A stretch of DNA of 64,000 nt from positions 1 through 64,000 of the forward strand of contig NZ_JANHAV010000005.1 in assembly GCF_024464655.1 (NCBI RefSeq), given 5' to 3'. Positions within the stretch are counted from its first letter, which is position 1; each line of letters opens with the position of its first letter. Shown here piece by piece: positions 1 to 64,000 of this stretch. This stretch comes from Halobellus inordinatus (GTDB taxonomy: Archaea > Halobacteriota > Halobacteria > Halobacteriales > Haloferacaceae). The translations under genes and the position numbers were made by a program. A model generated the notes under the pieces. That model was not told where the DNA came from. It searched no databases and saw only the letters and a list, made by a program, of their open reading frames with translations.

Positions 1-127
1 CGGTCCACCAGTCCGATGCTGTGGGACTACCCGTGCCCGAAAGGTCTGGGAGTCCGGTGATTGGACTCCAAACCTGAAACTCCCACCGCTCGGGATTCCT
101 CCGCGTTCACGCGGAGGAGGATGTCAA
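1..127 (+). mobile_element. Right end of a TnpB-type (IS200/IS605-like) element with omega-RNA-like hairpin
   Basis: A perfect 8-bp stem (98-105 with 110-117, loop TTCA) is followed by AGGATGTCAA. This arrangement resembles the 3' ends of haloarchaeal TnpB-only elements, where the end of the element also forms the 3' part of the TnpB guide (omega) RNA. The tnpB gene would lie to the left, outside the window; a frame ending with TGA at 58-60 may be its tail, but 19 codons are too few to tell. The family assignment rests on my memory of such ends, not on a search. The element abuts the lipoprotein gene on the other strand. Confidence 0.5.
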
Positions 128-477
128 GTGCTGATTGTTACCTGGCCGTCGTTGTCGATGCCGATTGTGGTTGCAGAATCGTCGCTCGGGAACGTGTACG
201 TCTCCACGGTCGTGTCCCCGTCGACGGTCACCGCAACCTGGTACTCGCCGTTCTCCGTGAAAGTGTCCAGTTGTGTGTCTGATTCAGCATCGAGCGTACG
301 GCCTGCCGAATACACCAGCTCTTCGCCACTGGTGATTTCCACCACAACCCCGTGACTGGTCTCATCTTGATTGACCAGTTGCATTCTATCTGTCGGGCTA
401 CTGCTATTCTGGAACGCACTACAACCCGCCGTCAGGACTAACGCGCCGACGAACAGGCTGAGCGCAAGTTTTCTCGT
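124..477 (-). CDS. Small lipoprotein, start codon apparently lost, 3' end at a mobile element
   Basis: The minus-strand frame encodes a classic lipoprotein signal: a basic start (R-K), a hydrophobic stretch and the lipobox L-T-A-G-C near position 421, then a Ser/Asp-rich soluble domain of about 95 residues of unknown function. No ATG, GTG or TTG lies between the upstream in-frame stop (505-507) and the signal peptide; the codon where Met should be is ACG (475-477). The first ATG (382-384) would remove the whole signal. The stop codon at 124-126 overlaps the right end of the TnpB-type element, so the C-terminus may be cut short. The protein would be membrane-anchored outside the cell; it may now be a pseudogene. 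Confidence 0.6.
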   Translation of the reverse strand, partial: TRKLALSLFVGALVLTAGCSAFQNSSSPTDRMQLVNQDETSHGVVVEITSGEELVYSAGRTLDAESDTQLDTFTENGEYQVAVTVDGDTTVETYTFPSDDSATTIGIDNDGQVTIST

Positions 478-663
478 TGGACTGCTCTCTGACCTATGCC
501 AATTCTACACGCCCGATCACACCCAGAAATGCTAATATTTCTGGTAGAATTTGGGGACGCACGAAGTGCCAGTCCAGAATATTATGAAAACCTAACGTCA
601 GATGCGGGTTTTCGGTCGAGAATCGGGGTTAGAGAACGGCGCTGTAGCTCACAAGGAAGTTGA

Positions 664-681
664 CACGGGGTGAGCTCCGTG
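664..681 (-). terminator. Hairpin just after the transposase stop
   Basis: A short inverted repeat (CACGG at 664-668 with CCGTG at 677-681, extendable with one mismatch) lies three bases past the stop of the transposase gene. It may end that transcript or be part of the element's terminus. No strong T-run follows, so this is tentative. Confidence 0.25.
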
Positions 682-683
682 AA

Positions 684-2651
684 TCAGCCGTAGTCGACAG
701 CCGTGATTTCACGGCGGAACGGTTTTGACCGGATACGGTAGTCGCCGGCGAGATCCCATCCTCGCCAGATTTTGATCAGCATATCCACGAGGACCCACGC
801 ATTGTACAGGGCGACGGCCCAGAGCCAGAACAGGACCCTGATAGCGTACTTATCGGTGTTCGTGAACGGCATAAAGTTCTGTTTCACGACCCGATAGTCC
901 GTCTCAACGTTCCATCGCTTAGCGTAGTCCTTGAGCTTCTTCTGGACCGATTCGCGTTCATTTGGCACGTCGTGGCTGGTGACGTAGACGAACCACGGCC
1001 CGTCGTAGTCGTCGACGTCGTGGTCCTCGAAATCCTCCAGTTCCAACTGTCCGCTGTCACTGACGAAGTCCTCGAGTGGAGTCTGGCTTTCCGGTAGGCT
1101 GAGGTTCGTTTTGCCTCGCTTCACGCGACGAGCAATCAGGCGCGTCTCGTGGCGGTGCGGATGACTCCTGCTCCTGTTGATCGTGTAGTCTCTTGCCCCA
1201 GTGATTCGCTGTCCACTCAGCCCTTTGATCCAGGTCTTGATTTTGGACCCGCTCATCCGGAACCGACACGTGTAGTCGATTCCCTCCTTCTCGAAGTAAT
1301 TCAGAATCGGTCCAGAGGCGAATGCACTGTCAGCGAAGACCTCTCGAACAGACATAAAGTCTCGAATGAACTCCACGAGATAGTGGACAGCAGCATAGCG
1401 CAACGACCGTTCACGCATTGGGAAAACGACCGGCTTCATCGTCTTGTTGTGCTGGCGGTCGTAGACGCTGATCGTGATGAACTTGTAAGCCTGTTCGCCG
1501 CCTTTCGTCCCGACAGTGCCTTCCGGGAGTTGCGGCTTTCCGTCTTCCCAGTTCTTCGGGTGGAAGACGAAGTCCGTCCCGTCAATAATCACGTCGACGG
1601 GACGGGCAAACATCCCGTTCCGTTTGGCTCGCTTGAGGAAGTTCCGGAAAATCTGCTCGAAGTCCTTCATATAGCCCGTCGCCGAATTCGCGTCGAGAGC
1701 CTCGAAGAACCCCTTTATCGAGATATCGCCCGGTTCATTGTCGAGGTGCGGGTAGATGTGTTCGTACTCTCGCTGCTCTTCGGGACGATCGCGGTCCTCG
1801 ATCATATCGCTACAGCTCGTCTTGTTCGCGCTGGCCTCTGAGAGAATACTGAACAACGAGTCCTGTGGATGGGTGATTCTCGCTTGATCCCGTTCGTCTC
1901 GGACGGCATCGAACTCGCCTACGAGCTGGCGATAGGCCCTTCGGACCTCTTCGTTCGATACTGGTGCTTCCTTCCGCAGGGCCATCGCATCTGGATTTTC
2001 AGTTGCTGCCAGACCGAATTCCTTAGCCAGCGGTCGTCGGAACCCATTTACTGACTGTTCGATCCGGTCGAGCGTGCCGGGGGTTACCCGTTGTGTACAG
2101 AATCTACCAATAGCACCCCGGCTTGGTGCCGTTGCGTAGGGATCGTTCTGGTCTGCCTCGAATCCCATCGGTTCGAGTTCGCCCTCAAAGTGCTGGAGGA
2201 ATCGTACGAGATCAGCACGTGAATCGAGTCCCGGATGCAGACATTTCGCGTAATAGGCCCGACAGAGGGCGTCAATATTGGTTCCTCTACTCTTTTGGCT
2301 CCCGCCCTTGAGCTCCGGCTCGAAAGCACTCATCGGATAGTCAGCAGCGATATCGAATACACGCCGATCTAACTTCTCCAGAAGTTCGTTCTGCTGACGG
2401 GGAGTTAGATCCTCGAACGTAGCCTCGTTGTCGGCATCTGGTGCTACTTGCTTGAATGCAGGTATCGTCGCTGTGCCTACCGTCCGGGCCTCATCATAGG
2501 CGGTCTCAAAATCACGATCGTCGTCGTTGTCATCGTAGAAAATGCAGTCTATCTCAAGACTGCCGTCTTCAGCTACCGTAATCGTCGACAGAGGATAGAT
2601 CTCGCGCTGGCTACCGTTCCGATGGCGGCGGCGCGAAGACTTCACAGTCAC
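684..2651 (-). CDS. Long DDE transposase-like protein (IS4-superfamily type)
   Basis: The 655-residue protein has a DDE nuclease core in its C-terminal half: first Asp in DVIIDGTDF, second Asp in VFADSAF, and Glu in WNVETDYRVVKQ, the arrangement of IS4-superfamily transposases. The N-terminal 330 residues are an extra region with charged helices, longer than usual for haloarchaeal IS proteins of about 400 residues. The start is GTG at 2651. A small palindrome (2657-2670, ATCACC-TT-GGTGAT) sits just upstream and could be an operator. I found no clear terminal inverted repeats or target duplication, so it could be an intact insertion sequence of an unassigned family or a stranded transposase gene. 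Confidence 0.75.
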   Translation of the reverse strand: MTVKSSRRRHRNGSQREIYPLSTITVAEDGSLEIDCIFYDDNDDDRDFETAYDEARTVGTATIPAFKQVAPDADNEATFEDLTPRQQNELLEKLDRRVFDIAADYPMSAFEPELKGGSQKSRGTNIDALCRAYYAKCLHPGLDSRADLVRFLQHFEGELEPMGFEADQNDPYATAPSRGAIGRFCTQRVTPGTLDRIEQSVNGFRRPLAKEFGLAATENPDAMALRKEAPVSNEEVRRAYRQLVGEFDAVRDERDQARITHPQDSLFSILSEASANKTSCSDMIEDRDRPEEQREYEHIYPHLDNEPGDISIKGFFEALDANSATGYMKDFEQIFRNFLKRAKRNGMFARPVDVIIDGTDFVFHPKNWEDGKPQLPEGTVGTKGGEQAYKFITISVYDRQHNKTMKPVVFPMRERSLRYAAVHYLVEFIRDFMSVREVFADSAFASGPILNYFEKEGIDYTCRFRMSGSKIKTWIKGLSGQRITGARDYTINRSRSHPHRHETRLIARRVKRGKTNLSLPESQTPLEDFVSDSGQLELEDFEDHDVDDYDGPWFVYVTSHDVPNERESVQKKLKDYAKRWNVETDYRVVKQNFMPFTNTDKYAIRVLFWLWAVALYNAWVLVDMLIKIWRGWDLAGDYRIRSKPFRREITAVDYG

Positions 2652-2902
2652 CGGTAATCACCTTGGTGATGTGAGTGAAATAATAGAGGCCGGTGTACAG
2701 TCATTATAGATTTGAGTACACTGACTGAGTATAAAATCCGTGGTCAAATCTAAGACAACATATTACTCAGCTTAGCACGTTGAAATTAGAGTACGATGTG
2801 GTTGGGGAGACAGATTCTGTCAAATACGAACTTCCCAACGGTAGTGTGCGAGGCTGAACCAGTAACAAAGTTTTGTACCCTGAACTACCTATCTTTGATC
2901 TA

Positions 2903-3550
2903 ATGGTGGTCGTTGACTTTGAAGACGGGATTCCGTTACCGATCGGGACCCAACTGAACACACCGGGCAGAAGAGTCCACGCAAATCCACTTATACGTCT
3001 ATTGGCGGACGATATTGAGGTTCATTCCTCGACTAAGAGCGGGTGGCCCACAATTATTCTCGGGGAGCAAGATGATTCTCGAATCGGGGTCGCAGTGGAC
3101 TATCCTGGAGACTGGCACGAAGGCCCAATTGACGAGATCAATATTGTCCTCACGGAGGATCAGAACTGGTCAGCCGTCGTCGCCTATCGGAACCAGACCA
3201 CTGCTATAGAGGACGGAAATTATGAAATTGACAATTATGAGGGCTACGAACTCCACGAGTGGAATCCTGAGACCCACCCAGAGGTTATTGAGGACTGCGT
3301 TGACCGAGAGGTAACACCGATATTCTATACAGCAGATGCACCTGACAGCTACAACGCTCATACCTACCAGTTGGCCAACTCATACAGGACACTCAAGAGG
3401 ATGTTCGGACTCTCTCGCTACTCCCAAATAGAGGATCGGCAAGAACGGTTGTATACTCTTGTAGTCCCTCAGGACGTCCGATGGGAGAAGGAAGACAGGA
3501 GTATGCAAAAATTAGCGAAAGATATCCTGAATCAGGATTCTGACTCATAG
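2903..3550 (+). CDS. Hypothetical protein
   Basis: This 215-residue acidic protein has no motif I recognise, no signal peptide and no membrane segment. I chose the ATG at 2903 because the protein then begins with a hydrophobic strand (MVVVDFEDG); a TTG 30 bases upstream is possible. The gene is AT-rich compared with the haloarchaeal core, like its neighbours up to 7.1 kb, which suggests horizontal transfer. It lies alone between a transposase and the membrane-protein gene on the other strand, so it may be cargo of the island. Confidence 0.6.
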   Translation: MVVVDFEDGIPLPIGTQLNTPGRRVHANPLIRLLADDIEVHSSTKSGWPTIILGEQDDSRIGVAVDYPGDWHEGPIDEINIVLTEDQNWSAVVAYRNQTTAIEDGNYEIDNYEGYELHEWNPETHPEVIEDCVDREVTPIFYTADAPDSYNAHTYQLANSYRTLKRMFGLSRYSQIEDRQERLYTLVVPQDVRWEKEDRSMQKLAKDILNQDSDS

Positions 3551-3684
3551 AATACCTTTCACATCATATAGAAATCGCTCAGTATAGGCAGACGTTCTAT
3601 CAAATCGGATCGTCATTTTCTCGAGATCTGTTAGGAACGAGTTTCTGAATCGCAGAGTGGATTCAGCAATAAGCCTGTGAAACG

Positions 3685-4158
3685 CTATGTGGAGAGCACA
3701 ATTAGTCCTAACAAGGATCCAAATGATGCACACATTATCATAATAATTCGGAATATCCACCTATCTATAGCTTTAAGCTCATTCTTATTTTCCTCACTTG
3801 CCGCTTGATATATCCCTACTAATTCTTCAAGAGCCGAATCCCTTGGGATAGCATTCATCTCGGCTGTGACCTCCCGATCAAGACCAAACCCCCAATGTTC
3901 ACCAAAGCCTTTGTACTTCACTACAGCCAGCACAATAGCCGCCACCTCCAATCCAATTGGAAGTAACAATTCAGAAAATCCGATGGGTAGTTGTGCTTGC
4001 AAAGTCACTCCGGCAATAGCTATTAATATACTGAGAAGAATTATGTTAAGCCTCGCAACCCTCAGGAGAGATAGCCGTCTTTGTCGTAAAGTCTGAAGCT
4101 GCTGTTTGTGCGTAGCTAATACGGCCTCAAGAATCAGTTCACTATTATCTCCATCCAT
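3685..4158 (-). CDS. Three-helix membrane protein, SLATT-like layout
   Basis: The 157-residue protein starts with a charged amphipathic helix, then two adjacent membrane helices (about residues 36-56 and 64-82), a soluble stretch of about 50 residues and a third membrane helix at the C-terminus (about 133-155). This layout resembles SLATT-type membrane effectors found beside nucleotide-signalling defence genes, but I see no diagnostic motif, so that link is inference. The gene is AT-rich and lies about 200 bases downstream of the DUF6414 gene on the same strand, so it may belong to the same operon and be its membrane partner. Confidence 0.6.
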   Translation of the reverse strand: MDGDNSELILEAVLATHKQQLQTLRQRRLSLLRVARLNIILLSILIAIAGVTLQAQLPIGFSELLLPIGLEVAAIVLAVVKYKGFGEHWGFGLDREVTAEMNAIPRDSALEELVGIYQAASEENKNELKAIDRWIFRIIMIMCASFGSLLGLIVLST

Positions 4159-4357
4159 ATGTCATATTTTCCCGGTGAGTAAAAAACAGTATTACGAAAA
4201 TTAGGCTTGTTCTATTGGCTGATTCCCCATCTTACCGCGTGGAATTAATACCGTGATGAGAGTCCTATGACATCCCGACACATAGATTACCCAGCATCGC
4301 ACGTTGACGTAAGCGGTGATGATGCCGATTATGGACTACACAGACCAACCTGTCTTC

Positions 4358-5728
4358 TCACCAGTAGACTGCAACAAAATTTGTTTCCAGGTATATCTTA
4401 TTTGACTTCCCATCTGATGATCCGCTCGGGTAGTCGCCCTCGAATGAAGATGAGTCAAGGAAATCCGCACGTTTTCGAGGAATGTTTTCCAAACCATACG
4501 CCTCTAAATCTGATTCCGATAGTTCGGATGCAAGGGAAACCTCCACTCGTTGAAGAAGGGCCTCTTTAGCTTCATGGGACTCATTCTTAAGAGATGAATC
4601 GATTTCGTCTAAGACCGTGCTAACCGTTTCTGGAGGAAAACTACGGTCGGCCTCCGATTCAAGCCAGTTCAAATAATCGCAGACCGAGTCTTCGAAGTCC
4701 TCTGATCCACTTGTGGATTCTTCATTCGACTCTTGGAACTCGGAAGGAAGATCTTCGATATCGCTCGCTGTTTCAGGGAAAACAGTGCTAAGTATATCGA
4801 CTAATTTGAGCGGACTCCAGTCAGAATTCGGCTCGGGATTATCAAGACGACCATAAATTGTAAACTCATTCTCACTGAACAGAACACGGGATGGTTCCTG
4901 CCAAAGATTATCCTCATCGATGAACCCCGCAAGGTATAGCTTGTCGGTATCTACGTTATGCTCTTCTGCCCAATCATTAGCGACGATGATTCTGTTTACT
5001 TTCTCACTATCTTCCGATTCCATCTCTTCTTTATATACGCCATAATTGGAAACTTCGCATTCAATTGGAATTAGGCCTGCCATCAGAATTTCCATTAATT
5101 CCAAAACCATCGCGATCTCGTCAGCTGAGACTCCTTGTTGTTGGAGTTTTTGCCTAAACTCTTCCTCAGAGGAGAATGATTCCACTATATCTTCAAACGC
5201 ATCAAATATTAGGAAATATTCATATATCTCTGAGCTTTTTAGTGTCGCATCGAGCTCAACTAAGCTTCCTCGTAAAAGCTCCTGAGTTTGAGGGGTTCCG
5301 CTTAGTTCAGTAGATTCTATATCTGTGGCAACGGGGGCGGCAACGTCGGTACTCGGCCGTGTATCTCTATGATCAGATATATCCAAGTCGTTCTTCCTGA
5401 TTTCGTACAACTCCTTAAAATTCGATTGAACTACATACCGCTGGACGGTTTCATTAGTTTCAGATTCATTACTCCCAACGGAGGCACCAATCGGCCCTAA
5501 GGAACCTTTTATGCTTGAAGAGATACGTTGCTTCTTACTTGTTGTTTGTTGCTGCGTAATCCCACCTGTAGTAGAGGATAGTAAGCTGATTAGTGCAGTC
5601 TGGTCAAGATATACGAACTCTTTAAGTTCTGGATAAGAAGCCCAACCAAGCCGCTCGGCGGCGTTATTTTTTCTTCTGACACCCCACCAGTAGACTGCCT
5701 CAACTGCTCTCGTAATTCCACCGATCAT
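4358..5728 (-). CDS. DUF6414-like protein
   Basis: The 456-residue soluble protein contains the segment F-V-Y-L-D-Q-T-A-L-I-S-L-L-S near residue 38, followed by a Gly/Gln-rich stretch. That resembles the start of the DUF6414 family as I remember it, proteins often found among accessory genes. The middle is helical and very acidic; the C-terminus ends in short strands. No enzyme motif is evident. The start ATG overlaps the stop of the AAA+ ATPase by four bases (ATGA), so the two are translationally coupled, and DUF6414 is probably the partner or substrate of the ATPase. Confidence 0.65.
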   Translation of the reverse strand: MIGGITRAVEAVYWWGVRRKNNAAERLGWASYPELKEFVYLDQTALISLLSSTTGGITQQQTTSKKQRISSSIKGSLGPIGASVGSNESETNETVQRYVVQSNFKELYEIRKNDLDISDHRDTRPSTDVAAPVATDIESTELSGTPQTQELLRGSLVELDATLKSSEIYEYFLIFDAFEDIVESFSSEEEFRQKLQQQGVSADEIAMVLELMEILMAGLIPIECEVSNYGVYKEEMESEDSEKVNRIIVANDWAEEHNVDTDKLYLAGFIDEDNLWQEPSRVLFSENEFTIYGRLDNPEPNSDWSPLKLVDILSTVFPETASDIEDLPSEFQESNEESTSGSEDFEDSVCDYLNWLESEADRSFPPETVSTVLDEIDSSLKNESHEAKEALLQRVEVSLASELSESDLEAYGLENIPRKRADFLDSSSFEGDYPSGSSDGKSNKIYLETNFVAVYW

Positions 5729-6912
5729 AATTGATCGGCTCTCCTCTCATAGCTAATTATCAGATCAGTCATCGTTATCTGTTCTCGTCCCGCATTTACA
5801 CTAATTATCCCTGCCTCGTTTAACAGAGACTCTAAATCGGCTCCATTCCAACCTTCTGTCATTGAGGCAATTTCTCCTGCATCTACCGAATCTGCTACTT
5901 CATATTCCTGTCGTAGTGAATTGAATATCTCAGCCCGTCCTTGAGAGTCTGGGATTTCAAATTTCACCTTCCAATCTAAGCGTCCAGGTCGCAGCAAGGC
6001 TTCATCAATATCATCCACCCGGTTTGTTGATCCTATAACCAACAATCCTTCTGATGCCTTATCCACGCCGTCCATCAGCGACAACAGTTGCGCTACAACA
6101 CGATTTCCAAATTGCTGGTTTGGTCCGTCACCTCGCTTACTCCCTAAACTGTCAATCTCGTCGAAGAACAAAATTGAAGGTTCATTATTTTTAGCATCCT
6201 GAAAAAGCGCGCGAAGTATCTCCTCTGTATCGCCAACCCACTTCGTAACGATCTCGGGTCCACGTATTCTGTAAAAATTAGCGTTGGACTCCGATGCTAA
6301 AATCTTAGCAAAAAACGTCTTGCCTGTGCCTGGCTTCCCATAAAAAAGAGCACCTAATTTTGGTTCGGTGCCAACCTGTTCAAGTTTATCACGACTATTC
6401 AGCATCAGATCGACTCGTTTCTGGACGTGCTCAAGTTGCTCCCACATCCCTCCAAAATCCTCAAAGCCGACGGTGAGCTCTTCAGAAGAGAATCTAAGGT
6501 CGTCGACATACTCATTAATATCTGTTTTCTCCGGAATTAGTGAATCTCTCTGAATAGGAGACGGATTGATACAGTCCTCTATTATGGCCCTGTCAGATAT
6601 TTCAACTGTGTTGTCTTCCTTAACAGTAACTCCGTCTCCAATATCATAAACGGATAGCCGGCCACCAACATCTACGACTGCACGTTCATCAAGAACCTTC
6701 TTGACAACGCCAATAGTATTGCCACGGTCGCCACCAACAGGATCAATTATCGCCTCAACCTCATTATGCCGGTTAACGAGTATTGCATTCCCGCTATCAG
6801 GTGAAAGATCGTCCGGACATTCCAAGACATCAATACCACCGGTACCCCACTCAACCAACAGCAGATCTACTTCACCATCACTTACTACCCTGGCTACAAT
6901 TGCATATCTCAT
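5725..6912 (-). CDS. AAA+ ATPase of the PAN/Cdc48 class
   Basis: The 395-residue protein carries one AAA+ module after a beta-rich N-domain of about 140 residues. Visible motifs are Walker A GKPGTGKT (192-199), an aromatic pore-loop W-V-G (225-227), Walker B ILFFDE (to 252), sensor-1 Asn (about 297) and the paired arginines of LLRPGR (308, 311). These are the parts of a ring-shaped protein unfoldase. The C-terminus (DQL) is not the HbYX tail that docks PAN on the proteasome, so it probably serves another partner. It sits between a 67-residue protein (3 bases upstream) and DUF6414 (4-base overlap). The gene is AT-rich, unlike the cellular cdc48 at 40.1 kb, which points to transfer. Confidence 0.85.
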   Translation of the reverse strand: MRYAIVARVVSDGEVDLLLVEWGTGGIDVLECPDDLSPDSGNAILVNRHNEVEAIIDPVGGDRGNTIGVVKKVLDERAVVDVGGRLSVYDIGDGVTVKEDNTVEISDRAIIEDCINPSPIQRDSLIPEKTDINEYVDDLRFSSEELTVGFEDFGGMWEQLEHVQKRVDLMLNSRDKLEQVGTEPKLGALFYGKPGTGKTFFAKILASESNANFYRIRGPEIVTKWVGDTEEILRALFQDAKNNEPSILFFDEIDSLGSKRGDGPNQQFGNRVVAQLLSLMDGVDKASEGLLVIGSTNRVDDIDEALLRPGRLDWKVKFEIPDSQGRAEIFNSLRQEYEVADSVDAGEIASMTEGWNGADLESLLNEAGIISVNAGREQITMTDLIISYERRADQL

Positions 6913-6915
6913 AAA

Positions 6916-7116
6916 TCACTCATCTTCACAGACAGTTTCTCTCAGCTCTTTCAACAACTGAGGGTGGTTTTCCTCAAGAATCTCGAGATCTGTGGGCAAC
7001 TCATCATTAATTCGAGAACGGATTTCGGAGATCGCTTGGTATCGGCGGTTTTGATTCTCTTCATCCGCAAGCAATTCTCTATCTCTTTCTGTAAGCAGTG
7101 CTCGGGTCCGTCCCAT
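6916..7116 (-). CDS. Small conserved haloarchaeal protein, possible regulator
   Basis: The protein starts with MGRTRALLTERDRELLAD and is almost entirely helical and charged; an ATG 24 bases upstream (7140) would add eight residues, but the internal start fits homologues I remember. Proteins like this are scattered over haloarchaeal genomes without a known function. The size and the Arg-rich N-terminus would suit a DNA-binding regulator, which is inference. It leads the AAA+/DUF6414 operon, three bases ahead of the ATPase gene, and lies next to the paired direct repeats that could be its operator. Confidence 0.6.
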   Translation of the reverse strand: MGRTRALLTERDRELLADEENQNRRYQAISEIRSRINDELPTDLEILEENHPQLLKELRETVCEDE

Positions 7117-7171
7117 CTTAGTTTGCCTATCTGGACACATTGACTTCCAATTACCGCTCCCGTCTGTAATA

Positions 7172-7202
7172 GTTAACCCATATGTGAACGTTAACCCATA
7201 TG
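7172..7202. promoter_or_regulatory. Paired direct repeats between two divergent operons
   Basis: The 13-mer GTTAACCCATATG occurs twice, at 7172-7184 and 7190-7202, 18 bases apart. It lies upstream of both the leftward AAA+/DUF6414 operon and the rightward RAMP operon, and an AT-rich TATA-like stretch (CTTTAATG, about 7208-7215) follows on the plus side. Two same-facing sites about two helical turns apart suit a dimeric regulator that controls both operons. Confidence 0.5.
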
Positions 7203-7254
7203 CAAACCTTTAATGTGGTTGGAAAATACAGTTGTTCCTAAGAAGCGCGGGATA

Positions 7255-7317
7255 CCGGCCAGAAACTGGCCGGAGCGTGCTGGAACACGCCCGACCGTGC
7301 TTCCCGGTAAGGAAGCA
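7255..7317 (+). ncRNA. Three consecutive hairpins in the leader of the RAMP operon
   Basis: Three perfect stems follow each other: CCGGCC/GGCCGG (7255-7260, 7268-7273), GCGTG/CACGC (7275-7279, 7286-7290) and TGCTTCC/GGAAGCA (7298-7304, 7311-7317). The last stem ends on the A of the first start codon, so it could hide that start from the ribosome. It may be a translation-control leader or a structured RNA bound by the RAMP proteins encoded just downstream, where no CRISPR array is present. The role is inference; the pairing is visible. Confidence 0.45.
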
Positions 7318-7658
7318 TGTCAATGAAGACGTCCGCCGGACTTGAGAATTCCGGCACGGATAGCGAAGAGAGTCGGACAAACAACGACGAAGAGGACGGC
7401 GACGTTTCACGCCGCCAGTTCCTCGGCGCTGCAGCTGCACTGTCGGTTCTTGGTTCTGCCCCAAGCAATACAGCCACCAGTTCGAGTGAGCCAGAACAGT
7501 CCGAAGAAGAGCTCTGTGCTGATATCTACGAAGAGCAGATCATCCCTGCCCGAACTCACCTAATCGCCATCAAAGGTGAAGGGGCGGAACCGGCCAAAGC
7601 AGAACTGGAAGAAGCGGTGCGCCGGCTTGAGGCATTCTTGGAGGGCTCCGATGCCTGA
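7317..7658 (+). CDS. Small protein with Tat-type signal
   Basis: This 113-residue protein has a twin-arginine motif S-R-R-Q-F-L-G (about residues 31-37) followed by a hydrophobic stretch, as in Tat-exported proteins, but after an unusually long 30-residue polar lead. The rest is a Ser/Glu-rich linker and a charged helix. Its first gene position in a cytoplasmic RAMP operon is unexpected; the stretch may instead be a hydrophobic helix that tethers the protein. It overlaps the next gene by eight bases. A second ATG at 7323 would give almost the same protein. Confidence 0.6.
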   Translation: MSMKTSAGLENSGTDSEESRTNNDEEDGDVSRRQFLGAAAALSVLGSAPSNTATSSSEPEQSEEELCADIYEEQIIPARTHLIAIKGEGAEPAKAELEEAVRRLEAFLEGSDA

Positions 7659-7779
7659 GCCGCGCGTGACCGCCCGCATCGTCCGAACTGAGGACGGTGA
7701 AACGTACCCTGAGTACTGCGTCGGCGGCGTCGGCTATGGTAGTCTCGACGCGCTCGAAATGGCTCTCAAGGACCGATAA
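7651..7779 (+). CDS. 42-residue protein in the RAMP operon
   Basis: The reading frame begins ATG-CCT-GAG inside the end of the previous gene and stops five bases before the Cas7-like gene. The protein has two short strands with a Gly-rich turn (VGGVGYGSLDAL). The overlap and spacing argue that it is really translated. I do not recognise it; it could be a small subunit of the complex encoded downstream. Confidence 0.5.
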   Translation: MPEPRVTARIVRTEDGETYPEYCVGGVGYGSLDALEMALKDR

Positions 7780-7784
7780 CGCCG

Positions 7785-8648
7785 ATGATTGAAGACATAG
7801 ACCGCGATGTGTTCGTGCGGGTCCAGACCGACCTGCTGGTGATCGGTGACAGCATAATGACCGACCGCCATCACGCCTCAAGCGGCAACTACGAGGATGA
7901 TGACCCGCAGAATCAGATCGGTGGGATCATCCCTGCATTCCCGTTGTCGGGCTGGCTTCGCCACGGAATCGAGGAGGTCGTCCAAGAATACGGCGGGACG
8001 GCCTGCCATCCTGGTGAGGCCAACGCGAACTTTATGAAAGCCGACGTCTACGACCGCGATCTCGACGCCGGCTACCACGAGAAGGGCGCGTGTACGGATG
8101 ACCCGAAGGAAGACGACGGCTGTGTCGTCTTCGACCTCTTCGGCGGCTTCGGCGGCGTTCCCGGCAAGGTGATGCGCCGACCGATCCAATTCTCGCCAGT
8201 CCGCTCGAACGTCGACTACACGCGCGGGCAGGCCGAAGGCCACTATCGACGGCTGAACCGGAACGTCGTCTCCCGGAATCGAGAGGATAACCGTGAGCCG
8301 CTACGGAACGCCGAGATCGACGCTGTCGCGAATCTCGAAGGTGCGTGGCATCTGTCCTTCCGTGAAACAAAGCCCGAGTTCGTCGGCCTACTCGCCGAGG
8401 CGATCGACTTCCTTGACGAGCATCGCACTGACTTTATGCACCAACTGGGCGGTGCCCGCAACTTCGGGGCGGGAATCGTCGACTGTGAGCTCATTAACCC
8501 GCTGTACAATGAGCGCGAGCTGAAGCGGGTCTTCGACCGCGGAAAGGGCAACACGAACGCGATGGACGAGAAAGACGAGCGGTGGGCAGAGGAGTACCGC
8601 CCCAGCTTCGTGGAAACCCTCGAAGATCGCATCGCTGAGGGGCCGTAG
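7785..8648 (+). CDS. Cas7-like RAMP protein (HRAMP module)
   Basis: The 287-residue protein shows the signs of a Cas7-family RNA-binding backbone subunit: the motif I-P-A-F-P-L-S-G-W-L-R-H (49-60), an acidic Cys-containing insert leading to F-D-L-F-G-G-F-G-G (116-124; compare the LFG motif of Csm3-like proteins) and a terminal Gly-rich loop G-G-A-R-N-F-G-A-G-I (222-231). It most likely coats a guide RNA. With the next two genes it matches the haloarchaeal derived class 1 CRISPR-like module HRAMP, described as Cas5 and Cas7 relatives plus an unknown protein and no CRISPR array. Confidence 0.75.
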   Translation: MIEDIDRDVFVRVQTDLLVIGDSIMTDRHHASSGNYEDDDPQNQIGGIIPAFPLSGWLRHGIEEVVQEYGGTACHPGEANANFMKADVYDRDLDAGYHEKGACTDDPKEDDGCVVFDLFGGFGGVPGKVMRRPIQFSPVRSNVDYTRGQAEGHYRRLNRNVVSRNREDNREPLRNAEIDAVANLEGAWHLSFRETKPEFVGLLAEAIDFLDEHRTDFMHQLGGARNFGAGIVDCELINPLYNERELKRVFDRGKGNTNAMDEKDERWAEEYRPSFVETLEDRIAEGP

Positions 8649-8649
8649 G

Positions 8650-9429
8650 ATGACGGAAAACACGACACTCAGCGACTTTCAGAACGTCGGCGAGCGGAAC
8701 CCTATGGTCGCGGCCTATCGCCACGATGCTCACAAGCTCAACGGCGAACCGCATAGGACTGCTCCGGACACGTTCGCTGGTGTACCGGTCAATCAGTCGA
8801 TCCCACACGGCGCAGATTCGGATGCATCAGCGTTGAGTCGGCCACCTGGGAAACCAGAGAAGACGGTTGACAATCACGACACTCACTATCGGCTGTCGCT
8901 GCTGACTGGAGAGAGCGCCTACGATCCAGATGACTTCGCTCGTCCGATGCTCTCAGAAGCGATCAGCGACCTGCTGACGAGTTCCGACCCAGAGACGATG
9001 CATCGGACGTGGCTCACGTCCGACGTGGCCAGCGGATTCAACGAGTCGGTCTACTACCCCTATACGAGCCTGAAGTACCACACTCTGCTCGTGGCGGCGC
9101 TCCTTGACGCCTATCAGCAGAACCAGGAGTTCGAAGACCTCCTGCTGATCGTCGACGACTCAGACGAAGTCGAGCCGTTTCGGACGATCTATACCGGAGA
9201 ACAGTTCTCGCTCCGGCTTGGTTCGGAATCAGGCGGGCGTCCGTGGGCACGCTTGGGTAGCCGACCGTGGCGGTCGTGGGCGGCCACGTGGATGCGGTTG
9301 ACCGCGAACCCTCTGAAAATCGATCAGAACAAGCAGACGATGGTACTGGACGCGAACCTTCGTCGGATTGGTGCGTGGAGTACCGCACTCCAGTACATCG
9401 AGGATTTCGAGGAGGAGTACGGTCTATGA
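8650..9429 (+). CDS. Unknown conserved subunit between the RAMP genes
   Basis: The 259-residue soluble protein has no motif I recognise. It starts one base after the Cas7-like gene and overlaps the Cas5/Cas6-like gene by four bases, so the three are one translational unit. Its position agrees with the uncharacterised protein reported for HRAMP loci; a large-subunit (Cas8-like) role is possible but only by analogy. A Trp/Arg-rich stretch near residues 197-215 (PWARLGSRPWRSW) could contact nucleic acid. Confidence 0.65.
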   Translation: MTENTTLSDFQNVGERNPMVAAYRHDAHKLNGEPHRTAPDTFAGVPVNQSIPHGADSDASALSRPPGKPEKTVDNHDTHYRLSLLTGESAYDPDDFARPMLSEAISDLLTSSDPETMHRTWLTSDVASGFNESVYYPYTSLKYHTLLVAALLDAYQQNQEFEDLLLIVDDSDEVEPFRTIYTGEQFSLRLGSESGGRPWARLGSRPWRSWAATWMRLTANPLKIDQNKQTMVLDANLRRIGAWSTALQYIEDFEEEYGL

Positions 9430-10376
9430 CCCGCATTCAGCAAGTCCACTGGGAGTTGGAGATGGACTACATCGGCCATCCCTACTACGTGAGCGGGAAC
9501 GCGATCCTTCACGCGATTGGGCACCAGCTCACCCACGATGATGCCAAACGTCTGAACGCCAGTCACGGGATGTTCGTCCCCGGTCAGTTCGGAACGTATC
9601 CCGAAGAACACGCGCAGGACGGGATACTCCCGTATATGGGCGCGACATTGCCCGATGTCGAGGCGTACGACGACCTGTTCCTCTTCCGGAACCCCCACCA
9701 TCACTGGCTGCTTGACAGCCGTGCGAGGGACGCGTTGAACACGCACGATCCCCGGCCACAGAGTGGAGAGATGGCATTAGCTCACGAGACGATTATGGGA
9801 CGTCCTGAGGAGGCATACGCGCAGACAGAGACGACGTCGTGGTTCATCCACGCCTATCTGCACGCCGATGACCCTGATACGCTGCCGCTGGGCGAGGACG
9901 TGCTCGATGGCATCCAGTTCGGTGGCAGGCGGAACTACGGCTACGGCAGTGTCCGGCTGAAGGATACGCAGGTCGTGGATCTGGAGGCCTTAGACTACTC
10001 CCGGCTGCGAGGCGCAGATACCTACCTCCTCGAGCTGGTGTCACCGTACGTTGTAGACAGTGAGTATCCCGGCGCAGATGGAGATACAGTACCGTGGTGG
10101 TGGTCGGTAGATCACGACGATGGACTCCGTCGCCGTGCAGAGAAGATCGTCGAGCAAGGAGAGGTCTACGACCTCGTGACCGTCGACCACGGCCAAGTCG
10201 TCGGATATGCGAGCGATTCGCCAATCGAGACGGCGAAGAATGCTATCCGCCGAGTCGGGACCCACTCGAAGTATGGGTTCGGCGAACTTCGCGTGAAGCC
10301 GATCGAGACCGAGGAGCCGGAGATGAACGGCAGCGAACTGGCCGGTTATAGAAAGGAATCTGATACATCGGCCTAA
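9426..10376 (+). CDS. Two-domain Cas5/Cas6-like RAMP protein (HRAMP module)
   Basis: The 316-residue protein starts at the ATG that overlaps the preceding stop (ATGA). It has two RAMP-type glycine loops, I-Q-F-G-G-R-R-N-Y-G-Y-G-S-V (163-176) and V-G-T-H-S-K-Y-G-F-G-E-L (277-288), which implies two ferredoxin-like RNA-binding domains. It would be the Cas5 relative of the module and bind the end of a guide RNA. The N-terminal half is rich in histidines (positions 18, 29, 33, 37, 47 and a triple at 91-93), so an RNA-cutting role like Cas6 cannot be excluded. Confidence 0.75.
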   Translation: MTRIQQVHWELEMDYIGHPYYVSGNAILHAIGHQLTHDDAKRLNASHGMFVPGQFGTYPEEHAQDGILPYMGATLPDVEAYDDLFLFRNPHHHWLLDSRARDALNTHDPRPQSGEMALAHETIMGRPEEAYAQTETTSWFIHAYLHADDPDTLPLGEDVLDGIQFGGRRNYGYGSVRLKDTQVVDLEALDYSRLRGADTYLLELVSPYVVDSEYPGADGDTVPWWWSVDHDDGLRRRAEKIVEQGEVYDLVTVDHGQVVGYASDSPIETAKNAIRRVGTHSKYGFGELRVKPIETEEPEMNGSELAGYRKESDTSA

Positions 10377-10878
10377 TCAGGGGGTGATTCACGAGAATAA
10401 ACATACGCAATCTGTGAGAAAATAGGATTGATTTCAACCACTCAACCGTGTCAAGAATATAGAGCTCAGAGAGCAGTTGGAGGGCTCACAGCCCAACATC
10501 GCAAACGGGACGGAAAAAATTTGTCAAGAAACCGTCGTTAGGTTTGCACGCTTGTTCTGACGGGTGATTCGCTTGTGCAAAGAACACTCGTGAGCGGATC
10601 TATGCCTCACTCGCTCCGGGCGTTCTCCGGAGCGCGGTACGATGCCGAGGGCTAACGGTCACCTTCATTACAGCCTCGCGACAACCCTGGGTCATCTCAC
10701 AGATGTCTACTCAGGGGTCACAAGCGGACCTCTCTGGGTTCGATACTGGGCGTTCGACTGTCAAATCGGGTTTGGGTGAGTGTGGGGGCGTACAGGTAAG
10801 CCAAGACGTAACCACGTTTTGAGATGCCGATGGCGTCATCTATTTGTAAGGTCACTGAGGGAGTACTGCATATCCGAA
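10377..10878. other. Intergenic stretch before the restriction enzyme, with a hairpin and a mini-frame
   Basis: This 500-base gap has no convincing gene. It holds a perfect 8-bp hairpin (CGCTCCGG 10612-10619 with CCGGAGCG 10627-10634) and a 39-codon plus frame (10703-10822) that reads like the start of a lost gene. It may include the terminator of the RAMP operon and the promoter of the next gene. Confidence 0.4.
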
Positions 10879-13800
10879 ATGAGCCAGGCGACGCTTGCTG
10901 ACCGCCCGTACGTCAACTCGAATCTCTTCTCCGGGCACTATCTGGATGAACGCCTTCGCGATCGCGACGAATGGGAGTGCGACGCCGCCGCTCAGGAAGC
11001 CTTCTCTGAGCTGCAGTCGCTCTACGAGCTCGAAGGTGAACTGGTACCGGGGTACAAGGAAGACGCCCTCATAGACGACTGGATCGGGGAGATTCTGGAC
11101 ATCCTTGGATACGGAACATCCGAAGAAGTAACTCTCCCGGAAGGTGGCGGCTTCGTCGACGAACTTCTCTTCGAGACACCAGACGATCGGCGCGACGCCG
11201 CGAGGGTCTACCTCCATTCCGAGGAAACGACGGACCTCTTCGAGCGGGGGATCGGGCTCGTCGAGGCCAAACAGTGGGACGCCGACTTCACGAAGCGGTT
11301 CAGCGAACAGCGCCCGTACCGGAACGCCTCGCATCAGATCAAACACTACCTCGAAAACACGCCGTCGAATATCCAGTGGGGCGTGCTCACGAACGGGCGG
11401 AAGTGGCGGCTCTACGGGACGAACAACTACGAGACACAGACCTACTACGAGGTCGATCTGCCCGAACTCTTAGAGCGCGGTGACCTGGAGGCGTTCAAAT
11501 ACTTCTACGTGTTCTTCCGGCCGGCGGCGTTCCACGAGTCGGGCGGCACAACGTTCCTCGACGAAGTCTGGTCCGAGAGCGAGACCGCATCCCAAGAACT
11601 CGGGGAAGATCTGCAGGACAACGTCTTCACCGCGCTGCGCGTGCTCGGGAAGGGGTTCGTCGAGACGGACAACGGCTTCGATATCGACTCCGACGACGAC
11701 GAAGCGCTCGACGAGCTGAAAGAGCAGTCGTTGGTGCTGCTGTATCGCCTGATGTTCGTGCTGTACGCCGAATCGCGTGGGCTGATCCATCCCGAGGATC
11801 GCTCGGCGCAGGACCACTACGACGAGAACTTCAGCCTCGACGAGCTCCGTATCGAGATCCACGACGAGATCGGCGAGGTAGACGAGGGTTTCGCCGAGGA
11901 GTACAGCGAGTACTCCACGTCGATGTGGAACCGGCTGGAGAATCTCTTCAGCCTGATCGACGAGGGTGAAGAGGACCTCGGGATTCCGCCCTACAACGGC
12001 GGGCTGTTCAACCACGACGAGCACGCCTTCCTCACCGAGCACGGGGTGAGTGATCAGTATCTCTCCGAAGTGATCTACCGGCTCTCGACGGTCGAGAACG
12101 ACGACGGCCGGTACGTGCTCGCGGACTACGCCGACCTGGACACGCGGCACCTCGGCTCGGTGTACGAGGGCCTTCTGGAGCATCAGTTCCGCATCGCGCC
12201 GGAGCAGTACGCGGCCGTCTCGGAGGACGGCGGACAGGTCTGGAAGCCGGCCACGGAGGTCTCAGTCGCCGACGCAGTCGAGACCGTCGACGAAGGCGGA
12301 CTGTACGTCGTCAACGACGAAGGCGAGCGGAAGGCCACGGGCTCGTACTACACACCGGACTACGTCGTGACGTACATCGTCGAGGAGACCGTCGGGCCGC
12401 TCGTCGATGAAATCCGGGAGGATCTGATTGACCAGGGCTTCGAGCCCGGAACACAGGAGTATCTGGGGCCGTTTCTCCGGCGGGTGACCGACCTCCGCAT
12501 TCTGGATCCCGCGATGGGAAGCGGGCACTTCCTCACGAAGGCAACGGGCTATCTCTCCGAGCAAGTGATGTCGGAGGTCCGAGAGGCCGAATCGGAGTTC
12601 GGCGTCGCCTTCGACGAACAGCACATTCGCCGGGAGATCACCAAGGAGTGTATCTACGGCGTCGACCTCAACGGGATGGCCGTCGAGCTGGCGAAGCTCT
12701 CGATGTGGCTGGAGACGCTGGCCGCCGATCGGCCGCTGGCGTTCCTCGATCACCACTTCAAACAGGGGAACTCGCTCGTCGGGAGCGACATCGAGGACAT
12801 CGAAGAGCTGGAGTCGGACGCGAGCGAAGACGACGACTCCCAGTCATCTCTCGCTGAGTTCGGCGCGACTCGTGAGGGCACGATCGAGCGTCTGATGGAT
12901 ATCTACTCGGAGTTCCTCGCGATCGAGAACGAGAGCATCGAGGACGTCCACGAGATGAAGCGGAAGTACGCCGAAATCGAACAGGACGACCTCCGGAAGC
13001 GCCTGGTCGCGATGGCGAACGTGCATACGGCCGAGCGGTTCGACGTCGACGTTCCCGGCGGGGCCTACGAGCGGATGGCGAAGGCGCTTGAAGATGATTC
13101 CGAGTGGGAGGCCGTTTCAGAGGCGGACTGGTTCAAAACGGCGCAGACGTTGGCTGCGGAGCAGGATTTCTTCCACTGGAAGCTGGAATACCCGGAGGTA
13201 TTCTACAAGGAGGGCGGCTCAGAAAGAGAAGATGCTGGTTTTGATGTGATTCTTGGCAACCCTCCTTACGGATACCGGAAAATACCCTCAGATGGTCAGA
13301 AAAGATACTACGAGTCATCTTTTGAGAGCCACCAGTATAACTATGAATTCTATATGTATTTCACCGAACAAGCAATTGACATCTGTAAACAAGGGGGCCA
13401 CTCGTCATTTATTATACCAAATACATACCTATCTGCAGAAAACTTCTCGCAATTTAGGGAATACATCCTCGATAAAACTTCAATATCTGAAATATTCTAC
13501 TTAGGGCTGGGTGTTTTTGACGGGGTTACGATTGAATCGGTAATTCAAAGATTGCAAATCGGAGGCAGTAACGAAGATGTACTGATTAAGTTTGGAGGAA
13601 ACGGATCTACTGTGGACACATCAAAAGAATACAACATTGACCAATCTCAGTTTGAATCTTCAGAGGACTACGTTTTCAATATAAATGTCTCTCCGGAGCG
13701 TAAAGAACTGGTTGAGAAAATGGATCGCGTTTCGGTAGATCTGGGCGAAATATCATACACAACGGTGGGAATCAATACCGGATATATTCGGGATGTCCTC

Positions 13801-14934
13801 GTCTCTGATAAAAAAGAAGACAATCGGTATCACAAGATGCTGAGTGGGAGTAACATCGGACGATATTCGCTAAATTGGGATGGTAGATGGATTTGCTATG
13901 ACCCAGATGTTATCAAGGAATATGGCGATAAAGCCCGAACACTACCTCCTGAGTATATTTTCACGGAGCCTAAGATATTGCTCCAAAGAACCAGACGAGG
14001 TCTGGATAGGAAGCTTGTAGCAACGCTTGATGAGAATGAGTTTTACAACTTGAATAGGGTCTCAAATGTAGTTTTAGAATCAGATGCTTATCAGTTAGAT
14101 TTCCTCACAGCGGTGCTAAATTCGACTCTACTGGATAGGTATTTCAATTGGATTTTTGACGAATACGAAGTAAAGCCAACGCACCTTCGGGAACTCCCGA
14201 TTATTCAGGTAGACGAGATTTCTGTAGGGGAGAAAATCAGAGATATAATCCCGGAAGAGCCACCCAAAAAGATCCAAGAAAAAGTTGGATCCTTAGCAAG
14301 AGATATAATAGAGGATAAACAGTCTCGTGAAAATCTGAATCTATCGCTCACAGACTACATTGGTACGGCTTACGACGGCCCTTCTCTGACAGACATAGGG
14401 CTTTACCAACCCCCGAAAGGCGTCGGCGACACGAAACTCACGGCCACCAAAGAGGACTACGACAACCTCCGAATCGGCTCAGTATCCACCGAACGCGACA
14501 CTGGCGACACGGTCGTCATCCACGCCACGGCGCGCTACAAGCCGGAAGACGAAGACGCCCACGAGACCGATCGGTGGGGCTACACCGAGACCGAGCCGAT
14601 CCCGGCGATGCGGCTCACGGATCTCACCGAGGTCGAAGCCGAGCTGGTCGAGGCGTTCGTCCCGGTCGCCGTCGACGAGGCGGGCGGCTTCGCGAACTTC
14701 CGCGAGACCGCGACGAAGACGAACTCGCTCGTCGACCGACTCGAAGCGCTGACACTCCCAGATCCCGACGACGTCGCCGACGGGCTGGAGCGATATATCG
14801 ACGCAAAAGAGCGCGCTGCGGAGTTAGACGAGAAGATCGAGCGGACCGACGACCTGATCGACGAGATCGTCTACGAACTGTACGGGCTGACCGACGAGGA
14901 GATCGAGATCGTGGAGTCTGCTGTCGGGGAGTAG
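10879..14934 (+). CDS. Type IIG-like restriction enzyme/adenine methyltransferase
   Basis: The 1,351-residue protein (start at the ATG giving MSQATLADRP) combines a nuclease and a methylase. The N-domain has the PD-(D/E)xK-type residues D94 and E129-A-K131, then W-G-V-L-T-N-G-R-K-W as in HsdR/Eco57I N-domains. The methylase follows: SAM-binding L-D-P-A-M-G-S-G (near 542) and catalytic N-P-P-Y (794-797), typical of N6-adenine enzymes. From about 13.23 to 14.40 kb, the expected target-recognition region, the DNA is clearly AT-richer than the flanks, so the specificity part was probably exchanged by recombination. It would cut unmodified DNA and methylate host sites. A BREX PglX-like role is an alternative, but PglX normally lacks the nuclease. 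Confidence 0.8.
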   Translation: MSQATLADRPYVNSNLFSGHYLDERLRDRDEWECDAAAQEAFSELQSLYELEGELVPGYKEDALIDDWIGEILDILGYGTSEEVTLPEGGGFVDELLFETPDDRRDAARVYLHSEETTDLFERGIGLVEAKQWDADFTKRFSEQRPYRNASHQIKHYLENTPSNIQWGVLTNGRKWRLYGTNNYETQTYYEVDLPELLERGDLEAFKYFYVFFRPAAFHESGGTTFLDEVWSESETASQELGEDLQDNVFTALRVLGKGFVETDNGFDIDSDDDEALDELKEQSLVLLYRLMFVLYAESRGLIHPEDRSAQDHYDENFSLDELRIEIHDEIGEVDEGFAEEYSEYSTSMWNRLENLFSLIDEGEEDLGIPPYNGGLFNHDEHAFLTEHGVSDQYLSEVIYRLSTVENDDGRYVLADYADLDTRHLGSVYEGLLEHQFRIAPEQYAAVSEDGGQVWKPATEVSVADAVETVDEGGLYVVNDEGERKATGSYYTPDYVVTYIVEETVGPLVDEIREDLIDQGFEPGTQEYLGPFLRRVTDLRILDPAMGSGHFLTKATGYLSEQVMSEVREAESEFGVAFDEQHIRREITKECIYGVDLNGMAVELAKLSMWLETLAADRPLAFLDHHFKQGNSLVGSDIEDIEELESDASEDDDSQSSLAEFGATREGTIERLMDIYSEFLAIENESIEDVHEMKRKYAEIEQDDLRKRLVAMANVHTAERFDVDVPGGAYERMAKALEDDSEWEAVSEADWFKTAQTLAAEQDFFHWKLEYPEVFYKEGGSEREDAGFDVILGNPPYGYRKIPSDGQKRYYESSFESHQYNYEFYMYFTEQAIDICKQGGHSSFIIPNTYLSAENFSQFREYILDKTSISEIFYLGLGVFDGVTIESVIQRLQIGGSNEDVLIKFGGNGSTVDTSKEYNIDQSQFESSEDYVFNINVSPERKELVEKMDRVSVDLGEISYTTVGINTGYIRDVLVSDKKEDNRYHKMLSGSNIGRYSLNWDGRWICYDPDVIKEYGDKARTLPPEYIFTEPKILLQRTRRGLDRKLVATLDENEFYNLNRVSNVVLESDAYQLDFLTAVLNSTLLDRYFNWIFDEYEVKPTHLRELPIIQVDEISVGEKIRDIIPEEPPKKIQEKVGSLARDIIEDKQSRENLNLSLTDYIGTAYDGPSLTDIGLYQPPKGVGDTKLTATKEDYDNLRIGSVSTERDTGDTVVIHATARYKPEDEDAHETDRWGYTETEPIPAMRLTDLTEVEAELVEAFVPVAVDEAGGFANFRETATKTNSLVDRLEALTLPDPDDVADGLERYIDAKERAAELDEKIERTDDLIDEIVYELYGLTDEEIEIVESAVGE

Positions 14935-15108
14935 TGCTGATCGAGGCGGCGACACGCAGCTAACCGTCCACCGAGCACCATTGGGGACTGGTGTCGGCGG
15001 CGGCATTGGCGTAGGAGTCGCAGTCTCGACGTTTCGGCAGGCCCAGACGTTACGGGTCGCGCTCTGGGCCGTCTGCTCGGCGTCGTAGAAGCGACCCCGG
15101 TCCTCGAA

Positions 15109-16545
15109 TTATATCTCTATATATGGGTTCTTTGAATCTTTGAGGTATTCTCTGGCCGGCTTCGACACTCCCTGCTGCTGGTCTTTGCGGAACTGACGCG
15201 CCTCCTCAATGTGGGCGAGTCGTCTTGGCTTTCCGAATGTTCGGCGGAATTCAGCATCGGTCCCGAATTTTTGTTTTAACCCATTCCCATTGGGGTCGTA
15301 CGTTGGTGGGGTAGATGGAAGTCCATCCACATCAGGGAGTGACTGATTAGCTTCCAGATAGCCTTCTAGATCTTCGTTGTTGTCAGACCGAACTTTGAGA
15401 GCACGGGCTTCGTTAGGAATCATAGTACTGCCGTACCGATTTGCGCCGCTCGGTCCTCCTTCTGAGGAATATCGTCGATATTCCCAAGCACCATTGAGAA
15501 GGGTGCTGAATGCGTGGACACCCAGATCTGTCGCGTAAGAGCCGAACCACTCGGAACGGGGGGCGATAATCGGGATCGACTCCCGAGTGCTGATCTTAGA
15601 TAGACCTTCAACAAATGTTTCCATTCGAGCAGATCGATTAGTTTGCCAAATTCTATTAGGATAGTAGACAGTTAGGGCAATCCCTGCATAATCAGATCCG
15701 GTGACCTCTTCCTCTAAGGTTTGCAGCGCCTTCTCTGCAGTATCAGTGCTTGCATCCGTGTCGAACGACCGTGGGTTCAGATAAATGTGGAAGTACGCAT
15801 CTGTGTTCTCGTGACCATCTACCGCCTCCAGCATCTTTTCATTCGAGGTGACCCAGGCTGTAACTAGATCCGTATCCCAGTCGCGTTCAAGTTGTGGAAC
15901 CGGTGGAACTACTACTGAGCTGGGGCGTTTGGACGCTTCAGAGGCGATAGTATCGAAATATCCCACATAGTGGTCTGGATCTAAGCTGGTCCAAGCCTCC
16001 TCTGAAGAGTCGACTTTTAGACTAGACCGTGAAACGAGGCTGGCTCCATCGGTCTCTTCCAATAGCCGGTTGACATTTGCGTGAACAAACGGTTGGACAA
16101 ACTCTGGAAGTTCTGCTTGGGCCTCAGAGTGCTTACCTTCGCGGAGTAGTCGTTCAAATCTGTCTTTATCGTATCCTGGTAGTCTGAAAAGGTAGTTCAC
16201 TAAAGTCTTCGTTCTTTTATACCAATACAGTTCAGGCGGATCAAAGAAGACTAGTGGATGTTCCTCTTCTAATCGCTCAACTTCGCTTTTTCCGACTTCG
16301 TTTCCATCACCGTCAGTTCTACTTGTTACCTCATTTTTGCTCCGCAGCCAAGACCACTTGGCCGCCGGCACTGCGATTGGGTTGCTCTCATCAAGCGAAT
16401 CGATATGATCAAGCAGGGCGCGCAACCCTTCAGCACCTTTTATTTCCGGTATATACGTGGGCGCGAGAATATCATCGTGAGCGCCGATACGGAGGGCTTT
16501 CTGATCCGGTCCAGTCTCATACAGGTAGGAGTCTTGCGTAACCAT
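15109..16545 (-). CDS. Hypothetical protein of the defence island
   Basis: The 478-residue soluble protein is not recognised. Alternating strand/helix segments, such as ALTVYYPNRIW and PIIAPRSEWFG, could belong to a TIM-barrel or similar alpha/beta fold, but I see no catalytic signature. The gene is AT-rich and lies opposite the restriction enzyme, 175 bases from its end. The next gene, 87 bases upstream on the same strand, is a zinc-ribbon protein, so the two may be co-transcribed. Confidence 0.6.
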   Translation of the reverse strand: MVTQDSYLYETGPDQKALRIGAHDDILAPTYIPEIKGAEGLRALLDHIDSLDESNPIAVPAAKWSWLRSKNEVTSRTDGDGNEVGKSEVERLEEEHPLVFFDPPELYWYKRTKTLVNYLFRLPGYDKDRFERLLREGKHSEAQAELPEFVQPFVHANVNRLLEETDGASLVSRSSLKVDSSEEAWTSLDPDHYVGYFDTIASEASKRPSSVVVPPVPQLERDWDTDLVTAWVTSNEKMLEAVDGHENTDAYFHIYLNPRSFDTDASTDTAEKALQTLEEEVTGSDYAGIALTVYYPNRIWQTNRSARMETFVEGLSKISTRESIPIIAPRSEWFGSYATDLGVHAFSTLLNGAWEYRRYSSEGGPSGANRYGSTMIPNEARALKVRSDNNEDLEGYLEANQSLPDVDGLPSTPPTYDPNGNGLKQKFGTDAEFRRTFGKPRRLAHIEEARQFRKDQQQGVSKPAREYLKDSKNPYIEI

Positions 16546-16632
16546 CGATTGGAAACTGTATCCTAATATTGATTTTGAGGTAACATAATTGTGTTGGTAG
16601 TATTAACAATCTCCTACTGTACGTGTCAGACA

Positions 16633-17202
16633 CTAGGTTTGGAGGTCCTGCGTCCCATTTTCGACAGAACCGACGTAGATAGCCGACACTCGATCCTCGT
16701 GACCACTATCTAGAGGTTTATAGAATTTCAACGTCCGGTGTGTTTGATCGTGATAACGTACCGTTCCCAGAATTAGATCATCATCAATATAATCGCCTAA
16801 TGTGATTGTGTGCCACCCTTTTGAGAAGGTCGGCGGATCCCGGACTTGGATATGAATATGTCTGACTCGGGAAGTTCCCTGAACTCCATCAGGGGTGTAA
16901 TGAGCATCTTCTGAAATTTTCTCGTCGATGCTTTGGAATTCAACCGCTTGATCATCGATTTTCAATTCTAAAGAGGATTCGCCAGTCTCACGAACCGTCT
17001 CAAACGCATCTGAATGCGAAGTAGGGTGAACACCGGTTTCAACAATGTCTGTGGCGCCACATTCAGAGCACTGGAATTCTGTTTTCAAAGATTGCGAAAG
17101 GGTCCGATCTCCATCGCCCGCAAGCCCGGATTTCGGCGATTGACTAACCTCAACGCGATCGTTTTCTGTAGCCCCACAATTGAGACAGCGAACTTGGAAC
17201 AT
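16633..17202 (-). CDS. Zinc-ribbon hypothetical protein
   Basis: The protein has two Cys pairs near its N-terminus, C-L-N-C (6-9) and C-S-E-C (45-48), that can bind one zinc as a ribbon. The remaining 140 residues are strand-rich, with H-I-H-I-Q-V-R near residue 114, and carry no motif I know. It precedes the 478-residue protein on the same strand. It could be a nucleic-acid-binding partner of it; this is inference. Confidence 0.6.
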   Translation of the reverse strand: MFQVRCLNCGATENDRVEVSQSPKSGLAGDGDRTLSQSLKTEFQCSECGATDIVETGVHPTSHSDAFETVRETGESSLELKIDDQAVEFQSIDEKISEDAHYTPDGVQGTSRVRHIHIQVRDPPTFSKGWHTITLGDYIDDDLILGTVRYHDQTHRTLKFYKPLDSGHEDRVSAIYVGSVENGTQDLQT

Positions 17203-17285
17203 AGGTCTCGTTGAATTTCGAACATTTTAGTGGTGGTGGTAAATTTCGGTGGTTGAACCTCTGGACGATCCTGATCGCAATTTAA

Positions 17286-17471
17286 TACAGTCATCATAGA
17301 CGTGAGCGCGAGCAGGTAGAAGTGGACGCGGCCACGTTCCACGCCACCGAGCTGAAGCACGAACAGACGAAATTCGTGCTCGACGACTTCCACCAAGTGC
17401 AGAATCCACGGTGGATGACAGACTAGTACTTTGAGTTGGTGCCAGTGAAGTACGACGAACTGAGAGCTTGA
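17286..17471 (+). pseudogene. C-terminal fragment of a large gene, possibly a DNA methyltransferase
   Basis: One plus frame reads A-T-E-L-K-H-E-Q-T-K-F-V-L-D-D-F-H, continues to P-R-W-M-T-D, meets a TAG at 17424-17426, and resumes as Y-F-E-L-V-P-V-K-Y-D-E-L-R-A before TGA. The text is coherent on both sides of the internal stop, so this is a decayed gene end. I associate this wording with the C-termini of haloarchaeal restriction/modification methylases, from memory only. It suggests that a second modification system once lay here. Confidence 0.45.
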
Positions 17472-17623
17472 ACTAGGCTCTGATTTTGGCTAATTAGTCA
17501 TCTAACAGCTGTTTCAGGGGTTTAGGAGACTGTTTACGAAGTATTAGAAAATACTATATCCCACAACGCTTACCACTCGGGAGGTTATCTTCCCAACCAA
17601 GCGGGAGAATTGGAAACACTACT

Positions 17624-18088
17624 ATGCCCGACGTACTGCTCCCACTGGCACTCGCTTATGTTGACGGCAATGACGAGATCGAGGGAGCGACGCGGTTCCA
17701 GAAACTCGCATTCTTGAGTCAGGAAGAGACGAATATTGACCAACTCCATAAATTCCAAGCGGACAAATACGGTCCATTTTCTCCCTCACTGGCGGCGGCA
17801 ATCGATTCTTTAGAGAACAAGGGCCTGATCAAAAAAAGGGTAGAGAAGACACGATCAGGCAAACAAAAGTACAACTACAGGATCACGGATGCTGGGCGGC
17901 GGGTCATTAAATCCCTCCAGCAGGACGATGACAAGAAGGAGAAAGTGGAGGACATTCTGAGTGCCACCCAAGAAATTAAACGCAAAAACAAAGATATGCC
18001 GCTGGATCGGTTGCTGAGGTACGTTTACAAAAAGTATCCCAGCTACACCACAAAAAGCGAGCTGGACATCGCAGATGAGGTTCGATAG
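17624..18088 (+). CDS. Winged-helix protein, YwgA/Panacea-like
   Basis: The 154-residue protein has the pattern RFQKLAFLSQEE, then K-Y-G-P-F-S-P-S-L and a helix ending in N-K-G-L-I, followed by a beta-wing (KYNYRITDAGR). This resembles the YwgA and Panacea (DUF4065) type winged-helix proteins, some of which are antitoxins. The C-terminal 50 residues are lysine-rich. It converges with a membrane-protein gene, six bases between stops. Regulator or antitoxin is the likely role; no toxin is identified. Confidence 0.6.
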   Translation: MPDVLLPLALAYVDGNDEIEGATRFQKLAFLSQEETNIDQLHKFQADKYGPFSPSLAAAIDSLENKGLIKKRVEKTRSGKQKYNYRITDAGRRVIKSLQQDDDKKEKVEDILSATQEIKRKNKDMPLDRLLRYVYKKYPSYTTKSELDIADEVR

Positions 18089-18094
18089 AAGGGA

Positions 18095-18895
18095 CTACTC
18101 ATCCGCACCTTCCTCCTCATCACCCTCCAAATCGTCAGTAGACGTCCCTTCTTCGTAGTCCGAGAGATTAGTAGATGCCAGTTTTTCTACAGCCTCTTCT
18201 GCTTCCTCTCGATCTTGTTCGTCGATTTCACTCTCTTCCATCCGCCCTTGATTCGGGTCCTCGTTCGTGAAGACGATATACGAGATCGCGTCAGACTGGA
18301 TTAAGATGCTCCTGCCGAGGTCTTGCGTATCCGTCTCGGTCCCATCTTCACCAATAACAACCTCAAACGGATCTTCAAGAAATAGCTCTCGTTTTGATGA
18401 TTCCCACGCTGTATCGTTGAAATTACCCCTAACGATGCTACCGTCGTCAAGCACAATGTCCAGCGGCTCACCGTCTACGGGGATTTCGTCGAATGCGTAC
18501 TCCCACGGCTCGCGTGGGTCAAGAACCTGATCCGATTTGATAACTTCACTGTCGATCAGTCCAACGACTCCTCCACCGACCCCAATCACGACCAAGTGAA
18601 GCAGATAAAGAATCGATATCTCTGCAATCGAGAATTCCAACTCGGAACGAAGGACTGTCTGGAGGTTATTTTCGATCGCGCCACCAACGGTCTTCGCCAC
18701 TGGAACAACTGCTCCGGAGAATGCGTATAGAATCGCGATCGAGACTAAACTCACCAGAACGCTCCAAGCAACCCACTGTATTCTGCTGGGAGATGGATTT
18801 CGCTGAGCGTACTTGAAGAAGAGTTGGAGTCCAAGTACACCCGGAGCTAATAGCAGCAGAATCACCACCAGACTCAACGATACGCCGGTCACCAT
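18095..18895 (-). CDS. Membrane protein, DUF6338-like
   Basis: The 266-residue protein has three or four N-terminal membrane helices (about residues 5-28, 40-66 and 88-116), then a soluble domain with short strands (DIVLDDGSIVRGNFND) and a long acidic tail of about 60 residues. This matches my recollection of the DUF6338 family, whose role is unknown. It faces the winged-helix gene tail to tail. The gene is mildly AT-rich compared with the core. Confidence 0.55.
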   Translation of the reverse strand: MVTGVSLSLVVILLLLAPGVLGLQLFFKYAQRNPSPSRIQWVAWSVLVSLVSIAILYAFSGAVVPVAKTVGGAIENNLQTVLRSELEFSIAEISILYLLHLVVIGVGGGVVGLIDSEVIKSDQVLDPREPWEYAFDEIPVDGEPLDIVLDDGSIVRGNFNDTAWESSKRELFLEDPFEVVIGEDGTETDTQDLGRSILIQSDAISYIVFTNEDPNQGRMEESEIDEQDREEAEEAVEKLASTNLSDYEEGTSTDDLEGDEEEGADE

Positions 18896-19277
18896 TTTGT
18901 CAGCTCACTTCCCAGCACTTGCTTAGACGCCCAGGCTGGCGTCGCCCCGTGAAAGACAAAGGTTGGTGGCGTGGCAGGTCGGTTAAGGCTTCGGTATCGA
19001 CAGTTCCCTCTCCACATATCCCAAAACGATTACCTAATCCAGGACTGCCCACGATGAATCGGTGTACGCCACTTTTGAGTAAGAAGGTTGGCAGGCCGAA
19101 GTGAAAGTGAAATATTGATGTGCTATTCCCACCGCTGTGGTGGGATTATGCAACTGAATAAAGGGGGTACTGAGGCATCTTACAAGTAAGAAACCACAGC
19201 CAAGTCAGACTCAGAGCTGTTTTTAAACAAGGACAGAATTTGAATAGAGACATCTCAGATATTCATCCATTTTGGCG
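18896..19277. other. Intergenic stretch at the edge of the integrated element
   Basis: No gene is evident in these 380 bases. A perfect hairpin TCCCACC-GCTGT-GGTGGGA lies at 19127-19145. Base composition changes here from the AT-richer island to the GC-rich integrated element, so the left junction of that element may lie in this stretch. I found no tRNA gene or repeated attachment core. Confidence 0.4.
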
Positions 19278-19598
19278 CTACCCAAACCCGGCCCACCACC
19301 CAGGCCGCACAGCGTGCGGCGGCCGCGGAGCCGGGATCGGCCGTCGGAGATTCGCATCCAGTTCGCCTTCCAGATAGAGATGCCCATCAGTCGTGATCGA
19401 GTAGCGATCGTCGAGGCCGTCGCGGCGACGCCGATGTAGGAAGCCGGCCTCCGCTAAGATTTCGCAGCGTTGTCGGACCAGCGCTGCTCGTCCATCAAGA
19501 TCGACAGCAATCTCCCAGGCCGTCAGCTCCGGGCCTTCATTGAGGTGTTCTAAGATGCGCTCATCAAGGATGATCATCCAGTTTGCCGATTGGAGCAT
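19278..19598 (-). CDS. PhiH1 repressor-like winged-helix protein
   Basis: The 106-residue protein begins ANWMIILDERILEHL and continues with a helix-turn-helix (TAWEIAVDLDG) and a wing (RYSITTDGHLYLEGEL), the layout of the haloarchaeal PhiH1-repressor group. The tail (about 20 residues) is Pro/Arg-rich. It starts immediately after the stop of the neighbouring repressor and shares its operon. It probably controls the divergent operon through the palindrome at 19950-19972. Confidence 0.7.
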   Translation of the reverse strand: MLQSANWMIILDERILEHLNEGPELTAWEIAVDLDGRAALVRQRCEILAEAGFLHRRRRDGLDDRYSITTDGHLYLEGELDANLRRPIPAPRPPHAVRPGWWAGFG

Positions 19599-19901
19599 CT
19601 ACGCCTCCGCCGAAGCGTCCCCGTTGTCGGTTTCCTCCTGTTCCTCCAGTGACGAGGCGTCGAGCTCTCCGTTCAAGTACTGTTCTCCTTCCGAGGTAAT
19701 ACCGTAGACGCCGTTCCCGAGACCGTGTACCAACCCATACTCTTTGAGCCGGCGAAGACGACGAGAGACGGAAGACGGGTTGATATGAATATGGTCGTCG
19801 TTGGCGAGAGGTGTCGGAGCCGCTGGTCCTTCCTCACTGAGGAGTTCAAGGAGTCGGTCATCCCAGATAGTCATCCAATCCGCGCTTTTCCTGCGTCTCA
19901 T
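19599..19901 (-). CDS. PhiH1 repressor-like winged-helix protein
   Basis: The protein starts MRRRKSADWMTIWDDRLLEL and shows a helix-turn-helix (INPSSVSRRLRRLKEYGLV) and a wing ending in S-E-G-E-Q-Y-L. I chose the ATG at 19901, which follows a TATA-like TTATATT; ATGs at 19913 and 19937 would only add residues. It is the first gene of the leftward operon and, with the next gene, likely represses the rightward operon of the integrated element. Confidence 0.7.
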   Translation of the reverse strand: MRRRKSADWMTIWDDRLLELLSEEGPAAPTPLANDDHIHINPSSVSRRLRRLKEYGLVHGLGNGVYGITSEGEQYLNGELDASSLEEQEETDNGDASAEA

Positions 19902-19949
19902 TACATATACCATCCCGAATATAACACTTCGTTGCATCGGTGAGCACGA

Positions 19950-19972
19950 GAAGTAACATCAGATGTTACTTC
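19950..19972. promoter_or_regulatory. Perfect palindrome, likely repressor operator
   Basis: GAAGTAACAT and its exact complement ATGTTACTTC face each other across three bases (CAG). The site lies between the repressor operon on the minus strand and the operon that starts at 20121. A 10-bp arm with a short spacer is what a winged-helix dimer would bind. Confidence 0.6.
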
Positions 19973-20065
19973 AGCACTGTCGTTGCATTTATCACATATG
20001 GCGTTAGATGTGCAGTTAGCAGGCCCGAGAGAGATACCCTCGGCTCAGTGAGACTCAGTATAGGT

Positions 20066-20118
20066 CGCAGTACGGTGGTACCAGCACCGTACTGCGGCGG
20101 GTTCTGCGGAGGCAGAAC
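20066..20118 (+). promoter_or_regulatory. Two tandem inverted repeats directly before the operon start
   Basis: The first is a perfect 12-bp repeat CGCAGTACGGTG / CACCGTACTGCG (20066-20077, 20085-20096). The second is GTTCTGC / GCAGAAC (20101-20107, 20112-20118) and ends two bases before the ATG at 20121. They could be operators in DNA or hairpins in the leader that control translation of the first gene. Confidence 0.5.
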
Positions 20119-20120
20119 CA

Positions 20121-20555
20121 ATGTCGACTTTCGACACTGCGGCCCTTCGAGGCCGCGCGACGACAGACGCACCGACTCCAAATAACAGCGGCGACTGCGC
20201 CTTTTGCACGAACCGAGCGACCGGCATCGACGCGCGCACCGGAAAGGCGGTGTGCCGATCGTGCGGTCGGGCACTCGACGACAGCGGGCACCGACTCGTC
20301 ACCGACGGCGGCTACCCCGAACCGGACGTGCTCGACGTCGTCGACGCCCCGGAAGGGAAGTCCTGCCGGCAGTGGGTCGAAGGCGACGACGGGAAGATGG
20401 TCGTCTGCGGCGAGCCGGCGGCCGTGATCGTGGTCTACGACGGGCTGACGAGACCCAATCGAACGAAGCCCCGGAATCTGCTCGCCTGCGACGACCACGG
20501 CTGGACGCGCGATCGCGACGTGCGAGCGGCGGTCGCGGGAGGTGCCGCGGAATGA
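20121..20555 (+). CDS. Zinc-finger protein of the integrated element
   Basis: The 144-residue protein has the Cys pairs C-A-F-C (26-29) and C-R-S-C (45-48), which form a zinc-binding site, then single cysteines at about 82 and 96 and a C-D-D-H near residue 122 that may form a second site. No enzymatic motif is visible. It is the first gene of the operon and overlaps the clamp gene by four bases. It may bind nucleic acid. Confidence 0.65.
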   Translation: MSTFDTAALRGRATTDAPTPNNSGDCAFCTNRATGIDARTGKAVCRSCGRALDDSGHRLVTDGGYPEPDVLDVVDAPEGKSCRQWVEGDDGKMVVCGEPAAVIVVYDGLTRPNRTKPRNLLACDDHGWTRDRDVRAAVAGGAAE

Positions 20556-21415
20556 GCGGCAGCACCTCACAGACTCGATTCTTCTCGGAACCCTCGGGCG
20601 AGTCCGTCGAAATCGAGACGAGCGGCCGCACGATTCGGCCGCTGATGGCGCTGCCGACGGTGCTGGTGGACGAAGCGAAACTGCGATTCGACGCGGGCGG
20701 CCTGCACACGACGGCCGTCGACCCGGCGAACGTGGGAATGGTCGGGATCAATGCGAAGCCGGCGGCCTTCGAGGGCTATCACGTCGACGGCGCGGACGAC
20801 GTGCTGATCGGCGTGAATCTGACGCGTCTCAAATCCTCGCTCTCGGACGCGCGACTCGGGAAGTCGACGGACGACCCGGTCGAGTTGGACATCGACGCGA
20901 CGCGGACGCTCGTGAGCATCGATCGCGAGTACGACGTGACGACGCTGTCGCGGACGGACGAACTGCTGAACATCGAACCCGAGTCGATCCGGCAGGAACC
21001 GGACATTCCGAACCTCGAACTGTCCTACCGCGCCGAGCTGGACGTCGACGCGTTCTGCGACGCGGTCGACTACATTCCGACGGACCACGTCGAGCTCGGC
21101 GAGTTCGACGGGCACCTGATTCTGAAAGGTGACGCCGACGGCGACGAGATGACGCGGTCGACGCGAATCGACGTCGGCGACGTCGCCGAGCCGATCACGG
21201 AGACGCCGACCGAGAACGCATCGAGCATCTTCTCGATGAGCTATCTCCGCGATATGGCGAAGGGCCTGAAGAAGGCGAAGGTCACGTCGCTGTCGGTCCG
21301 GTGGGGCGAGGAGTTCCCGCTGATGCTCGACTTCGAGCGGCGCGACGACGAGACGGTGCTCTACGAGGGCCGGTATATGCTCGCGCCGCGGATCCAGTCG
21401 GGAGGTGCCGAATGA
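20552..21415 (+). CDS. PCNA-like sliding clamp of the integrated element
   Basis: The 287-residue protein reads like an archaeal PCNA. It has the two-domain pattern with M-A-L-P-T-V-L-V-D-E-A-K near residue 30, H-T-T-A-V-D-P-A-N-V-G-M-V (about 52-64), and the C-terminal repeat F-S-M-S-Y-L-R-D-M-A-K-G-L followed by strands ending in Y-M-L-A-P-R. Cellular haloarchaeal PCNA is about 247 residues, so this is longer and divergent. It would load onto DNA as a ring and recruit the host or element replication enzymes. The ATG overlaps the previous stop (ATGA), as does the next gene. Confidence 0.8.
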   Translation: MSGSTSQTRFFSEPSGESVEIETSGRTIRPLMALPTVLVDEAKLRFDAGGLHTTAVDPANVGMVGINAKPAAFEGYHVDGADDVLIGVNLTRLKSSLSDARLGKSTDDPVELDIDATRTLVSIDREYDVTTLSRTDELLNIEPESIRQEPDIPNLELSYRAELDVDAFCDAVDYIPTDHVELGEFDGHLILKGDADGDEMTRSTRIDVGDVAEPITETPTENASSIFSMSYLRDMAKGLKKAKVTSLSVRWGEEFPLMLDFERRDDETVLYEGRYMLAPRIQSGGAE

Positions 21416-21972
21416 CCGACGACGCGCTCACGCTCCGCGCGTCCGGCCCCGCGCTGACGACCACCGAGACGGAACGCGACGGCGTCGCGATCGAGACGAC
21501 CGTCACGGTCGACCTCGAAGCCACGCTGGACGTCGGCGCCGACTGGCTCGACGAACACGCGACCGTCTTCCGCAGCGGCGGCGCACAGCTCGCCCACGCG
21601 AACGTCGCGCGCTTCGTCACCGAGACGCTGAGCGACGCGGAAGCCGAGTACGAGCCCGAAGACGAGAGCGAGTGGGACCTCCGACTCAGCGGCTCGATCG
21701 CGGCGTGGCAGGCCGCGGTGGTCCCGCTGGCGAAGCGCCACAGCTCGCGGGTCGCGGGCGAGGACGACGTCGCGAACGCGGTCTGTGCGATCCTCGACGA
21801 CCTCAGCGAGCACGCGGCCAGCGACCGCCCGCAGTTGGCGCTGCTGGACGTTCTCGAAGACTACGACCCAGACGACTACGCGAAGCAAAACGTCCTCAAC
21901 GCGCTGTCTGCGCCCGACAGTGAGCTGACGACTGAGGCGACGCCGACCGCGGAGGTGTCTGCGGATGACTGA
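21412..21972 (+). CDS. Hypothetical protein, clamp neighbour
   Basis: The 186-residue acidic protein starts with strands (LTLRASGPALTTTE) and continues as a helical domain. I recognise no motif. It overlaps the clamp gene by four bases and the next gene by eight. Coupled translation with the clamp suggests a linked role in replication or its control, which is inference. Confidence 0.6.
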   Translation: MTDDALTLRASGPALTTTETERDGVAIETTVTVDLEATLDVGADWLDEHATVFRSGGAQLAHANVARFVTETLSDAEAEYEPEDESEWDLRLSGSIAAWQAAVVPLAKRHSSRVAGEDDVANAVCAILDDLSEHAASDRPQLALLDVLEDYDPDDYAKQNVLNALSAPDSELTTEATPTAEVSADD

Positions 21973-22183
21973 CGACGACGTGCTCGCGCACCTGGCCGGC
22001 TACGGCGCGATCGTGGCCGTGCTCGCGTCGGCCTCGTGGTCCGGCGTCGCGGGGATGGCCCTCGGCGGGCTCTTCGTGATCGCCGTGGTGATCGTACTCG
22101 GTCTGGAGCTGTTCCGCTATCTCACGCGGCGACTCCGGCGAGAGGCCGAATCTGCGGCAGCGGGGGTGTCCGCCAGTGACTGA
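21965..22183 (+). CDS. Small two-helix membrane protein
   Basis: The 72-residue protein has two hydrophobic helices (about residues 12-28 and 31-50) and a basic stretch after the second helix (RYLTRRLRRE), which would stay in the cytoplasm. Small membrane proteins are common in haloarchaeal viruses. It overlaps both neighbours. Confidence 0.6.
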   Translation: MTDDDVLAHLAGYGAIVAVLASASWSGVAGMALGGLFVIAVVIVLGLELFRYLTRRLRREAESAAAGVSASD

Positions 22184-22418
22184 GGTGCTCGCCTGTCCGA
22201 ACTGCGATTCGTCGGCGAACATCTTCCGACGCAGTCCCGAGAAGGCCGTCTCGAAGCTCGACGACGGCGACGGCCGCTGGCGCTGCTCCGATTGTGATTC
22301 GGAGTTCGACGAGCCGGTTCGTCGAGAGCCGAAGCGCGGGCCGCGCCCGCAAGGCGGGCTCGCCGGCCGGCTGATGAAAGCCGACAGCAGCGACGTGACT
22401 GGGGTGGCAGATGACTGA
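22176..22418 (+). CDS. Zinc-ribbon protein
   Basis: The 80-residue protein starts at GTG and has C-P-N-C (7-10) and C-S-D-C (37-40), enough for one zinc ribbon, followed by a basic Gly/Arg stretch. It resembles transcription-factor-type ribbons in many haloarchaeal elements. It overlaps the previous gene by eight bases and the next by eight. Confidence 0.6.
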   Translation: MTEVLACPNCDSSANIFRRSPEKAVSKLDDGDGRWRCSDCDSEFDEPVRREPKRGPRPQGGLAGRLMKADSSDVTGVADD

Positions 22419-22542
22419 GTACGTCGAGATGATGGGTCGCGCCGATCGCGCGATGCACGACGTCGCGCAGTTCCACCTGCACGAGTTCGCGGCCGACGTT
22501 ACGGGGGTAACCGATGGTCGCGGCCGGGAGGGTTCGCAGTGA
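22411..22542 (+). CDS. Short protein linking the ribbon and integrase genes
   Basis: This 43-residue frame (MTEYVEMMGRADRAMHD...) starts inside the end of the zinc-ribbon gene and ends four bases into the integrase gene. The His-rich middle (QFHLHEF) has no known meaning. Overlap on both sides supports translation, perhaps mainly to couple integrase synthesis. Confidence 0.5.
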   Translation: MTEYVEMMGRADRAMHDVAQFHLHEFAADVTGVTDGRGREGSQ

Positions 22543-23579
22543 CGCCGACTGCGCCAGAGTTCACGCCACGAGAGGCTGTCGACCGATGGCTCGATCGGCA
22601 GTTGCTCGATAAGGCGGATCAGACAGTCAAGGGCTACCGCGGCCGGCTGAAGCACTTCGTCGACTGGGCGGAAGCCGAGGGTGTCGAACGGATGAGCGAC
22701 CTCTCGGGGTGGGATATCGAGTCCTACGAGACGCGCCGGCGGAGCAACGATTTGGAGCCGATCACGCTCCGCAACGAACTGCTGACGCTGCGGCAGTTCC
22801 TTCGATACTGCGCTCGGGTTGACGTCGTCGACGATGCGGTTCCGGAGGCGGTCGATTTGCCGAAGGTGTCGAAGAGCGACCAGACCGACGAGACGTTCCT
22901 CGAAGAGGACGCTGCCGGGCAGCTTCTCGAAGCGTTCCGAAGCGGGGAGACGCGGCATACTCGTGGCCACGCGTTCCTCGAACTGGCGTGGTACACGGGC
23001 GCTCGGCTGGGCGCGATTCGCGGCCTCGATCTCGACGACATCGACTTCGGACAGGGGTACGTTCATTTCCACCACCGACCGGAACAGGGGACACCGCTGA
23101 AGAACGGCGTCGACGGCGAGCGTGTCGTCGGGATTTCCGAGCAGGTCACCGAAGCGTTGCGGACGTACATCAGAGACCTGCGACCGAGTGAGACGGACGA
23201 GTACGGCCGGAAGCCGTTGTTCACGACGGCGCACGGTCGAATATCGCGAAATGCGCTGCGGACGACGAGTTACTATGCGACAGTGCCGTGTCGTTTCGGG
23301 GACTGTCCGCACAATCGCTCGCAGTCGTCTTGTGAGTGGTTTTCGAGCAATCAGGCATCGAAGTGCCCGTCGTCACGAAGTCCGCACCAGGTCCGTTCTG
23401 GCTCAATCACGTGGCAACTGAATCGCGGGCTTCGGGCGGACGTGGTTTCGGAGCGGGTGAACGCCTCGGTCGAGGTGATCGAGCAGCACTACGATCAGGC
23501 GAGCCCGGTCGACGAGTTTCAGCAGCGACGGCAACGGCACCTGGACAAACTGGACTTTGAGGGAGACGAAAATGAGTAA
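22539..23579 (+). CDS. Tyrosine recombinase (integrase)
   Basis: The 346-residue protein has an N-terminal SAM-like core-binding domain and a catalytic domain with R156 (TGARLGAIRG), K188 (PLKNG), H283-x-x-R286 (SPHQVRSG) and nucleophile Y318 (EQHYDQAS). A Cys-rich insert (C251, C256, C265, C276) before the HxxR motif may bind zinc, as in other haloarchaeal integrases. It starts with GTG overlapping the preceding stop. It would insert and excise the element by recombination at an attachment site that I could not locate. Confidence 0.85.
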   Translation: MTPTAPEFTPREAVDRWLDRQLLDKADQTVKGYRGRLKHFVDWAEAEGVERMSDLSGWDIESYETRRRSNDLEPITLRNELLTLRQFLRYCARVDVVDDAVPEAVDLPKVSKSDQTDETFLEEDAAGQLLEAFRSGETRHTRGHAFLELAWYTGARLGAIRGLDLDDIDFGQGYVHFHHRPEQGTPLKNGVDGERVVGISEQVTEALRTYIRDLRPSETDEYGRKPLFTTAHGRISRNALRTTSYYATVPCRFGDCPHNRSQSSCEWFSSNQASKCPSSRSPHQVRSGSITWQLNRGLRADVVSERVNASVEVIEQHYDQASPVDEFQQRRQRHLDKLDFEGDENE

Positions 23580-23703
23580 TCGACAGACGGAACTGGCGGA
23601 ATCGCAAGACCGGAAAACTGCCCCAACCCACTTCCTTTTGCGCGGAATCGACGCACAGAGCGCACCCTTTTTACTAGTCGGTCCCACAGGATCTGCTCCT
23701 TGA
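23572..23703 (+). CDS. Possible short protein after the integrase
   Basis: A 43-residue frame begins at the ATG that overlaps the integrase stop (AAAATGAGTAAT). It carries no motif, and it runs towards a small hairpin (CTGCTC/GAGCAG, 23693-23707). Haloarchaeal integrase genes often have such an overlapping tail gene, but this one could also be chance. Confidence 0.3.
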   Translation: MSNRQTELAESQDRKTAPTHFLLRGIDAQSAPFLLVGPTGSAP

Positions 23704-23939
23704 GCAGCGACACGTAGCCGCTGGAATCGAGTGACCTAGAGGTTTCAAACCCATTTTGCGGGTGATACACCGGAGACAACGAAAACTGCTATGTACCTCT
23801 TTGTGGTCTGTAAAGTGCTCGTCTGCAACGACGAAGCCGCCGACGGGACAGCAATCGCGACGAAGCGATCACCGTAGAGGAGACAGTCAGACGTATCGCT
23901 TGGCACGAACCTTTTAGGACTGGTATCCAAGCGTCAGAT

Positions 23940-24728
23940 ATGGACATCGACCTCGGATTAGAAGGCAACGTAGCGCTGGTCACCGGGAGTGCGACCGGCC
24001 TCGGGCACGCCTGTGCGGAAGCGCTCTCGCGCCAGGGGGCGAAGGTCGCCCTCGCCGCGCCGAATCTGGACGACCTCGCGTACGCCAGCGACAGGCTCCA
24101 CGCTCTCGGCGAGGGCGAGATTTTCGGTCTCGAACTCGACGTGCGCGACCCTGACCATCTGGGGGCACTCGTCGAGGAGACCGTCGACCAGTATGGTGGC
24201 ATCGACCACCTCGTGACGGGACCGCGACCACTCGAACCCGAGCGGTTTCTCGACGTCTCCAACGAGGACTGGTTCCGCGGGTTCGACCGGCTGTTTATGA
24301 GCGTCGTCTGGGCCATCCGTGAGTCTGCCGCGCACCTCGAAGCCTCCGATCAGGGGACGGTCGTCAACGTTGCCAATCCCGCCATTCCGGCACTCACCGA
24401 GGAACTGTCGGTGGCGACCGCATACGGGCGCGCGGTCCAGGGACTCGTCGAGAGCCAGGCCACGGCGTTCGCGCCCGACGTCCGCGTGAACGCAGTCGTA
24501 CCGGGCCCCCACGAGACCGCAGACTTAGAGGAGTTGCTCGCCCGACGGGTCGATGCCGGCGAGTTCGCCGACATCACGTCGGCGTGGGACGCTGTGCTCG
24601 CGGACTGTCCCTACGAGTCGCCGGGGCAGCCGCTCGACCTGGGGAAGGTGGTCACCTTCCTGTCCAGCCAGCACGCGAGTTTCGTCAACGGGGCGACCGT
24701 CCCGGTCGACGGTGGGTCCGGACTCTGA
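23940..24728 (+). CDS. SDR-fold protein lacking the usual catalytic residues
   Basis: The 262-residue protein has the Rossmann motif T-G-S-A-T-G-L-G (15-22) and a terminal V-D-G-G-S-G-L typical of short-chain dehydrogenases. At the active site the expected Y-x-x-x-K reads Y-G-R-A-V, and the catalytic Ser region reads V-A-N-P-A, so the Lys and Ser are missing; the N-N-A-G motif is absent too. NAD(P) binding is likely but normal oxidoreductase activity is doubtful. It is the first core gene right of the integrated element. Confidence 0.75.
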   Translation: MDIDLGLEGNVALVTGSATGLGHACAEALSRQGAKVALAAPNLDDLAYASDRLHALGEGEIFGLELDVRDPDHLGALVEETVDQYGGIDHLVTGPRPLEPERFLDVSNEDWFRGFDRLFMSVVWAIRESAAHLEASDQGTVVNVANPAIPALTEELSVATAYGRAVQGLVESQATAFAPDVRVNAVVPGPHETADLEELLARRVDAGEFADITSAWDAVLADCPYESPGQPLDLGKVVTFLSSQHASFVNGATVPVDGGSGL

Positions 24729-24808
24729 TACTGTCAGACAGCAGTTCGTGAATGATGTTGGCACCCACGGGGTGCCGATGATTTTCACATCGTTCTGTCC
24801 GACAGTAT
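24728..24808. repeat. 81-bp palindromic element, MITE-like
   Basis: Terminal arms ATACTGTCAGACAG (24728-24741) and CTGTCCGACAGTAT (24795-24808) pair with one mismatch. The centre holds a perfect hairpin GGCACCC-ACG-GGGTGCC. It begins at the stop codon of the SDR gene and could end transcription from both sides. The terminal arms resemble insertion-sequence ends, so a miniature transposable element is likely. Confidence 0.5.
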
Positions 24809-24860
24809 GAGCGCCGGTGTCGAATAGCCGCGGCGAGGGAGAGTCCCCGACGAGATACCG

Positions 24861-25478
24861 CTATTCCAGGCGTTCGAGGTCTCCGCGACGTTCGCGCTGC
24901 ATAATCCCGCTCGCGAACAGCCGCAGTTTCGAGACGAGTTCGGCTTCCGTTTCGTACGTGGCGACGCGGAGATCCCACCGCACCTGGGCCGAGCGGATCA
25001 TCGCGCTCGTGACGTCGTCCCCGTGGAGGAAGATGAGCCGATCACTGTGGGTTTCCGAGAGAGCCTCCAGAACGCTTCCAGCTTCTTCGCCGACGCCGAA
25101 ATTGTGGCCGAGAAAGGGCAGCACAAACGCAGTCGCGTTGCTGCACCGCGTGTATTCGATGCTCTGTGTCGCCGCGTCGACGTCGTCGGTGTCTACGTCC
25201 ACGTCGAGCGCGAGGAACGCGTTCACGCCGGGATCGACGCGGAGCTCGCCCTGTATGCGCCGCAAGAGCGCCTGCGCGCCGTCGATCTCGTCTCTGTTCT
25301 GAAAGAGACGACGCAGCGGGCCGGGGAGGTCGGCCACGTCGATATCGCGGCGTTCCTCCTCGCTGAGGACGTAGTTGAGGTTGAACGACTTGTAGGGACC
25401 CATCAGATAGAACAGAAACCGATCGTACGTCACCTCCCCCAGCCGATCGAGGATGCGGTCGCGCGTGATCGCTGTCAT
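24861..25478 (-). CDS. Conserved haloarchaeal protein (possibly DUF7509)
   Basis: The 205-residue protein reads F-L-F-Y-L-M-G-P-Y near residue 21 and has an alternating strand/helix order with R-L-I-F-L-H-G-D-D late in the chain, reminiscent of TIR-like or nucleoside-binding folds. I believe this is the haloarchaeal DUF7509 family, but I cannot check. It is divergent from an ArsR-type regulator, about 100 bases apart, with a TATA-like TATTTAAAA between them. Confidence 0.5.
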   Translation of the reverse strand: MTAITRDRILDRLGEVTYDRFLFYLMGPYKSFNLNYVLSEEERRDIDVADLPGPLRRLFQNRDEIDGAQALLRRIQGELRVDPGVNAFLALDVDVDTDDVDAATQSIEYTRCSNATAFVLPFLGHNFGVGEEAGSVLEALSETHSDRLIFLHGDDVTSAMIRSAQVRWDLRVATYETEAELVSKLRLFASGIMQRERRGDLERLE

Positions 25479-25576
25479 ACGCCGCGGTATCCAGCGGCAG
25501 TATTTAAAAAGCGGTGTTTTTAGCGATATTCGGCTTGAGAAAAGCTAAACGTCTCGTGTCCGTACTTCGAGGCACG

Positions 25577-25990
25577 ATGGCGACGAATCACTCCCAGACA
25601 CTCGGGGAGGGGCTGCCCGAGGACCCGGCAGATCTGCTGCCGGAGGAAAGTGTGCTCTCGCTGGACGACTATCTCGCGATGCACGCCGCGGTGGGGCACC
25701 GGACACGCTACGAGATTCTCTATCGGCTCGTGCACAGCGGGGATATGAGTCCCAAAGAACTCGAAGCGGCGATGGAGATCGACGACAGCACGCTGCACTA
25801 TCACCTGAACAAGCTCGTCGACGTTGGTCTCGTGGAGAAGCGCCAGCGGACGGAGCGGGGACAAGACGGCCTCTACACGTACTACCGGGCGACCGTGTTC
25901 GGAGCGGTGACGTTGACTGAGGGCGTGGATGAGCTGATCCGCGGCGAGCAGGAGTTCGAGTCGATGTACGACAGTTCCGCCGAGGACTGA
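25577..25990 (+). CDS. ArsR-type winged-helix regulator
   Basis: The 137-residue protein has a helix-turn-helix with A-V-G-H-R-T-R-Y-E-I-L-Y, S-P-K-E-L-E-A-A-M and D-D-S-T-L-H-Y-H-L-N-K-L, followed by a wing. No metal-binding cysteines are visible, so it is not a metal sensor of the classical kind. The ATG at 25577 was preferred because an upstream frame lacks family likeness. It may regulate the divergent gene. Confidence 0.8.
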   Translation: MATNHSQTLGEGLPEDPADLLPEESVLSLDDYLAMHAAVGHRTRYEILYRLVHSGDMSPKELEAAMEIDDSTLHYHLNKLVDVGLVEKRQRTERGQDGLYTYYRATVFGAVTLTEGVDELIRGEQEFESMYDSSAED

Positions 25991-26006
25991 TTCGGCCCGC
26001 GTGTAC

Positions 26007-26978
26007 TCATTTTAGCGCACCGATTCGTGTTCGGTCCGCAAAGCACGGAATTTCCTGGACTTCGGGAGTTCTCGTATTGGCGTCGCCGTCGACGGTGCCG
26101 AGTCCGTCTTCGACCTGTAGTTCGGCCGCTCGGGTGTCGATCGTATCCCACGCACTCTCGACGACCGATTCGAGCCGGACAGGGCGGGGGTCGCTGATGT
26201 CTTGTCCCTGTGTGGCTAGCATCAGCACCTGCTCGATGAGGTCCTCCATCCGGTCGGCCGCGCGGGCCGCTCGGTCGACGTGCGGCGAGTCCAGGTCCCT
26301 TTGTGCAAGGCGCAGGGACCCGGTCACGACGTTGAGTGGGTTCCGGAGGTCGTGGGAGATGACGCCCGCGAACGTCTCCAGCCGCTCGTTCTGGGCTTCG
26401 AGCGTCTGCTCGCGCCGCACGCGACCCAGCGAGTGCGTGATCATATCGGCGACCGTCCGCAGAAGGTTCACCTCCGTGTCGTCCCACTGGCGGTGGGACT
26501 CGACGACGTCGAATCCGACGAACCCTTCGAGCGACCAGTTGTCGACCATCGGCAGAAAAACGGCCGACGCGACGCCATCGCTCGACAGCAACTCGCAGAG
26601 GTGGGTGCCTCGTGGGAGCTCGCTCGTCCGAACGACCGTGTTGTCGAAGCGTTCGAGCCGACGGTGCAGCCACTCGAACTCCTCGAGGTCGAGCCGCTGG
26701 GCGCTCCAGGGAACGACGCCCTCGTCGGTCCACTCGGTCGTCCTCTCGAAGCCGCCGTTCTGAGCCTGGAAGACGTAGCCACGGTCGGCACCGATGTGTG
26801 TCCCGACGCTTTCGAGCCCCCATCGCAGTTTCGTCTCCAACTCGTCGGGCTCGGCGCTCATCAGACTCGTCGAGATGTCGAGGATGAGGTCGTAGAGTTC
26901 GATCTGGTGGGATGCGTCGGTCTCCCGGGAAAACTCGAACTCCGATCGACCGTCGGCTTCTTCGCCGAGCCCGTCCAT
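26007..26978 (-). CDS. Histidine-kinase-like sensor truncated before the ATPase domain
   Basis: The protein (323 residues from the likely Met at 26978) has a GAF-type sensor domain and the dimerisation/phosphorylation helix with the H-box V-I-S-H-D-L-R-N-P-L. It then ends after an incomplete segment (VDGDANTRTPEVQ) where the N-box and ATP-binding G-boxes should begin. Without the ATPase domain it cannot phosphorylate itself; it may accept phosphate from another kinase or be decayed. The end lies 16 bases from the stop of the ArsR gene, so a rearrangement here may have removed the rest. Confidence 0.7.
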   Translation of the reverse strand: MDGLGEEADGRSEFEFSRETDASHQIELYDLILDISTSLMSAEPDELETKLRWGLESVGTHIGADRGYVFQAQNGGFERTTEWTDEGVVPWSAQRLDLEEFEWLHRRLERFDNTVVRTSELPRGTHLCELLSSDGVASAVFLPMVDNWSLEGFVGFDVVESHRQWDDTEVNLLRTVADMITHSLGRVRREQTLEAQNERLETFAGVISHDLRNPLNVVTGSLRLAQRDLDSPHVDRAARAADRMEDLIEQVLMLATQGQDISDPRPVRLESVVESAWDTIDTRAAELQVEDGLGTVDGDANTRTPEVQEIPCFADRTRIGALK

Positions 26979-27152
26979 ACCCCCGGTTTCGCCGATTCGC
27001 GTTGTATCTTTTGCGCTCCAAATATCAGCGGAGAGTCTCGCTCGAGGGCGGCGCGGTCGGAGAGAAAAACTGTAACGGCCGCCGCGTTGCGACACGCCGG
27101 AGTCGCAAGCGCCGCCAGCAGCTATTTAATTTCAGAACACCAACACTTGTGT

Positions 27153-27362
27153 ATGGGACTCAGTGCCCGCAACGATCTGGCTGGAACCGTGACCGCGATC
27201 AAGAAAGACGAGATCACGGCGGAGGTGGTGGTCGAACTCGGCGACGGTCAGACAGTCACCTCGACGATCACGCGCGGCTCCGCAGACCGGTTGGACCTCG
27301 CGGAAGGCGACGAGGTGTCGGCCGTGATCAAAGCGAGCGAAGTGATGATCGCCAAAGAGTGA
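27153..27362 (+). CDS. TOBE/Mop-domain protein
   Basis: The 69-residue protein begins S-A-R-N-D-L-A-G-T-V and ends V-S-A-V-I-K-A-S-E-V-M-I-A, the pattern of molbindin-like TOBE domains that bind molybdate or tungstate. A TATA-like TTTAAT lies about 25 bases before the ATG, which suggests a leaderless transcript. It may store oxyanions. It sits alone between two kinase genes. Confidence 0.8.
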   Translation: MGLSARNDLAGTVTAIKKDEITAEVVVELGDGQTVTSTITRGSADRLDLAEGDEVSAVIKASEVMIAKE

Positions 27363-27380
27363 CGCCGCGCGACTGCGCGA

Positions 27381-29546
27381 TTAGCCCACTTTCGGAAGCT
27401 CGACCACGAAGACGGCTCCGTCCGAGTCGTCGCCGGCGTTTCCTGCCGTCTTGTCTTCGATGGCGACGTCGCCGCCGTACATTTCGACCAGCGTCTTGAC
27501 GAGATACAGTCCCATTCCGGTCCCTTCGCTTTCGAGTCCTTTCTCGCCACGTCCGAAGATTGTGTCTTTCTGACTGTCGGGCACGCCCGGCCCGTTGTCG
27601 GCGATTCGGACGGCGACGGTCTCCTCGCGCTCTGTCGTCGACACCTCCACTTTGGGGATCTCCGTGTCGTTGTGCTGGACGGCGTTCGTCAACAGGTTCC
27701 GGAAGACCGAGCCCAGCATCTCGTTTGCCCACACCGCCACCGAGGGAACCGTCCCCGAGACGGTGATCACCGCCTCCGAGTACGTCGAACGAACGTCGTC
27801 GAGTTCGGTTTCGAGCGCGTTTGCGAGGTCGACCTGCTGGCGCTCCCCGTCGGTCGTGAGCATCACGTCTGCGATGCTCCGCGCGGTTCGTGTCAGTTCT
27901 ACCGCGTGCATCGCTCCCTCCTGAATCGTCTCGATGTGCTCTCGGCCCTCGTCGTCGACGTGGTCGGTGAGGAAGTCGGCGTACGCCGTGACTAACTGCA
28001 GGTCGTTTCGGATGTCGTGGCGGAGCATCTGGTTCAGCACGTCGAGGTTGTCCCGCTGTTCTTTGAGCCGCTGTTGGAACCGTTTGCGCTCGGTGATGTC
28101 CTGTACGACGCCGTCGATGACTGTCTCACCGCCGACCTCTCTGGCGATCGCGGTGACCGCCCCCCAGATCGTCTCGCCCGCGAGGGTTTCCAGTTCGAAC
28201 TCCTCGTCCTGGACGAATCCCTGATCGAGCAGGCGATCGGCGAACTCGCTGTACTCGCTCGGGTCGACGTAGAGATCGCGCACGTGTTGCTCGCGCAGGT
28301 GAGCTTTCGAGTCGGCGTCGAAAATGTCGACCATCGCGTCGTTCAGGAGCGTGAACTCGTCGTCGGGGCCGGGTGTGTGCTGATAGACCCCGATCGGGAG
28401 GTTCGTGACGAGTCGTTCGTAGCGTTCGAGCGCCTGCTCGCGTTCCTTGCGCTCGGCGATGTCTTGGACCACCTTGTGGACGTGTTCGTTGCCCGCCGCG
28501 TCTTCCGACAGCGACGCCGTGACGATCACGTCCTTCGTCGCGCCGTCGAGCGTTTCGAGTTGCACCTCGCGTCTGACCTGGTCACCGTCGGTGTTCCGTA
28601 GCGCCTCCATCAAGTCACTGCGCGCTGTAGGGTTCACGTAGAACTCCGCCACGCGCCGCCCGCGGAGTTGGTCGGCCGAGGTGGCCTCTAAGAGCGACAC
28701 GAGCGCGGGGTTGACGTACTCGAACGTGCCGTCCGGCGTCGGATCGGTTCGGAAGACGCCGCTGGGGACGGTCTTCAGCATATTGTGGGAGAGTTCGAGC
28801 TTCTGTCTGTACTGTTCGCGTTCGGTGACGTCGTACTGGAAGCCGACGTAGTTGGCGAGCGCGCCCGCGTCGTCGTACAGCGGGGCGACCGTGATCCGGT
28901 TGTAGAACTCGGAGCCGTCTTTGCGATAGTTGCAGAGTTCGACTGTGACGGGCTCCTCGGCGTCGATCGCCTCGCGCATCGCCGCGACAGCGTCCGGATC
29001 GGTCTTTTCGCCCTGCAGGAACCGGCAGTTGCGGCCGACAATTTCTTCGGTGGCGTAGCCGGTGAGGTCATGAAATGTCTCGTTCGCGTAGATCAGCGGG
29101 TTGTCTTCCTGGGCGGGATCGCTGATCGTGATCCCGATCGGAGCTTCGTCGACGACCTTCGATTTTCGTTCGAGTTCGGGTTCGTGGGTGCCGGATGAAA
29201 CTCTTCTCACCCGAGCGAGTACGAACTCCCCCGCGTCGTCGCCTTCGTCCATCTCTACAGTCGACGTACGCAGTTCGACGGGGGACACGTCGCCGACGCC
29301 GGTCGTCAGTCGAACGACGAGGGTATCAGCGCCAGTGTTATCGCCTGCGAGAGCCGAGGCGACGTCTCGGTCAGACGACGTGAGCGTCGAAAACGCCCGA
29401 CCGACGAGGTCGTCTCGTTGCCCGCCCACGACATCGCAGAACTGTTGGTTGCACTCGCGAATGACGCCCGCCGGCGAGTCGAGAAGCACGAGGCCGTCCG
29501 GGTCGGCCTCGAAGAGGGAGTGATATGCTGACGCTGAAAGAGGCAT
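27381..29546 (-). CDS. LOV/PAS-domain sensor histidine kinase
   Basis: The protein has four PAS-type domains followed by a kinase core. The second one is a LOV domain with the flavin-adduct motif G-R-N-C-R-F-L-Q (Cys about 174 from the chosen start) and the conserved N-Y-R-K-D-G-S-E-F tail. The kinase shows an H-box (RHDIRNDLQ), an N-box (NLLTNAVQHN) and G-boxes (DNGPGVP, GTGMGLYLVK), so it should be active. The start at 29546 was chosen because the residues before it are unlike a PAS domain. It probably senses blue light, and other signals through the remaining PAS domains. Confidence 0.85.
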   Translation of the reverse strand: MPLSASAYHSLFEADPDGLVLLDSPAGVIRECNQQFCDVVGGQRDDLVGRAFSTLTSSDRDVASALAGDNTGADTLVVRLTTGVGDVSPVELRTSTVEMDEGDDAGEFVLARVRRVSSGTHEPELERKSKVVDEAPIGITISDPAQEDNPLIYANETFHDLTGYATEEIVGRNCRFLQGEKTDPDAVAAMREAIDAEEPVTVELCNYRKDGSEFYNRITVAPLYDDAGALANYVGFQYDVTEREQYRQKLELSHNMLKTVPSGVFRTDPTPDGTFEYVNPALVSLLEATSADQLRGRRVAEFYVNPTARSDLMEALRNTDGDQVRREVQLETLDGATKDVIVTASLSEDAAGNEHVHKVVQDIAERKEREQALERYERLVTNLPIGVYQHTPGPDDEFTLLNDAMVDIFDADSKAHLREQHVRDLYVDPSEYSEFADRLLDQGFVQDEEFELETLAGETIWGAVTAIAREVGGETVIDGVVQDITERKRFQQRLKEQRDNLDVLNQMLRHDIRNDLQLVTAYADFLTDHVDDEGREHIETIQEGAMHAVELTRTARSIADVMLTTDGERQQVDLANALETELDDVRSTYSEAVITVSGTVPSVAVWANEMLGSVFRNLLTNAVQHNDTEIPKVEVSTTEREETVAVRIADNGPGVPDSQKDTIFGRGEKGLESEGTGMGLYLVKTLVEMYGGDVAIEDKTAGNAGDDSDGAVFVVELPKVG

Positions 29547-29652
29547 ACCGAGGGTAATCCCACCGTACTCATAAATCAGTTCGGAGCGACGGCGCCGAGT
29601 CACAACGCTCATACCGGGAACCTCAAATTAGGATACATCTACCGTCGCACCG

Positions 29653-30063
29653 ATGTTCAAGCCATATAGCGTAATTATCGTTTTCCTGGTAGTATTCGCC
29701 GGCTGTGCCGGATCTTCACAGACTGCTGAGACGCCGGCGCCGGAGCCCACGCGGACCGGGACAGCGACGACCACCCAACCGTCGCACCCGCCGAACCTCG
29801 ATCAGCGGTTGTACGGGGTTGTGACTGCGGATAACCGATCCGAATACGCGTCAAAAGCCGGTCTGGCCTACGACAATAGATCGGTCCAAGTCGTGGTCGA
29901 GTTGACTTCGGGTGCATCGCTTCCGGAGGGGTACGACGTGCGCGTCGAACTGCGGCAAGGCCAGCTCGTCCAAGGCTACGTCGCAGTCGACCAACTCGTC
30001 GGCCTCTCGCGACACGAGAACGTCTCTGCGGTCCGACCGCCGAAGGAGCCACAGCCGACGTAA
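29653..30063 (+). CDS. Small lipoprotein paired with the surface protease
   Basis: The 136-residue protein has a signal with lipobox F-A-G-C, a Thr/Pro-rich linker and a strand-rich domain (VQVVVELTSGASLPEGYDV). It ends one base before the protease gene. The domain resembles an inhibitor/prodomain (a similar V-V-V-E-A-A region lies in the N-terminus of the protease), so it may act as an external chaperone or inhibitor; that is inference. Confidence 0.6.
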   Translation: MFKPYSVIIVFLVVFAGCAGSSQTAETPAPEPTRTGTATTTQPSHPPNLDQRLYGVVTADNRSEYASKAGLAYDNRSVQVVVELTSGASLPEGYDVRVELRQGQLVQGYVAVDQLVGLSRHENVSAVRPPKEPQPT

Positions 30064-30064
30064 G

Positions 30065-33000
30065 ATGGACCGAAAAAAGCTTCTCGTCCTCGCGACGGTC
30101 ACCGTCCTGATTGTGGCGGGTGCGGTCCCTGCGGTCGGGGCCGGTGGTGCGACGAATACGGCAGCTAGCGACAGTAGCTCGCTGTCTACCCCCGGCATTG
30201 GAACGCCCACAGATCAGAGTGCGACTGCCTCGGACGACGACGCGAACGCGACCCCACCGGAGGTCAAAATCGAATCCGGACTCCTCGACGATCAGACCGC
30301 CACGTCGTCGTCCGGACCATCGCTCACGACTGACGCACAGAGCGGGGAGATGGTCGACGTCGTCGTCGAAGCAGCGGCGGGGAACGGGGACGCCGTCGCC
30401 GATCGCGTTCGCGGCAACGCCGGGGCCGTCGCACTCAGACACGGCAATCTCGTACAAGCGCGCCTCCCACGATCGGCGCTGACAGCCGTCGCGAACACGC
30501 CTGCCGTCGAACGCATCCGCCGACCCAACCGTCCGACGACGGCCACCGTCGACCGCGGGAGCGTTGTGAGCGAAGGGCTCGCAACGATGAACACCTCCGG
30601 CGCGTACACTGCAGGCCACTACGGCGACAACGTCACCGTCGCCGTGGTCGATATGGAGTTCAATGCGACGAATCCGGAGATCAGCGACAACGTCGCGGAC
30701 GTGTACAATCCTGGAGGGGACTTCACGAATACCTCGGACGCACACGGGACTGCGGTCTCGGAGGTCGTCGTCGACACCGCACCGAACGTCTCGCTGGTGT
30801 TGATCGACGTCGAATCCGGCGTCGACCTCCTCGATGCGATGGATTACATCCGCGAGGACACGTCCGTCGACGTGGCCGTGATGTCGCTGTCGTGGTACAA
30901 CGTGGGGCCGCTGGACGGCAGCGGGGCGTTCAACGAGGAGTTCGAGCAGTCCGCGGCAAACGGAACCGTCTGGAGCGTCTCCTCCGGCAACGCGGCAAAC
31001 GGAAACCACTGGCACGGGAGTTGGCAGGACGGTGACGGCGACGACTGGCTGAACTTCACGAGCGACCGGGAGTTGCTGACCGTCGAAAGCAGTGGCAGCG
31101 GGAGCGTGTGGCTGCAGTGGGACGATTGGAAGCAGAGCGATCAGAACTACGACCTCTACCTGTACGATAGTAAAAGCGATTATCCCGACAACCCGGCCGT
31201 AGTGTCTAATAACGTTCAGAACACGACATACACTGGTGAGCCGACAGAGGCGATCGGTTTAGGAACCGGCGCAACCGGGACCTACTACCTCGCCATCAAG
31301 CGCGAAAACGCGGCGACGGAACCAGTCACGTTCACGCTGTTCAGCGGCGACAAACAGTCGCTCACGCCATCCACGGCTGCTCGGAGCGTGACCAATCCGA
31401 CGACGGACGCAGTGCTGACCGTCGGCGCGACGCGGTACGACACTGACGAGGTCGAAGCCTTCTCCTCGCGCGGGCCGACACTCGACGGCCGAATCAAGCC
31501 CGATATCGTCGCACCTGATGGGGTCTCGACGGACGCGTACGAACCCGATCGCTTCTTCGGAACGTCCGCGTCGGCGCCCCACGCCGGCGGCGTCATCGCG
31601 CTGATGGCGGATAAAAACGATTCGCTGAGCCCGAGCGAGACGGTCTCGGTGCTCGAAACGACCGCGAACGAGAGCGCCGTACCCGGAACTGAACCCGATA
31701 ACGGCGCCGGATCGGGCCTCGTCGATGCCGCTGCAGCAGTCGGATCCGTCAGCTATTCAGAGACCACGCCGCCGTCGCTCACGAACACCGCTGCCGTCGA
31801 CGCGACAGACAGCGACGGGGTCGTCGTCGAAGGCGATACGGTGACCGTCAACGCCACCGTGACGGACGACGACAGCGGCGTGAAGAACGTCACGGCGAAC
31901 GTCTCGGCGTTCGGCGCGGGGACGATCGCACTCACCGACTCCGACGGGGATGCAAAGTACAACGCGACGTTCACTGTCGACGCGCCGCCGGACGCCTATG
32001 GCGCGGAGTACACCGTTCCGATCACGGCGTACGACGTTGCCGAGAACAACGACACGGTCCAGACTAACACGCTCCAGTTGACCGACGCGGAACCGCCGTC
32101 GATCACTGACGCGACAGCGGTCGACCTGTCGGACGGCGACGGAGCGGTGACCGCACTCGAGTCGGTGACGATCAACGCGACAGCGACCGACGCCGAAAGC
32201 GGGGTGGACCGCGTGACCGCCGACGCCTCTGCCTTCGGGGCTGGAACGGTCACGCTCACCGACGCTGACGGCGATGCGGTCTACAACGCGACCGTCGCGG
32301 TCGACGCCGACGAGACGTCGCCAAACGGAAGCTACGCGATTCCGATAACCGCAGTCGACTACGCCGGCAACAGCAACGCGACGGACACGAACGAACTCCA
32401 ACTCAACGTCAGCGATCGCACGGCGCCAAGCATCTCCGGATTCTCGGTCCGAGTCATCGATACGCGGACCCTGTACACGACGTTCAGCGCGAGCGAGACG
32501 CTCTCCGATGTCGAAGTTCGGATTACCGACGTCGCGACTGGAACGACAGTCCAGACGTTGACCGAGGCCGATTTCGGCAGTGAAGACGGATTCTACTCCA
32601 ACATCACCGGCCTCAAAGAGGCGGGTCGCTACCGCGCCACGCTCGTCGCGGCCAACGACTCGGCAGGGAACAACGGCGCGAGCGGACAGAGCGCGAGCGT
32701 CCAACTCGTCGTAGAAGACGTTACGGTCGAGCATCTGAGCGGCCCCGAACCGGACAGCGACAACCTCACGTCGCGAGTATACCTCACGCAGGGACCCGAC
32801 GGACTGCTCCAGATGCAACTCCGGGATAAATCGGGTTCAGACCTCGTCAACCGCACGGACCTCTCGGACATCGGCGTCGCCTCGGACACGCGGCTCGCGA
32901 TCAACGTCACCGTGACCGACTGGACCCCGCGTCTCCTCCTCGGTACGGGCCGAAACGCGACGTGGGACACTACCGCCCTGGACGCGAACACGACAGCGAT

Positions 33001-34585
33001 CAACGTCACGACTGCCCCCGCCGACGTGCAGTACAACCAATCACAGCTCGATGGGACGAACGACCCCTGGTCGGAGACCGACCGCGCAGACGTCAGCGCG
33101 AACGCGTCGGTCGATATGGCAGTCTCCGATCTGGGGTCCTTCGATGCCGCGCGGCGCGACAGATTCACGGGTGCGATGCTGACGACCGACGCACAGTCGT
33201 TCGGAGCGCCGGAGTACGACGAAACTACCGGCGGACTGCGTCTCTACGTCGCCGCTCCGCACTACAACGTCGACGGCGGGCAGAACCAGGGGTTCTTCAC
33301 CGCATTCCTTCCGACGGCCGTGCTCGACGACTGGGGCGTCTCCGATCCGGCGAACATCGAGGTCTCAGCGATCGGGACGACGGCGGAGCCAGCGTCGAGC
33401 ACAGTGACCGCCGAGGGAATCCGACTCGAAGTCCCGACCCACTACTCCGCTGGTGACGTCGAAGTCGCGCCGGACGCGACGCCGCCGGCGGTGCGAAACC
33501 CGACGATCAGTGACCAGACGGACGGCGACGGGATGGTGGCCGACGGCGACCGCGTCCGGGTCGCGGCGACCGTCACAGACGGCGGCAGCGTCGCTTCGGT
33601 CGAGGCCGACGCCTCGGCCTTTGGTGGCGGGACGATCGACCTGCGCGATGCGGACGCCGACGATACCTACACCGGCAACTTCACCGTCGACGGCGCTGCG
33701 ATCGGATCGGGCGATTCGTACGCGGTCGCGGTGACCGCGACCGACGCAGTTGGAAACGCGAAGACCGCGTCGACCAACGCCCTGTCGGTGCCTGGCAGCG
33801 GGGACAGCGGAAGCAGCGGTGGTAGTAGCGGCGGCAGTGGTGGTGGCGGTGGCGCACCCGCTCCGGCGCCTGCACCGACCCCGACTCCGACGCCGAAGAC
33901 GACCTCGAACCTCACTGAAACCGACGCCGGTGCCGAACTCAGCGTCCGGAACGCCAAGTCCGGTGAGACCGTCGGCGCGGCGTTCGGCAATCGCACGCGG
34001 TCGGACGTCGGCACGGTGACGGAGGTACGTATCACCCCGGCCAGCGACACGGAGAGCCTGCGAATATCGGTGACGCCCCCGACGCGGACGACGGCGGAGG
34101 CACCCGAACTGACCGACGGGGATCCCGTCGGCTACTTCCACGCGGACGCGACCGGCGTGTCGGACGACCAGATCAGCAACGCGACGCTGCGCGTCTCCGT
34201 GTCCAACGCGTCGCTGCCGGCCGGAACCGCTCCCGAGCAGGTACGGCTCTACCGGCACCACGACGGCGCGTGGCAGCGACTGAACACCACGCACATCGGG
34301 AACGGCACGTACGAGGCAGAGACACCCGGGTTCTCGGTGTTCGCGATCGGAACCGAGCCCCGTGATGGGAGCGGCGTCTCGGCCGCCGAAGAGTCGACAA
34401 ACACGCCGACAGTCACCCCCGCTGCGTCGTCGGCGGTCGGACCGGCAGAGACGACTCGATCCCCGTCGACGTCAGTAGCGACGACGGCACCGACGTCGAC
34501 GGAGCAGTCCGCGCCCGGGTTCGGGCCCGCCGCCGGCGTCGTTGCCGTGGTGGCTGCCGCGCTCCTCGCGCGCCGACATCGGTGA
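30065..34585 (+). CDS. Subtilisin-like surface protease with PGF-CTERM anchor
   Basis: The 1,506-residue protein has a signal peptide, a prodomain and a subtilisin domain with D196 (AVVDMEF), H227 (DAHGTA), oxyanion N309 (SSGN) and S501 (GTSASAPH). A pre-peptidase-like beta domain is inserted between N309 and S501. Several Ig-like repeats follow (each with V-T-V-N-A-T and A-F-G-A-G-T), then a Gly/Pro linker, a PGF-pre-PGF domain and a C-terminal P-G-F-G plus helix plus R-R motif cut by archaeosortase A. It is therefore processed and lipid-anchored outside the cell. Confidence 0.85.
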   Translation: MDRKKLLVLATVTVLIVAGAVPAVGAGGATNTAASDSSSLSTPGIGTPTDQSATASDDDANATPPEVKIESGLLDDQTATSSSGPSLTTDAQSGEMVDVVVEAAAGNGDAVADRVRGNAGAVALRHGNLVQARLPRSALTAVANTPAVERIRRPNRPTTATVDRGSVVSEGLATMNTSGAYTAGHYGDNVTVAVVDMEFNATNPEISDNVADVYNPGGDFTNTSDAHGTAVSEVVVDTAPNVSLVLIDVESGVDLLDAMDYIREDTSVDVAVMSLSWYNVGPLDGSGAFNEEFEQSAANGTVWSVSSGNAANGNHWHGSWQDGDGDDWLNFTSDRELLTVESSGSGSVWLQWDDWKQSDQNYDLYLYDSKSDYPDNPAVVSNNVQNTTYTGEPTEAIGLGTGATGTYYLAIKRENAATEPVTFTLFSGDKQSLTPSTAARSVTNPTTDAVLTVGATRYDTDEVEAFSSRGPTLDGRIKPDIVAPDGVSTDAYEPDRFFGTSASAPHAGGVIALMADKNDSLSPSETVSVLETTANESAVPGTEPDNGAGSGLVDAAAAVGSVSYSETTPPSLTNTAAVDATDSDGVVVEGDTVTVNATVTDDDSGVKNVTANVSAFGAGTIALTDSDGDAKYNATFTVDAPPDAYGAEYTVPITAYDVAENNDTVQTNTLQLTDAEPPSITDATAVDLSDGDGAVTALESVTINATATDAESGVDRVTADASAFGAGTVTLTDADGDAVYNATVAVDADETSPNGSYAIPITAVDYAGNSNATDTNELQLNVSDRTAPSISGFSVRVIDTRTLYTTFSASETLSDVEVRITDVATGTTVQTLTEADFGSEDGFYSNITGLKEAGRYRATLVAANDSAGNNGASGQSASVQLVVEDVTVEHLSGPEPDSDNLTSRVYLTQGPDGLLQMQLRDKSGSDLVNRTDLSDIGVASDTRLAINVTVTDWTPRLLLGTGRNATWDTTALDANTTAINVTTAPADVQYNQSQLDGTNDPWSETDRADVSANASVDMAVSDLGSFDAARRDRFTGAMLTTDAQSFGAPEYDETTGGLRLYVAAPHYNVDGGQNQGFFTAFLPTAVLDDWGVSDPANIEVSAIGTTAEPASSTVTAEGIRLEVPTHYSAGDVEVAPDATPPAVRNPTISDQTDGDGMVADGDRVRVAATVTDGGSVASVEADASAFGGGTIDLRDADADDTYTGNFTVDGAAIGSGDSYAVAVTATDAVGNAKTASTNALSVPGSGDSGSSGGSSGGSGGGGGAPAPAPAPTPTPTPKTTSNLTETDAGAELSVRNAKSGETVGAAFGNRTRSDVGTVTEVRITPASDTESLRISVTPPTRTTAEAPELTDGDPVGYFHADATGVSDDQISNATLRVSVSNASLPAGTAPEQVRLYRHHDGAWQRLNTTHIGNGTYEAETPGFSVFAIGTEPRDGSGVSAAEESTNTPTVTPAASSAVGPAETTRSPSTSVATTAPTSTEQSAPGFGPAAGVVAVVAAALLARRHR

Positions 34586-34682
34586 CCCCGGGCAGGCCGT
34601 CCCGCGGGTGACCCGGGTCACCGAGCATCGTTTTCAGCGCGTGGCATCGAGGAGAGGACTTAACCCCGTCATCTCCTAAGGC

Positions 34683-35438
34683 GTGCGCGTGGAGTCGCCG
34701 TACGACGTACTTGGAATCGACGCCGACGCCGACGAGGACGAGGTCGTCAGGGCGTATCGCCGGCGAGTCAAAGACGCCCATCCCGACCACGGGGGGTCGC
34801 TCGCGGAGTTCAAACGCGTCCGGCGCGCGTACGAACACATTACTGCCGGTCGAGACCCGTCCACGTTCGATGCGCACCTGGAAAACGGACACGCCGATAC
34901 TGCCCAGTCTGGTGGGGCAGGTGCGGCCGACCGCGAACGGGAATCCGGCGCGTCGGGGACGCAGCCCGGAGCCTCCGGTGCGGAGGAGGAAGAAGACGAC
35001 GAAGACGAGGAACTCGGTCCAACCGTCGAGTACCTGGATTACGAGGTCGTCGAATCGCAGGGCTGGGAGCTGACCGACGAGGACCTCTTCGAGAAGGCCG
35101 AAGCGGCCGACCTCGGCATCGACAGCCACGGCCTGCTCGTCGTCGAACCCCAAGAGACCCTACTGGAAGCCGCCGAACGGTACGGCTTCTCGTGGCCCTA
35201 CGCCTGCCGGGGCGGCGCGTGCGCGAACTGCGCTGTCGCCGTCGTCGAGGGCGAACTCGAGATGCCGGTGAGCACCGTCCTGACTGACGAGATGAAAGAA
35301 CGGGGGATCCGCCTCTCCTGTATCGGCGAACCGGTCACCGACGATCTGAAAGTCGTCTTCAACATCGAGCGGCTACCCGGCCTCGCCGAGCTCCGACTGC
35401 CCGCAGAGCAGTTCGACAACGCGCGGGCGGACGACTGA
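34683..35438 (+). CDS. J-domain/2Fe-2S ferredoxin fusion
   Basis: The 251-residue protein starts with a J-domain (YDVLGID, then the H-P-D motif near residue 33) that would stimulate DnaK. After an acidic linker it has a plant-type ferredoxin with C-R-G-G-A-C-A-N-C and a later Cys in L-S-C-I-G-E, four ligands for a 2Fe-2S cluster. The pairing is known in haloarchaea and may serve iron-sulfur cluster delivery or electron transfer to a chaperone partner. The start is GTG (34683), with a second GTG six bases on. Confidence 0.8.
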   Translation: MRVESPYDVLGIDADADEDEVVRAYRRRVKDAHPDHGGSLAEFKRVRRAYEHITAGRDPSTFDAHLENGHADTAQSGGAGAADRERESGASGTQPGASGAEEEEDDEDEELGPTVEYLDYEVVESQGWELTDEDLFEKAEAADLGIDSHGLLVVEPQETLLEAAERYGFSWPYACRGGACANCAVAVVEGELEMPVSTVLTDEMKERGIRLSCIGEPVTDDLKVVFNIERLPGLAELRLPAEQFDNARADD

Positions 35439-35441
35439 TAG

Positions 35442-35515
35442 TGATTACTCTCACTGTTGACCGCCGAGCGCCACTCCCGGTGGCGATGGTCGGTGGTAAG
35501 AGACGAGAGTAATCA
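35442..35515. repeat. 74-base nested inverted repeat between ferredoxin and CBS genes
   Basis: TGATTACTCTC (35442-35452) and GAGAGTAATCA (35505-35515) pair perfectly, enclosing a second perfect stem CGCCAC-TCCCG-GTGGCG. It directly follows the ferredoxin gene. It may be its terminator, a control element of the CBS gene, or a small structured RNA. Confidence 0.45.
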
Positions 35516-35689
35516 TTATGAGGCTGATCGGATCGAGCGAGACGGTCGAATCGGTCACGGCGATCTCGTCGGGACTCGAAACCGCGGGCAGTCGAGCTAT
35601 TTCGGGTGTCGCTGCTACCAGTCGGCTGGGAACGGGACGAAGTTTCAAGACAGCAGCCGGCGTACGACCAACTGGAGGCTACTCCGACT

Positions 35690-36829
35690 ATGGATATTAC
35701 TGATATTGCCACTCCTGATTTCGTCGAGGTCGACGCCGACAAGCGCTTAGGGAAGATTCGTGCCATCTTCGAGCGGGAAAACCCCCGCGGAATTGTCGTC
35801 ACGGAGGATGGCGACTACGTCGGCGTGATCGGCGAAAAACAGCTCGTACGTTCCCGGATGGAAGACGATACGAAGGCCTCCGTCGTTATGAAGTCCGCGC
35901 CCCGCGTCGACCGCCACGAGGACGTCCGGGAAGTCGCACGGATGCTCGTCGAAGGCGACGTCAAGGTCGCGCCCGTCTTCGAGGGCGAGAAGCTCTACGG
36001 CATCGTCGCCAGCGACGCGATCCTCGAAGCCGTCATCGACAGCCTCGATGCGATCAGCGTCGACGACATCTACACCGAGGACGTCGTCAGCGTCGGCGAG
36101 AAGTCCCACGTGGGACAGGCGATCAACAAACTCCGGGAGCACGGAATCTCGCGACTCCCCGTCGTCGACGAGGACTCCGGCAAACTCGCCGGTATCGTGA
36201 CCACCCACGACCTCGTCGAGTTCGTCGTCCGCGACGACAGCCGACAGGGTCGCGGCGACCGGCGCGGCGATCTCGACCGGATGCTCGATCTGCCCGTGTA
36301 CGACCTGATGTCCTCGCCGGTCGTCACGACGACGCCCGCAGAGAGCGTCGACGAGGCGGTCGAACGGATGTTCGAAAACGACATCTCCGGGCTCGTCGTG
36401 ACTGCGGACGACCAGCTGATCCAGGGGATCGTCACGAAGACGGACGTCCTCCGGGCGCTCACCTTCACCGAAGAAGAGAGTATGGACGTCCAGATCACGA
36501 ACGTCAGCCTGCTGGAGACGCTCTCCCGTCAGGAGATCGTAGAGTCGATCACCACCGTGGTCGACAAGTACCAGCAGATGCAGGTCTTCCACGCGCACGT
36601 CCGCTTCCACGAGCACAAAGAGAAGCTCCGCGGCACGCCGCTCATCCAGTGTCAGATCCGCCTGCGGACCAGCCACGGACAGGTCGCCGGCAGCGGTGAG
36701 GGCTACGGCGCAGAGCACGCCTTCCACGTCGCACTCGACAAGCTCGAACGCAACGTCTTAGAGCTGAAGGGCCTCAACGCCGACGAGAAGTACCGCGGAC
36801 AGCTCATCCGGAAGCTCGGCGAACTGTAA
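35690..36829 (+). CDS. Four-CBS protein with ribosome-hibernation-like C-terminus
   Basis: The 379-residue protein has four CBS repeats (two Bateman modules), recognised by recurrent patterns such as G-I-V-V-T-E-D-G-D-Y-V-G-V-I and I-S-R-L-P-V-V-D-E. They usually bind adenine nucleotides. The last 90 residues (strands such as FHAHVRFHEHKEKLR, then HAFHVALDKLERNVLELK) resemble the HPF/RaiA fold that silences ribosomes. A nucleotide-controlled hibernation factor would fit. A GGAGG lies 12 bases before the chosen ATG. Confidence 0.7.
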   Translation: MDITDIATPDFVEVDADKRLGKIRAIFERENPRGIVVTEDGDYVGVIGEKQLVRSRMEDDTKASVVMKSAPRVDRHEDVREVARMLVEGDVKVAPVFEGEKLYGIVASDAILEAVIDSLDAISVDDIYTEDVVSVGEKSHVGQAINKLREHGISRLPVVDEDSGKLAGIVTTHDLVEFVVRDDSRQGRGDRRGDLDRMLDLPVYDLMSSPVVTTTPAESVDEAVERMFENDISGLVVTADDQLIQGIVTKTDVLRALTFTEEESMDVQITNVSLLETLSRQEIVESITTVVDKYQQMQVFHAHVRFHEHKEKLRGTPLIQCQIRLRTSHGQVAGSGEGYGAEHAFHVALDKLERNVLELKGLNADEKYRGQLIRKLGEL

Positions 36830-36856
36830 CCGGCTCTCCCCGCCTTTTTCGACTGC

Positions 36857-37552
36857 CTACAGTTCGACAGCCGACAGGCCGTCACCGGTGATCTCGAAGG
36901 TCGCAGACTCGCCGGCGGGCTTCGCGCGATGCTTTTCCAGCGTCGCTCGGCGATTCCCGCCGCGGAACCGTTCGAGTCGCACGACTGCGCCGGTCCAGTG
37001 TTCCAGCGTGTGACCCCCGAGCGCCCTCGTGCGGTCGCTGTCGGGGTCGGTGAACACCTGATTCGTGATGGCCACCGCGAGGTCGTGCTTTCGCGCAAGC
37101 GAGAGCAGATGCGTCACCTGTCGGGCGACGCGGCGGAGCGATTCGCCGGCGTCGCCGTCGCCGGTCCGTTCGAGCCGGTAAAAGCCGGTGGCGCTGTCGA
37201 GGACGATCAACTCCGCGCGCTCGGCGAACCCCTCGGCGTCGCGGACGGCTTCCTCCTGCTCTTCGAAGTCGTGGGCCTCCGAGACGATGAGCCGGGAGGT
37301 GACGTCTTCGACCGTTTGCCCCTCGTCGGACGCGGCCTCCGCGAGCTGTCGGAAACGATCGACTGAGAGCCCCTCGGTGTCGATATAGACGGCCGTTCCG
37401 CCGTCGGCCGCGACGTTGACGGCTGCAGAGAGCGCGACGTTTGTCTTCCCCGCGGCCGGCGGGCCGTAGAGTTGCGTGACGGTGCCGCGCTCGAGGCCGC
37501 CCCCCAGCAGGTCGTCGAGCGCTCGGCACCCCGTGGTGAGTGCGTCGGACAC
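36857..37552 (-). CDS. radB: RadB, RecA-family recombination mediator
   Basis: The 231-residue protein has a RecA-type ATPase core: Walker A G-P-P-A-A-G-K-T, a Walker B-like strand L-I-V-L-D-S-A-T and the loop I-T-N-Q-V-F-T-D. It lacks the N-terminal DNA-binding domain of RadA, as RadB proteins do. I took the GTG at 37552, just before S-D-A-L-T-T-G-C, which gives the usual length. RadB helps load RadA in homologous recombination. It lies opposite a RuvC-like gene, about 140 bases apart, and they may share a promoter region. Confidence 0.85.
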   Translation of the reverse strand: MSDALTTGCRALDDLLGGGLERGTVTQLYGPPAAGKTNVALSAAVNVAADGGTAVYIDTEGLSVDRFRQLAEAASDEGQTVEDVTSRLIVSEAHDFEEQEEAVRDAEGFAERAELIVLDSATGFYRLERTGDGDAGESLRRVARQVTHLLSLARKHDLAVAITNQVFTDPDSDRTRALGGHTLEHWTGAVVRLERFRGGNRRATLEKHRAKPAGESATFEITGDGLSAVEL

Positions 37553-37694
37553 GCCGGAGTCTCGGGCGGCTTCGGCGAAAAACTCCCCGGTCCCGCGCTC
37601 TGCAGTGCCGCCCGACCCAACCACCCGTCGCACCGCGCCGGCCAGCCCTCACAGGCACGACACCTTTTATACCGAGACGCCGAAAAACCGCGCA

Positions 37695-38504
37695 GTGATC
37701 GTCGTCGCCACCGACGACTTCGAACTCTATCACGACGTCGTCGACGAACTACGGGATCGCAGGGTGACGTTCACCACCCAGACGCCGAGCGAAGCGCTTC
37801 CCGAGCGCGCTCGGGTGGTGATCCGGTCGCCAGACGACGACCTTACGCTTCCGGCAGGCGTCGACTCGGTGATCGCGACGCCCGAGGAGGCCCGTCGCGC
37901 GGTCGAAGAGGCGGTTTCGATTCTCCGTGGGGGCGGCGGCCGAACGATCGTCGGGGTCGATCCCGGAACGCGCCCGGGAATTGCCGTGCTCCACGGCGAC
38001 ACGGTCGTCTCCGCGTTCCAAGTCCCACTCGCTGACGCTGTCGAGACCATTCGGAGGGAGATCGGCGACGCGCCCGACCCGCTCGTCCGCGTCGGCGACG
38101 GCGCGCGACTCCAGGGCTCGCAGTTGATCAACGACCTCGACGACGTGACCGTCGAACTCGTCGACGAGACCGGTACGACGCCGTATCTCGGGACCGGCGC
38201 GCGCGGGATGGGCGACGTCCTCGCCGCGGTCAACATCGCGCGGCTCTCGGGCGAGGAGCGGGAGTCAAGAGAGATCGAACCGACAGCGGGCGAACTCCAG
38301 CGCATCAAGGACCGCTCGCGCCAGCAGTCTGCCGACGGGCGAACGATCGACGAAGGGCTCGCTCGGCGCGTCGCCGCCGGCGAACTTACAGTCAGCGAGG
38401 CGCTCGCGACGCACCGCGAGCGCGACGCAGACGACGGGGACGAGGACGAGAACGAGATCGAAGACGAAAAATCGCGAGAGCAGCCACGCAGCGACAGTAA
38501 TTGA
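37695..38504 (+). CDS. RuvC-like (RNase H-fold) predicted nuclease
   Basis: The 269-residue protein starts at GTG and contains I-V-G-V-D-P-G-T-R-P-G-I-A near residue 86, the first catalytic strand of RuvC/RNase H-fold nucleases. A further region, G-A-R-G-M-G-D-V-L-A-A-V-N-I-A, may supply the last acidic residue. It ends with a long acidic tail. This archaeal family is predicted to act on branched DNA; its place beside radB supports a repair role. Confidence 0.65.
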   Translation: MIVVATDDFELYHDVVDELRDRRVTFTTQTPSEALPERARVVIRSPDDDLTLPAGVDSVIATPEEARRAVEEAVSILRGGGGRTIVGVDPGTRPGIAVLHGDTVVSAFQVPLADAVETIRREIGDAPDPLVRVGDGARLQGSQLINDLDDVTVELVDETGTTPYLGTGARGMGDVLAAVNIARLSGEERESREIEPTAGELQRIKDRSRQQSADGRTIDEGLARRVAAGELTVSEALATHRERDADDGDEDENEIEDEKSREQPRSDSN

Positions 38505-38515
38505 GGCCGAGCCGG

Positions 38516-39952
38516 TTACTCCGCGTCCCGGACGGCGTCCTCGGCGCGCCGCATCACCTCGCGGACGGGGAGGTCGGTCGCCTCGGTGACCGCGAGCGCG
38601 TCGTCGTACTCCGCGCTGTAGTCGTAGATCTCGCCGTCCGCGTCGGCCGCGACCTTGACGGCGACCTCGTAGCGTTCGCCGTCGACGTCCAGCGTCGCCG
38701 TGCGGAACTCGCGGGATGCGACCCAGCGGTGTCCGGCCCCGTGCTCGCGAACTCCGAGCGTTCCGGTCTCGACTGCGAGGCGGTGGGCGACGCGCTCGGC
38801 GTCCTCGGGCTTGACGATCACTTTTACCAGATGGCCCGGCCGCGACTTCTTCATCGTCGCCGGCAGGATGCTCACGTCGCGTGCGCCGGCTTCCTGCAGC
38901 GTCTCCTGGAGGCTCCCGAGCAGTTCGGGCGCGACGTCGTCGAGGTTCGTCTCCAAGACGGTGATCTCGTCGCGGACGAGCCGTTCGCCGCCGTCGCCGA
39001 CGATCGCACGGAGGACGTTCGGCCGGTCCGGGAAGTCGTACCCGCCTGCCCCGTAGCCCGCGGCGTCGACGTCCAGCGTCGGCAGCGTGTCGACGCCCTC
39101 GGCGATGTGCGCGAGAATCGCCGCGCCCGTGGGCGTCAGCAGTTCCGCGTCGACTGGGCCGCCGCGGAGCGACCAGTCGGCGTCGGCCGCGATCTCGACG
39201 ACGGCGGGCGCGGGGATCGGATATTCGCCGTGTGCCATCCCCTGCGTCCCGTCGCCGGTCGAGAGCGGCGTCGTGACCACGCGCTCGACGCCGAGGTCGT
39301 CGAGCAGGAGCGCGACGCCGACGACGTCCGCGATGGCGTCGTCTGCGCCGACCTCGTGGAAGTGGGTGTCTTCGAGATCGGTGTCGTGGACCGTGGCCTC
39401 GGCTTCCCCGAGTCGGCGGAAGATGGCCGTCGCGTCCGCCTCGACGCTCGCGGGGAGCCCCATCGCCTCGACGAGTTCGACGACCTCGGCGTAGGTTCGG
39501 TGCGGCCCGTGGCCCTCGGCAGGGATCTCAGTCGAGTGGTCGTGACCGTGATCGCTGTCGTGGGAGTGGTCGTCGTGGGAGTGATCGTGGTCGTCGTCGT
39601 GGGAATGGCCGTGACTCTCGTCGTGAGAATGTTCGTGTGTGTGGCTATGGGAGTGGCCGTGAGAGTGGCCGTGGTTGTGAGCGCCGTTGTCGTGACCGTC
39701 CTCGTCGTGACCGTCCTCGCTCTGGTCGTGATCGTGACCGTGATCGTCGGACGCCGACTCGTCCTCGTCGAGTAACACCCGGACCCGCGTCGCGGCGATC
39801 CCGTTTTTGTCGACGGTGTCGATGTCGTACCGAATGCCGAGCGCGTCCTCGACAGGAGCGAGAACGTCGGGGTCCGCACCGGCCGCCAGCAGCGCCGCGA
39901 GCAGCATATCGCCGCTGGCTCCCATCCGGCCGTCGAAGGCGAGTGTACGCAT
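38516..39952 (-). CDS. larC: LarC-like nickel insertion protein with long His-rich linker
   Basis: The protein begins MRTLAFDGRMGASGDMLLAA, the hallmark of LarC, which inserts nickel into the pincer cofactor of lactate racemase. Typical segments are T-H-F-H-E-V-G-A-D-D-A-I-A-D and E-T-N-L-D-D-V. Between the N-domain and the rest lies a His/Asp linker of about 75 residues (39.53-39.77 kb) that could store nickel. The start at 39952 fits the family. No larA, larB or larE is visible in this window. Confidence 0.85.
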   Translation of the reverse strand: MRTLAFDGRMGASGDMLLAALLAAGADPDVLAPVEDALGIRYDIDTVDKNGIAATRVRVLLDEDESASDDHGHDHDQSEDGHDEDGHDNGAHNHGHSHGHSHSHTHEHSHDESHGHSHDDDHDHSHDDHSHDSDHGHDHSTEIPAEGHGPHRTYAEVVELVEAMGLPASVEADATAIFRRLGEAEATVHDTDLEDTHFHEVGADDAIADVVGVALLLDDLGVERVVTTPLSTGDGTQGMAHGEYPIPAPAVVEIAADADWSLRGGPVDAELLTPTGAAILAHIAEGVDTLPTLDVDAAGYGAGGYDFPDRPNVLRAIVGDGGERLVRDEITVLETNLDDVAPELLGSLQETLQEAGARDVSILPATMKKSRPGHLVKVIVKPEDAERVAHRLAVETGTLGVREHGAGHRWVASREFRTATLDVDGERYEVAVKVAADADGEIYDYSAEYDDALAVTEATDLPVREVMRRAEDAVRDAE

Positions 39953-40141
39953 ACTCGATCCCTCGCTGTGCGGCGGCAAAGATCCACGCATCGATGCCGC
40001 GGTCGGTAAGGATTTGTACCCCCGAAGCCAACATTGTCATAGAGTGTCACGGGACGGGTTCGGTCCCCGTACTGGAGGTATCAGGGAAGGACTTAACCGG
40101 AGCCGTGACCGACTGGCGGGACGTATCCCCGCGACCCAATC

Positions 40142-42367
40142 ATGAACGAAGTTCAACTCGAAGTGGCGAAGGCGTACCCGAACGACTCGGGCCGCGGCAT
40201 CGCCCGTCTCGACCCGGACACGCTGCTCCATCTCAAGCTCTCTCCGGGCGACATCATCGAAATCGAGGGCGCCGAGACCACCGCGGCGAAGGTGTGGCGC
40301 GCGGACCGGCAGGACTGGAACACCGACACGGTCCGTATCGACGGCTTCACGCGGCAGAACGCCGACGTCAGCATCGGCGAGCGCGTGACGATCCGAAAAG
40401 CCGAGGAGACGAAAGCCGACAAGCTCGTCCTCGCGCCGCCCGAGGAAGCGAGCGTGCAGTTCGGCTCCGACGCGGCCGGGATGGTCAAACGGCAGATCCT
40501 CAAGCGGCCGGTCGTCGAGCGCGACATCGTGCCCGTGATGTCGTCGACGAATCATCCATTTATGCGATCGCCGGGGCAGGCGATCCCGCTCATCGCCGTC
40601 GAAACCGAGCCCGACGGCGTCTGTCTCGTGACCGAAGACACGGAAGTCGAACTCCGCGAGGAGCCCATCTCGGGCTTCGAGAAGACCGGCGGCGGGATCA
40701 CCTACGAGGACATCGGCGGCCTCCAAAGTGAGATCCAGCGCGTGCGGGAGATGGTCGAACTCCCGATGAAGCACCCGCAGATCTTCAAAAAGCTGGGGAT
40801 CGAGCCGCCGCAGGGGGTGCTGCTCCACGGGCCGCCGGGGACCGGCAAGACGCTGCTGGCGAAGGCCGTCGCCAACGAGACCTCCGCCAGTTTCTTCTCT
40901 ATCGCGGGGCCGGAGATCATCTCGAAGTACTACGGAGAGTCCGAACAGCAGTTACGCGAGATCTTCGAGGACGCAACCGAGGAGTCGCCCTCGATCATCT
41001 TCATCGACGAGCTCGACTCGATCGCGCCCAAGCGTGAGGACGTGACCGGCGAGGTCGAGCGCCGCGTCGTCGCCCAACTCCTGACGATGATGGACGGCCT
41101 CGAAACCCGCGGCCAGGTCATCGTCATCGCGGCGACGAACCGCGTCGACAGCGTCGACCCGGCGCTCCGTCGACCGGGCCGGTTCGACCGCGAGATCGAG
41201 ATCGGCGTCCCCGACGAGGTCGGCCGGAAGGAGATCCTCCAGATCCACACTCGCGGGATGCCGCTGTCGGACGACGTCTCGCTCGACCACCTCGCCGACG
41301 AGACGCACGGCTTCGTCGGCGCCGACATCGAGTCGCTGACGAAGGAGGCGGCGATGAAGGCGCTTCGGCGCTACCTCCCCGAGATCGACCTCGACGAGGA
41401 GGACATCCCGCCGAGCCTCATCGACCGGATGATCGTCAAACGCCAGGACTTCCAGGGCGCGCTCGCGGACGTCGAACCCTCGGCGATGCGCGAAGTCCTC
41501 GTCGAACTCCCGAAAGTTTCGTGGGACGACGTCGGCGGGCTCGAAGATCCGAAGCAGACGGTCAAAGAGAGCGTCGAGTGGCCCCTGACGTCCGAAGACA
41601 GATTCGAGCGGATGGGCATCGACCCGCCGAAGGGCGTCCTGCTCTACGGCCCGCCCGGGACCGGCAAGACGCTCATCGCGAAGGCGGTCGCCAACGAGAC
41701 GAACGCGAACTTCATCTCGGTCCGCGGCCCGCAACTGCTCTCGAAGTGGGTCGGCGAGTCCGAGAAGGCCATCCGCCAGACGTTCCGGAAGGCCCGGCAG
41801 GTCAGCCCGACGATCATCTTCTTCGACGAGCTGGACAGCCTCGCGCCCAGCCGCGGCGGGGAGACCGGAAACAACGTCTCCGAACGGGTCGTAAATCAGC
41901 TCCTGACCGAACTCGACGGCCTCGAAGAGAACGGCAACGTGATGGTCATCGGCGCGACCAACCGGCCGGATATGATCGACCCCGCGCTCATCCGCTCGGG
42001 GCGGTTCGACCGCTTGGTCCTCATCGGCCAGCCCGACGAGGAGGGTCGTGAGCAGATCCTCAAGATCCACACCCGCAACTCCCCGCTCGCGCCCGACGTG
42101 AGCCTGCGCGAGATCGCCGAGATCACCGACGGCTACGTCGGCTCCGACCTCGAAACGATCGGCCGCGAGGCCGCGATCGAGGCGCTCCGCGAGGACGGCG
42201 ACGCCGAGGAGATCGAGATGCGGCACTTCCGCAAGGCGATGGAGTCCGTCCGGCCGACGATCACCGACGACCTGATGGAGTACTACGAACAGATGCAGGA
42301 CCAGTTCAAGGGTGGCGGCCGCGAAGGTCTCGGCGAGCGCCGCGACGGCCGGATCGGCTTCCAGTAG
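40142..42367 (+). CDS. cdc48: Cdc48-family AAA+ ATPase
   Basis: The 741-residue protein has a double-psi barrel N-domain ([20 protein letters not shown]) and two AAA+ modules, each with Walker A G-P-P-G-T-G-K-T and Walker B I-I-F-I-D-E or I-I-F-F-D-E. It is a hexameric unfoldase that extracts proteins from complexes and feeds degradation. The C-terminus does not end in HbYX. A TATA-like TTAA about 45 bases upstream may drive it. This is the housekeeping copy, clearly distinct from the island ATPase at 5.7-6.9 kb. Confidence 0.95.
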
Positions 42368-42395
42368 CGCGCTTGCTCTCTTTCCGTCTTCTTCT

Positions 42396-42839
42396 CTAGC
42401 GGACGATCGTCACCGGCACCGGAGACCGGCGGGCGACGTGTTCGGCGACGCTGCCGAGCACCAGCCGCGAGACGCCGCGTCGACCGTGACTCCCGACGAC
42501 GACGTGGTCGACGCCGAGGTCGCGCGCCGTCTCGACGATCGTTGCCGCCGGACGGCCGACCTCGATCTGTGTCTCGATGTCGCCAGTCGTGTCAGCTTCC
42601 ACGCCGTCCGCCGTGAGGAGTTCCCGTCCCTCCGCGAGAATCTCTCCAGCGTCCGCCTTCGCCTCCTGATACCACTCCTCGGAGCCGCTGGGGAGGACGC
42701 CGGCGCTGTAGCCCGCCTGCACGGGGTTGATGACGTGTAGCAACGTCACGTGGGCGTCGCTCCACTCGTCGACGACGAAGCGGAGTGCGTGGCGCGACTG
42801 CGGCGACCCGTCGAGGGGGACGAGCACGTGCCTCGGCAT
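42396..42839 (-). CDS. UspA-type universal stress protein
   Basis: The 147-residue protein begins HVLVPLDGSPQSRHAL and has the ATP-binding motif G-S-H-G-R-R-G-V-S-R-L-V-L-G-S-V (G-2x-G-9x-G-S). It is a single-domain cytoplasmic stress protein that probably binds ATP. It converges with cdc48, 28 bases apart. Confidence 0.9.
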   Translation of the reverse strand: MPRHVLVPLDGSPQSRHALRFVVDEWSDAHVTLLHVINPVQAGYSAGVLPSGSEEWYQEAKADAGEILAEGRELLTADGVEADTTGDIETQIEVGRPAATIVETARDLGVDHVVVGSHGRRGVSRLVLGSVAEHVARRSPVPVTIVR

Positions 42840-42906
42840 AACTGCGGGTAGATTCCCGGGGTATATAAAACGGCCTCTGGCGGCTCGCGATTAGTCCGAC
42901 CGGCGC

Positions 42907-44841
42907 TCACTCGCCGTGGCGGGTGAGACAGACCGGCAGCCCCACGAGTTCGACCGGCTCGGAGTTGTCCGGGGAGTAGACGACGGCCTGTCCCTTCTCC
43001 ATATACGGGACCTTGTCTTCGAGTTCCGGCGGGATGTTGACGCTCTTGATCGCGTCCTCGTCGCCGAGGTTGAGCACGAGTCTGGTGTTGATCTGCTTGA
43101 ATACGGATTCGGCGACGTCCTGTGGGTCCTGTGTGACCAAGAACAGGCCGAGCCGCTCTTTGCGACCCTGTTTGGCGGCCTCGGTGAACTTCGAGATCAC
43201 CTTCCGCGCCTGGACGGTGTCGGCGTCGGCGAGGAAGTTGTGGGCCTCGTCCATCCCGAGCAGTAGGGGAGTCTCTTTGATCCGGTTCGAATCCGGCGCG
43301 TTCGAGAGCTTGTCGTCGATCAGCATACTGGAGACGGCGAGGACGAACAGTTCCTTCGCGCGGCTGGTCGAGAGGTGATACGTCGGGACGACCGTCAGTC
43401 CGCCGGGGCGGACGAGCTGGTGATCCAACTCGGTGATCGGCCGCGCGGACTGATCGAAGACGCCGTTCGGCACGCCGTGAACGCGACGCTTGACCGCGTC
43501 GAACGTCGATTCGTGAACCCGGCCGGACTCGTCGAGCTGCTCGCGCAGGGCGGGGTCGTCGAGGAACGTCAGGAACTCCGCGTACGTGCCGCTGTTTCCG
43601 TACTCGCGGAAGAACCGTTCGAGGAGGTGTTTGAGCGCGGGGTACTGATTCTCGTTGAGGCTGCTGCCCGCGACGAGCCAGGGGCGGTCGCGCGCCATCG
43701 AGAACGGGATCGTGAACTCCAACTGCTCTGCGCGGTGGTTGTCGCCGCCGTAGGGGACGCCGTCCTCTTTCGGGACGAGCGCCAGCGTGTCGTCGTGGCC
43801 GCCGTGGACGATGCCCTCGCGCTCGTAGCGCCGGGCGGTCGCGTCGTCCATCGCGGGGTTGTCGTCGTGCATCTGCGCGTACTCGTCCTGGGGGTCGAAC
43901 TGGACGACCGCGAGCCGGGCGGACCGGCCGTCGTCCATCTCGTAGGTCCGGTCCTCGGCGAGCAGTTGGCGCAGAACGTTCTTCGTGGCGTGCGTCTTCC
44001 CGGAGCCGGTGCCGCCGGCGACCAGCGTGTGTCTGAAGACGAGGGGGTCTCCGTGGTCGTAGTCGTCTCTGAGCCGGTAGTCGATCGTCGGCGGCTGTGC
44101 CGCGGTCCGCACCTTCTCGCCCCCCACCGAGAGATGGCCGAGGAAGATGCCGTCGCCGGGGATTTTCAGCCCCGTCTTGATCTGGTCGGGATCGGTCGCC
44201 TCGGCGACGACGGCGCCCGGCTTCGGCACGCGGTCGACTATCCGGCGTTTGAGGTCGCCGTCGCTCTCGCCGGCCTCGCTCCCGCCAGCCTCGCTCTCGC
44301 CGTCGCTCTCGTCTTCGAACAGGACCGCGAGCGGGTCCAACGAGGCGACGAATTTGTAGTCGCGTTCCTCGAACTCGTCGCGGCGCATCGCCCGCCGCGC
44401 GTGGATTTCGGTGGCGTCGTCGGTCTGGAACTCCTGGGCGTACTCCAGGGCCGTAATACGAGAGAACAGCAGTTCGTCGTCCGGATAGGGAACGAGGAGG
44501 TACTTTCCGAGTCGGACAGTGTCGCGGTTCCCGGTCGTCACGTACGCTCGCAGCGACGTGTCGTCGCCGTCCTCGGCGACGCGGAGGCCTTGAGAGACCG
44601 CGATGGCCCCGATTCCGCGGTCCTGACCCGCAGGAGCGGCGTCGTAGCGCTCGAACGCGACGTCGCCAGTTGAATCGTCTGACCCGGCCGCGCTCGACGG
44701 CGTGCGATCCGCCGACGTCGCTTCCGCGTCCGTCTCCTCGCTCGTCGACGGCGCGGCGTCCCCCGCGGTCGATCGGTTGCTATCCGCTTGCCCGGAAGCG
44801 CTCTCGCCCGAACCGGGCTCGAAGTCGCCGAGATCCACCAT
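42907..44841 (-). CDS. herA: HerA-type DNA translocase
   Basis: The 644-residue protein has a long disordered acidic N-terminus (about 65 residues), a HAS-barrel-like region and a HerA/FtsK ATPase core with Walker A V-A-G-G-T-G-S-G-K-T and Walker B L-L-G-M-D-E-A-H. The segment D-P-Q-D-V-A-E-S-V-F-K-Q-I-N-T-R matches HerA proteins. It pumps DNA to the NurA nuclease during end resection. nurA is the second gene upstream, separated by a small gene on the other strand. Confidence 0.8.
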   Translation of the reverse strand: MVDLGDFEPGSGESASGQADSNRSTAGDAAPSTSEETDAEATSADRTPSSAAGSDDSTGDVAFERYDAAPAGQDRGIGAIAVSQGLRVAEDGDDTSLRAYVTTGNRDTVRLGKYLLVPYPDDELLFSRITALEYAQEFQTDDATEIHARRAMRRDEFEERDYKFVASLDPLAVLFEDESDGESEAGGSEAGESDGDLKRRIVDRVPKPGAVVAEATDPDQIKTGLKIPGDGIFLGHLSVGGEKVRTAAQPPTIDYRLRDDYDHGDPLVFRHTLVAGGTGSGKTHATKNVLRQLLAEDRTYEMDDGRSARLAVVQFDPQDEYAQMHDDNPAMDDATARRYEREGIVHGGHDDTLALVPKEDGVPYGGDNHRAEQLEFTIPFSMARDRPWLVAGSSLNENQYPALKHLLERFFREYGNSGTYAEFLTFLDDPALREQLDESGRVHESTFDAVKRRVHGVPNGVFDQSARPITELDHQLVRPGGLTVVPTYHLSTSRAKELFVLAVSSMLIDDKLSNAPDSNRIKETPLLLGMDEAHNFLADADTVQARKVISKFTEAAKQGRKERLGLFLVTQDPQDVAESVFKQINTRLVLNLGDEDAIKSVNIPPELEDKVPYMEKGQAVVYSPDNSEPVELVGLPVCLTRHGE

Positions 44842-44978
44842 ATGTCTCGTGACTGCGCCGGCGACGATTAAAACACCTCGCCCGCCGGGCGAACGTCGGT
44901 CGGAAGCGCGTCCCCCCGGTCGACGGTCACTGGTTCGTCTGTCGGGCCCCTTTTCCCCGCCGGGACCGAAGGTCTGGT

Positions 44979-45326
44979 ATGCTTCTCATACGCGGCCACG
45001 CCGGCGGGACCAACCTGACCGGGACTATCTTCGAGCGCGGCGAGCGCGCCCCTTCCTACAAGGGAGCGCCCGACGAGGACGCGCCGTACGTCTGGGTCTG
45101 CGACGAGTTCTACGAGGTCGAAAGCGGCGGCTCGGAGACGACCATCGACGGCGAGACGATCAACGTCGCGTTCGAGTCGCCGATGCCCCGCGGCTTCGAG
45201 ACGCGCGAGCGGGCGATCGAGGCGGCCAAAGACCACGTCCGGACGCAGTTCGCCCGCGTCGGCGTGGCCGAGTCCGACGTCGAGATCGAAGTCATCAAAG
45301 AAGAACCGGGCGCTGAACACCCGTAG
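44979..45326 (+). CDS. Conserved small haloarchaeal protein (possibly DUF7113)
   Basis: The 115-residue acidic protein has the strand-rich start MLLIRGHAGGTNLTGTIFERG and a helical C-terminus (RERAIEAAKDHVRTQF). I recall it as a conserved haloarchaeal family of unknown role, perhaps DUF7113. It sits on the plus strand between herA and nurA, which are both on the minus strand. Confidence 0.6.
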   Translation: MLLIRGHAGGTNLTGTIFERGERAPSYKGAPDEDAPYVWVCDEFYEVESGGSETTIDGETINVAFESPMPRGFETRERAIEAAKDHVRTQFARVGVAESDVEIEVIKEEPGAEHP

Positions 45327-45373
45327 TCGGCCCCGAGTCACTACGTTCGGTCCCGACGTTCCGCTTTTTTCTG

Positions 45374-46660
45374 CTACTCCAGATCGCCCCACCGAACCTC
45401 GTCGTAGCGCTTGACCTCGTCGCTGTCGAGCGTCTCCGAGAACTTTCGTCTGAGCGAGGACTTCTCTCTGGCGCTGATACGGGCGAGTTCGTCGGCTTTC
45501 GCGACCGCCTCCGGCGGGCCGCGACGGGCCGCGACGTCGCCGAGAATCTGCCGGATGATCGCCTCGCGGATGTCATCGTCGCGGGCGAACGCGTAGGGCG
45601 TCTCGACGCGGTAGAGCACGTCAGTCTGGGGCTCGTAGACGACGAAGAAACACGTCTCGTAGAGCTGTGGGTCGAGTTTCCGCTCGACTCCGTACGCGTC
45701 GCCGTCCGCCGCGACGGTGGCGTCGACGCCGCCGCGAGAGACGAACCAGTTCGTGAACGTCAGTTCGTCCGTCCGGCGGCCCTCGGGGCCGCGAGTCCCC
45801 TCCCGCCCGGGAACCGACGTGTCGTCGTCGCGCCGTTCGAGTAGTTTGGTGAAGAACGCGGCGTCGTCGGTCCACGGGACGTCGATCTCTCGGTCGCCCT
45901 CCCGGAGCGTGCCGACGATCCGCTTCGAGGCCGGATTCTTGACGAAGCCGCAGATCGGCACGTCGCGTTCGACGAACGACTCGACCAGCCGGACGTAGTT
46001 CTCGACGACCGAACGCGGTTTCAGTTCCTCTGAGAGGGCTCTGAGTTCGGCGTCGCGCTCGCGCCAGTTGAGCAGTTCGACGGGGTACAGCGGGCCGTCG
46101 AGGATCAGGAGGTCGGAGACGGTCTCGGCGTGTTCCAGCGCGTGGGAACTCTCAGCGAGGTAGAGCGCGAGCGCGTGGACGATCCCCTCGGCGTAGCGGT
46201 TGACCTTCGGGACCTGCATCACGCGCCACCGGCAGTACCCCTCGTCGACTTTCCGCCAGGGTTCGTCCAGCGGGACCGTATCGTCGTTGACGTGGGCCGC
46301 CGCGACCATACTCCGGTGGCGGTGAAGCTCCAGATCCGAGGGGACCGACGCCATCGCGGCCTGTGCGAGGTCGACGACGAGTCCGTTCTTGAACGTCGTG
46401 GGGTTGATTGTCCCCGAATCGAGGCCGTGGACCGTCTCGAACGGAGCAGACGCGAGCGCGACGTCTTCGGCGTCGACGGCGCGCAGTCGCTTTTCGTCTA
46501 CTGGTTCGACGACGACGCGCCCGTTGGGACCGTAGAGGGGATCGAGAAAGCCCTCCCAGATCCGCGCCGCGACGTCGACGTGGTCTGCGTCGTCCACGTG
46601 GCGTGCGAGGTACGCCGCGAGGTCCGCGATGCTGTCGACGTGGACGGGGTCGAGTGTCAC
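45374..46660 (-). CDS. nurA: NurA nuclease
   Basis: The protein (428 residues from the GTG at 46660) starts MTLDPVHVDSIADLA and has the NurA-domain acidic motif L-L-I-L-D-G-P-L-Y near the middle plus C-G-F-V-K-N-P, as in NurA nucleases. It degrades 5' ends with HerA in double-strand break repair. An upstream open frame up to 47293 overlaps the HAD gene and lacks likeness, so it was left out. Confidence 0.8.
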   Translation of the reverse strand: MTLDPVHVDSIADLAAYLARHVDDADHVDVAARIWEGFLDPLYGPNGRVVVEPVDEKRLRAVDAEDVALASAPFETVHGLDSGTINPTTFKNGLVVDLAQAAMASVPSDLELHRHRSMVAAAHVNDDTVPLDEPWRKVDEGYCRWRVMQVPKVNRYAEGIVHALALYLAESSHALEHAETVSDLLILDGPLYPVELLNWRERDAELRALSEELKPRSVVENYVRLVESFVERDVPICGFVKNPASKRIVGTLREGDREIDVPWTDDAAFFTKLLERRDDDTSVPGREGTRGPEGRRTDELTFTNWFVSRGGVDATVAADGDAYGVERKLDPQLYETCFFVVYEPQTDVLYRVETPYAFARDDDIREAIIRQILGDVAARRGPPEAVAKADELARISAREKSSLRRKFSETLDSDEVKRYDEVRWGDLE

Positions 46661-46745
46661 GTCCGTGTCGTGGCGACAGAGCGAGAAAAAGCCCCCGTCG
46701 TCGCCGTGAGAAAAGGCAATACGTCTCGGGGACTTACCGGCGTCT

Positions 46746-47405
46746 GTGACAATCTCTGCGGTGGGGTTCGACCTCGACGAGACGCTCGCCGTCCCGACGC
46801 GGGATCGGGCGACGATCCTCGGGGACGCCGCCGACATCGCCGGTGCACCGCCGCTCTCTCGCGAGGCGTATCTGGAGGCGCACGCACGGAACCTCACCGG
46901 CGAGACCCGCACGCCGATCTTCGCGGATCTCCTCGCCGACCACGAGACTGACACGGACCCGGAAGCGGTCGCGAGCGCGTATCGGCGGGAAATCGCCGAT
47001 GCGCTCGTCCCCGTACCGGGCATCGAGGCGTTTCTCGACCGACTGCGCGAGGAGTACCGGGTCGGCCTTCTCACGAACGGTCCGCGCGTGGCCCAGCGCG
47101 ACAAACTGGGGATCCTGGGCTGGACCGACACCTTCGACGCCGCGCTGGTGACCGGCGAACTCGACGCGGGAAAGCCCGACACGGCCGCCTTCGCGGCGCT
47201 CCTCGACGCTCTCGGAACCGACGCAGCGGAGACGGCGTACGTCGGCGACGACGTCGAAGCCGACATCGCGGGCGCGGCCGACGCCGGACTCACGCCGATC
47301 CAGGTGCTCTACGAGGGCGGGCCGGAGCCGTCGTCGCGCGCGGCCGTCCATCTCCAGAGAGACGAACTCGTGACGCGGCTGCCGGATCTTCTCGACGAAC
47401 TCTGA
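46746..47405 (+). CDS. HAD-family hydrolase
   Basis: The 219-residue protein has the HAD nucleophile motif F-D-L-D-E-T-L, the Thr/Ser motif L-L-T-N-G-P, the Lys G-K-P-D and the acidic pair G-D-D-V-E-A-D. The helical cap between motifs I and II is that of subfamily IA. The substrate, probably a small phosphate ester, is unknown. Translation starts at GTG (46746). It diverges from nurA. Confidence 0.85.
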   Translation: MTISAVGFDLDETLAVPTRDRATILGDAADIAGAPPLSREAYLEAHARNLTGETRTPIFADLLADHETDTDPEAVASAYRREIADALVPVPGIEAFLDRLREEYRVGLLTNGPRVAQRDKLGILGWTDTFDAALVTGELDAGKPDTAAFAALLDALGTDAAETAYVGDDVEADIAGAADAGLTPIQVLYEGGPEPSSRAAVHLQRDELVTRLPDLLDEL

Positions 47406-47429
47406 TACGCGACGTCCGCAGCGAAGCTC

Positions 47430-47840
47430 CTACTCCGACGACGACGCGACCGCCCGGAGCGCCGGGAGCAACCACTTGACCTGCGCGCCGTCCTCGACGA
47501 ACACGAGCGTCCGCGGCGGGTCGACCGCCTTCGGCCGGACGCGAAGCCCTTCCTCGCGGGCCGTGTCGGCGACGGCGTCGACGGCAGTTTCGAACTCCAC
47601 GCGAACGCGTTCGGGTTGGACGAACACCGACGCGACGCGAGTGCTGTCGCCGTCACCGTCGCCGCTGTCGCTACTATCTTCTCGTTCGATTGCGTAGGCA
47701 AACGCGCCGTCCGGCGTCGGCTCGACGTCGGGGTCGGCGTCCGTGACCGAGAGCGACCGCAGGTCGTCCTCGTGCCCGGTGACCTCGGAGGCAAGAAACT
47801 GCGCGATGCGACGCCCGTCCGTCAGTCGCTCCTCGACCAT
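47430..47840 (-). CDS. Conserved haloarchaeal hypothetical protein
   Basis: The 136-residue protein starts MVEERLTDGRRIAQFLASEV, has an acidic loop in the middle and ends with V-F-V-E-D-G-A-Q-V-K-W-L-L-P. I recognise it as haloarchaeal but know no function. It converges with the HAD gene (24 bases between stops). Confidence 0.6.
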   Translation of the reverse strand: MVEERLTDGRRIAQFLASEVTGHEDDLRSLSVTDADPDVEPTPDGAFAYAIEREDSSDSGDGDGDSTRVASVFVQPERVRVEFETAVDAVADTAREEGLRVRPKAVDPPRTLVFVEDGAQVKWLLPALRAVASSSE

Positions 47841-47918
47841 ACTGGCGCGTTCGACTCGTGGCGAAAAGAGGGCTCCGTTCGCCGACAGCGTTCTTTCGAA
47901 CTACTCGTGGAGATCTGC

Positions 47919-48365
47919 TTACTCACCGAGATCTGCTTTCGCGGTCTCGATCGCGTCGCCCGCATCGACGTCCTGTTCGCGGGCGTACAGCGCCGCCGCG
48001 GCCTCGACCGAGATGCCGAGTCGCCGCTGACGGTCGTTCACCTCCGCGACGACGTCCTGTTTGTCGTAGCCGGCGGCGACGAGAGCGTCGAGGATGCGCT
48101 CGAAGGCCGACTGCTCGCGGAGGATCGACTGGTCGGGCTCGTAGTCCTCGGGGACGACCACGTCCGCGGGCTCGAACTGCGCGACGACCTCGCCGTCTTC
48201 GCGCGCGAGCAGCCCGCGACCCGCTGCTACGTCGATGAGCCGCTTTGCCTGATCCGGCGAGAACCAACTCCGATCTAACGAGAGCGCGACGACGAACTCC
48301 CCCTCGCCCAGTCGCGTCGTCCCCTGTTGTTTGAACGGGACGGCGACCGCTACTTCGAGGCTCAT
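47919..48365 (-). CDS. DUF2240 family protein
   Basis: The 148-residue protein begins MSLEVAVAVPFKQQGTTRLGEGEFVVALSLDRSWF and continues with a helix-rich C-domain. I match it to the archaeal DUF2240 family, probably a winged-helix DNA-associated protein of unknown role. The ATG at 48365 gives the family's usual start. Confidence 0.7.
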   Translation of the reverse strand: MSLEVAVAVPFKQQGTTRLGEGEFVVALSLDRSWFSPDQAKRLIDVAAGRGLLAREDGEVVAQFEPADVVVPEDYEPDQSILREQSAFERILDALVAAGYDKQDVVAEVNDRQRRLGISVEAAAALYAREQDVDAGDAIETAKADLGE

Positions 48366-48410
48366 ATCACGTCTGGATACGCGCCCGCACAAGGAGTCCT
48401 CGGTTTCCGG

Positions 48411-48596
48411 TCAGTACTGACCGGCCGTGCCGAGCAGCAACAGGAGCGTCGCGATCACGGACGCCACGCTGCTCGCGGCGGCGAGCGGGACCGCCGAGAC
48501 GATGCCGACGACGCCGCCGCAGGCGAGACTGACACCCATCCCACCGAGCACGTAGTCGAATCGCGTCGGAGCCTCCTGCGGAACGGCGTCGACCAT
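48411..48596 (-). CDS. Small two-helix membrane protein
   Basis: The 61-residue protein has two hydrophobic helices (about residues 15-35 and 40-58), both rich in Ala/Val/Gly. There is no functional motif. It is upstream of the DUF2240 gene on the same strand, 45 bases away, and they may be co-transcribed. Confidence 0.55.
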   Translation of the reverse strand: MVDAVPQEAPTRFDYVLGGMGVSLACGGVVGIVSAVPLAAASSVASVIATLLLLLGTAGQY

Positions 48597-48659
48597 CCTG
48601 TAATTAGATATAATTAGAATCCCAAAAGAATATCTTGTGGTCCCGCGCGGTCGCCGTCG

Positions 48660-48878
48660 CTACGAGTCCGATGGCGTGTCTGTGTCTGACGCCCCCGACG
48701 TGAGGCCCTTCAGCGCCCACAGGACGAGCAATGCGCCTTCGATCCGAGCGGCGGTGTACACCCACGATTTCGCTTCGGCCTCGCCCCTCGTAGCGAGACC
48801 CACCCAGAGATCGGTGATTCGACGGGGTGCGAGCAGTTCGGCGATACCGAGCGCGAGTGCAGCGGCTCTGAGGAGCAT
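48660..48878 (-). CDS. Small membrane protein
   Basis: The 72-residue protein has a first hydrophobic helix (residues 1-17), an amphipathic middle with I-T-D-L-W-V-G-L-A-T-R-G and a second hydrophobic helix (about 45-60). It resembles small membrane proteins of unknown role that are common in haloarchaea. Confidence 0.5.
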   Translation of the reverse strand: MLLRAAALALGIAELLAPRRITDLWVGLATRGEAEAKSWVYTAARIEGALLVLWALKGLTSGASDTDTPSDS

Positions 48879-48920
48879 ACGAACATATCGTGTCGGAACG
48901 ATAATACGTCTTCCGTCGGG

Positions 48921-49724
48921 TCACTCGGACGAAAGCGCCGAACCGCCGGGCTGTCCGGTCCCGGTCACGACACTTGCGCCGTCGCCTTCCGACTCAGCGG
49001 TGGCTCTCTTCGGCGTCTCAGATGGGTCGGGAAAGACGATCGTCGCTCCCGCCATAATCGGAGCCAGGAGACCGGCAGCAACGACTCCTGGGTCCCCGAG
49101 CGACCCCTGTACGAACACTTCTGTCCCGGGCTGGAGGTCGGCGTCGGCGACGGTGTCCGACGCAGCGGCGAGCGCCTCCGCGTGCGAGTAGGTCCGGCCG
49201 GCAGCCGCGAGCAGTGGGTCGCCCGGCGTGACCGTCGCGGGGTGGACCGCGGGGTTCTCGCTCCAGACCTCGGTCTCCCAGTGAGTCGTCGAGGGGTCTG
49301 TCGGCTTATCGCCGTAGACCGCGAGGCGGTGGCCCGGCGGCAGGTCGAAGTCGTCCTCGCGCTCTGCGGGTGCGACGACCGCCCGAGGGACGGTTTCTCC
49401 GATGTCGTCGGCGAAGCGCGTCACTGCACCCAACTGGGCCGCGCCGAAGAACGTGAGCACTGACTCGGGAAGCGCCTCCGGCACCACGAGAACCTCGTCG
49501 CCCTCGCGGACGCCGAGGTAGCGGAGGACGTTCCCGGCCTTATAAGAGGTCGTGATGAAATCGTAGTAGCTGTACGTGCGACCGGGCTCGTCGGCCCGGA
49601 GCGCGAGCCCCGAGGTCCGGCGCTCGCGAGCGACGAGGTCGCCGACGATGTCGGGATCCACGCCCGGCGATGGGAACGCGGCATCGGCGTCGTCGTCGGA
49701 GTCTGCGTCCGAGTCGGCGTTCAT
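48921..49724 (-). CDS. Shortened AMP-binding (acyl-CoA synthetase-like) protein
   Basis: The 267-residue protein resembles the first part of an acyl-CoA synthetase: the T-Y-S-Y-Y-D-F, L-G-V-R-E-G-D-E-V and F-F-G-A-A-Q-L-G-A segments. It lacks the ATP-binding T-S-G-T-T-G motif and the C-terminal lid domain (full enzymes are 500 or more residues). It is therefore unlikely to adenylate a substrate and may be a regulatory or degenerate homologue. The start ATG is at 49724. Confidence 0.6.
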   Translation of the reverse strand: MNADSDADSDDDADAAFPSPGVDPDIVGDLVARERRTSGLALRADEPGRTYSYYDFITTSYKAGNVLRYLGVREGDEVLVVPEALPESVLTFFGAAQLGAVTRFADDIGETVPRAVVAPAEREDDFDLPPGHRLAVYGDKPTDPSTTHWETEVWSENPAVHPATVTPGDPLLAAAGRTYSHAEALAAASDTVADADLQPGTEVFVQGSLGDPGVVAAGLLAPIMAGATIVFPDPSETPKRATAESEGDGASVVTGTGQPGGSALSSE

Positions 49725-49779
49725 ATCTGTGGGTCGTCTCCGGGGTGCAAAACGGCGTCGGCCGCCGCCGCGCAGGCAC

Positions 49780-50097
49780 TCAGGGCGCGCCGGCCACGAC
49801 GAACGTGCTCGATTCGTCGGCGTGGAGCTGGCGGCTCGACGCCGGCGCGACGCGGACGGCGTCGCCGGGGGAAAGCGACACGTCGTCGCCGTCGATGGTG
49901 ATGCTGCCCGCGCCGTCGACGAGGTAGTACACTTCCTCGTGGCCGCCGTCGGCGTGGTCGTGTTCCATCCCGCTCCAGTCGGCGTCGACGTCGACGACGG
50001 TGAACCCGAGGTTCTCACAGTCGAGTTCGTCGCGGAGGAAGTACATTCTGGGGGCTTTCTCCTCGCCGTCTTCGTAGCTCGCTTTCGTGTATGACAT
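49780..50097 (-). CDS. Cupin-domain protein
   Basis: The 105-residue protein has the cupin pattern M-E-H-D-H-A-D-G-G-H-E-E-V-Y-Y-L-V-D-G and then S-P-G-D-A-V-R-V. The histidines and Glu can bind a metal. The substrate is unknown; such single-domain cupins are often small enzymes or sensors. Confidence 0.8.
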   Translation of the reverse strand: MSYTKASYEDGEEKAPRMYFLRDELDCENLGFTVVDVDADWSGMEHDHADGGHEEVYYLVDGAGSITIDGDDVSLSPGDAVRVAPASSRQLHADESSTFVVAGAP

Positions 50098-50313
50098 ACA
50101 GAGAGTGTTCGGCCGCGAGACACGTGAAAGTGAGGGCCGTGGTGAGCCCAGCCGACAGTATGGACAACTGCCGAGCCATACCCGCTTAGGGCATTGTGTT
50201 GTCGCTCTGGCCGATAACACGCACGTCTGGCTCGTCTTCGGCGCGCCGCGGGTCGGCACCGTCGACGACTTCAGGCCTACGTCGTCGACGACGAGGAGGA
50301 GTAGCGAGAACAG

Positions 50314-50404
50314 TCGCGGAGCGGAGGCGGTGCGGTGGCGGTCACGGAGCGGTAGCGGTGCGGTCGCAGTAGCCGAGCAGTAGCGGTCGCGGCGCGGAGG
50401 CGGT
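50314..50404. repeat. GCGGT/GGAGCGG-type degenerate tandem repeats
   Basis: This stretch repeats short G-rich units such as GCGGTGGCGGT, GAGCGGTAGCGGT and GGCGCGGAGGCGGT. It is not in a convincing frame. It lies upstream of the cupin gene in a 430-base gap and may reflect slippage. Confidence 0.4.
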
Positions 50405-50419
50405 CTTCCCGTGTCAGTA

Positions 50420-50455
50420 CCGCGAGGCGAGCGGGCGCTCGCCTCGCGGCTTTTT
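50420..50455 (+). terminator. Perfect 13-bp hairpin with T-run
   Basis: The arms CCGCGAGGCGAGC (50420-50432) and GCTCGCCTCGCGG (50437-50449) pair exactly across four bases, followed by C and five T's. This is a strong terminator shape on the plus strand, although no plus-strand gene is obvious before it. Confidence 0.55.
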
Positions 50456-50471
50456 CCTCTAGGTTTTTGCG

Positions 50472-50517
50472 CGGTGGGTTCCCGCAGCGGCGCGAAGCGC
50501 CGCGAGGAAACCCACCG
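50472..50517 (-). terminator. Nested hairpin after dnaJ
   Basis: CGGTGGGTT (50472-50480) pairs with AACCCACCG (50509-50517), enclosing a perfect GCGGCGC-GAA-GCGCCGC stem. It lies 15 bases beyond the dnaJ stop and probably ends that transcript or stabilises its 3' end. Confidence 0.5.
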
Positions 50518-50531
50518 TGGAAAAAGGTAGA

Positions 50532-51707
50532 TTAGAACGAATTCTTGATCTTCTCGAAGAAGCCCTCGTTGACGTCGATGTCCTCGCCGCCGGCCTCGGC
50601 GAAGGCTTCGAGTGCCTCTTTCTGCTCTTCGTTGAGTTCCTCGGGCGTCACGACCTGCACCTGCACGTAGAGGTCGCCGTGGCCCCGACCCCGGAGATGC
50701 GGCATCCCCTCGCCGCGGATCCGGAACTCCTCGCCGCTCTGGGTCCCGTCCGGAACGTCGAGGTCGGTCGTGCCGCCCACGGTCGGGACCTCGACCGTCC
50801 CGCCGAAGACGGCCTTCGGGAACGAGATCGGAAGGCGGTGATAGAGGTCGTCGCCTTCGCGCTCGAAGTCGTCGTGTTCGCGGACGGCGACGTCGATGAG
50901 CAGGTCGCCGTTCGGACCGCCGTTCTCGCCGGGCGCGCCCTCGCCTTCCATCCGGAGCGTCTGGCCGTCGCGGATGCCAGCCGGGATGTCGACCGAGAGC
51001 GTCGCCTCCTCGCGCGTGACGCCGTCGCCACCACAGGTCGAACAGGTCTCGCTGTAGGTTTCGCCCGAGCCCTCACAGCGCGGGCACGTCTGCGTCTGCT
51101 GCACGCGGCCCAGCGGCGTGTCGCGGACGGTCGTGGTCTGGCCGCGGCCGTTACACTCCGGACAGGTGTTCACCTCGGCATCCTCCGGGTGACCGCGCCC
51201 GTTACATTCCGAACAGGTCTCGGGGCGGGTGATCGTGAACTGCTTTTCGACGCCCTCGTAGACCTCCTCGAGGTCGAGCGTGACCTGCGTGCGGAGGTTC
51301 TGGCCCTGTCGCGGGCGGTTGCGCTGTCGACCCTGCCCCTGACCGCGGCCGCCGCCGAAGAACTGGCTGAAGATGTCCTCGAAGGGGTTGCCCTGGCCGC
51401 CGCCGCCCATTCCGCCGAACGGATTGCCTTGGCCGCGACCGCCGGCACCGCCCGCGCCGCCGCCGACGCCCCCGCGCTTTTCAGCCTGTTCGAAGCGCTC
51501 GTGACCCAGTTGGTCGTACATCTGGCGCTTCTCGTCGTCGGTGAGGACCTCTTTGGCCTTCTTGACCTTCTTGAACTTCTCCTCGGCGTCCGGCTCCTCG
51601 GAGACGTCGGGGTGATACTCTGCGGCCTTCTTCCGGTAGGCCTGCGTGATCTCGTCCTCGGTGGCGTCCCGGGAGACACCGAGTACGTCGTAGAAGTCCT
51701 CGCTCAT
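50532..51707 (-). CDS. dnaJ: DnaJ co-chaperone
   Basis: The 391-residue protein has a J-domain with H-P-D (near residue 32), a Gly-rich region, four C-x-x-C-x-G-x-G zinc motifs (CSECNGRG, CPECNGRG, CPRCEGSG, CSTCGGDG) and the C-terminal client-binding domain. It is a complete type I DnaJ that works with DnaK. dnaK and grpE are not in the window. Confidence 0.95.
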   Translation of the reverse strand: MSEDFYDVLGVSRDATEDEITQAYRKKAAEYHPDVSEEPDAEEKFKKVKKAKEVLTDDEKRQMYDQLGHERFEQAEKRGGVGGGAGGAGGRGQGNPFGGMGGGGQGNPFEDIFSQFFGGGRGQGQGRQRNRPRQGQNLRTQVTLDLEEVYEGVEKQFTITRPETCSECNGRGHPEDAEVNTCPECNGRGQTTTVRDTPLGRVQQTQTCPRCEGSGETYSETCSTCGGDGVTREEATLSVDIPAGIRDGQTLRMEGEGAPGENGGPNGDLLIDVAVREHDDFEREGDDLYHRLPISFPKAVFGGTVEVPTVGGTTDLDVPDGTQSGEEFRIRGEGMPHLRGRGHGDLYVQVQVVTPEELNEEQKEALEAFAEAGGEDIDVNEGFFEKIKNSF

Positions 51708-51848
51708 TCGTTGTCGAATCAGTAGTTGGTTGAACTACTTCAACGGAACGGGTCGCAGAGAGTACGCCGTGGCCGAGCCATCCTGGTCGGACCACCACAG
51801 CAGGTCCTCGTGGCCGGGCTTTTGTACACCGCGGGTGAGAGGGCAGGT

Positions 51849-52904
51849 ATGAAAGCCGTCCAACTGACCGGGCACGGCGACCGCGACGTCATCGAATACG
51901 ACGAGTTCCCCGACCCAGAAGTCGGCCGCGACGAGGTGCTCGTCGACGTGAAAGCCGCCGCGCTGAACCACCTCGACATCTGGACGCGACGCGGACTCCC
52001 CGGGATCGATCTCTCCTTCCCGCACATTCCCGGGAGCGATATGGCCGGCGTCGTCGCGGAAGTCGGCACGGACGTGACGCGCTTCGAGCCGGGAGATCAC
52101 GTCGCTCTCATCGCGGGCGTCGCCGGCGACGACGCCGAAGGCAGCGGCTCCGAGTTCCCGCGGCGGGACGATCCGACGCTCGCGCCCGACTTCCACATCA
52201 TCGGTGAACACAGCCGCGGCGTCCACGCCGAGTACGCCGCGGTGCCGGCTGCGAATCTGGTTCCGGTTCCCGACCACGTCGACTGGGAGGTTGCCGGGTC
52301 GGCGTCCCTCGTTTTCCAGACCGCCTGGCGGATGCTGATCCACCGGGCCGAGCTCCGGGCGGGCGAACGCGTGCTGGTCCACGGTGCGTCCGGCGGCGTC
52401 GGCCACGCCGCGGTCCAGATCGCCGACTACGCCGGCTGTGAGGTGTTCGCGACCGCCTCCTCCGAGGAGAAACTCGCGTATGCGGCCGACTGCGGGGCGG
52501 ACCACGGCATCAACTACGAGGAGTCGGACTTCGCCCGCGACGTCTACGACCTGACGGACGGCCGCGGCGTCGACGTCGTGGTCGATCACATCGGCGAGGC
52601 CACCTACGACGACTCGCTGAAGAGCCTCCGAAAAGGGGGCCGATTCGTCACCTGTGGGGCGACGACGGGGCCGAATCCGGACGCCGCGCTGAACCGGATC
52701 TTCTGGAACCAACTGGAGGTGATCGGCTCGACGATGGCGACGCCCGAACAGGCCGAGGAAGCGCTCGAACTCGTCTGGGAGGGTGTCCTCGAACCGCGGA
52801 TCCGCGCGACCCTGCCGATGAGCGAGTCCGCGCGCGCTCACGAAATGATCGAGAACCGTGAGGGCTTTGGCAAAGTGGTCGTAATTCCGGACAGTGAGCT
52901 CTGA
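51849..52904 (+). CDS. Zinc-type alcohol dehydrogenase/quinone oxidoreductase
   Basis: The 351-residue medium-chain dehydrogenase has the GroES-like fold with L-N-H-L-D-I-W-T-R-R-G and the NAD(P) loop H-G-A-S-G-G-V-G-H-A-A. The cysteine zinc ligands of classical alcohol dehydrogenases are replaced, so it fits the quinone-oxidoreductase (QOR) branch. It probably reduces an enone or quinone. It is followed by a membrane protein that overlaps its end. Confidence 0.8.
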   Translation: MKAVQLTGHGDRDVIEYDEFPDPEVGRDEVLVDVKAAALNHLDIWTRRGLPGIDLSFPHIPGSDMAGVVAEVGTDVTRFEPGDHVALIAGVAGDDAEGSGSEFPRRDDPTLAPDFHIIGEHSRGVHAEYAAVPAANLVPVPDHVDWEVAGSASLVFQTAWRMLIHRAELRAGERVLVHGASGGVGHAAVQIADYAGCEVFATASSEEKLAYAADCGADHGINYEESDFARDVYDLTDGRGVDVVVDHIGEATYDDSLKSLRKGGRFVTCGATTGPNPDAALNRIFWNQLEVIGSTMATPEQAEEALELVWEGVLEPRIRATLPMSESARAHEMIENREGFGKVVVIPDSEL

Positions 52905-53193
52905 CGACGAGGGATACGTCCATCGGCCGGGTGGCGAGGAGACGGCAGCCAGCGGAGCCTCGGCCGACACCGAGGCGGAGCCCGATGGCTTCGGGATGCG
53001 CGGTTGGGTGCTCGTCGGCGTCCTCGTCGTCTGCACGCTCGTCGTCCCCGGTATCATCTACATCCGCCCGGGAATCCTCTCTGCGATCGGCATTCCCTAC
53101 ATCGCTTCGTTGCTCGTGCTCCCGCTCGTTCCCGCGGCCGCGCTGGGTCTCACGGCAGTCTGGGCGATGACCGCCGCGACGAAAAACGAGTGA
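52894..53193 (+). CDS. Two-helix membrane protein
   Basis: The 99-residue protein starts at GTG inside the end of the dehydrogenase gene. After an acidic lead (residues 1-33) it has two membrane helices (about 37-58 and 66-91). No motif suggests a function; coupling to the dehydrogenase may be incidental. Confidence 0.6.
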   Translation: MSSDDEGYVHRPGGEETAASGASADTEAEPDGFGMRGWVLVGVLVVCTLVVPGIIYIRPGILSAIGIPYIASLLVLPLVPAAALGLTAVWAMTAATKNE

Positions 53194-53301
53194 ACGTCCG
53201 GCGAGTGACGCGGTTTTTCGACGATATCCACTGAATGCGCTTCGACTTGTAGGTTTCCAGAAAGACTTATCAGTATGTATGTGTGAGAACATCTCGCACA
53301 G

Positions 53302-53652
53302 ATGTTCGAAACGTTCTCCACGAGCTACTACCTGGGGCGACTGTACGTCGAGCCGTCGGATCGGGACGTCCCCGCGATCCAGCGGGCGGATCACGAGCGG
53401 GTAAACGAGCACCTCTACGGCGACGAGGGGCTCTTCCGCACCGACGCGCCGCTCGTGATGAAACTCGATCGTGGCCACATCCCGGTCCTCGGCGACGACG
53501 AGGTCCCCTCGGGAACGCTCGCCGTCCCCGAATCGGTCACTGACGCCGACCTCCCGGCCGAACGCGACGTGTTGCTGGCGCGACCCGACCGCGCGGCCGA
53601 ACTCCTCCGGTACTCGGGCTATCGTTTCGGCGACGACGAAGCCGTGGCGTGA
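53302..53652 (+). CDS. DUF5802 family protein
   Basis: The 116-residue protein starts MFETFSTSYYLGRLYVEP, which I recognise as the haloarchaeal DUF5802 family. It is acidic, mostly strand-rich and of unknown function. Confidence 0.7.
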   Translation: MFETFSTSYYLGRLYVEPSDRDVPAIQRADHERVNEHLYGDEGLFRTDAPLVMKLDRGHIPVLGDDEVPSGTLAVPESVTDADLPAERDVLLARPDRAAELLRYSGYRFGDDEAVA

Positions 53653-53811
53653 GGTCGGGCCGGTAGCGACCCCCCGACAGCGCTGATTTTTGGTCGTTGC
53701 TCCGGTGTGTCCCGCAGTCTGAACGAGAACTGGAGCGCCTGCCGATCTGAGCGATCGAGGGTCGTCTCCGAGAACCGACAGTATAAGTGGCCCGGGGTCG
53801 CGCGTCGTGGT

Positions 53812-54741
53812 ATGCTCGACGAGTTGCTCGGCCGCGCAGAGCTCAAAGCCCGGATCGAGGAACTAGAGGAGGAAAAACGCCACCTCGAACGCCGCGCCGA
53901 GGCCGAAGAGGAGCGCCGATCGGAGGCGGCCCGGAAGCGACAGGAGGCCGAGGCGGAAGTCAACCGACTCGAAGACCGGATCGAAGGGCTCGAAGAGCGG
54001 GTCGAGCGGCTCTCGGGCGACGAGACGGTCGACGTCGACTTCCGCGGTAGCGAGGCCCTCCGCGGCGAGCGCCGGGACGAGATCCTCTCGCGACTCGCGT
54101 CTTTCGAGACCGCCCCCGAAGGCGCACTGACCGCGATGGTCGACGAGGAGGTCCCCGAGGCCGTTTCGGACGCGCTCGGCGAGCGTGCGGCCCTGGTTCG
54201 TCGCGCCGCGCCCTGTCTCGTCTGCGTCGACGACGCCGGCCTCGTCGCTGCCGCGCTCGAACCGCCGACGCCGCCCGCGCCGTTCGCCGCGTGGGATTCC
54301 GAGTTCAGGCTCGATCGGTCGTGGTTCGCTCCCGCCGCACCGACGTGGGTCGCCCTCGTGCGCTCGGATCTGTTCGCGCTCGGGATCTACGACGGCGACG
54401 CCGTGACGCTCGTCGACGACATCGAGTCCGACGTGATGGGATCGCACTCGAAGGGCGGGTTCTCGCAAGCACGCTTCGAGCGACGGCGCGACCAGCAGGT
54501 CGACGACCATCTCGATCGGGCGCGCGAAGCTATCGAGACGCATCTTGATTCGGACGTGCGCGACGGTTCGATCGAGCTTCCAGACGATGCCGATCTGGTC
54601 GTACTCGGCGAACAGACGGTGCTGGGACAGTTCACCGACCTCGCCGACCGGACGGCTGCCGTCGACGCCAGTGGCGCCCCCGGCGAGGCGCTCCAGCGAG
54701 CGGTTCGAGAGTTCTGGACGGTCCGGCTGTCGCTGCTCTGA
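53812..54741 (+). CDS. Vms1-like peptidyl-tRNA hydrolase/release factor
   Basis: The 309-residue protein begins with a coiled coil (residues 10-70) and has a Vms1/eRF1-type domain with the loop V-M-G-S-H-S-K-G-G-F-S-Q-A-R-F-E-R-R-R-D. In this family the G-S-x-x-x-G-G-x-S-Q loop frees nascent chains from stalled 60S/50S subunits, so it likely serves ribosome rescue. The start was taken at the ATG giving MLDELLGRAEL. Confidence 0.75.
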   Translation: MLDELLGRAELKARIEELEEEKRHLERRAEAEEERRSEAARKRQEAEAEVNRLEDRIEGLEERVERLSGDETVDVDFRGSEALRGERRDEILSRLASFETAPEGALTAMVDEEVPEAVSDALGERAALVRRAAPCLVCVDDAGLVAAALEPPTPPAPFAAWDSEFRLDRSWFAPAAPTWVALVRSDLFALGIYDGDAVTLVDDIESDVMGSHSKGGFSQARFERRRDQQVDDHLDRAREAIETHLDSDVRDGSIELPDDADLVVLGEQTVLGQFTDLADRTAAVDASGAPGEALQRAVREFWTVRLSLL

Positions 54742-54764
54742 TAGAGATTGTCGCAAGTCCTCAT

Positions 54765-54846
54765 ATAGTAGCGTTTGCAACTGATTACACAGCCAATCGC
54801 ACGACTGCGTGCGATTCGGTGCGTGAAGACTTGCAAACGCTACTAT
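54765..54846. repeat. 82-bp palindromic element, MITE-like
   Basis: ATAGTAGCGTTTGCAA (54765-54780) and TTGCAAACGCTACTAT (54831-54846) are exact 16-bp inverted repeats. The centre holds another perfect stem AATCGCAC-GACTGC-GTGCGATT. It carries no gene and its ends look like transposon termini, so a miniature inverted-repeat transposable element is likely. It lies 23 bases after a stop and may also end transcription. Confidence 0.6.
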
Positions 54847-54952
54847 GGATTTCTCGCCGGACGGTACGGCGAGAATCTCCGAACAGTGACGATAATCTAT
54901 GAAGAGTGGCCAAACCACGAGGATTAAAACCGCTGTCGGCCTCGATTCAGGT

Positions 54953-56005
54953 ATGACCGCAGGCTCAGACAGCGACGACCCCGAACGGGTCGTCGTCCTC
55001 GCACACGAGAAGTTCCCCGAGCGGGCGAAGACGGCCACGGGCGTCCTCAAGTACGCCGATTACGACGTCGTCGCCGTCCTCGACCGTGACCGCGCCGGAA
55101 CGGTCACGACAGACCACCGGCGCGACCTGCCCGAGGTGCCGATCGTCTCCTCGATGGCTGACGCGCCCGAGGCGGACACGCTCCTGATCGGCATCTCGCC
55201 GATCGGCGGCGACTTCGACGACTCTTGGCGGCCCGACGTGCGTACCGCGATCGAACGAGGCTGTGACGTCGTCGCCGGCCTCCACTACTTCCTCTCCGAA
55301 GACGAGGAGTTCGCCGACCTCGCCGCCGAGCACGACGTCGCCCTCCGCGACGTGCGCAAGCCGAAAGAGGACCTGACCGTCGCCGGCGGCCGGAGCGCCG
55401 ACATCGACGCCGAGGTCGTGCTGACGGTCGGGACGGACTGCTCGGTCGGGAAGATGACGGTCGCGCTCGAACTCGTCGAGGCCGCCCGCGAGCGCGGCGT
55501 CGACGCCGGATTCATCCCGACGGGCCAGACGGGCATTATGATCGCCGGCTGGGGCAACCCCATCGACCGCGTCGTCTCGGACTTCACCGCGGGCGCCGTC
55601 GAGGAGATGCTGCTGGAAGTCGGCGACGACTACGACGTGCTGTTCGTCGAAGGCCAAGGAAGCATCGTCCACCCGGCGTACTCCGCGGTCACCTGCGGCA
55701 TCCTGCACGGCTCGATGCCCGACTCGATGGTCCTCTGCCACTCGGCGGGTCGCGAGGCGATCCACGGGTACGAGTCGTTCTCGCTGCCCTCGCTCGACGA
55801 ATACGTCGACCTCTACGAGAACCTCGCCGCACCCGTCCACGAGGGCGAGGTCGTCGCGGGCGCGCTGAACACCTCTGACATCGAAGACGACGCGGAGGCA
55901 CAGGCCGCCGTCGACGCCTACGCCGAGGAGCTCGGTCGGCCGGCGACCGACGTCGTCCGGTTCGACGCCGACGCGGTCCTCGATGCGATCCTCGGAGCGG
56001 AGTGA
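54953..56005 (+). CDS. dgcN: DUF1611 P-loop protein, DgcN-like D-glutamate N-acetyltransferase
   Basis: The 350-residue protein has a Rossmann-like N-domain and a P-loop T-D-C-S-V-G-K-M-T in the C-domain, the DUF1611 layout. In bacteria a DUF1611 protein (DgcN) paired with an enolase-family racemase (DgcA) degrades D-glutamate through N-acetyl-glutamate. The next gene, three bases away, is such an enolase-family enzyme, so the same pathway is likely. A TATA-like ATTAAAA lies about 30 bases before the ATG. Confidence 0.7.
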   Translation: MTAGSDSDDPERVVVLAHEKFPERAKTATGVLKYADYDVVAVLDRDRAGTVTTDHRRDLPEVPIVSSMADAPEADTLLIGISPIGGDFDDSWRPDVRTAIERGCDVVAGLHYFLSEDEEFADLAAEHDVALRDVRKPKEDLTVAGGRSADIDAEVVLTVGTDCSVGKMTVALELVEAARERGVDAGFIPTGQTGIMIAGWGNPIDRVVSDFTAGAVEEMLLEVGDDYDVLFVEGQGSIVHPAYSAVTCGILHGSMPDSMVLCHSAGREAIHGYESFSLPSLDEYVDLYENLAAPVHEGEVVAGALNTSDIEDDAEAQAAVDAYAEELGRPATDVVRFDADAVLDAILGAE

Positions 56006-56008
56006 CCG

Positions 56009-57058
56009 ATGCTCTCGACGGAGTTCGAGCGCGTTACGCTCCCGCTCGCGGACGCGTTCACGATCTCGCGCGGCACCCAGACCACCGCGGAGAACGTCGT
56101 CGTCCGAATCACCGACGACGAGGGGACCACGGGCGTCGGTGCCGCCGCACCCTCAGCCCACTACGGGGAGACGGCCGCAACCGTCGAGGCGGTCCTCCCC
56201 GACCTGCTCGCGGTCGTCGAGTCCGTCGACGACCCGCACGCGATCGCGGCGATCGAACGGAAACTCCGCGGCGTCGTCGAGGACAACCCGGCGGCGCGTA
56301 CGGCGGTCGACGTCGCGCTGCACGACCTCGCCGCGAAGCGCCTCGGCGTGCCGCTGTACCGACAGTGGGGTCTCGACCCCGAGCAGGCACCGAAAACGTC
56401 GTTCACGATCGGACTCGACGAGACCGACCGAATGCGCGAGAAGACGCGGGCCGCCGTGGACGACGGCTACGACGTGCTGAAAATAAAACTCGGTACCGAC
56501 CGCGACGAGGAGATCGTCGCCGCCGTCCGCGAGGAAGCGCCCGAGGCGCGGATCCGCGTCGACGCGAACGAGGCGTGGACACCGCGTGAGGCGGTCCGGA
56601 TGACCGACCGACTCGCCTCCTACGGCGTCGAGTTCGTCGAGCAGCCGGTTCCGGCGAGCGATCCCGAGGGCCTGCGGTTCGTCTACGAGCGTTCCGCGCT
56701 CCCGATCGCGGCCGACGAGTCCTGCGTGACGCTCCCGGACGTCCCGGCGGTCGCCGACCGAACGGACATCGTGAATCTGAAACTGATGAAGTGCGGCGGA
56801 CTCCCGGAAGCGCGGCGGATGATCGCCGCCGCTCGCGCGCACGGACTGGAGGTGATGCTCGGCTGTATGATCGAGACGAACGCCGCCATCGCGGCCGCCT
56901 GTCACCTCGCACCGCTGCTCGACTACGCGGACCTCGACGGGGCGCTTCTCCTCGACGACGACGAGTACGCGGGCGTGCCGATCGACGGCAGCGAAATCCG
57001 TCTCGACGCGCTCGCGGATCGCGGGCTCACAGGGACGGGCGCACGACGGACTGAGTGA
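56009..57058 (+). CDS. dgcA: Enolase-superfamily epimerase, DgcA-like
   Basis: The 349-residue protein has the KxK motif L-K-I-K-L-G, metal ligands D (RVDANEAW), E (FVEQPVP) and D (AADESC), and the second Lys in L-K-L-M-K-C-G-G. This is the muconate-lactonising/dipeptide-epimerase branch. As an Ala-Glu epimerase it would act on peptides; next to a DUF1611 gene, N-acetyl-glutamate racemisation is more likely. The start follows the dgcN-like stop by three bases. Confidence 0.75.
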   Translation: MLSTEFERVTLPLADAFTISRGTQTTAENVVVRITDDEGTTGVGAAAPSAHYGETAATVEAVLPDLLAVVESVDDPHAIAAIERKLRGVVEDNPAARTAVDVALHDLAAKRLGVPLYRQWGLDPEQAPKTSFTIGLDETDRMREKTRAAVDDGYDVLKIKLGTDRDEEIVAAVREEAPEARIRVDANEAWTPREAVRMTDRLASYGVEFVEQPVPASDPEGLRFVYERSALPIAADESCVTLPDVPAVADRTDIVNLKLMKCGGLPEARRMIAAARAHGLEVMLGCMIETNAAIAAACHLAPLLDYADLDGALLLDDDEYAGVPIDGSEIRLDALADRGLTGTGARRTE

Positions 57059-57337
57059 GCCGACTCCCGCCGAGCGAGCCGACGCCTCCGCAGGTTCTTA
57101 TACCAATCCGACGCCAGCAGGCGTGTGAGATGACGTTCGTCCCGCGTCGGGCCGCGGTCGTTCGGCACGTCGACGCGGGATTGGTTGTCGGTGCCGACTG
57201 TTCGCCAGCCCACAGCGACGCGTCGCGGTCGTGTCAGGCCGATCGCTGGACTCGGCCCACCACAGTCGCGACTCTCGGCCGCTTCCGTTCCGCCGGACAC
57301 ACACGCTTAACCGCGCGCGACGAATAGTCGGACGTAG

Positions 57338-57787
57338 ATGTCCCAGGTCACGCTCATCGGCGACCGGCTCGCGTCTCCGGGGACGGAGTTCGTCTACGAG
57401 GGCGAGTCGTCGGCGTGCGAGGGCTGTCCCTACCGACAGCAGTGTCTGAACCTCACCGAGGGCGTCCGCTACGAGGTGACGGACGTTCGCGAGAACGGAC
57501 AACTCCTCGATTGCGCCGTCCACGATACCGGCGTTCGCGCCGTCGAAGTCGAGCCAGCCTCGATCACGGCCAACGTCGCCTCGAAGGGAGCCTACGCCGG
57601 CAGCAAGGTGACGCTCCCCGGCCCGTGCCCCCACACGGAGTGTCCGAGCCACGAGTACTGCGTACCGGACGGTGCGGACTTCGAGACGGAGTACCGGATC
57701 GACGAGGTCCGTGGCGACCCGCCCCACGAGTTCTGTTATCTCGACCGAGAGCTGACGCTCGTCGAACTCGCCCCGCCGGAATCGTAG
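57338..57787 (+). CDS. UPF0179 family protein
   Basis: The 149-residue protein carries two Cys clusters, C-E-G-C-P-Y-R-Q-Q-C (27-36) and C-P-H-T-E-C-P-S-H-E-Y-C, which match the archaeal UPF0179 family. They could hold zinc or an iron-sulfur cluster. Function is unknown. A short leader and a TTAA-type box precede it. Confidence 0.85.
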   Translation: MSQVTLIGDRLASPGTEFVYEGESSACEGCPYRQQCLNLTEGVRYEVTDVRENGQLLDCAVHDTGVRAVEVEPASITANVASKGAYAGSKVTLPGPCPHTECPSHEYCVPDGADFETEYRIDEVRGDPPHEFCYLDRELTLVELAPPES

Positions 57788-57842
57788 TCGGAGCACTCGT
57801 CTCGCTCCACCGTTCGACACCCGGTTGCTCCGGATGTCCGCC

Positions 57843-58661
57843 TCACGCGAGCGTGCCGAGCCGATCGGCCGCGTAACCGAACACGTCCTCGTAGCCGTAC
57901 GCCGAGAGGAGCACCGGGTAGAACTCGCTGTCTGCGCTGTAGGACTCTCCATCGGCGGCGGCGACGGGGTCGCCCGGCGCGACGCGCTGGAAGTTGTCGA
58001 CGAAGACTCGGTAGTCTTCGGCGGGGTCCTTCGGAATCTGATCGAGCAGGCGGAAGACCGTCACTTCGTCTTCCTCCCGCCGGTGTAGCGACAGCGGCGG
58101 TTCGACGTCGCCTTCGATCGGCGCGGGCAGCACACCCGTCGCCGACAGGAACGCGCGAACGAGCCAGTAGGCGTTCGTCGCAGCCTCCTCGGTTCCCTGT
58201 AGCCCGGTCTCGACCTCGATCGTGTGTGCGTGATCGATGAGCCGACCGCCCGCGAACGAGCCCGTCTCGACGAGGTACTCGATCGGGAGGTGCGGACAGA
58301 TCGCCCGCGACACCGCGCCGACCTCGTCGACGAGTGCGAACGGCTCGGCGTACGACTGCGTCGAGTGCAGCGAGAGGACAGTCTTTCCCCTGAGTTCGCG
58401 CACGAGATCGTGCGCGAGTCGGCCTTCGTGCGTCGTTGCGTTCGGATCGCCCGGGAACGTCCGGTTGAGGTCCTCGTCGAGGTAGCGGACGTCGGCCGCA
58501 AGCGCCTCCTCGTTGGCGACGATGAGCTTTACCGGCCGCTCGACGTCCGGATCGGACGCGATGAAGCGTTCGATCGCCCGCTCCCCGCAGGGTTCGTCTC
58601 CGTGGACCGATCCGACGACGGCGACCTCGGGTGTCCCCTCCCCGAGTTCGTAGATTCGCAT
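57843..58661 (-). CDS. Aspartoacylase-type M14 metallohydrolase
   Basis: The 272-residue protein has the zinc ligands in G-S-V-H-G-D-E-P (H and E) and L-H-S-T-Q-S-Y (His), and [12 protein letters not shown], the substrate-binding motif of succinylglutamate desuccinylase/aspartoacylase proteins. It cleaves an N-acyl amino acid. Its place near the dgcN/dgcA-like pair suggests it might deacetylate N-acetyl-L-glutamate, which is inference. Confidence 0.8.
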
Positions 58662-58674
58662 TGATTCTCGTCAA

Positions 58675-59217
58675 GTGACGGAGAGTCAAATCTCTTTGTT
58701 TGTGGGGACCGAAGCAGCGAACGTGACAGACCACACCCGCGACGACACAGTGGGGCCGCCGACGACCGGTACGCCGACCGGTTGGGATCCGACGCGGGCC
58801 GCGTCGAACGGGTGGGAGCACGGGACGCTTCGCCGGGCGACGATCCACGGGGTCCGACTCTACAACTCGGGGGCCTTCCACGAGTCGCACGACTGCTTCG
58901 AGGTGGAGTGGTACAACTACGGTTCGGGGACGACCGAAAGCGCGTTTCTCCACGGAATGGTTCAGGTCGCCGCCGGCGCGTACAAGCACTTCGATTTCGA
59001 GGACGACGACGGAATGCGCTCGCTGTTCCGTACCGCGCTGCAGTACCTCCGAGGTGTCCCCGACGACTACTACGGCGTCAACGTCCACGACGTCCGAGGG
59101 ACGCTGGGCGACGCACTCGACGACCCGACAGTCCTGGAGGGGTGGCGGATCGAACTCGACGGTGAGCGTCCGGCGGCAGATAGACTGGACCGCGAGTACG
59201 CCGAGCGGCTAGAGTAA
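58675..59217 (+). CDS. DUF309 family protein
   Basis: The 180-residue protein has the DUF309 pattern [15 protein letters not shown] and [14 protein letters not shown]. The family is helical with conserved His/Glu residues and unknown role. The first start is GTG at 58675; a second GTG at 58723 would give a better distance to an upstream promoter, since the divergent gene starts only 13 bases away. Confidence 0.75.
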
Positions 59218-59231
59218 GCGGACGACGGCAG

Positions 59232-60260
59232 TCACGCGCTGTCTTCCACGTCGCTCGCCCGCGCCAACTCCTCGAAGGCCGCCCACGAGGGATCGACGTC
59301 TGGATGTGAAATCTCCGCACCGTCGACCGCGACGCCCGTCCCCGATTCGACCGTTCCAGCGACGCCGACCGGCGTTCCCTCTGACTCCAGCGCGCCGACG
59401 ACGTCTGCAGTGCGATCGGGATCGACCGTCAGCACGAGCGTCCCGCCGGTGGTCGCCTTCCACGGGTCGATCCCCAGCGCGTCGGCGGTCTCGCGGACGC
59501 CCGGCAAAAGGGGGATTTCGTCCGTGGAGAGATCGAATCGGACGCCAGCACCGTCTGCGACCTCGACGAACGCGCCGAAGAGTCCGCACTCGGTCGCGTC
59601 GTGCATCGCGTTGACGCCGCCCACCGCGGCCGCCGTTATCGCGTCGCGGACGCAGGACGCGTCGTCGAGGCGGGACTGCGCGGCCGCCAGCGTCGCCGCG
59701 TCGAGGTCGAACTGCTCGGGGAACAGCGACGTGAGGAGCCCCGTGGCCTCCACGCCGGGACCCTTCGTCACGAGCACGTCGTCGCCGACGCGTGCGCCGT
59801 CCGGGCGGATCAGGTCGTCGTGATCGCCGACGCCGAGCGCCGTCGCGCCGCCGACCCACGGAAACGAACAGCCGCTGTAGCGGGCGGTGTGGCCGGTGAC
59901 GATCGAGACGCCGAGGTCCGCGGCCTCTCGGTGCATCGACTCCCACAGCGTCGCGAACGACTCGTCGTCGAACTCGGGCGGGAGCGTGAACGAGATGGCG
60001 AGATGAGAGGGAGCGAGTCCGGAGACGGCGACGTCAGCGAGGACGAAATCGAGCGCGAACCGCCCGGCGCGCTCGAATCCGAGGCCCGGAAGGACGGAGA
60101 CGGGATCGGTCGCGATAGCGACGGCCGTACCGTCGAGATCTAGCACGCCGAAGTCGACGCCGTGCGTCGGACCGAGCGCCACGTCGTCGCGGTCGGCACC
60201 GAGATGCGGGAAGACGTACTCGTCGAAGAACGAGCGATCGACTTTGCCGAGATCCGCCAT
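59232..60260 (-). CDS. AIR synthase-related (PurM/HypE-fold) protein
   Basis: The 342-residue protein shows the PurM-fold start D-R-S-F-F-D-E-Y-V-F-P-H-L, the metal site region T-D-P-V-S-V and the Gly-rich V-T-K-G-P-G-V-E. The fold includes HypE and thiamine-phosphate kinase; I cannot tell which substrate applies. The Met at 60260 follows the family start. Confidence 0.75.
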   Translation of the reverse strand: MADLGKVDRSFFDEYVFPHLGADRDDVALGPTHGVDFGVLDLDGTAVAIATDPVSVLPGLGFERAGRFALDFVLADVAVSGLAPSHLAISFTLPPEFDDESFATLWESMHREAADLGVSIVTGHTARYSGCSFPWVGGATALGVGDHDDLIRPDGARVGDDVLVTKGPGVEATGLLTSLFPEQFDLDAATLAAAQSRLDDASCVRDAITAAAVGGVNAMHDATECGLFGAFVEVADGAGVRFDLSTDEIPLLPGVRETADALGIDPWKATTGGTLVLTVDPDRTADVVGALESEGTPVGVAGTVESGTGVAVDGAEISHPDVDPSWAAFEELARASDVEDSA

Positions 60261-60574
60261 ATTCGACGGTCTCTCCGGGGCGATTTGAACGTGGCGCTGT
60301 CGCCCGATCGTCAGCGGGGACCAGTCGCTCACGACGTTGTTTCGACAGTCGGCCGCAGGGGGTCGCCCCCCGACCGACCGGCTCATGAAGGGACGCGAGC
60401 GCGAATCCAACGGAGCTCATCCCGCCGGCGCGACGACCTCGCGTCACCTGACCTTTTCCCGGGTCCGTATAAGTATCTCGCTAAGTGTACTCTTAAGATA
60501 TATATAGTCCGAGGGGCGGCGATGGAGCCAACTGCGACACCGAAGCGATCGCCGGCTGGAACCGGAGAGCGGAG
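60261..60574. other. Gap with a strong TATA box and a mini-frame
   Basis: A TATA-like AGATATATATAG lies at 60497-60508 with an ATG at 60522 and an 18-codon frame that ends at 60578. It could drive a small RNA or a leaderless micro-protein. The rest of the gap shows no feature. Confidence 0.4.
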
Positions 60575-60700
60575 TTAGGGGGCCGTGCGAAACTGCCGCG
60601 TGAGTTCGGCCAGCACCCGATCCGACTCTTCGTGGTGCAGCCAGTGCGTGACGTCACTCGCTCGCCGGAGCCGCGTTTCGAGTGCGGTCACTGGTCGGGA
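60575..60700 (-). pseudogene. C-terminal remnant of an alpha/beta hydrolase
   Basis: The minus frame reads A-S-D-V-T-H-W-L-H-H-E-E-S-D-R-V, then A-E-L-T-R-Q-F, ending R-T-A-P-stop. The H-W-L-H-H-E-x-x-D-R-V pattern carries the catalytic His end of alpha/beta hydrolases. Nothing of the hydrolase lies upstream; the frame runs into the end of udk in another phase, so this is a leftover fragment. Confidence 0.5.
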
Positions 60701-61380
60701 TCGACCGAGATCTGGTCGACGAGCGCTTCTTCGACGGAGTCACGCTCCCACTCCCGCGGTGTACTGCCGCCGGCTTCGGCGCGGATCTTCTCTTCGAGGA
60801 GGTTCACTGCAACCGTGTTCGCTCCCTCCGGGACGATGAGGTCGGCGTGCCGCTTCGTGGGCTCGACGAACTGTTCGTGCATCGGCTTGACCGTCGAGAG
60901 GTACTGATCGATGACGCCCTCCAGATCGCGCCCGCGGTCGATCACGTCGCGTTGGATACGGCGAAGGATTCGGACGTCGGCGTCGGTCTCGACGTACAAG
61001 CGGAGATCGAGCATCTCGTTGACCTCCTCGTCGTAGAGCGCGAAGATCCCCTCGACGATGATGACGTCCGTCGGTTCGACCGTCTCGGGATCGTCGGTCC
61101 GGTTGTGGGTCTCGAAGTCGTAGGTCGGCATCTCGATGGGCTGTCCTTCCAGGAGCGTCGATACCTGCTCGCGGATCAGTTCCCACTCGAACGCCGACGG
61201 GTGGTCGTAGTTGACGTCCTCACGCTCCTCGAAGTCGAGGTGGCTCAGATCCTCGTAGTAGTTGTCCAGCGGGATCCGCGTGACGTCGTCGCCGACGTTC
61301 TCGGTGATGAGGCGCGCGACGGTCGTCTTCCCCGCGCCGGTGCCGCCCGCGATCCCGATGACGAACGAGGGGATGGTCAT
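60688..61380 (-). CDS. udk: Uridine kinase
   Basis: The 230-residue protein has Walker A G-G-T-G-A-G-K-T, the D-N-Y-Y motif and the nucleoside region Y-D-H-P-S-A-F-E-W. It phosphorylates uridine or cytidine in pyrimidine salvage. The start at 61380 gives MTIPSFVIGIAG, the family start. Confidence 0.9.
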   Translation of the reverse strand: MTIPSFVIGIAGGTGAGKTTVARLITENVGDDVTRIPLDNYYEDLSHLDFEEREDVNYDHPSAFEWELIREQVSTLLEGQPIEMPTYDFETHNRTDDPETVEPTDVIIVEGIFALYDEEVNEMLDLRLYVETDADVRILRRIQRDVIDRGRDLEGVIDQYLSTVKPMHEQFVEPTKRHADLIVPEGANTVAVNLLEEKIRAEAGGSTPREWERDSVEEALVDQISVDPDQ

Positions 61381-61674
61381 CTCTTGATGGGCGGGTCCCC
61401 GAGCGCTTGAGCGTGGCGATTTGGAGGTCTGCTGGTGCGTCTTTGGGACAAGTGAACAAATCCGACCCGGACGAGATTGGACAATCACTGACACGCCTCC
61501 CTAAAACATCAGGAGTCGATCAGTACGACCCCACGCTCGTCCTGGCCGGGAATAGCAGACACCGGGTACGGGCGGATCTCACCACGTGAACTGTTGTCAT
61601 TGTATAGTGCATATACCCGAACGCACAGTATTGTAACGGATACATTTATACGGAGGAGTCCCCTTCCGAGGGAT

Positions 61675-63060
61675 ATGGCACGTGATATCGTACGGCGCGA
61701 CTTTATGAAGCGCGTCGGTGCGGCTGGTGCAATCGGTGCAACTGGACTCGCAGGCTGTATTGGAAGCCCCGGAGATAGCGGCGGCGACGGTGGGGGTACC
61801 GAAAGCGGAGACGGTGGCGGCGAAACCACAACGACCGGCGGCGGTGGCGGCGGCAGCGGCGGCCCGGAAGGCCTCGTCGTCATCGGGTACCCCGAAAGTG
61901 GGGTTCAGCTGTTCCGTGACTACTACAGCCAATCTGACGGCAGCGAGGAGATTCTCGTTCCCGACGGTCTCCGCGACGGCGCGATGCCGGGCCAGGTCGG
62001 GAACGAGATGGCGAACGTCACCGGGACGGCCCCGGCCGCTGGCGGGCCGAACCAGGAGGCGTTCAACACGCTGTTCCAGGACGAGTACGGCTCCTCGCCC
62101 GGCGTGTTCACCTCGCAGACGTACGACTCCGTCGCGATTCAGCTCCTCGCGAACGCCGCGGCCGGCGCGAACGACGGAACCGCGATCCGCGATCAGATGC
62201 GCCGGATCGCGAACCCGGACGGGATGACCGTCACGCCCGAGAACCTCGTCGAGGGCGTCGAGGCGGCCGCAAACGGCGAAGACGTGAACTATCAGGGCGC
62301 GTCGTCGGCGACGAACTTCAACGAAGACGGCGACCCGGCGTCCGCAGCCTACTCCATCTGGGAGTTCGCCGACGGCGGGACGAGCCAGGTCGAAGTCCAG
62401 AACTTCGAGGGCGAGAACCCAGACGGCGCCGGTCCTTCCGCCGACAGCGGACCGGGCGGCAGCGACCGCGAGATGTCGGTCGGAATCTTGCTCCCCGAGA
62501 CCGGTGACCTCGCCTCCGTCGGACAGCCGATGATCCAGGCGGCACAGATCCCCGTGAAGCAGATCAACGAGGCCAACCCCGCTGGTCTGTCGGTCAACGC
62601 GCAGATCGAGGACACCCAGACGTCGCCGAGCGCCGGTACCTCGGCCGCCGAGACGCTCGCGAGCGCCGGCGTGCCGAGCGTCTGCGGGTCGGCGTCCTCG
62701 GGCGTCAACGTCCCCGTCTCACAGCAGGTGTTCATCCCGAACGAGATCGTCGGCTGTTCGCCGTCGTCCACCGCGCTGTCGGTGTCGAACCTCGACGACG
62801 ACGACTACATCTTCCGGACGGCGCCCTCGGACTTCCTGCAGGGCCGCGTGATGGCGCAGGTGATGTCCGAACGGCTCGGCGTCAGTTCCGTCTCGACGCT
62901 GTACGTCAACAACGACTACGGCCAGCAGCTCTCGGATCGCTTCAGCAGCGTCTTCTCCGAGCAGTTCGGCGGCGAGGTCTACCACAAGGTCGCCTTCAAC
63001 AAAGGCGAGTCCTCGTACTCCTCCGTCATCGAGACGGCGCTGTCGGGACCGGACAGCTAG
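61675..63060 (+). CDS. Substrate-binding Tat lipoprotein with circularly permuted lobes
   Basis: The 461-residue protein has a Tat signal (RRDFM) with lipobox L-A-G-C (Cys28) and a Gly-rich linker. It then carries the part that is normally the C-terminal half of a branched-chain amino-acid-type binding protein (64-246, from G-P-E-G-L-V-V-I-G-Y-P-E-S-G to W-E-F-A-D-G-G), a linker (247-265), and the normally N-terminal half (266-458, from M-S-V-G-I-L-L-P-E-T-G-D-L-A to S-G-P-D). The cut sits in the same S-G-P-x-G turn that joins the halves in ordinary relatives. It should still fold and bind a ligand. A TATA-like TTTATA precedes it. The transporter ATPase lies opposite, downstream. Confidence 0.8.
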   Translation: MARDIVRRDFMKRVGAAGAIGATGLAGCIGSPGDSGGDGGGTESGDGGGETTTTGGGGGGSGGPEGLVVIGYPESGVQLFRDYYSQSDGSEEILVPDGLRDGAMPGQVGNEMANVTGTAPAAGGPNQEAFNTLFQDEYGSSPGVFTSQTYDSVAIQLLANAAAGANDGTAIRDQMRRIANPDGMTVTPENLVEGVEAAANGEDVNYQGASSATNFNEDGDPASAAYSIWEFADGGTSQVEVQNFEGENPDGAGPSADSGPGGSDREMSVGILLPETGDLASVGQPMIQAAQIPVKQINEANPAGLSVNAQIEDTQTSPSAGTSAAETLASAGVPSVCGSASSGVNVPVSQQVFIPNEIVGCSPSSTALSVSNLDDDDYIFRTAPSDFLQGRVMAQVMSERLGVSSVSTLYVNNDYGQQLSDRFSSVFSEQFGGEVYHKVAFNKGESSYSSVIETALSGPDS

Positions 63061-63216
63061 AGCGGCCCGTTCGATCGATTCCGAATTTTTTCGACGGCGA
63101 CAACCGAGTAGCGCCGCGAGCGATCGCTACCCGGCACCGTCTGCTGTCGTCTGAGGTCGTCACCGGACACTGTCTACTGCAGTCCGTGGGATCGAAAAGA
63201 AGGTGCGACGGCCGTA

Positions 63217-63999
63217 TTATCCGCCGAGGAAGTCCTGACGGACCTGCTCGTCGTTCAGCAGCACGTCGCCGTCGTCCATATACCGATTCTGGCCGTTCGC
63301 GAGGACGTAGCCGCGGTCACAGCGCCGCAGCGCCTCCTTGGCGTTCTGCTCGACCATCAGGATCGCCGTCCCGTCGTCGTTGATCGCGTCGATGCGGTCG
63401 AACATATCGTCGACGAGGTCGGGCGCGAGGCCCGCAGAAGGTTCGTCGAGTAAGAGCAGCGAGGGATCGAGCATCAGCGCGCGGCCCATCGCGAGCATCT
63501 GCTGTTGGCCGCCGGACATCGTGCCCGCCTTCTGGGTCTGCCGCTCTTCGAGGATCGGGAACCGGTCGAAGACGGCGTCGAGGGCGTCCTGTGGCACCTC
63601 GTCGAGGATGTACGCGCCCATCTCCAGGTTCTCGCGAACCGTCAGCGACGCGAAGACGTTGTGGTTCTGCGGGACGTAACCGATACCCTCGTGGATGATC
63701 TCCTCCGGACGGAGGCCGGTGATGTCCTCGTCCTCGAAGGTCACGGTCCCGCCCATATGGGTCGTGAGCCCGAAGACGGACTTCATCACCGTCGACTTGC
63801 CGGCCCCGTTCGGACCGACGATGGTGACGTACTCGCCGTCGGCCACGTCCATATCGACGTCGGTCAGGATCTGGAGATCGCCGTAGCCGGCGTCGAGATC
63901 CCGAACTTCGAGTAAGGACTGGTCTCCGCGCTCCGGAATCGTCTCACGGGAGACCGCGGCGCCGTCGCCGTCGGCTCCCCCAGTAGTGTCTGCGCTCAT
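63217..63999 (-). CDS. livF: ABC transporter ATPase, LivF type
   Basis: The 260-residue protein has Walker A G-P-N-G-A-G-K-S-T, the ABC signature M-S-G-G-Q-Q-Q-M-L-A, Walker B L-L-L-L-D-E-P-S and the H-loop region M-V-E-Q-N-A. The V-P-Q-N-H-N-V-F Q-loop and overall length fit LivF, one of two ATPases of branched-chain amino-acid importers. The other subunits are likely beyond the window's right edge. Confidence 0.85.
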   Translation of the reverse strand: MSADTTGGADGDGAAVSRETIPERGDQSLLEVRDLDAGYGDLQILTDVDMDVADGEYVTIVGPNGAGKSTVMKSVFGLTTHMGGTVTFEDEDITGLRPEEIIHEGIGYVPQNHNVFASLTVRENLEMGAYILDEVPQDALDAVFDRFPILEERQTQKAGTMSGGQQQMLAMGRALMLDPSLLLLDEPSAGLAPDLVDDMFDRIDAINDDGTAILMVEQNAKEALRRCDRGYVLANGQNRYMDDGDVLLNDEQVRQDFLGG

Positions 64000-64000
64000 A

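What the first reader, a model, noticed from the sequence alone, without database searches (positions are those of the whole stretch)
7317..10376. HRAMP-type derived CRISPR-like operon without an array
Cas7-like and two-loop Cas5/Cas6-like proteins with an unknown middle protein agree with the haloarchaeal HRAMP modules described as highly derived class 1 systems (Makarova, Koonin and colleagues, as I recall). This copy has two extra small proteins in front and is flanked by a AAA+ module and a type IIG enzyme. The published idea is that such modules use separate nucleases; the enzyme at 10.9-14.9 kb could be that partner.
Basis: partly seen in the sequence, partly recalled or inferred. Interest (0 to 1): 0.8.

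Follow-up and report, generated by a model that had tools for sequence, protein, structure and literature searches.

The report
Array-less CRISPR relative with RNA switch
A salt-loving archaeon carries a stripped-down relative of CRISPR (HRAMP) whose puzzling third protein looks like a miniature Cas10 and whose message begins with a previously uncatalogued folded RNA that can switch between two shapes, which gives this little-understood system its first RNA component and a testable mechanism.

Summary
In detail: 7785-10376 is a haloarchaeal RAMP (HRAMP) operon. Cas7-like and Cas5-like proteins match Csm3/Cmr3 profiles and the Cas5 model matches Cas5 folds. The cas7-mid-cas5 order is kept in 39 of 40 fetched neighbourhoods, and a cas5 homologue occurs in 98 of 341 haloarchaeal genomes. 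No array adjoins it; the cell has a separate, complete type I-B locus with its own array. Its last stem can pair alternatively with a hairpin next to the start codon: a likely bistable translational switch. The same RNA also heads other mobile-element and proviral operons. Best reading: a type III-derived Cas10-Cas7-Cas5 RNA-binding complex under RNA-leader control. Defence, ligand and nuclease activity remain inferred.

The parts
6916..7140 (-). divergent small gene (74 aa, family 'c7'), likely regulator; one of three small families (c4 winged-helix, c7, c8) that stand divergently upstream of the leader
   Evidence: clusters c4/c7/c8 at the same place in most loci; c4 hits Pfam TrmB weakly
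7209..7214 (+). TATA-like box (TTTAAT) of the operon promoter
   Evidence: T/A-rich box peaks at -31 to -28 from the RNA 5' end over 79 leaders; sequence read
7240..7319 (+). conserved structured leader RNA, A-type: P1 7242-7250/7295-7303, P2 7255-7262/7266-7273, P3 7275-7279/7286-7290; ends at the start codon 7317-7319
   Evidence: CM hit 79.8 bits, E=3.7e-16, only strong hit in the genome; folding z -4.6, or -5.5 without the 3' tail; covariation
7299..7316 (+). P4, alternative hairpin GCTTCC/GGAAGC next to the start codon; shares bases 7299-7303 with P1, so the two exclude each other
7335..7355 (+). P5 hairpin GCCGGA...TCCGGC inside the first ORF (gives the 'MKTSAGL..SGT' peptide)
   Evidence: kept with changes on both sides in L053, L058, L103
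7317..7658 (+). 113-aa first ORF (leader-linked N-terminus, Tat-signal-like middle, variable rest)
7651..7779 (+). 42-aa protein, recurrent family c9 directly upstream of cas7 in this clade
   Evidence: 20 loci
7785..8648 (+). Cas7-like (Csm3-like) HRAMP protein
8650..9429 (+). middle protein: compact Cas10-like subunit with invariant R-H-D-x-H-K (24-29)
9426..10376 (+). Cas5-like (Cmr3 / type VII Cas5-like) HRAMP protein

Best explanation
The locus encodes a derived type III effector core (mini-Cas10, Cas7, Cas5) of the HRAMP kind, in a clade that carries no dedicated downstream nuclease. The three proteins probably form an RNA-binding complex. Transcription starts at the 5' end of a ~80-nt three-way-junction leader RNA. 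In one state P1 forms; in the other the 3' strand of P1 pairs with the segment just before the AUG (P4). The leader therefore most likely acts as a bistable translational (possibly also transcript-processing) switch that keeps the operon low until a trigger arrives, under a divergently encoded small regulator. I infer that the trigger is either binding of the HRAMP complex itself (autoregulation) or a mobile-element signal, because the same leader heads mobile-element operons. The invariant HD-type motif of the mini-Cas10 is the best candidate for the missing nuclease of this clade. Shown by computation: homology, synteny, clade split, RNA covariation, TATA spacing, alternative pairing. Inferred: complex formation, RNA ligand, switch function, HD activity, defence.
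For: Profiles Csm3/Cmr3; Cas5 model vs type VII Cas5 Z 14.6, type III-D Z 14.2, Cmr3 Z 12.4. Middle protein: pLDDT 86.7, pTM 0.87; Foldseek top 20 all Cas10/Csm1 chains; VIA-align: the 50 listed entries are all type III Cas10 chains, Z 8.9-12.7, 197-238 of 259 residues; HD motif invariant apart from one D26G in 86 rows with letters and aligned independently to Cas10 HDxGK by hhalign, though without significance. RNA: 21/23 pairs change on both sides, score 0.412 vs 0.198 shuffled and at most 0.116 slid, 0/500; A-type 14/18 pairs, 0/500; 28 non-HRAMP copies not used to build the model: 96.4% paired, score 0.548, 0/500. TATA at -31 to -28. P4 mean 6.1 bp vs 4.7 after shuffling the tail; paired cells and covariation score 0/500; in the window P1 and P4 states differ by 2.8 kcal/mol. 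Leader upstream of 70/81 HRAMP operons. Clade split 0/34 vs 39/39 with nucleases. Sister clade sits beside BREX genes BrxL, PglZ, BrxHII.
Against: Cas10 assignment rests on structure: sequence profiles show nothing and hhalign is not significant. The Cas10 GGDD motif and the HH pair of its HD domain were not found, so the HD site may be vestigial. The leader also heads operons without HRAMP genes (194/341 genomes have the B-type, 98/341 have HRAMP cas5), so it is not HRAMP-specific. P4 covariation is modest: pairs changed on both sides and pair types do not exceed shuffles (173/500 and 306/500). No expression data.
Confidence: 0.55

Rival explanations
1. The leader RNA is a general haloarchaeal mobile-element regulatory leader that HRAMP operons merely borrowed; the HRAMP proteins do not bind it.
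For: Found in 194/341 (B-type) and 117/341 (A-type) genomes; heads SWIM-domain ORFs and a proviral-looking operon beside a tape-measure gene; A- and B-type leaders swap on the Cas7 tree at least 6 times.
Against: Presence before 70/81 HRAMP operons over both clades shows strong retention; genomes with many leaders were not tested for HRAMP in trans.
Confidence: 0.4
2. The leader RNA (or a piece cut from it) is the system's built-in guide or scaffold RNA, in place of a CRISPR array.
For: RAMP-type proteins bind structured RNA; no array belongs to the locus; the A-type leader often ends in ..CGAAGC, like the ..TCGAAGC end of this genome's I-B repeat.
Against: Immediately after the leader comes a start codon and a conserved hairpin, not a variable spacer; the resemblance is 6 nt; B-type leaders end in GAACCC.
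Confidence: 0.12
3. Nuclease function of this copy is supplied in trans by the DEDD and HNH proteins of the second HRAMP operon (C11).
For: The second copy carries both nuclease genes in its operon.
Against: It is another clade (about 46-48% Cas5 identity); most clade-A genomes were not tested for a clade-B copy.
Confidence: 0.2
4. The type IIG enzyme at 10.9-14.9 kb is the partner nuclease.
For: Adjacent, same strand, looks intact with its own methylase.
Against: About 0.5 kb gap after cas5; not conserved downstream of cas5 in other loci; best PADLOC models are DrmMI and self-contained type IIG.
Confidence: 0.05

Closest known systems
HRAMP (Makarova et al. 2019, FEMS Microbiol Lett fnz079, not held here; described in PMC8730458 and PMC12669027)
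   Same: haloarchaeal, diverged Cas7 and Cas5 plus a conserved third protein, no array; sister clade with HNH and PD-(D/E)xK-type nucleases
   Different: the window's clade has no dedicated nuclease; third protein identified here as Cas10-like; leader RNA not mentioned in the HRAMP passages I could read
Type III CRISPR-Cas (Csm/Cmr)
   Same: Cas10-, Cas7- and Cas5-like subunits
   Different: Cas10 reduced to about 259 aa, no GGDD motif found, no Cas6, no array
Type VII CRISPR-Cas
   Same: best structural match of the Cas5 model (Z 14.6)
   Different: no Cas14 nuclease, no array; has a Cas10-like subunit
Bistable cis-regulatory leaders (riboswitches; L-tracrRNA and CreTA-type autoregulation of CRISPR)
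   Same: 5' leader with mutually exclusive helices, or CRISPR protein control by RNA
   Different: no Rfam family matches; ligand unknown; shared with mobile-element operons

Membership tests
HRAMP | diverged Cas7 homologue | tested here: met
   PADLOC Csm3 8e-5; Pfam RAMPs below cut-off
HRAMP | diverged Cas5 homologue | tested here: met
   PADLOC Cmr3 1.6e-8; fold match
HRAMP | conserved third protein between them, widespread in Halobacteria | tested here: met
HRAMP | no CRISPR array of its own | tested here: met
   array sits with the type I-B locus elsewhere
HRAMP | associated nuclease (typical rather than defining in PMC12669027) | tested here: inconclusive
   39/39 of sister clade, 0/34 of this clade; adjacent IIG enzyme not conserved
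HRAMP | sequence identity with the proteins of the defining paper | not testable with these tools
   paper not held
Cas10 superfamily (middle protein) | Cas10 fold | tested here: met
   Z 8.9-12.7 to the 50 listed Cas10 entries, prediction only
Cas10 superfamily (middle protein) | HD dyad near the N-terminus | tested here: met
   R-H-D-x-H-K invariant; position agrees with Cas10 HD within one residue; not superposed by me
Cas10 superfamily (middle protein) | GGDD cyclase motif (degenerate or missing in some Cas10, so not required for membership) | tested here: not met
   no GGDD in the sequence or the A2 consensus; only 'Cas10-like', not a full Cas10, is claimed
Type III CRISPR-Cas | crRNA source and Cas6 | tested here: not met
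   none at the locus, so it is not filed as a type III CRISPR-Cas system

The most novel reading that the evidence does not exclude
HRAMP is a self-contained Cas10-Cas7-Cas5 machine that replaced the CRISPR array by recognition of one structured RNA class: the leader that heads its own mRNA (autoregulation) and the early transcripts of haloarchaeal mobile elements (non-self), with the mini-Cas10 HD site as effector.
Probability: 0.12. Interest if true: 0.93.

Novelty: new variant of a known kind. Interest (0 to 1): 0.72.

Why it matters
HRAMP has been an open puzzle: an array-less CRISPR relative with no known RNA and an unassigned core protein. A Cas10-like assignment makes the core a recognisable type III complex. 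A strongly covarying leader RNA, found in a large share of haloarchaeal genomes and absent from Rfam, gives a concrete RNA to test for binding, switching and targeting, and a reason to look at leader-controlled expression of defence operons in archaea.

Tried and rejected
IIG enzyme as partner: no recurrence. HRAMP in viruses: no relative in viral contigs or phage records; found on 21 haloarchaeal plasmid records. Sequence-only search of the Cas7, middle and Cas5 profiles in the PDB: nothing useful. Rfam: nothing credible around the leader and no hit at the leaders in five loci. DNA pattern of the leader in viral contigs: none. Viral scan with the c4 regulator: not possible, too little conserved; in phage records it matches one Natrinema virus regulator, and a scan of that locus with R1 gave no leader. 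Home-made switch-motif scans were too noisy and were replaced by covariance models. Foldseek against viral structures: no match.

Full report
Observation. The Cas7-like protein matches Csm3 profiles weakly but consistently and the Cas5-like protein matches Cmr3 at E=1.6e-8. The own genome has a second copy on contig C11. A scan of 341 Halobacteria genomes found a cas5 homologue in 98, over 42 genera, many of them fragmentary; 40 fetched 18-20 kb neighbourhoods keep cas7-mid-cas5 in that order, except one without a cas7 match. The genome's Cas1 sits in a complete type I-B locus with cas6, cas8b, cas7, cas5, cas3, cas4, cas1 (my reading of the translations) followed by a long repeat array, and further repeats on C3, so no array is left over that clearly serves this locus.

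Identity of the subunits. The Cas5-like model (pLDDT 76) aligns best with type VII Cas5 (Z 14.6), type III-D (14.2) and Cmr3 (12.4), then Cas6. The middle protein has no Pfam, NCBIfam or PADLOC match, but its model is confident (pLDDT 86.7, pTM 0.87). Foldseek's best 20 PDB hits are all Cas10/Csm1, none individually significant (best E 0.087); the in-house aligner gives Z 8.9-12.7 to the 50 listed entries, all type III Cas10 chains, over almost the whole protein. The aligner's note puts the typical best Z of models without a clear match at 7-8, and about 14 for mostly helical ones, so the homogeneity of the list weighs more than the Z value. The sequence R24-H25-D26-x-H28-K29 is invariant in the 86 of 88 distinct rows with letters there, apart from one D26G, and H35 and D56 are invariant too. 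hhalign's only alignment with eight Cas10 proteins puts this motif on Cas10's HDIGK, without significance (E 0.23). From the start points and the HD positions printed the two dyads agree within one residue. I therefore read the middle protein as a reduced Cas10-like subunit; whether the HD site is active is open, since Cas10's HH pair and GGDD motif have no evident counterpart.

Two clades and nucleases. On a Cas7 tree of 73 loci two sides are fully supported. All 39 of one side have downstream DEDD (c6), HNH (c5) or PD-(D/E)xK-like (c19) genes, none of the 34 on the window's side does (HNH 1.9e-10 and RNase_H_2 3e-6 by Pfam; c19 is named from its motif only). Sister-clade loci often stand beside BREX genes (BrxL, PglZ, BrxHII). 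The window's IIG enzyme has no counterpart at that place elsewhere.

Leader RNA. Upstream of the first ORF lies a conserved structured region. Two covariance models were built, B-type (R1) and A-type (R2). In the own genome each strong hit lies directly before one HRAMP operon: R2 at window 7240-7319 (3.7e-16), R1 at C11:704834-704927 (3.8e-10). Covariation is strong: searches (21/23 pairs with changes on both sides; 14/18), and for 28 copies outside intact HRAMP operons that were not used for the model; all covariation scores 0/500 shuffles and far above slid controls. Rows were found with the model, so counts lean toward it, but the excess of compensatory changes is far larger than in the slid controls. 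Over 79 leaders a T/A-rich box peaks 28-31 nt before the RNA's 5' end, as expected if transcription starts there. Rfam has no credible match. 70 of 81 distinct HRAMP operons have the leader within 2.6 kb upstream; several of the 11 others are cut by contig ends or broken.

Switch. The 3' strand of P1 can instead pair with the segment ending at the AUG (P4): helix mean 6.1 bp against 4.7 for shuffled tails, 70 of 79 with at least 5 bp. On the A-type alignment, fitted to P1 and not to P4, 86.1% of cells pair, covariation score 0.211 vs 0.110 shuffled, 0/500, and at most 0.081 slid; but pairs with double changes (173/500) and pair types (306/500) do not exceed shuffles. L056 and L086 change both P4 strands together (GCTGCC/GACAGC). 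In the window the two states differ by 2.8 kcal/mol. A further hairpin P5 lies inside the ORF and explains the 'MKTSAGL..SGT' peptide shared by otherwise unrelated first ORFs.

Leaders elsewhere. R1 finds the element in 194/341 genomes and R2 in 117/341, against 98 with HRAMP cas5. Fetched non-HRAMP copies usually stand next to a divergent c4/c7-type gene and head SWIM-domain ORFs, c3 plus nuclease genes without the RAMP core (L186, L191, L192, L195), or an operon beside a tail tape-measure gene. On the Cas7 tree the leader type must change at least 6 times, so the header moves independently of the core.

Mechanism and limits. I put most weight on a type III-like RNA-binding complex whose expression is gated by a regulator gene and a bistable leader. 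Binding of the leader by the complex, the trigger, nuclease activity and defence itself are inference. I could not read the original HRAMP paper, so membership rests on its description in PMC8730458 and PMC12669027; whether that paper already proposed a Cas10 link or noted the leader is not known to me.

Noticed in passing
L053:7237-7896, also L064, L149, L082, L094: A 219-aa TnpB/Cas12f-like protein with the RuvC part and zinc finger but no N-terminal half is encoded directly before cas7 in five clade-A loci.
   Followed up: partly
L186, L191, L192, L195: Leader RNA plus c3 plus PD-(D/E)xK-like or DEDD+HNH nuclease genes without the cas7-mid-cas5 core: internal deletions or a minimal variant.
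   Followed up: partly
L182, L183, L184: Three to four copies of the leader RNA in a row, each before SWIM zinc-finger or similar small ORFs with an 'M..N..SGQE' N-terminus, next to c4-type regulators.
   Followed up: partly
L037: The middle protein and Cas5 region read as one 615-aa ORF (possible fusion).
   Followed up: no
window:4358-6912: AAA+ protein (PAN/FtsH-like, PADLOC IetA 2.6e-35) followed by a DUF6414 protein, co-directional with the divergent 74-aa gene; may be a separate defence module.
   Followed up: no
G313, G128 and others: Many genomes hold several broken HRAMP cas5 copies, which suggests rapid gain and loss.
   Followed up: no
L122:5471-7459 and neighbours: A tRNA-ribosyltransferase-like (TGT) gene and an HATPase protein recur upstream of HRAMP in Halorubrum-type loci.
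   Followed up: no
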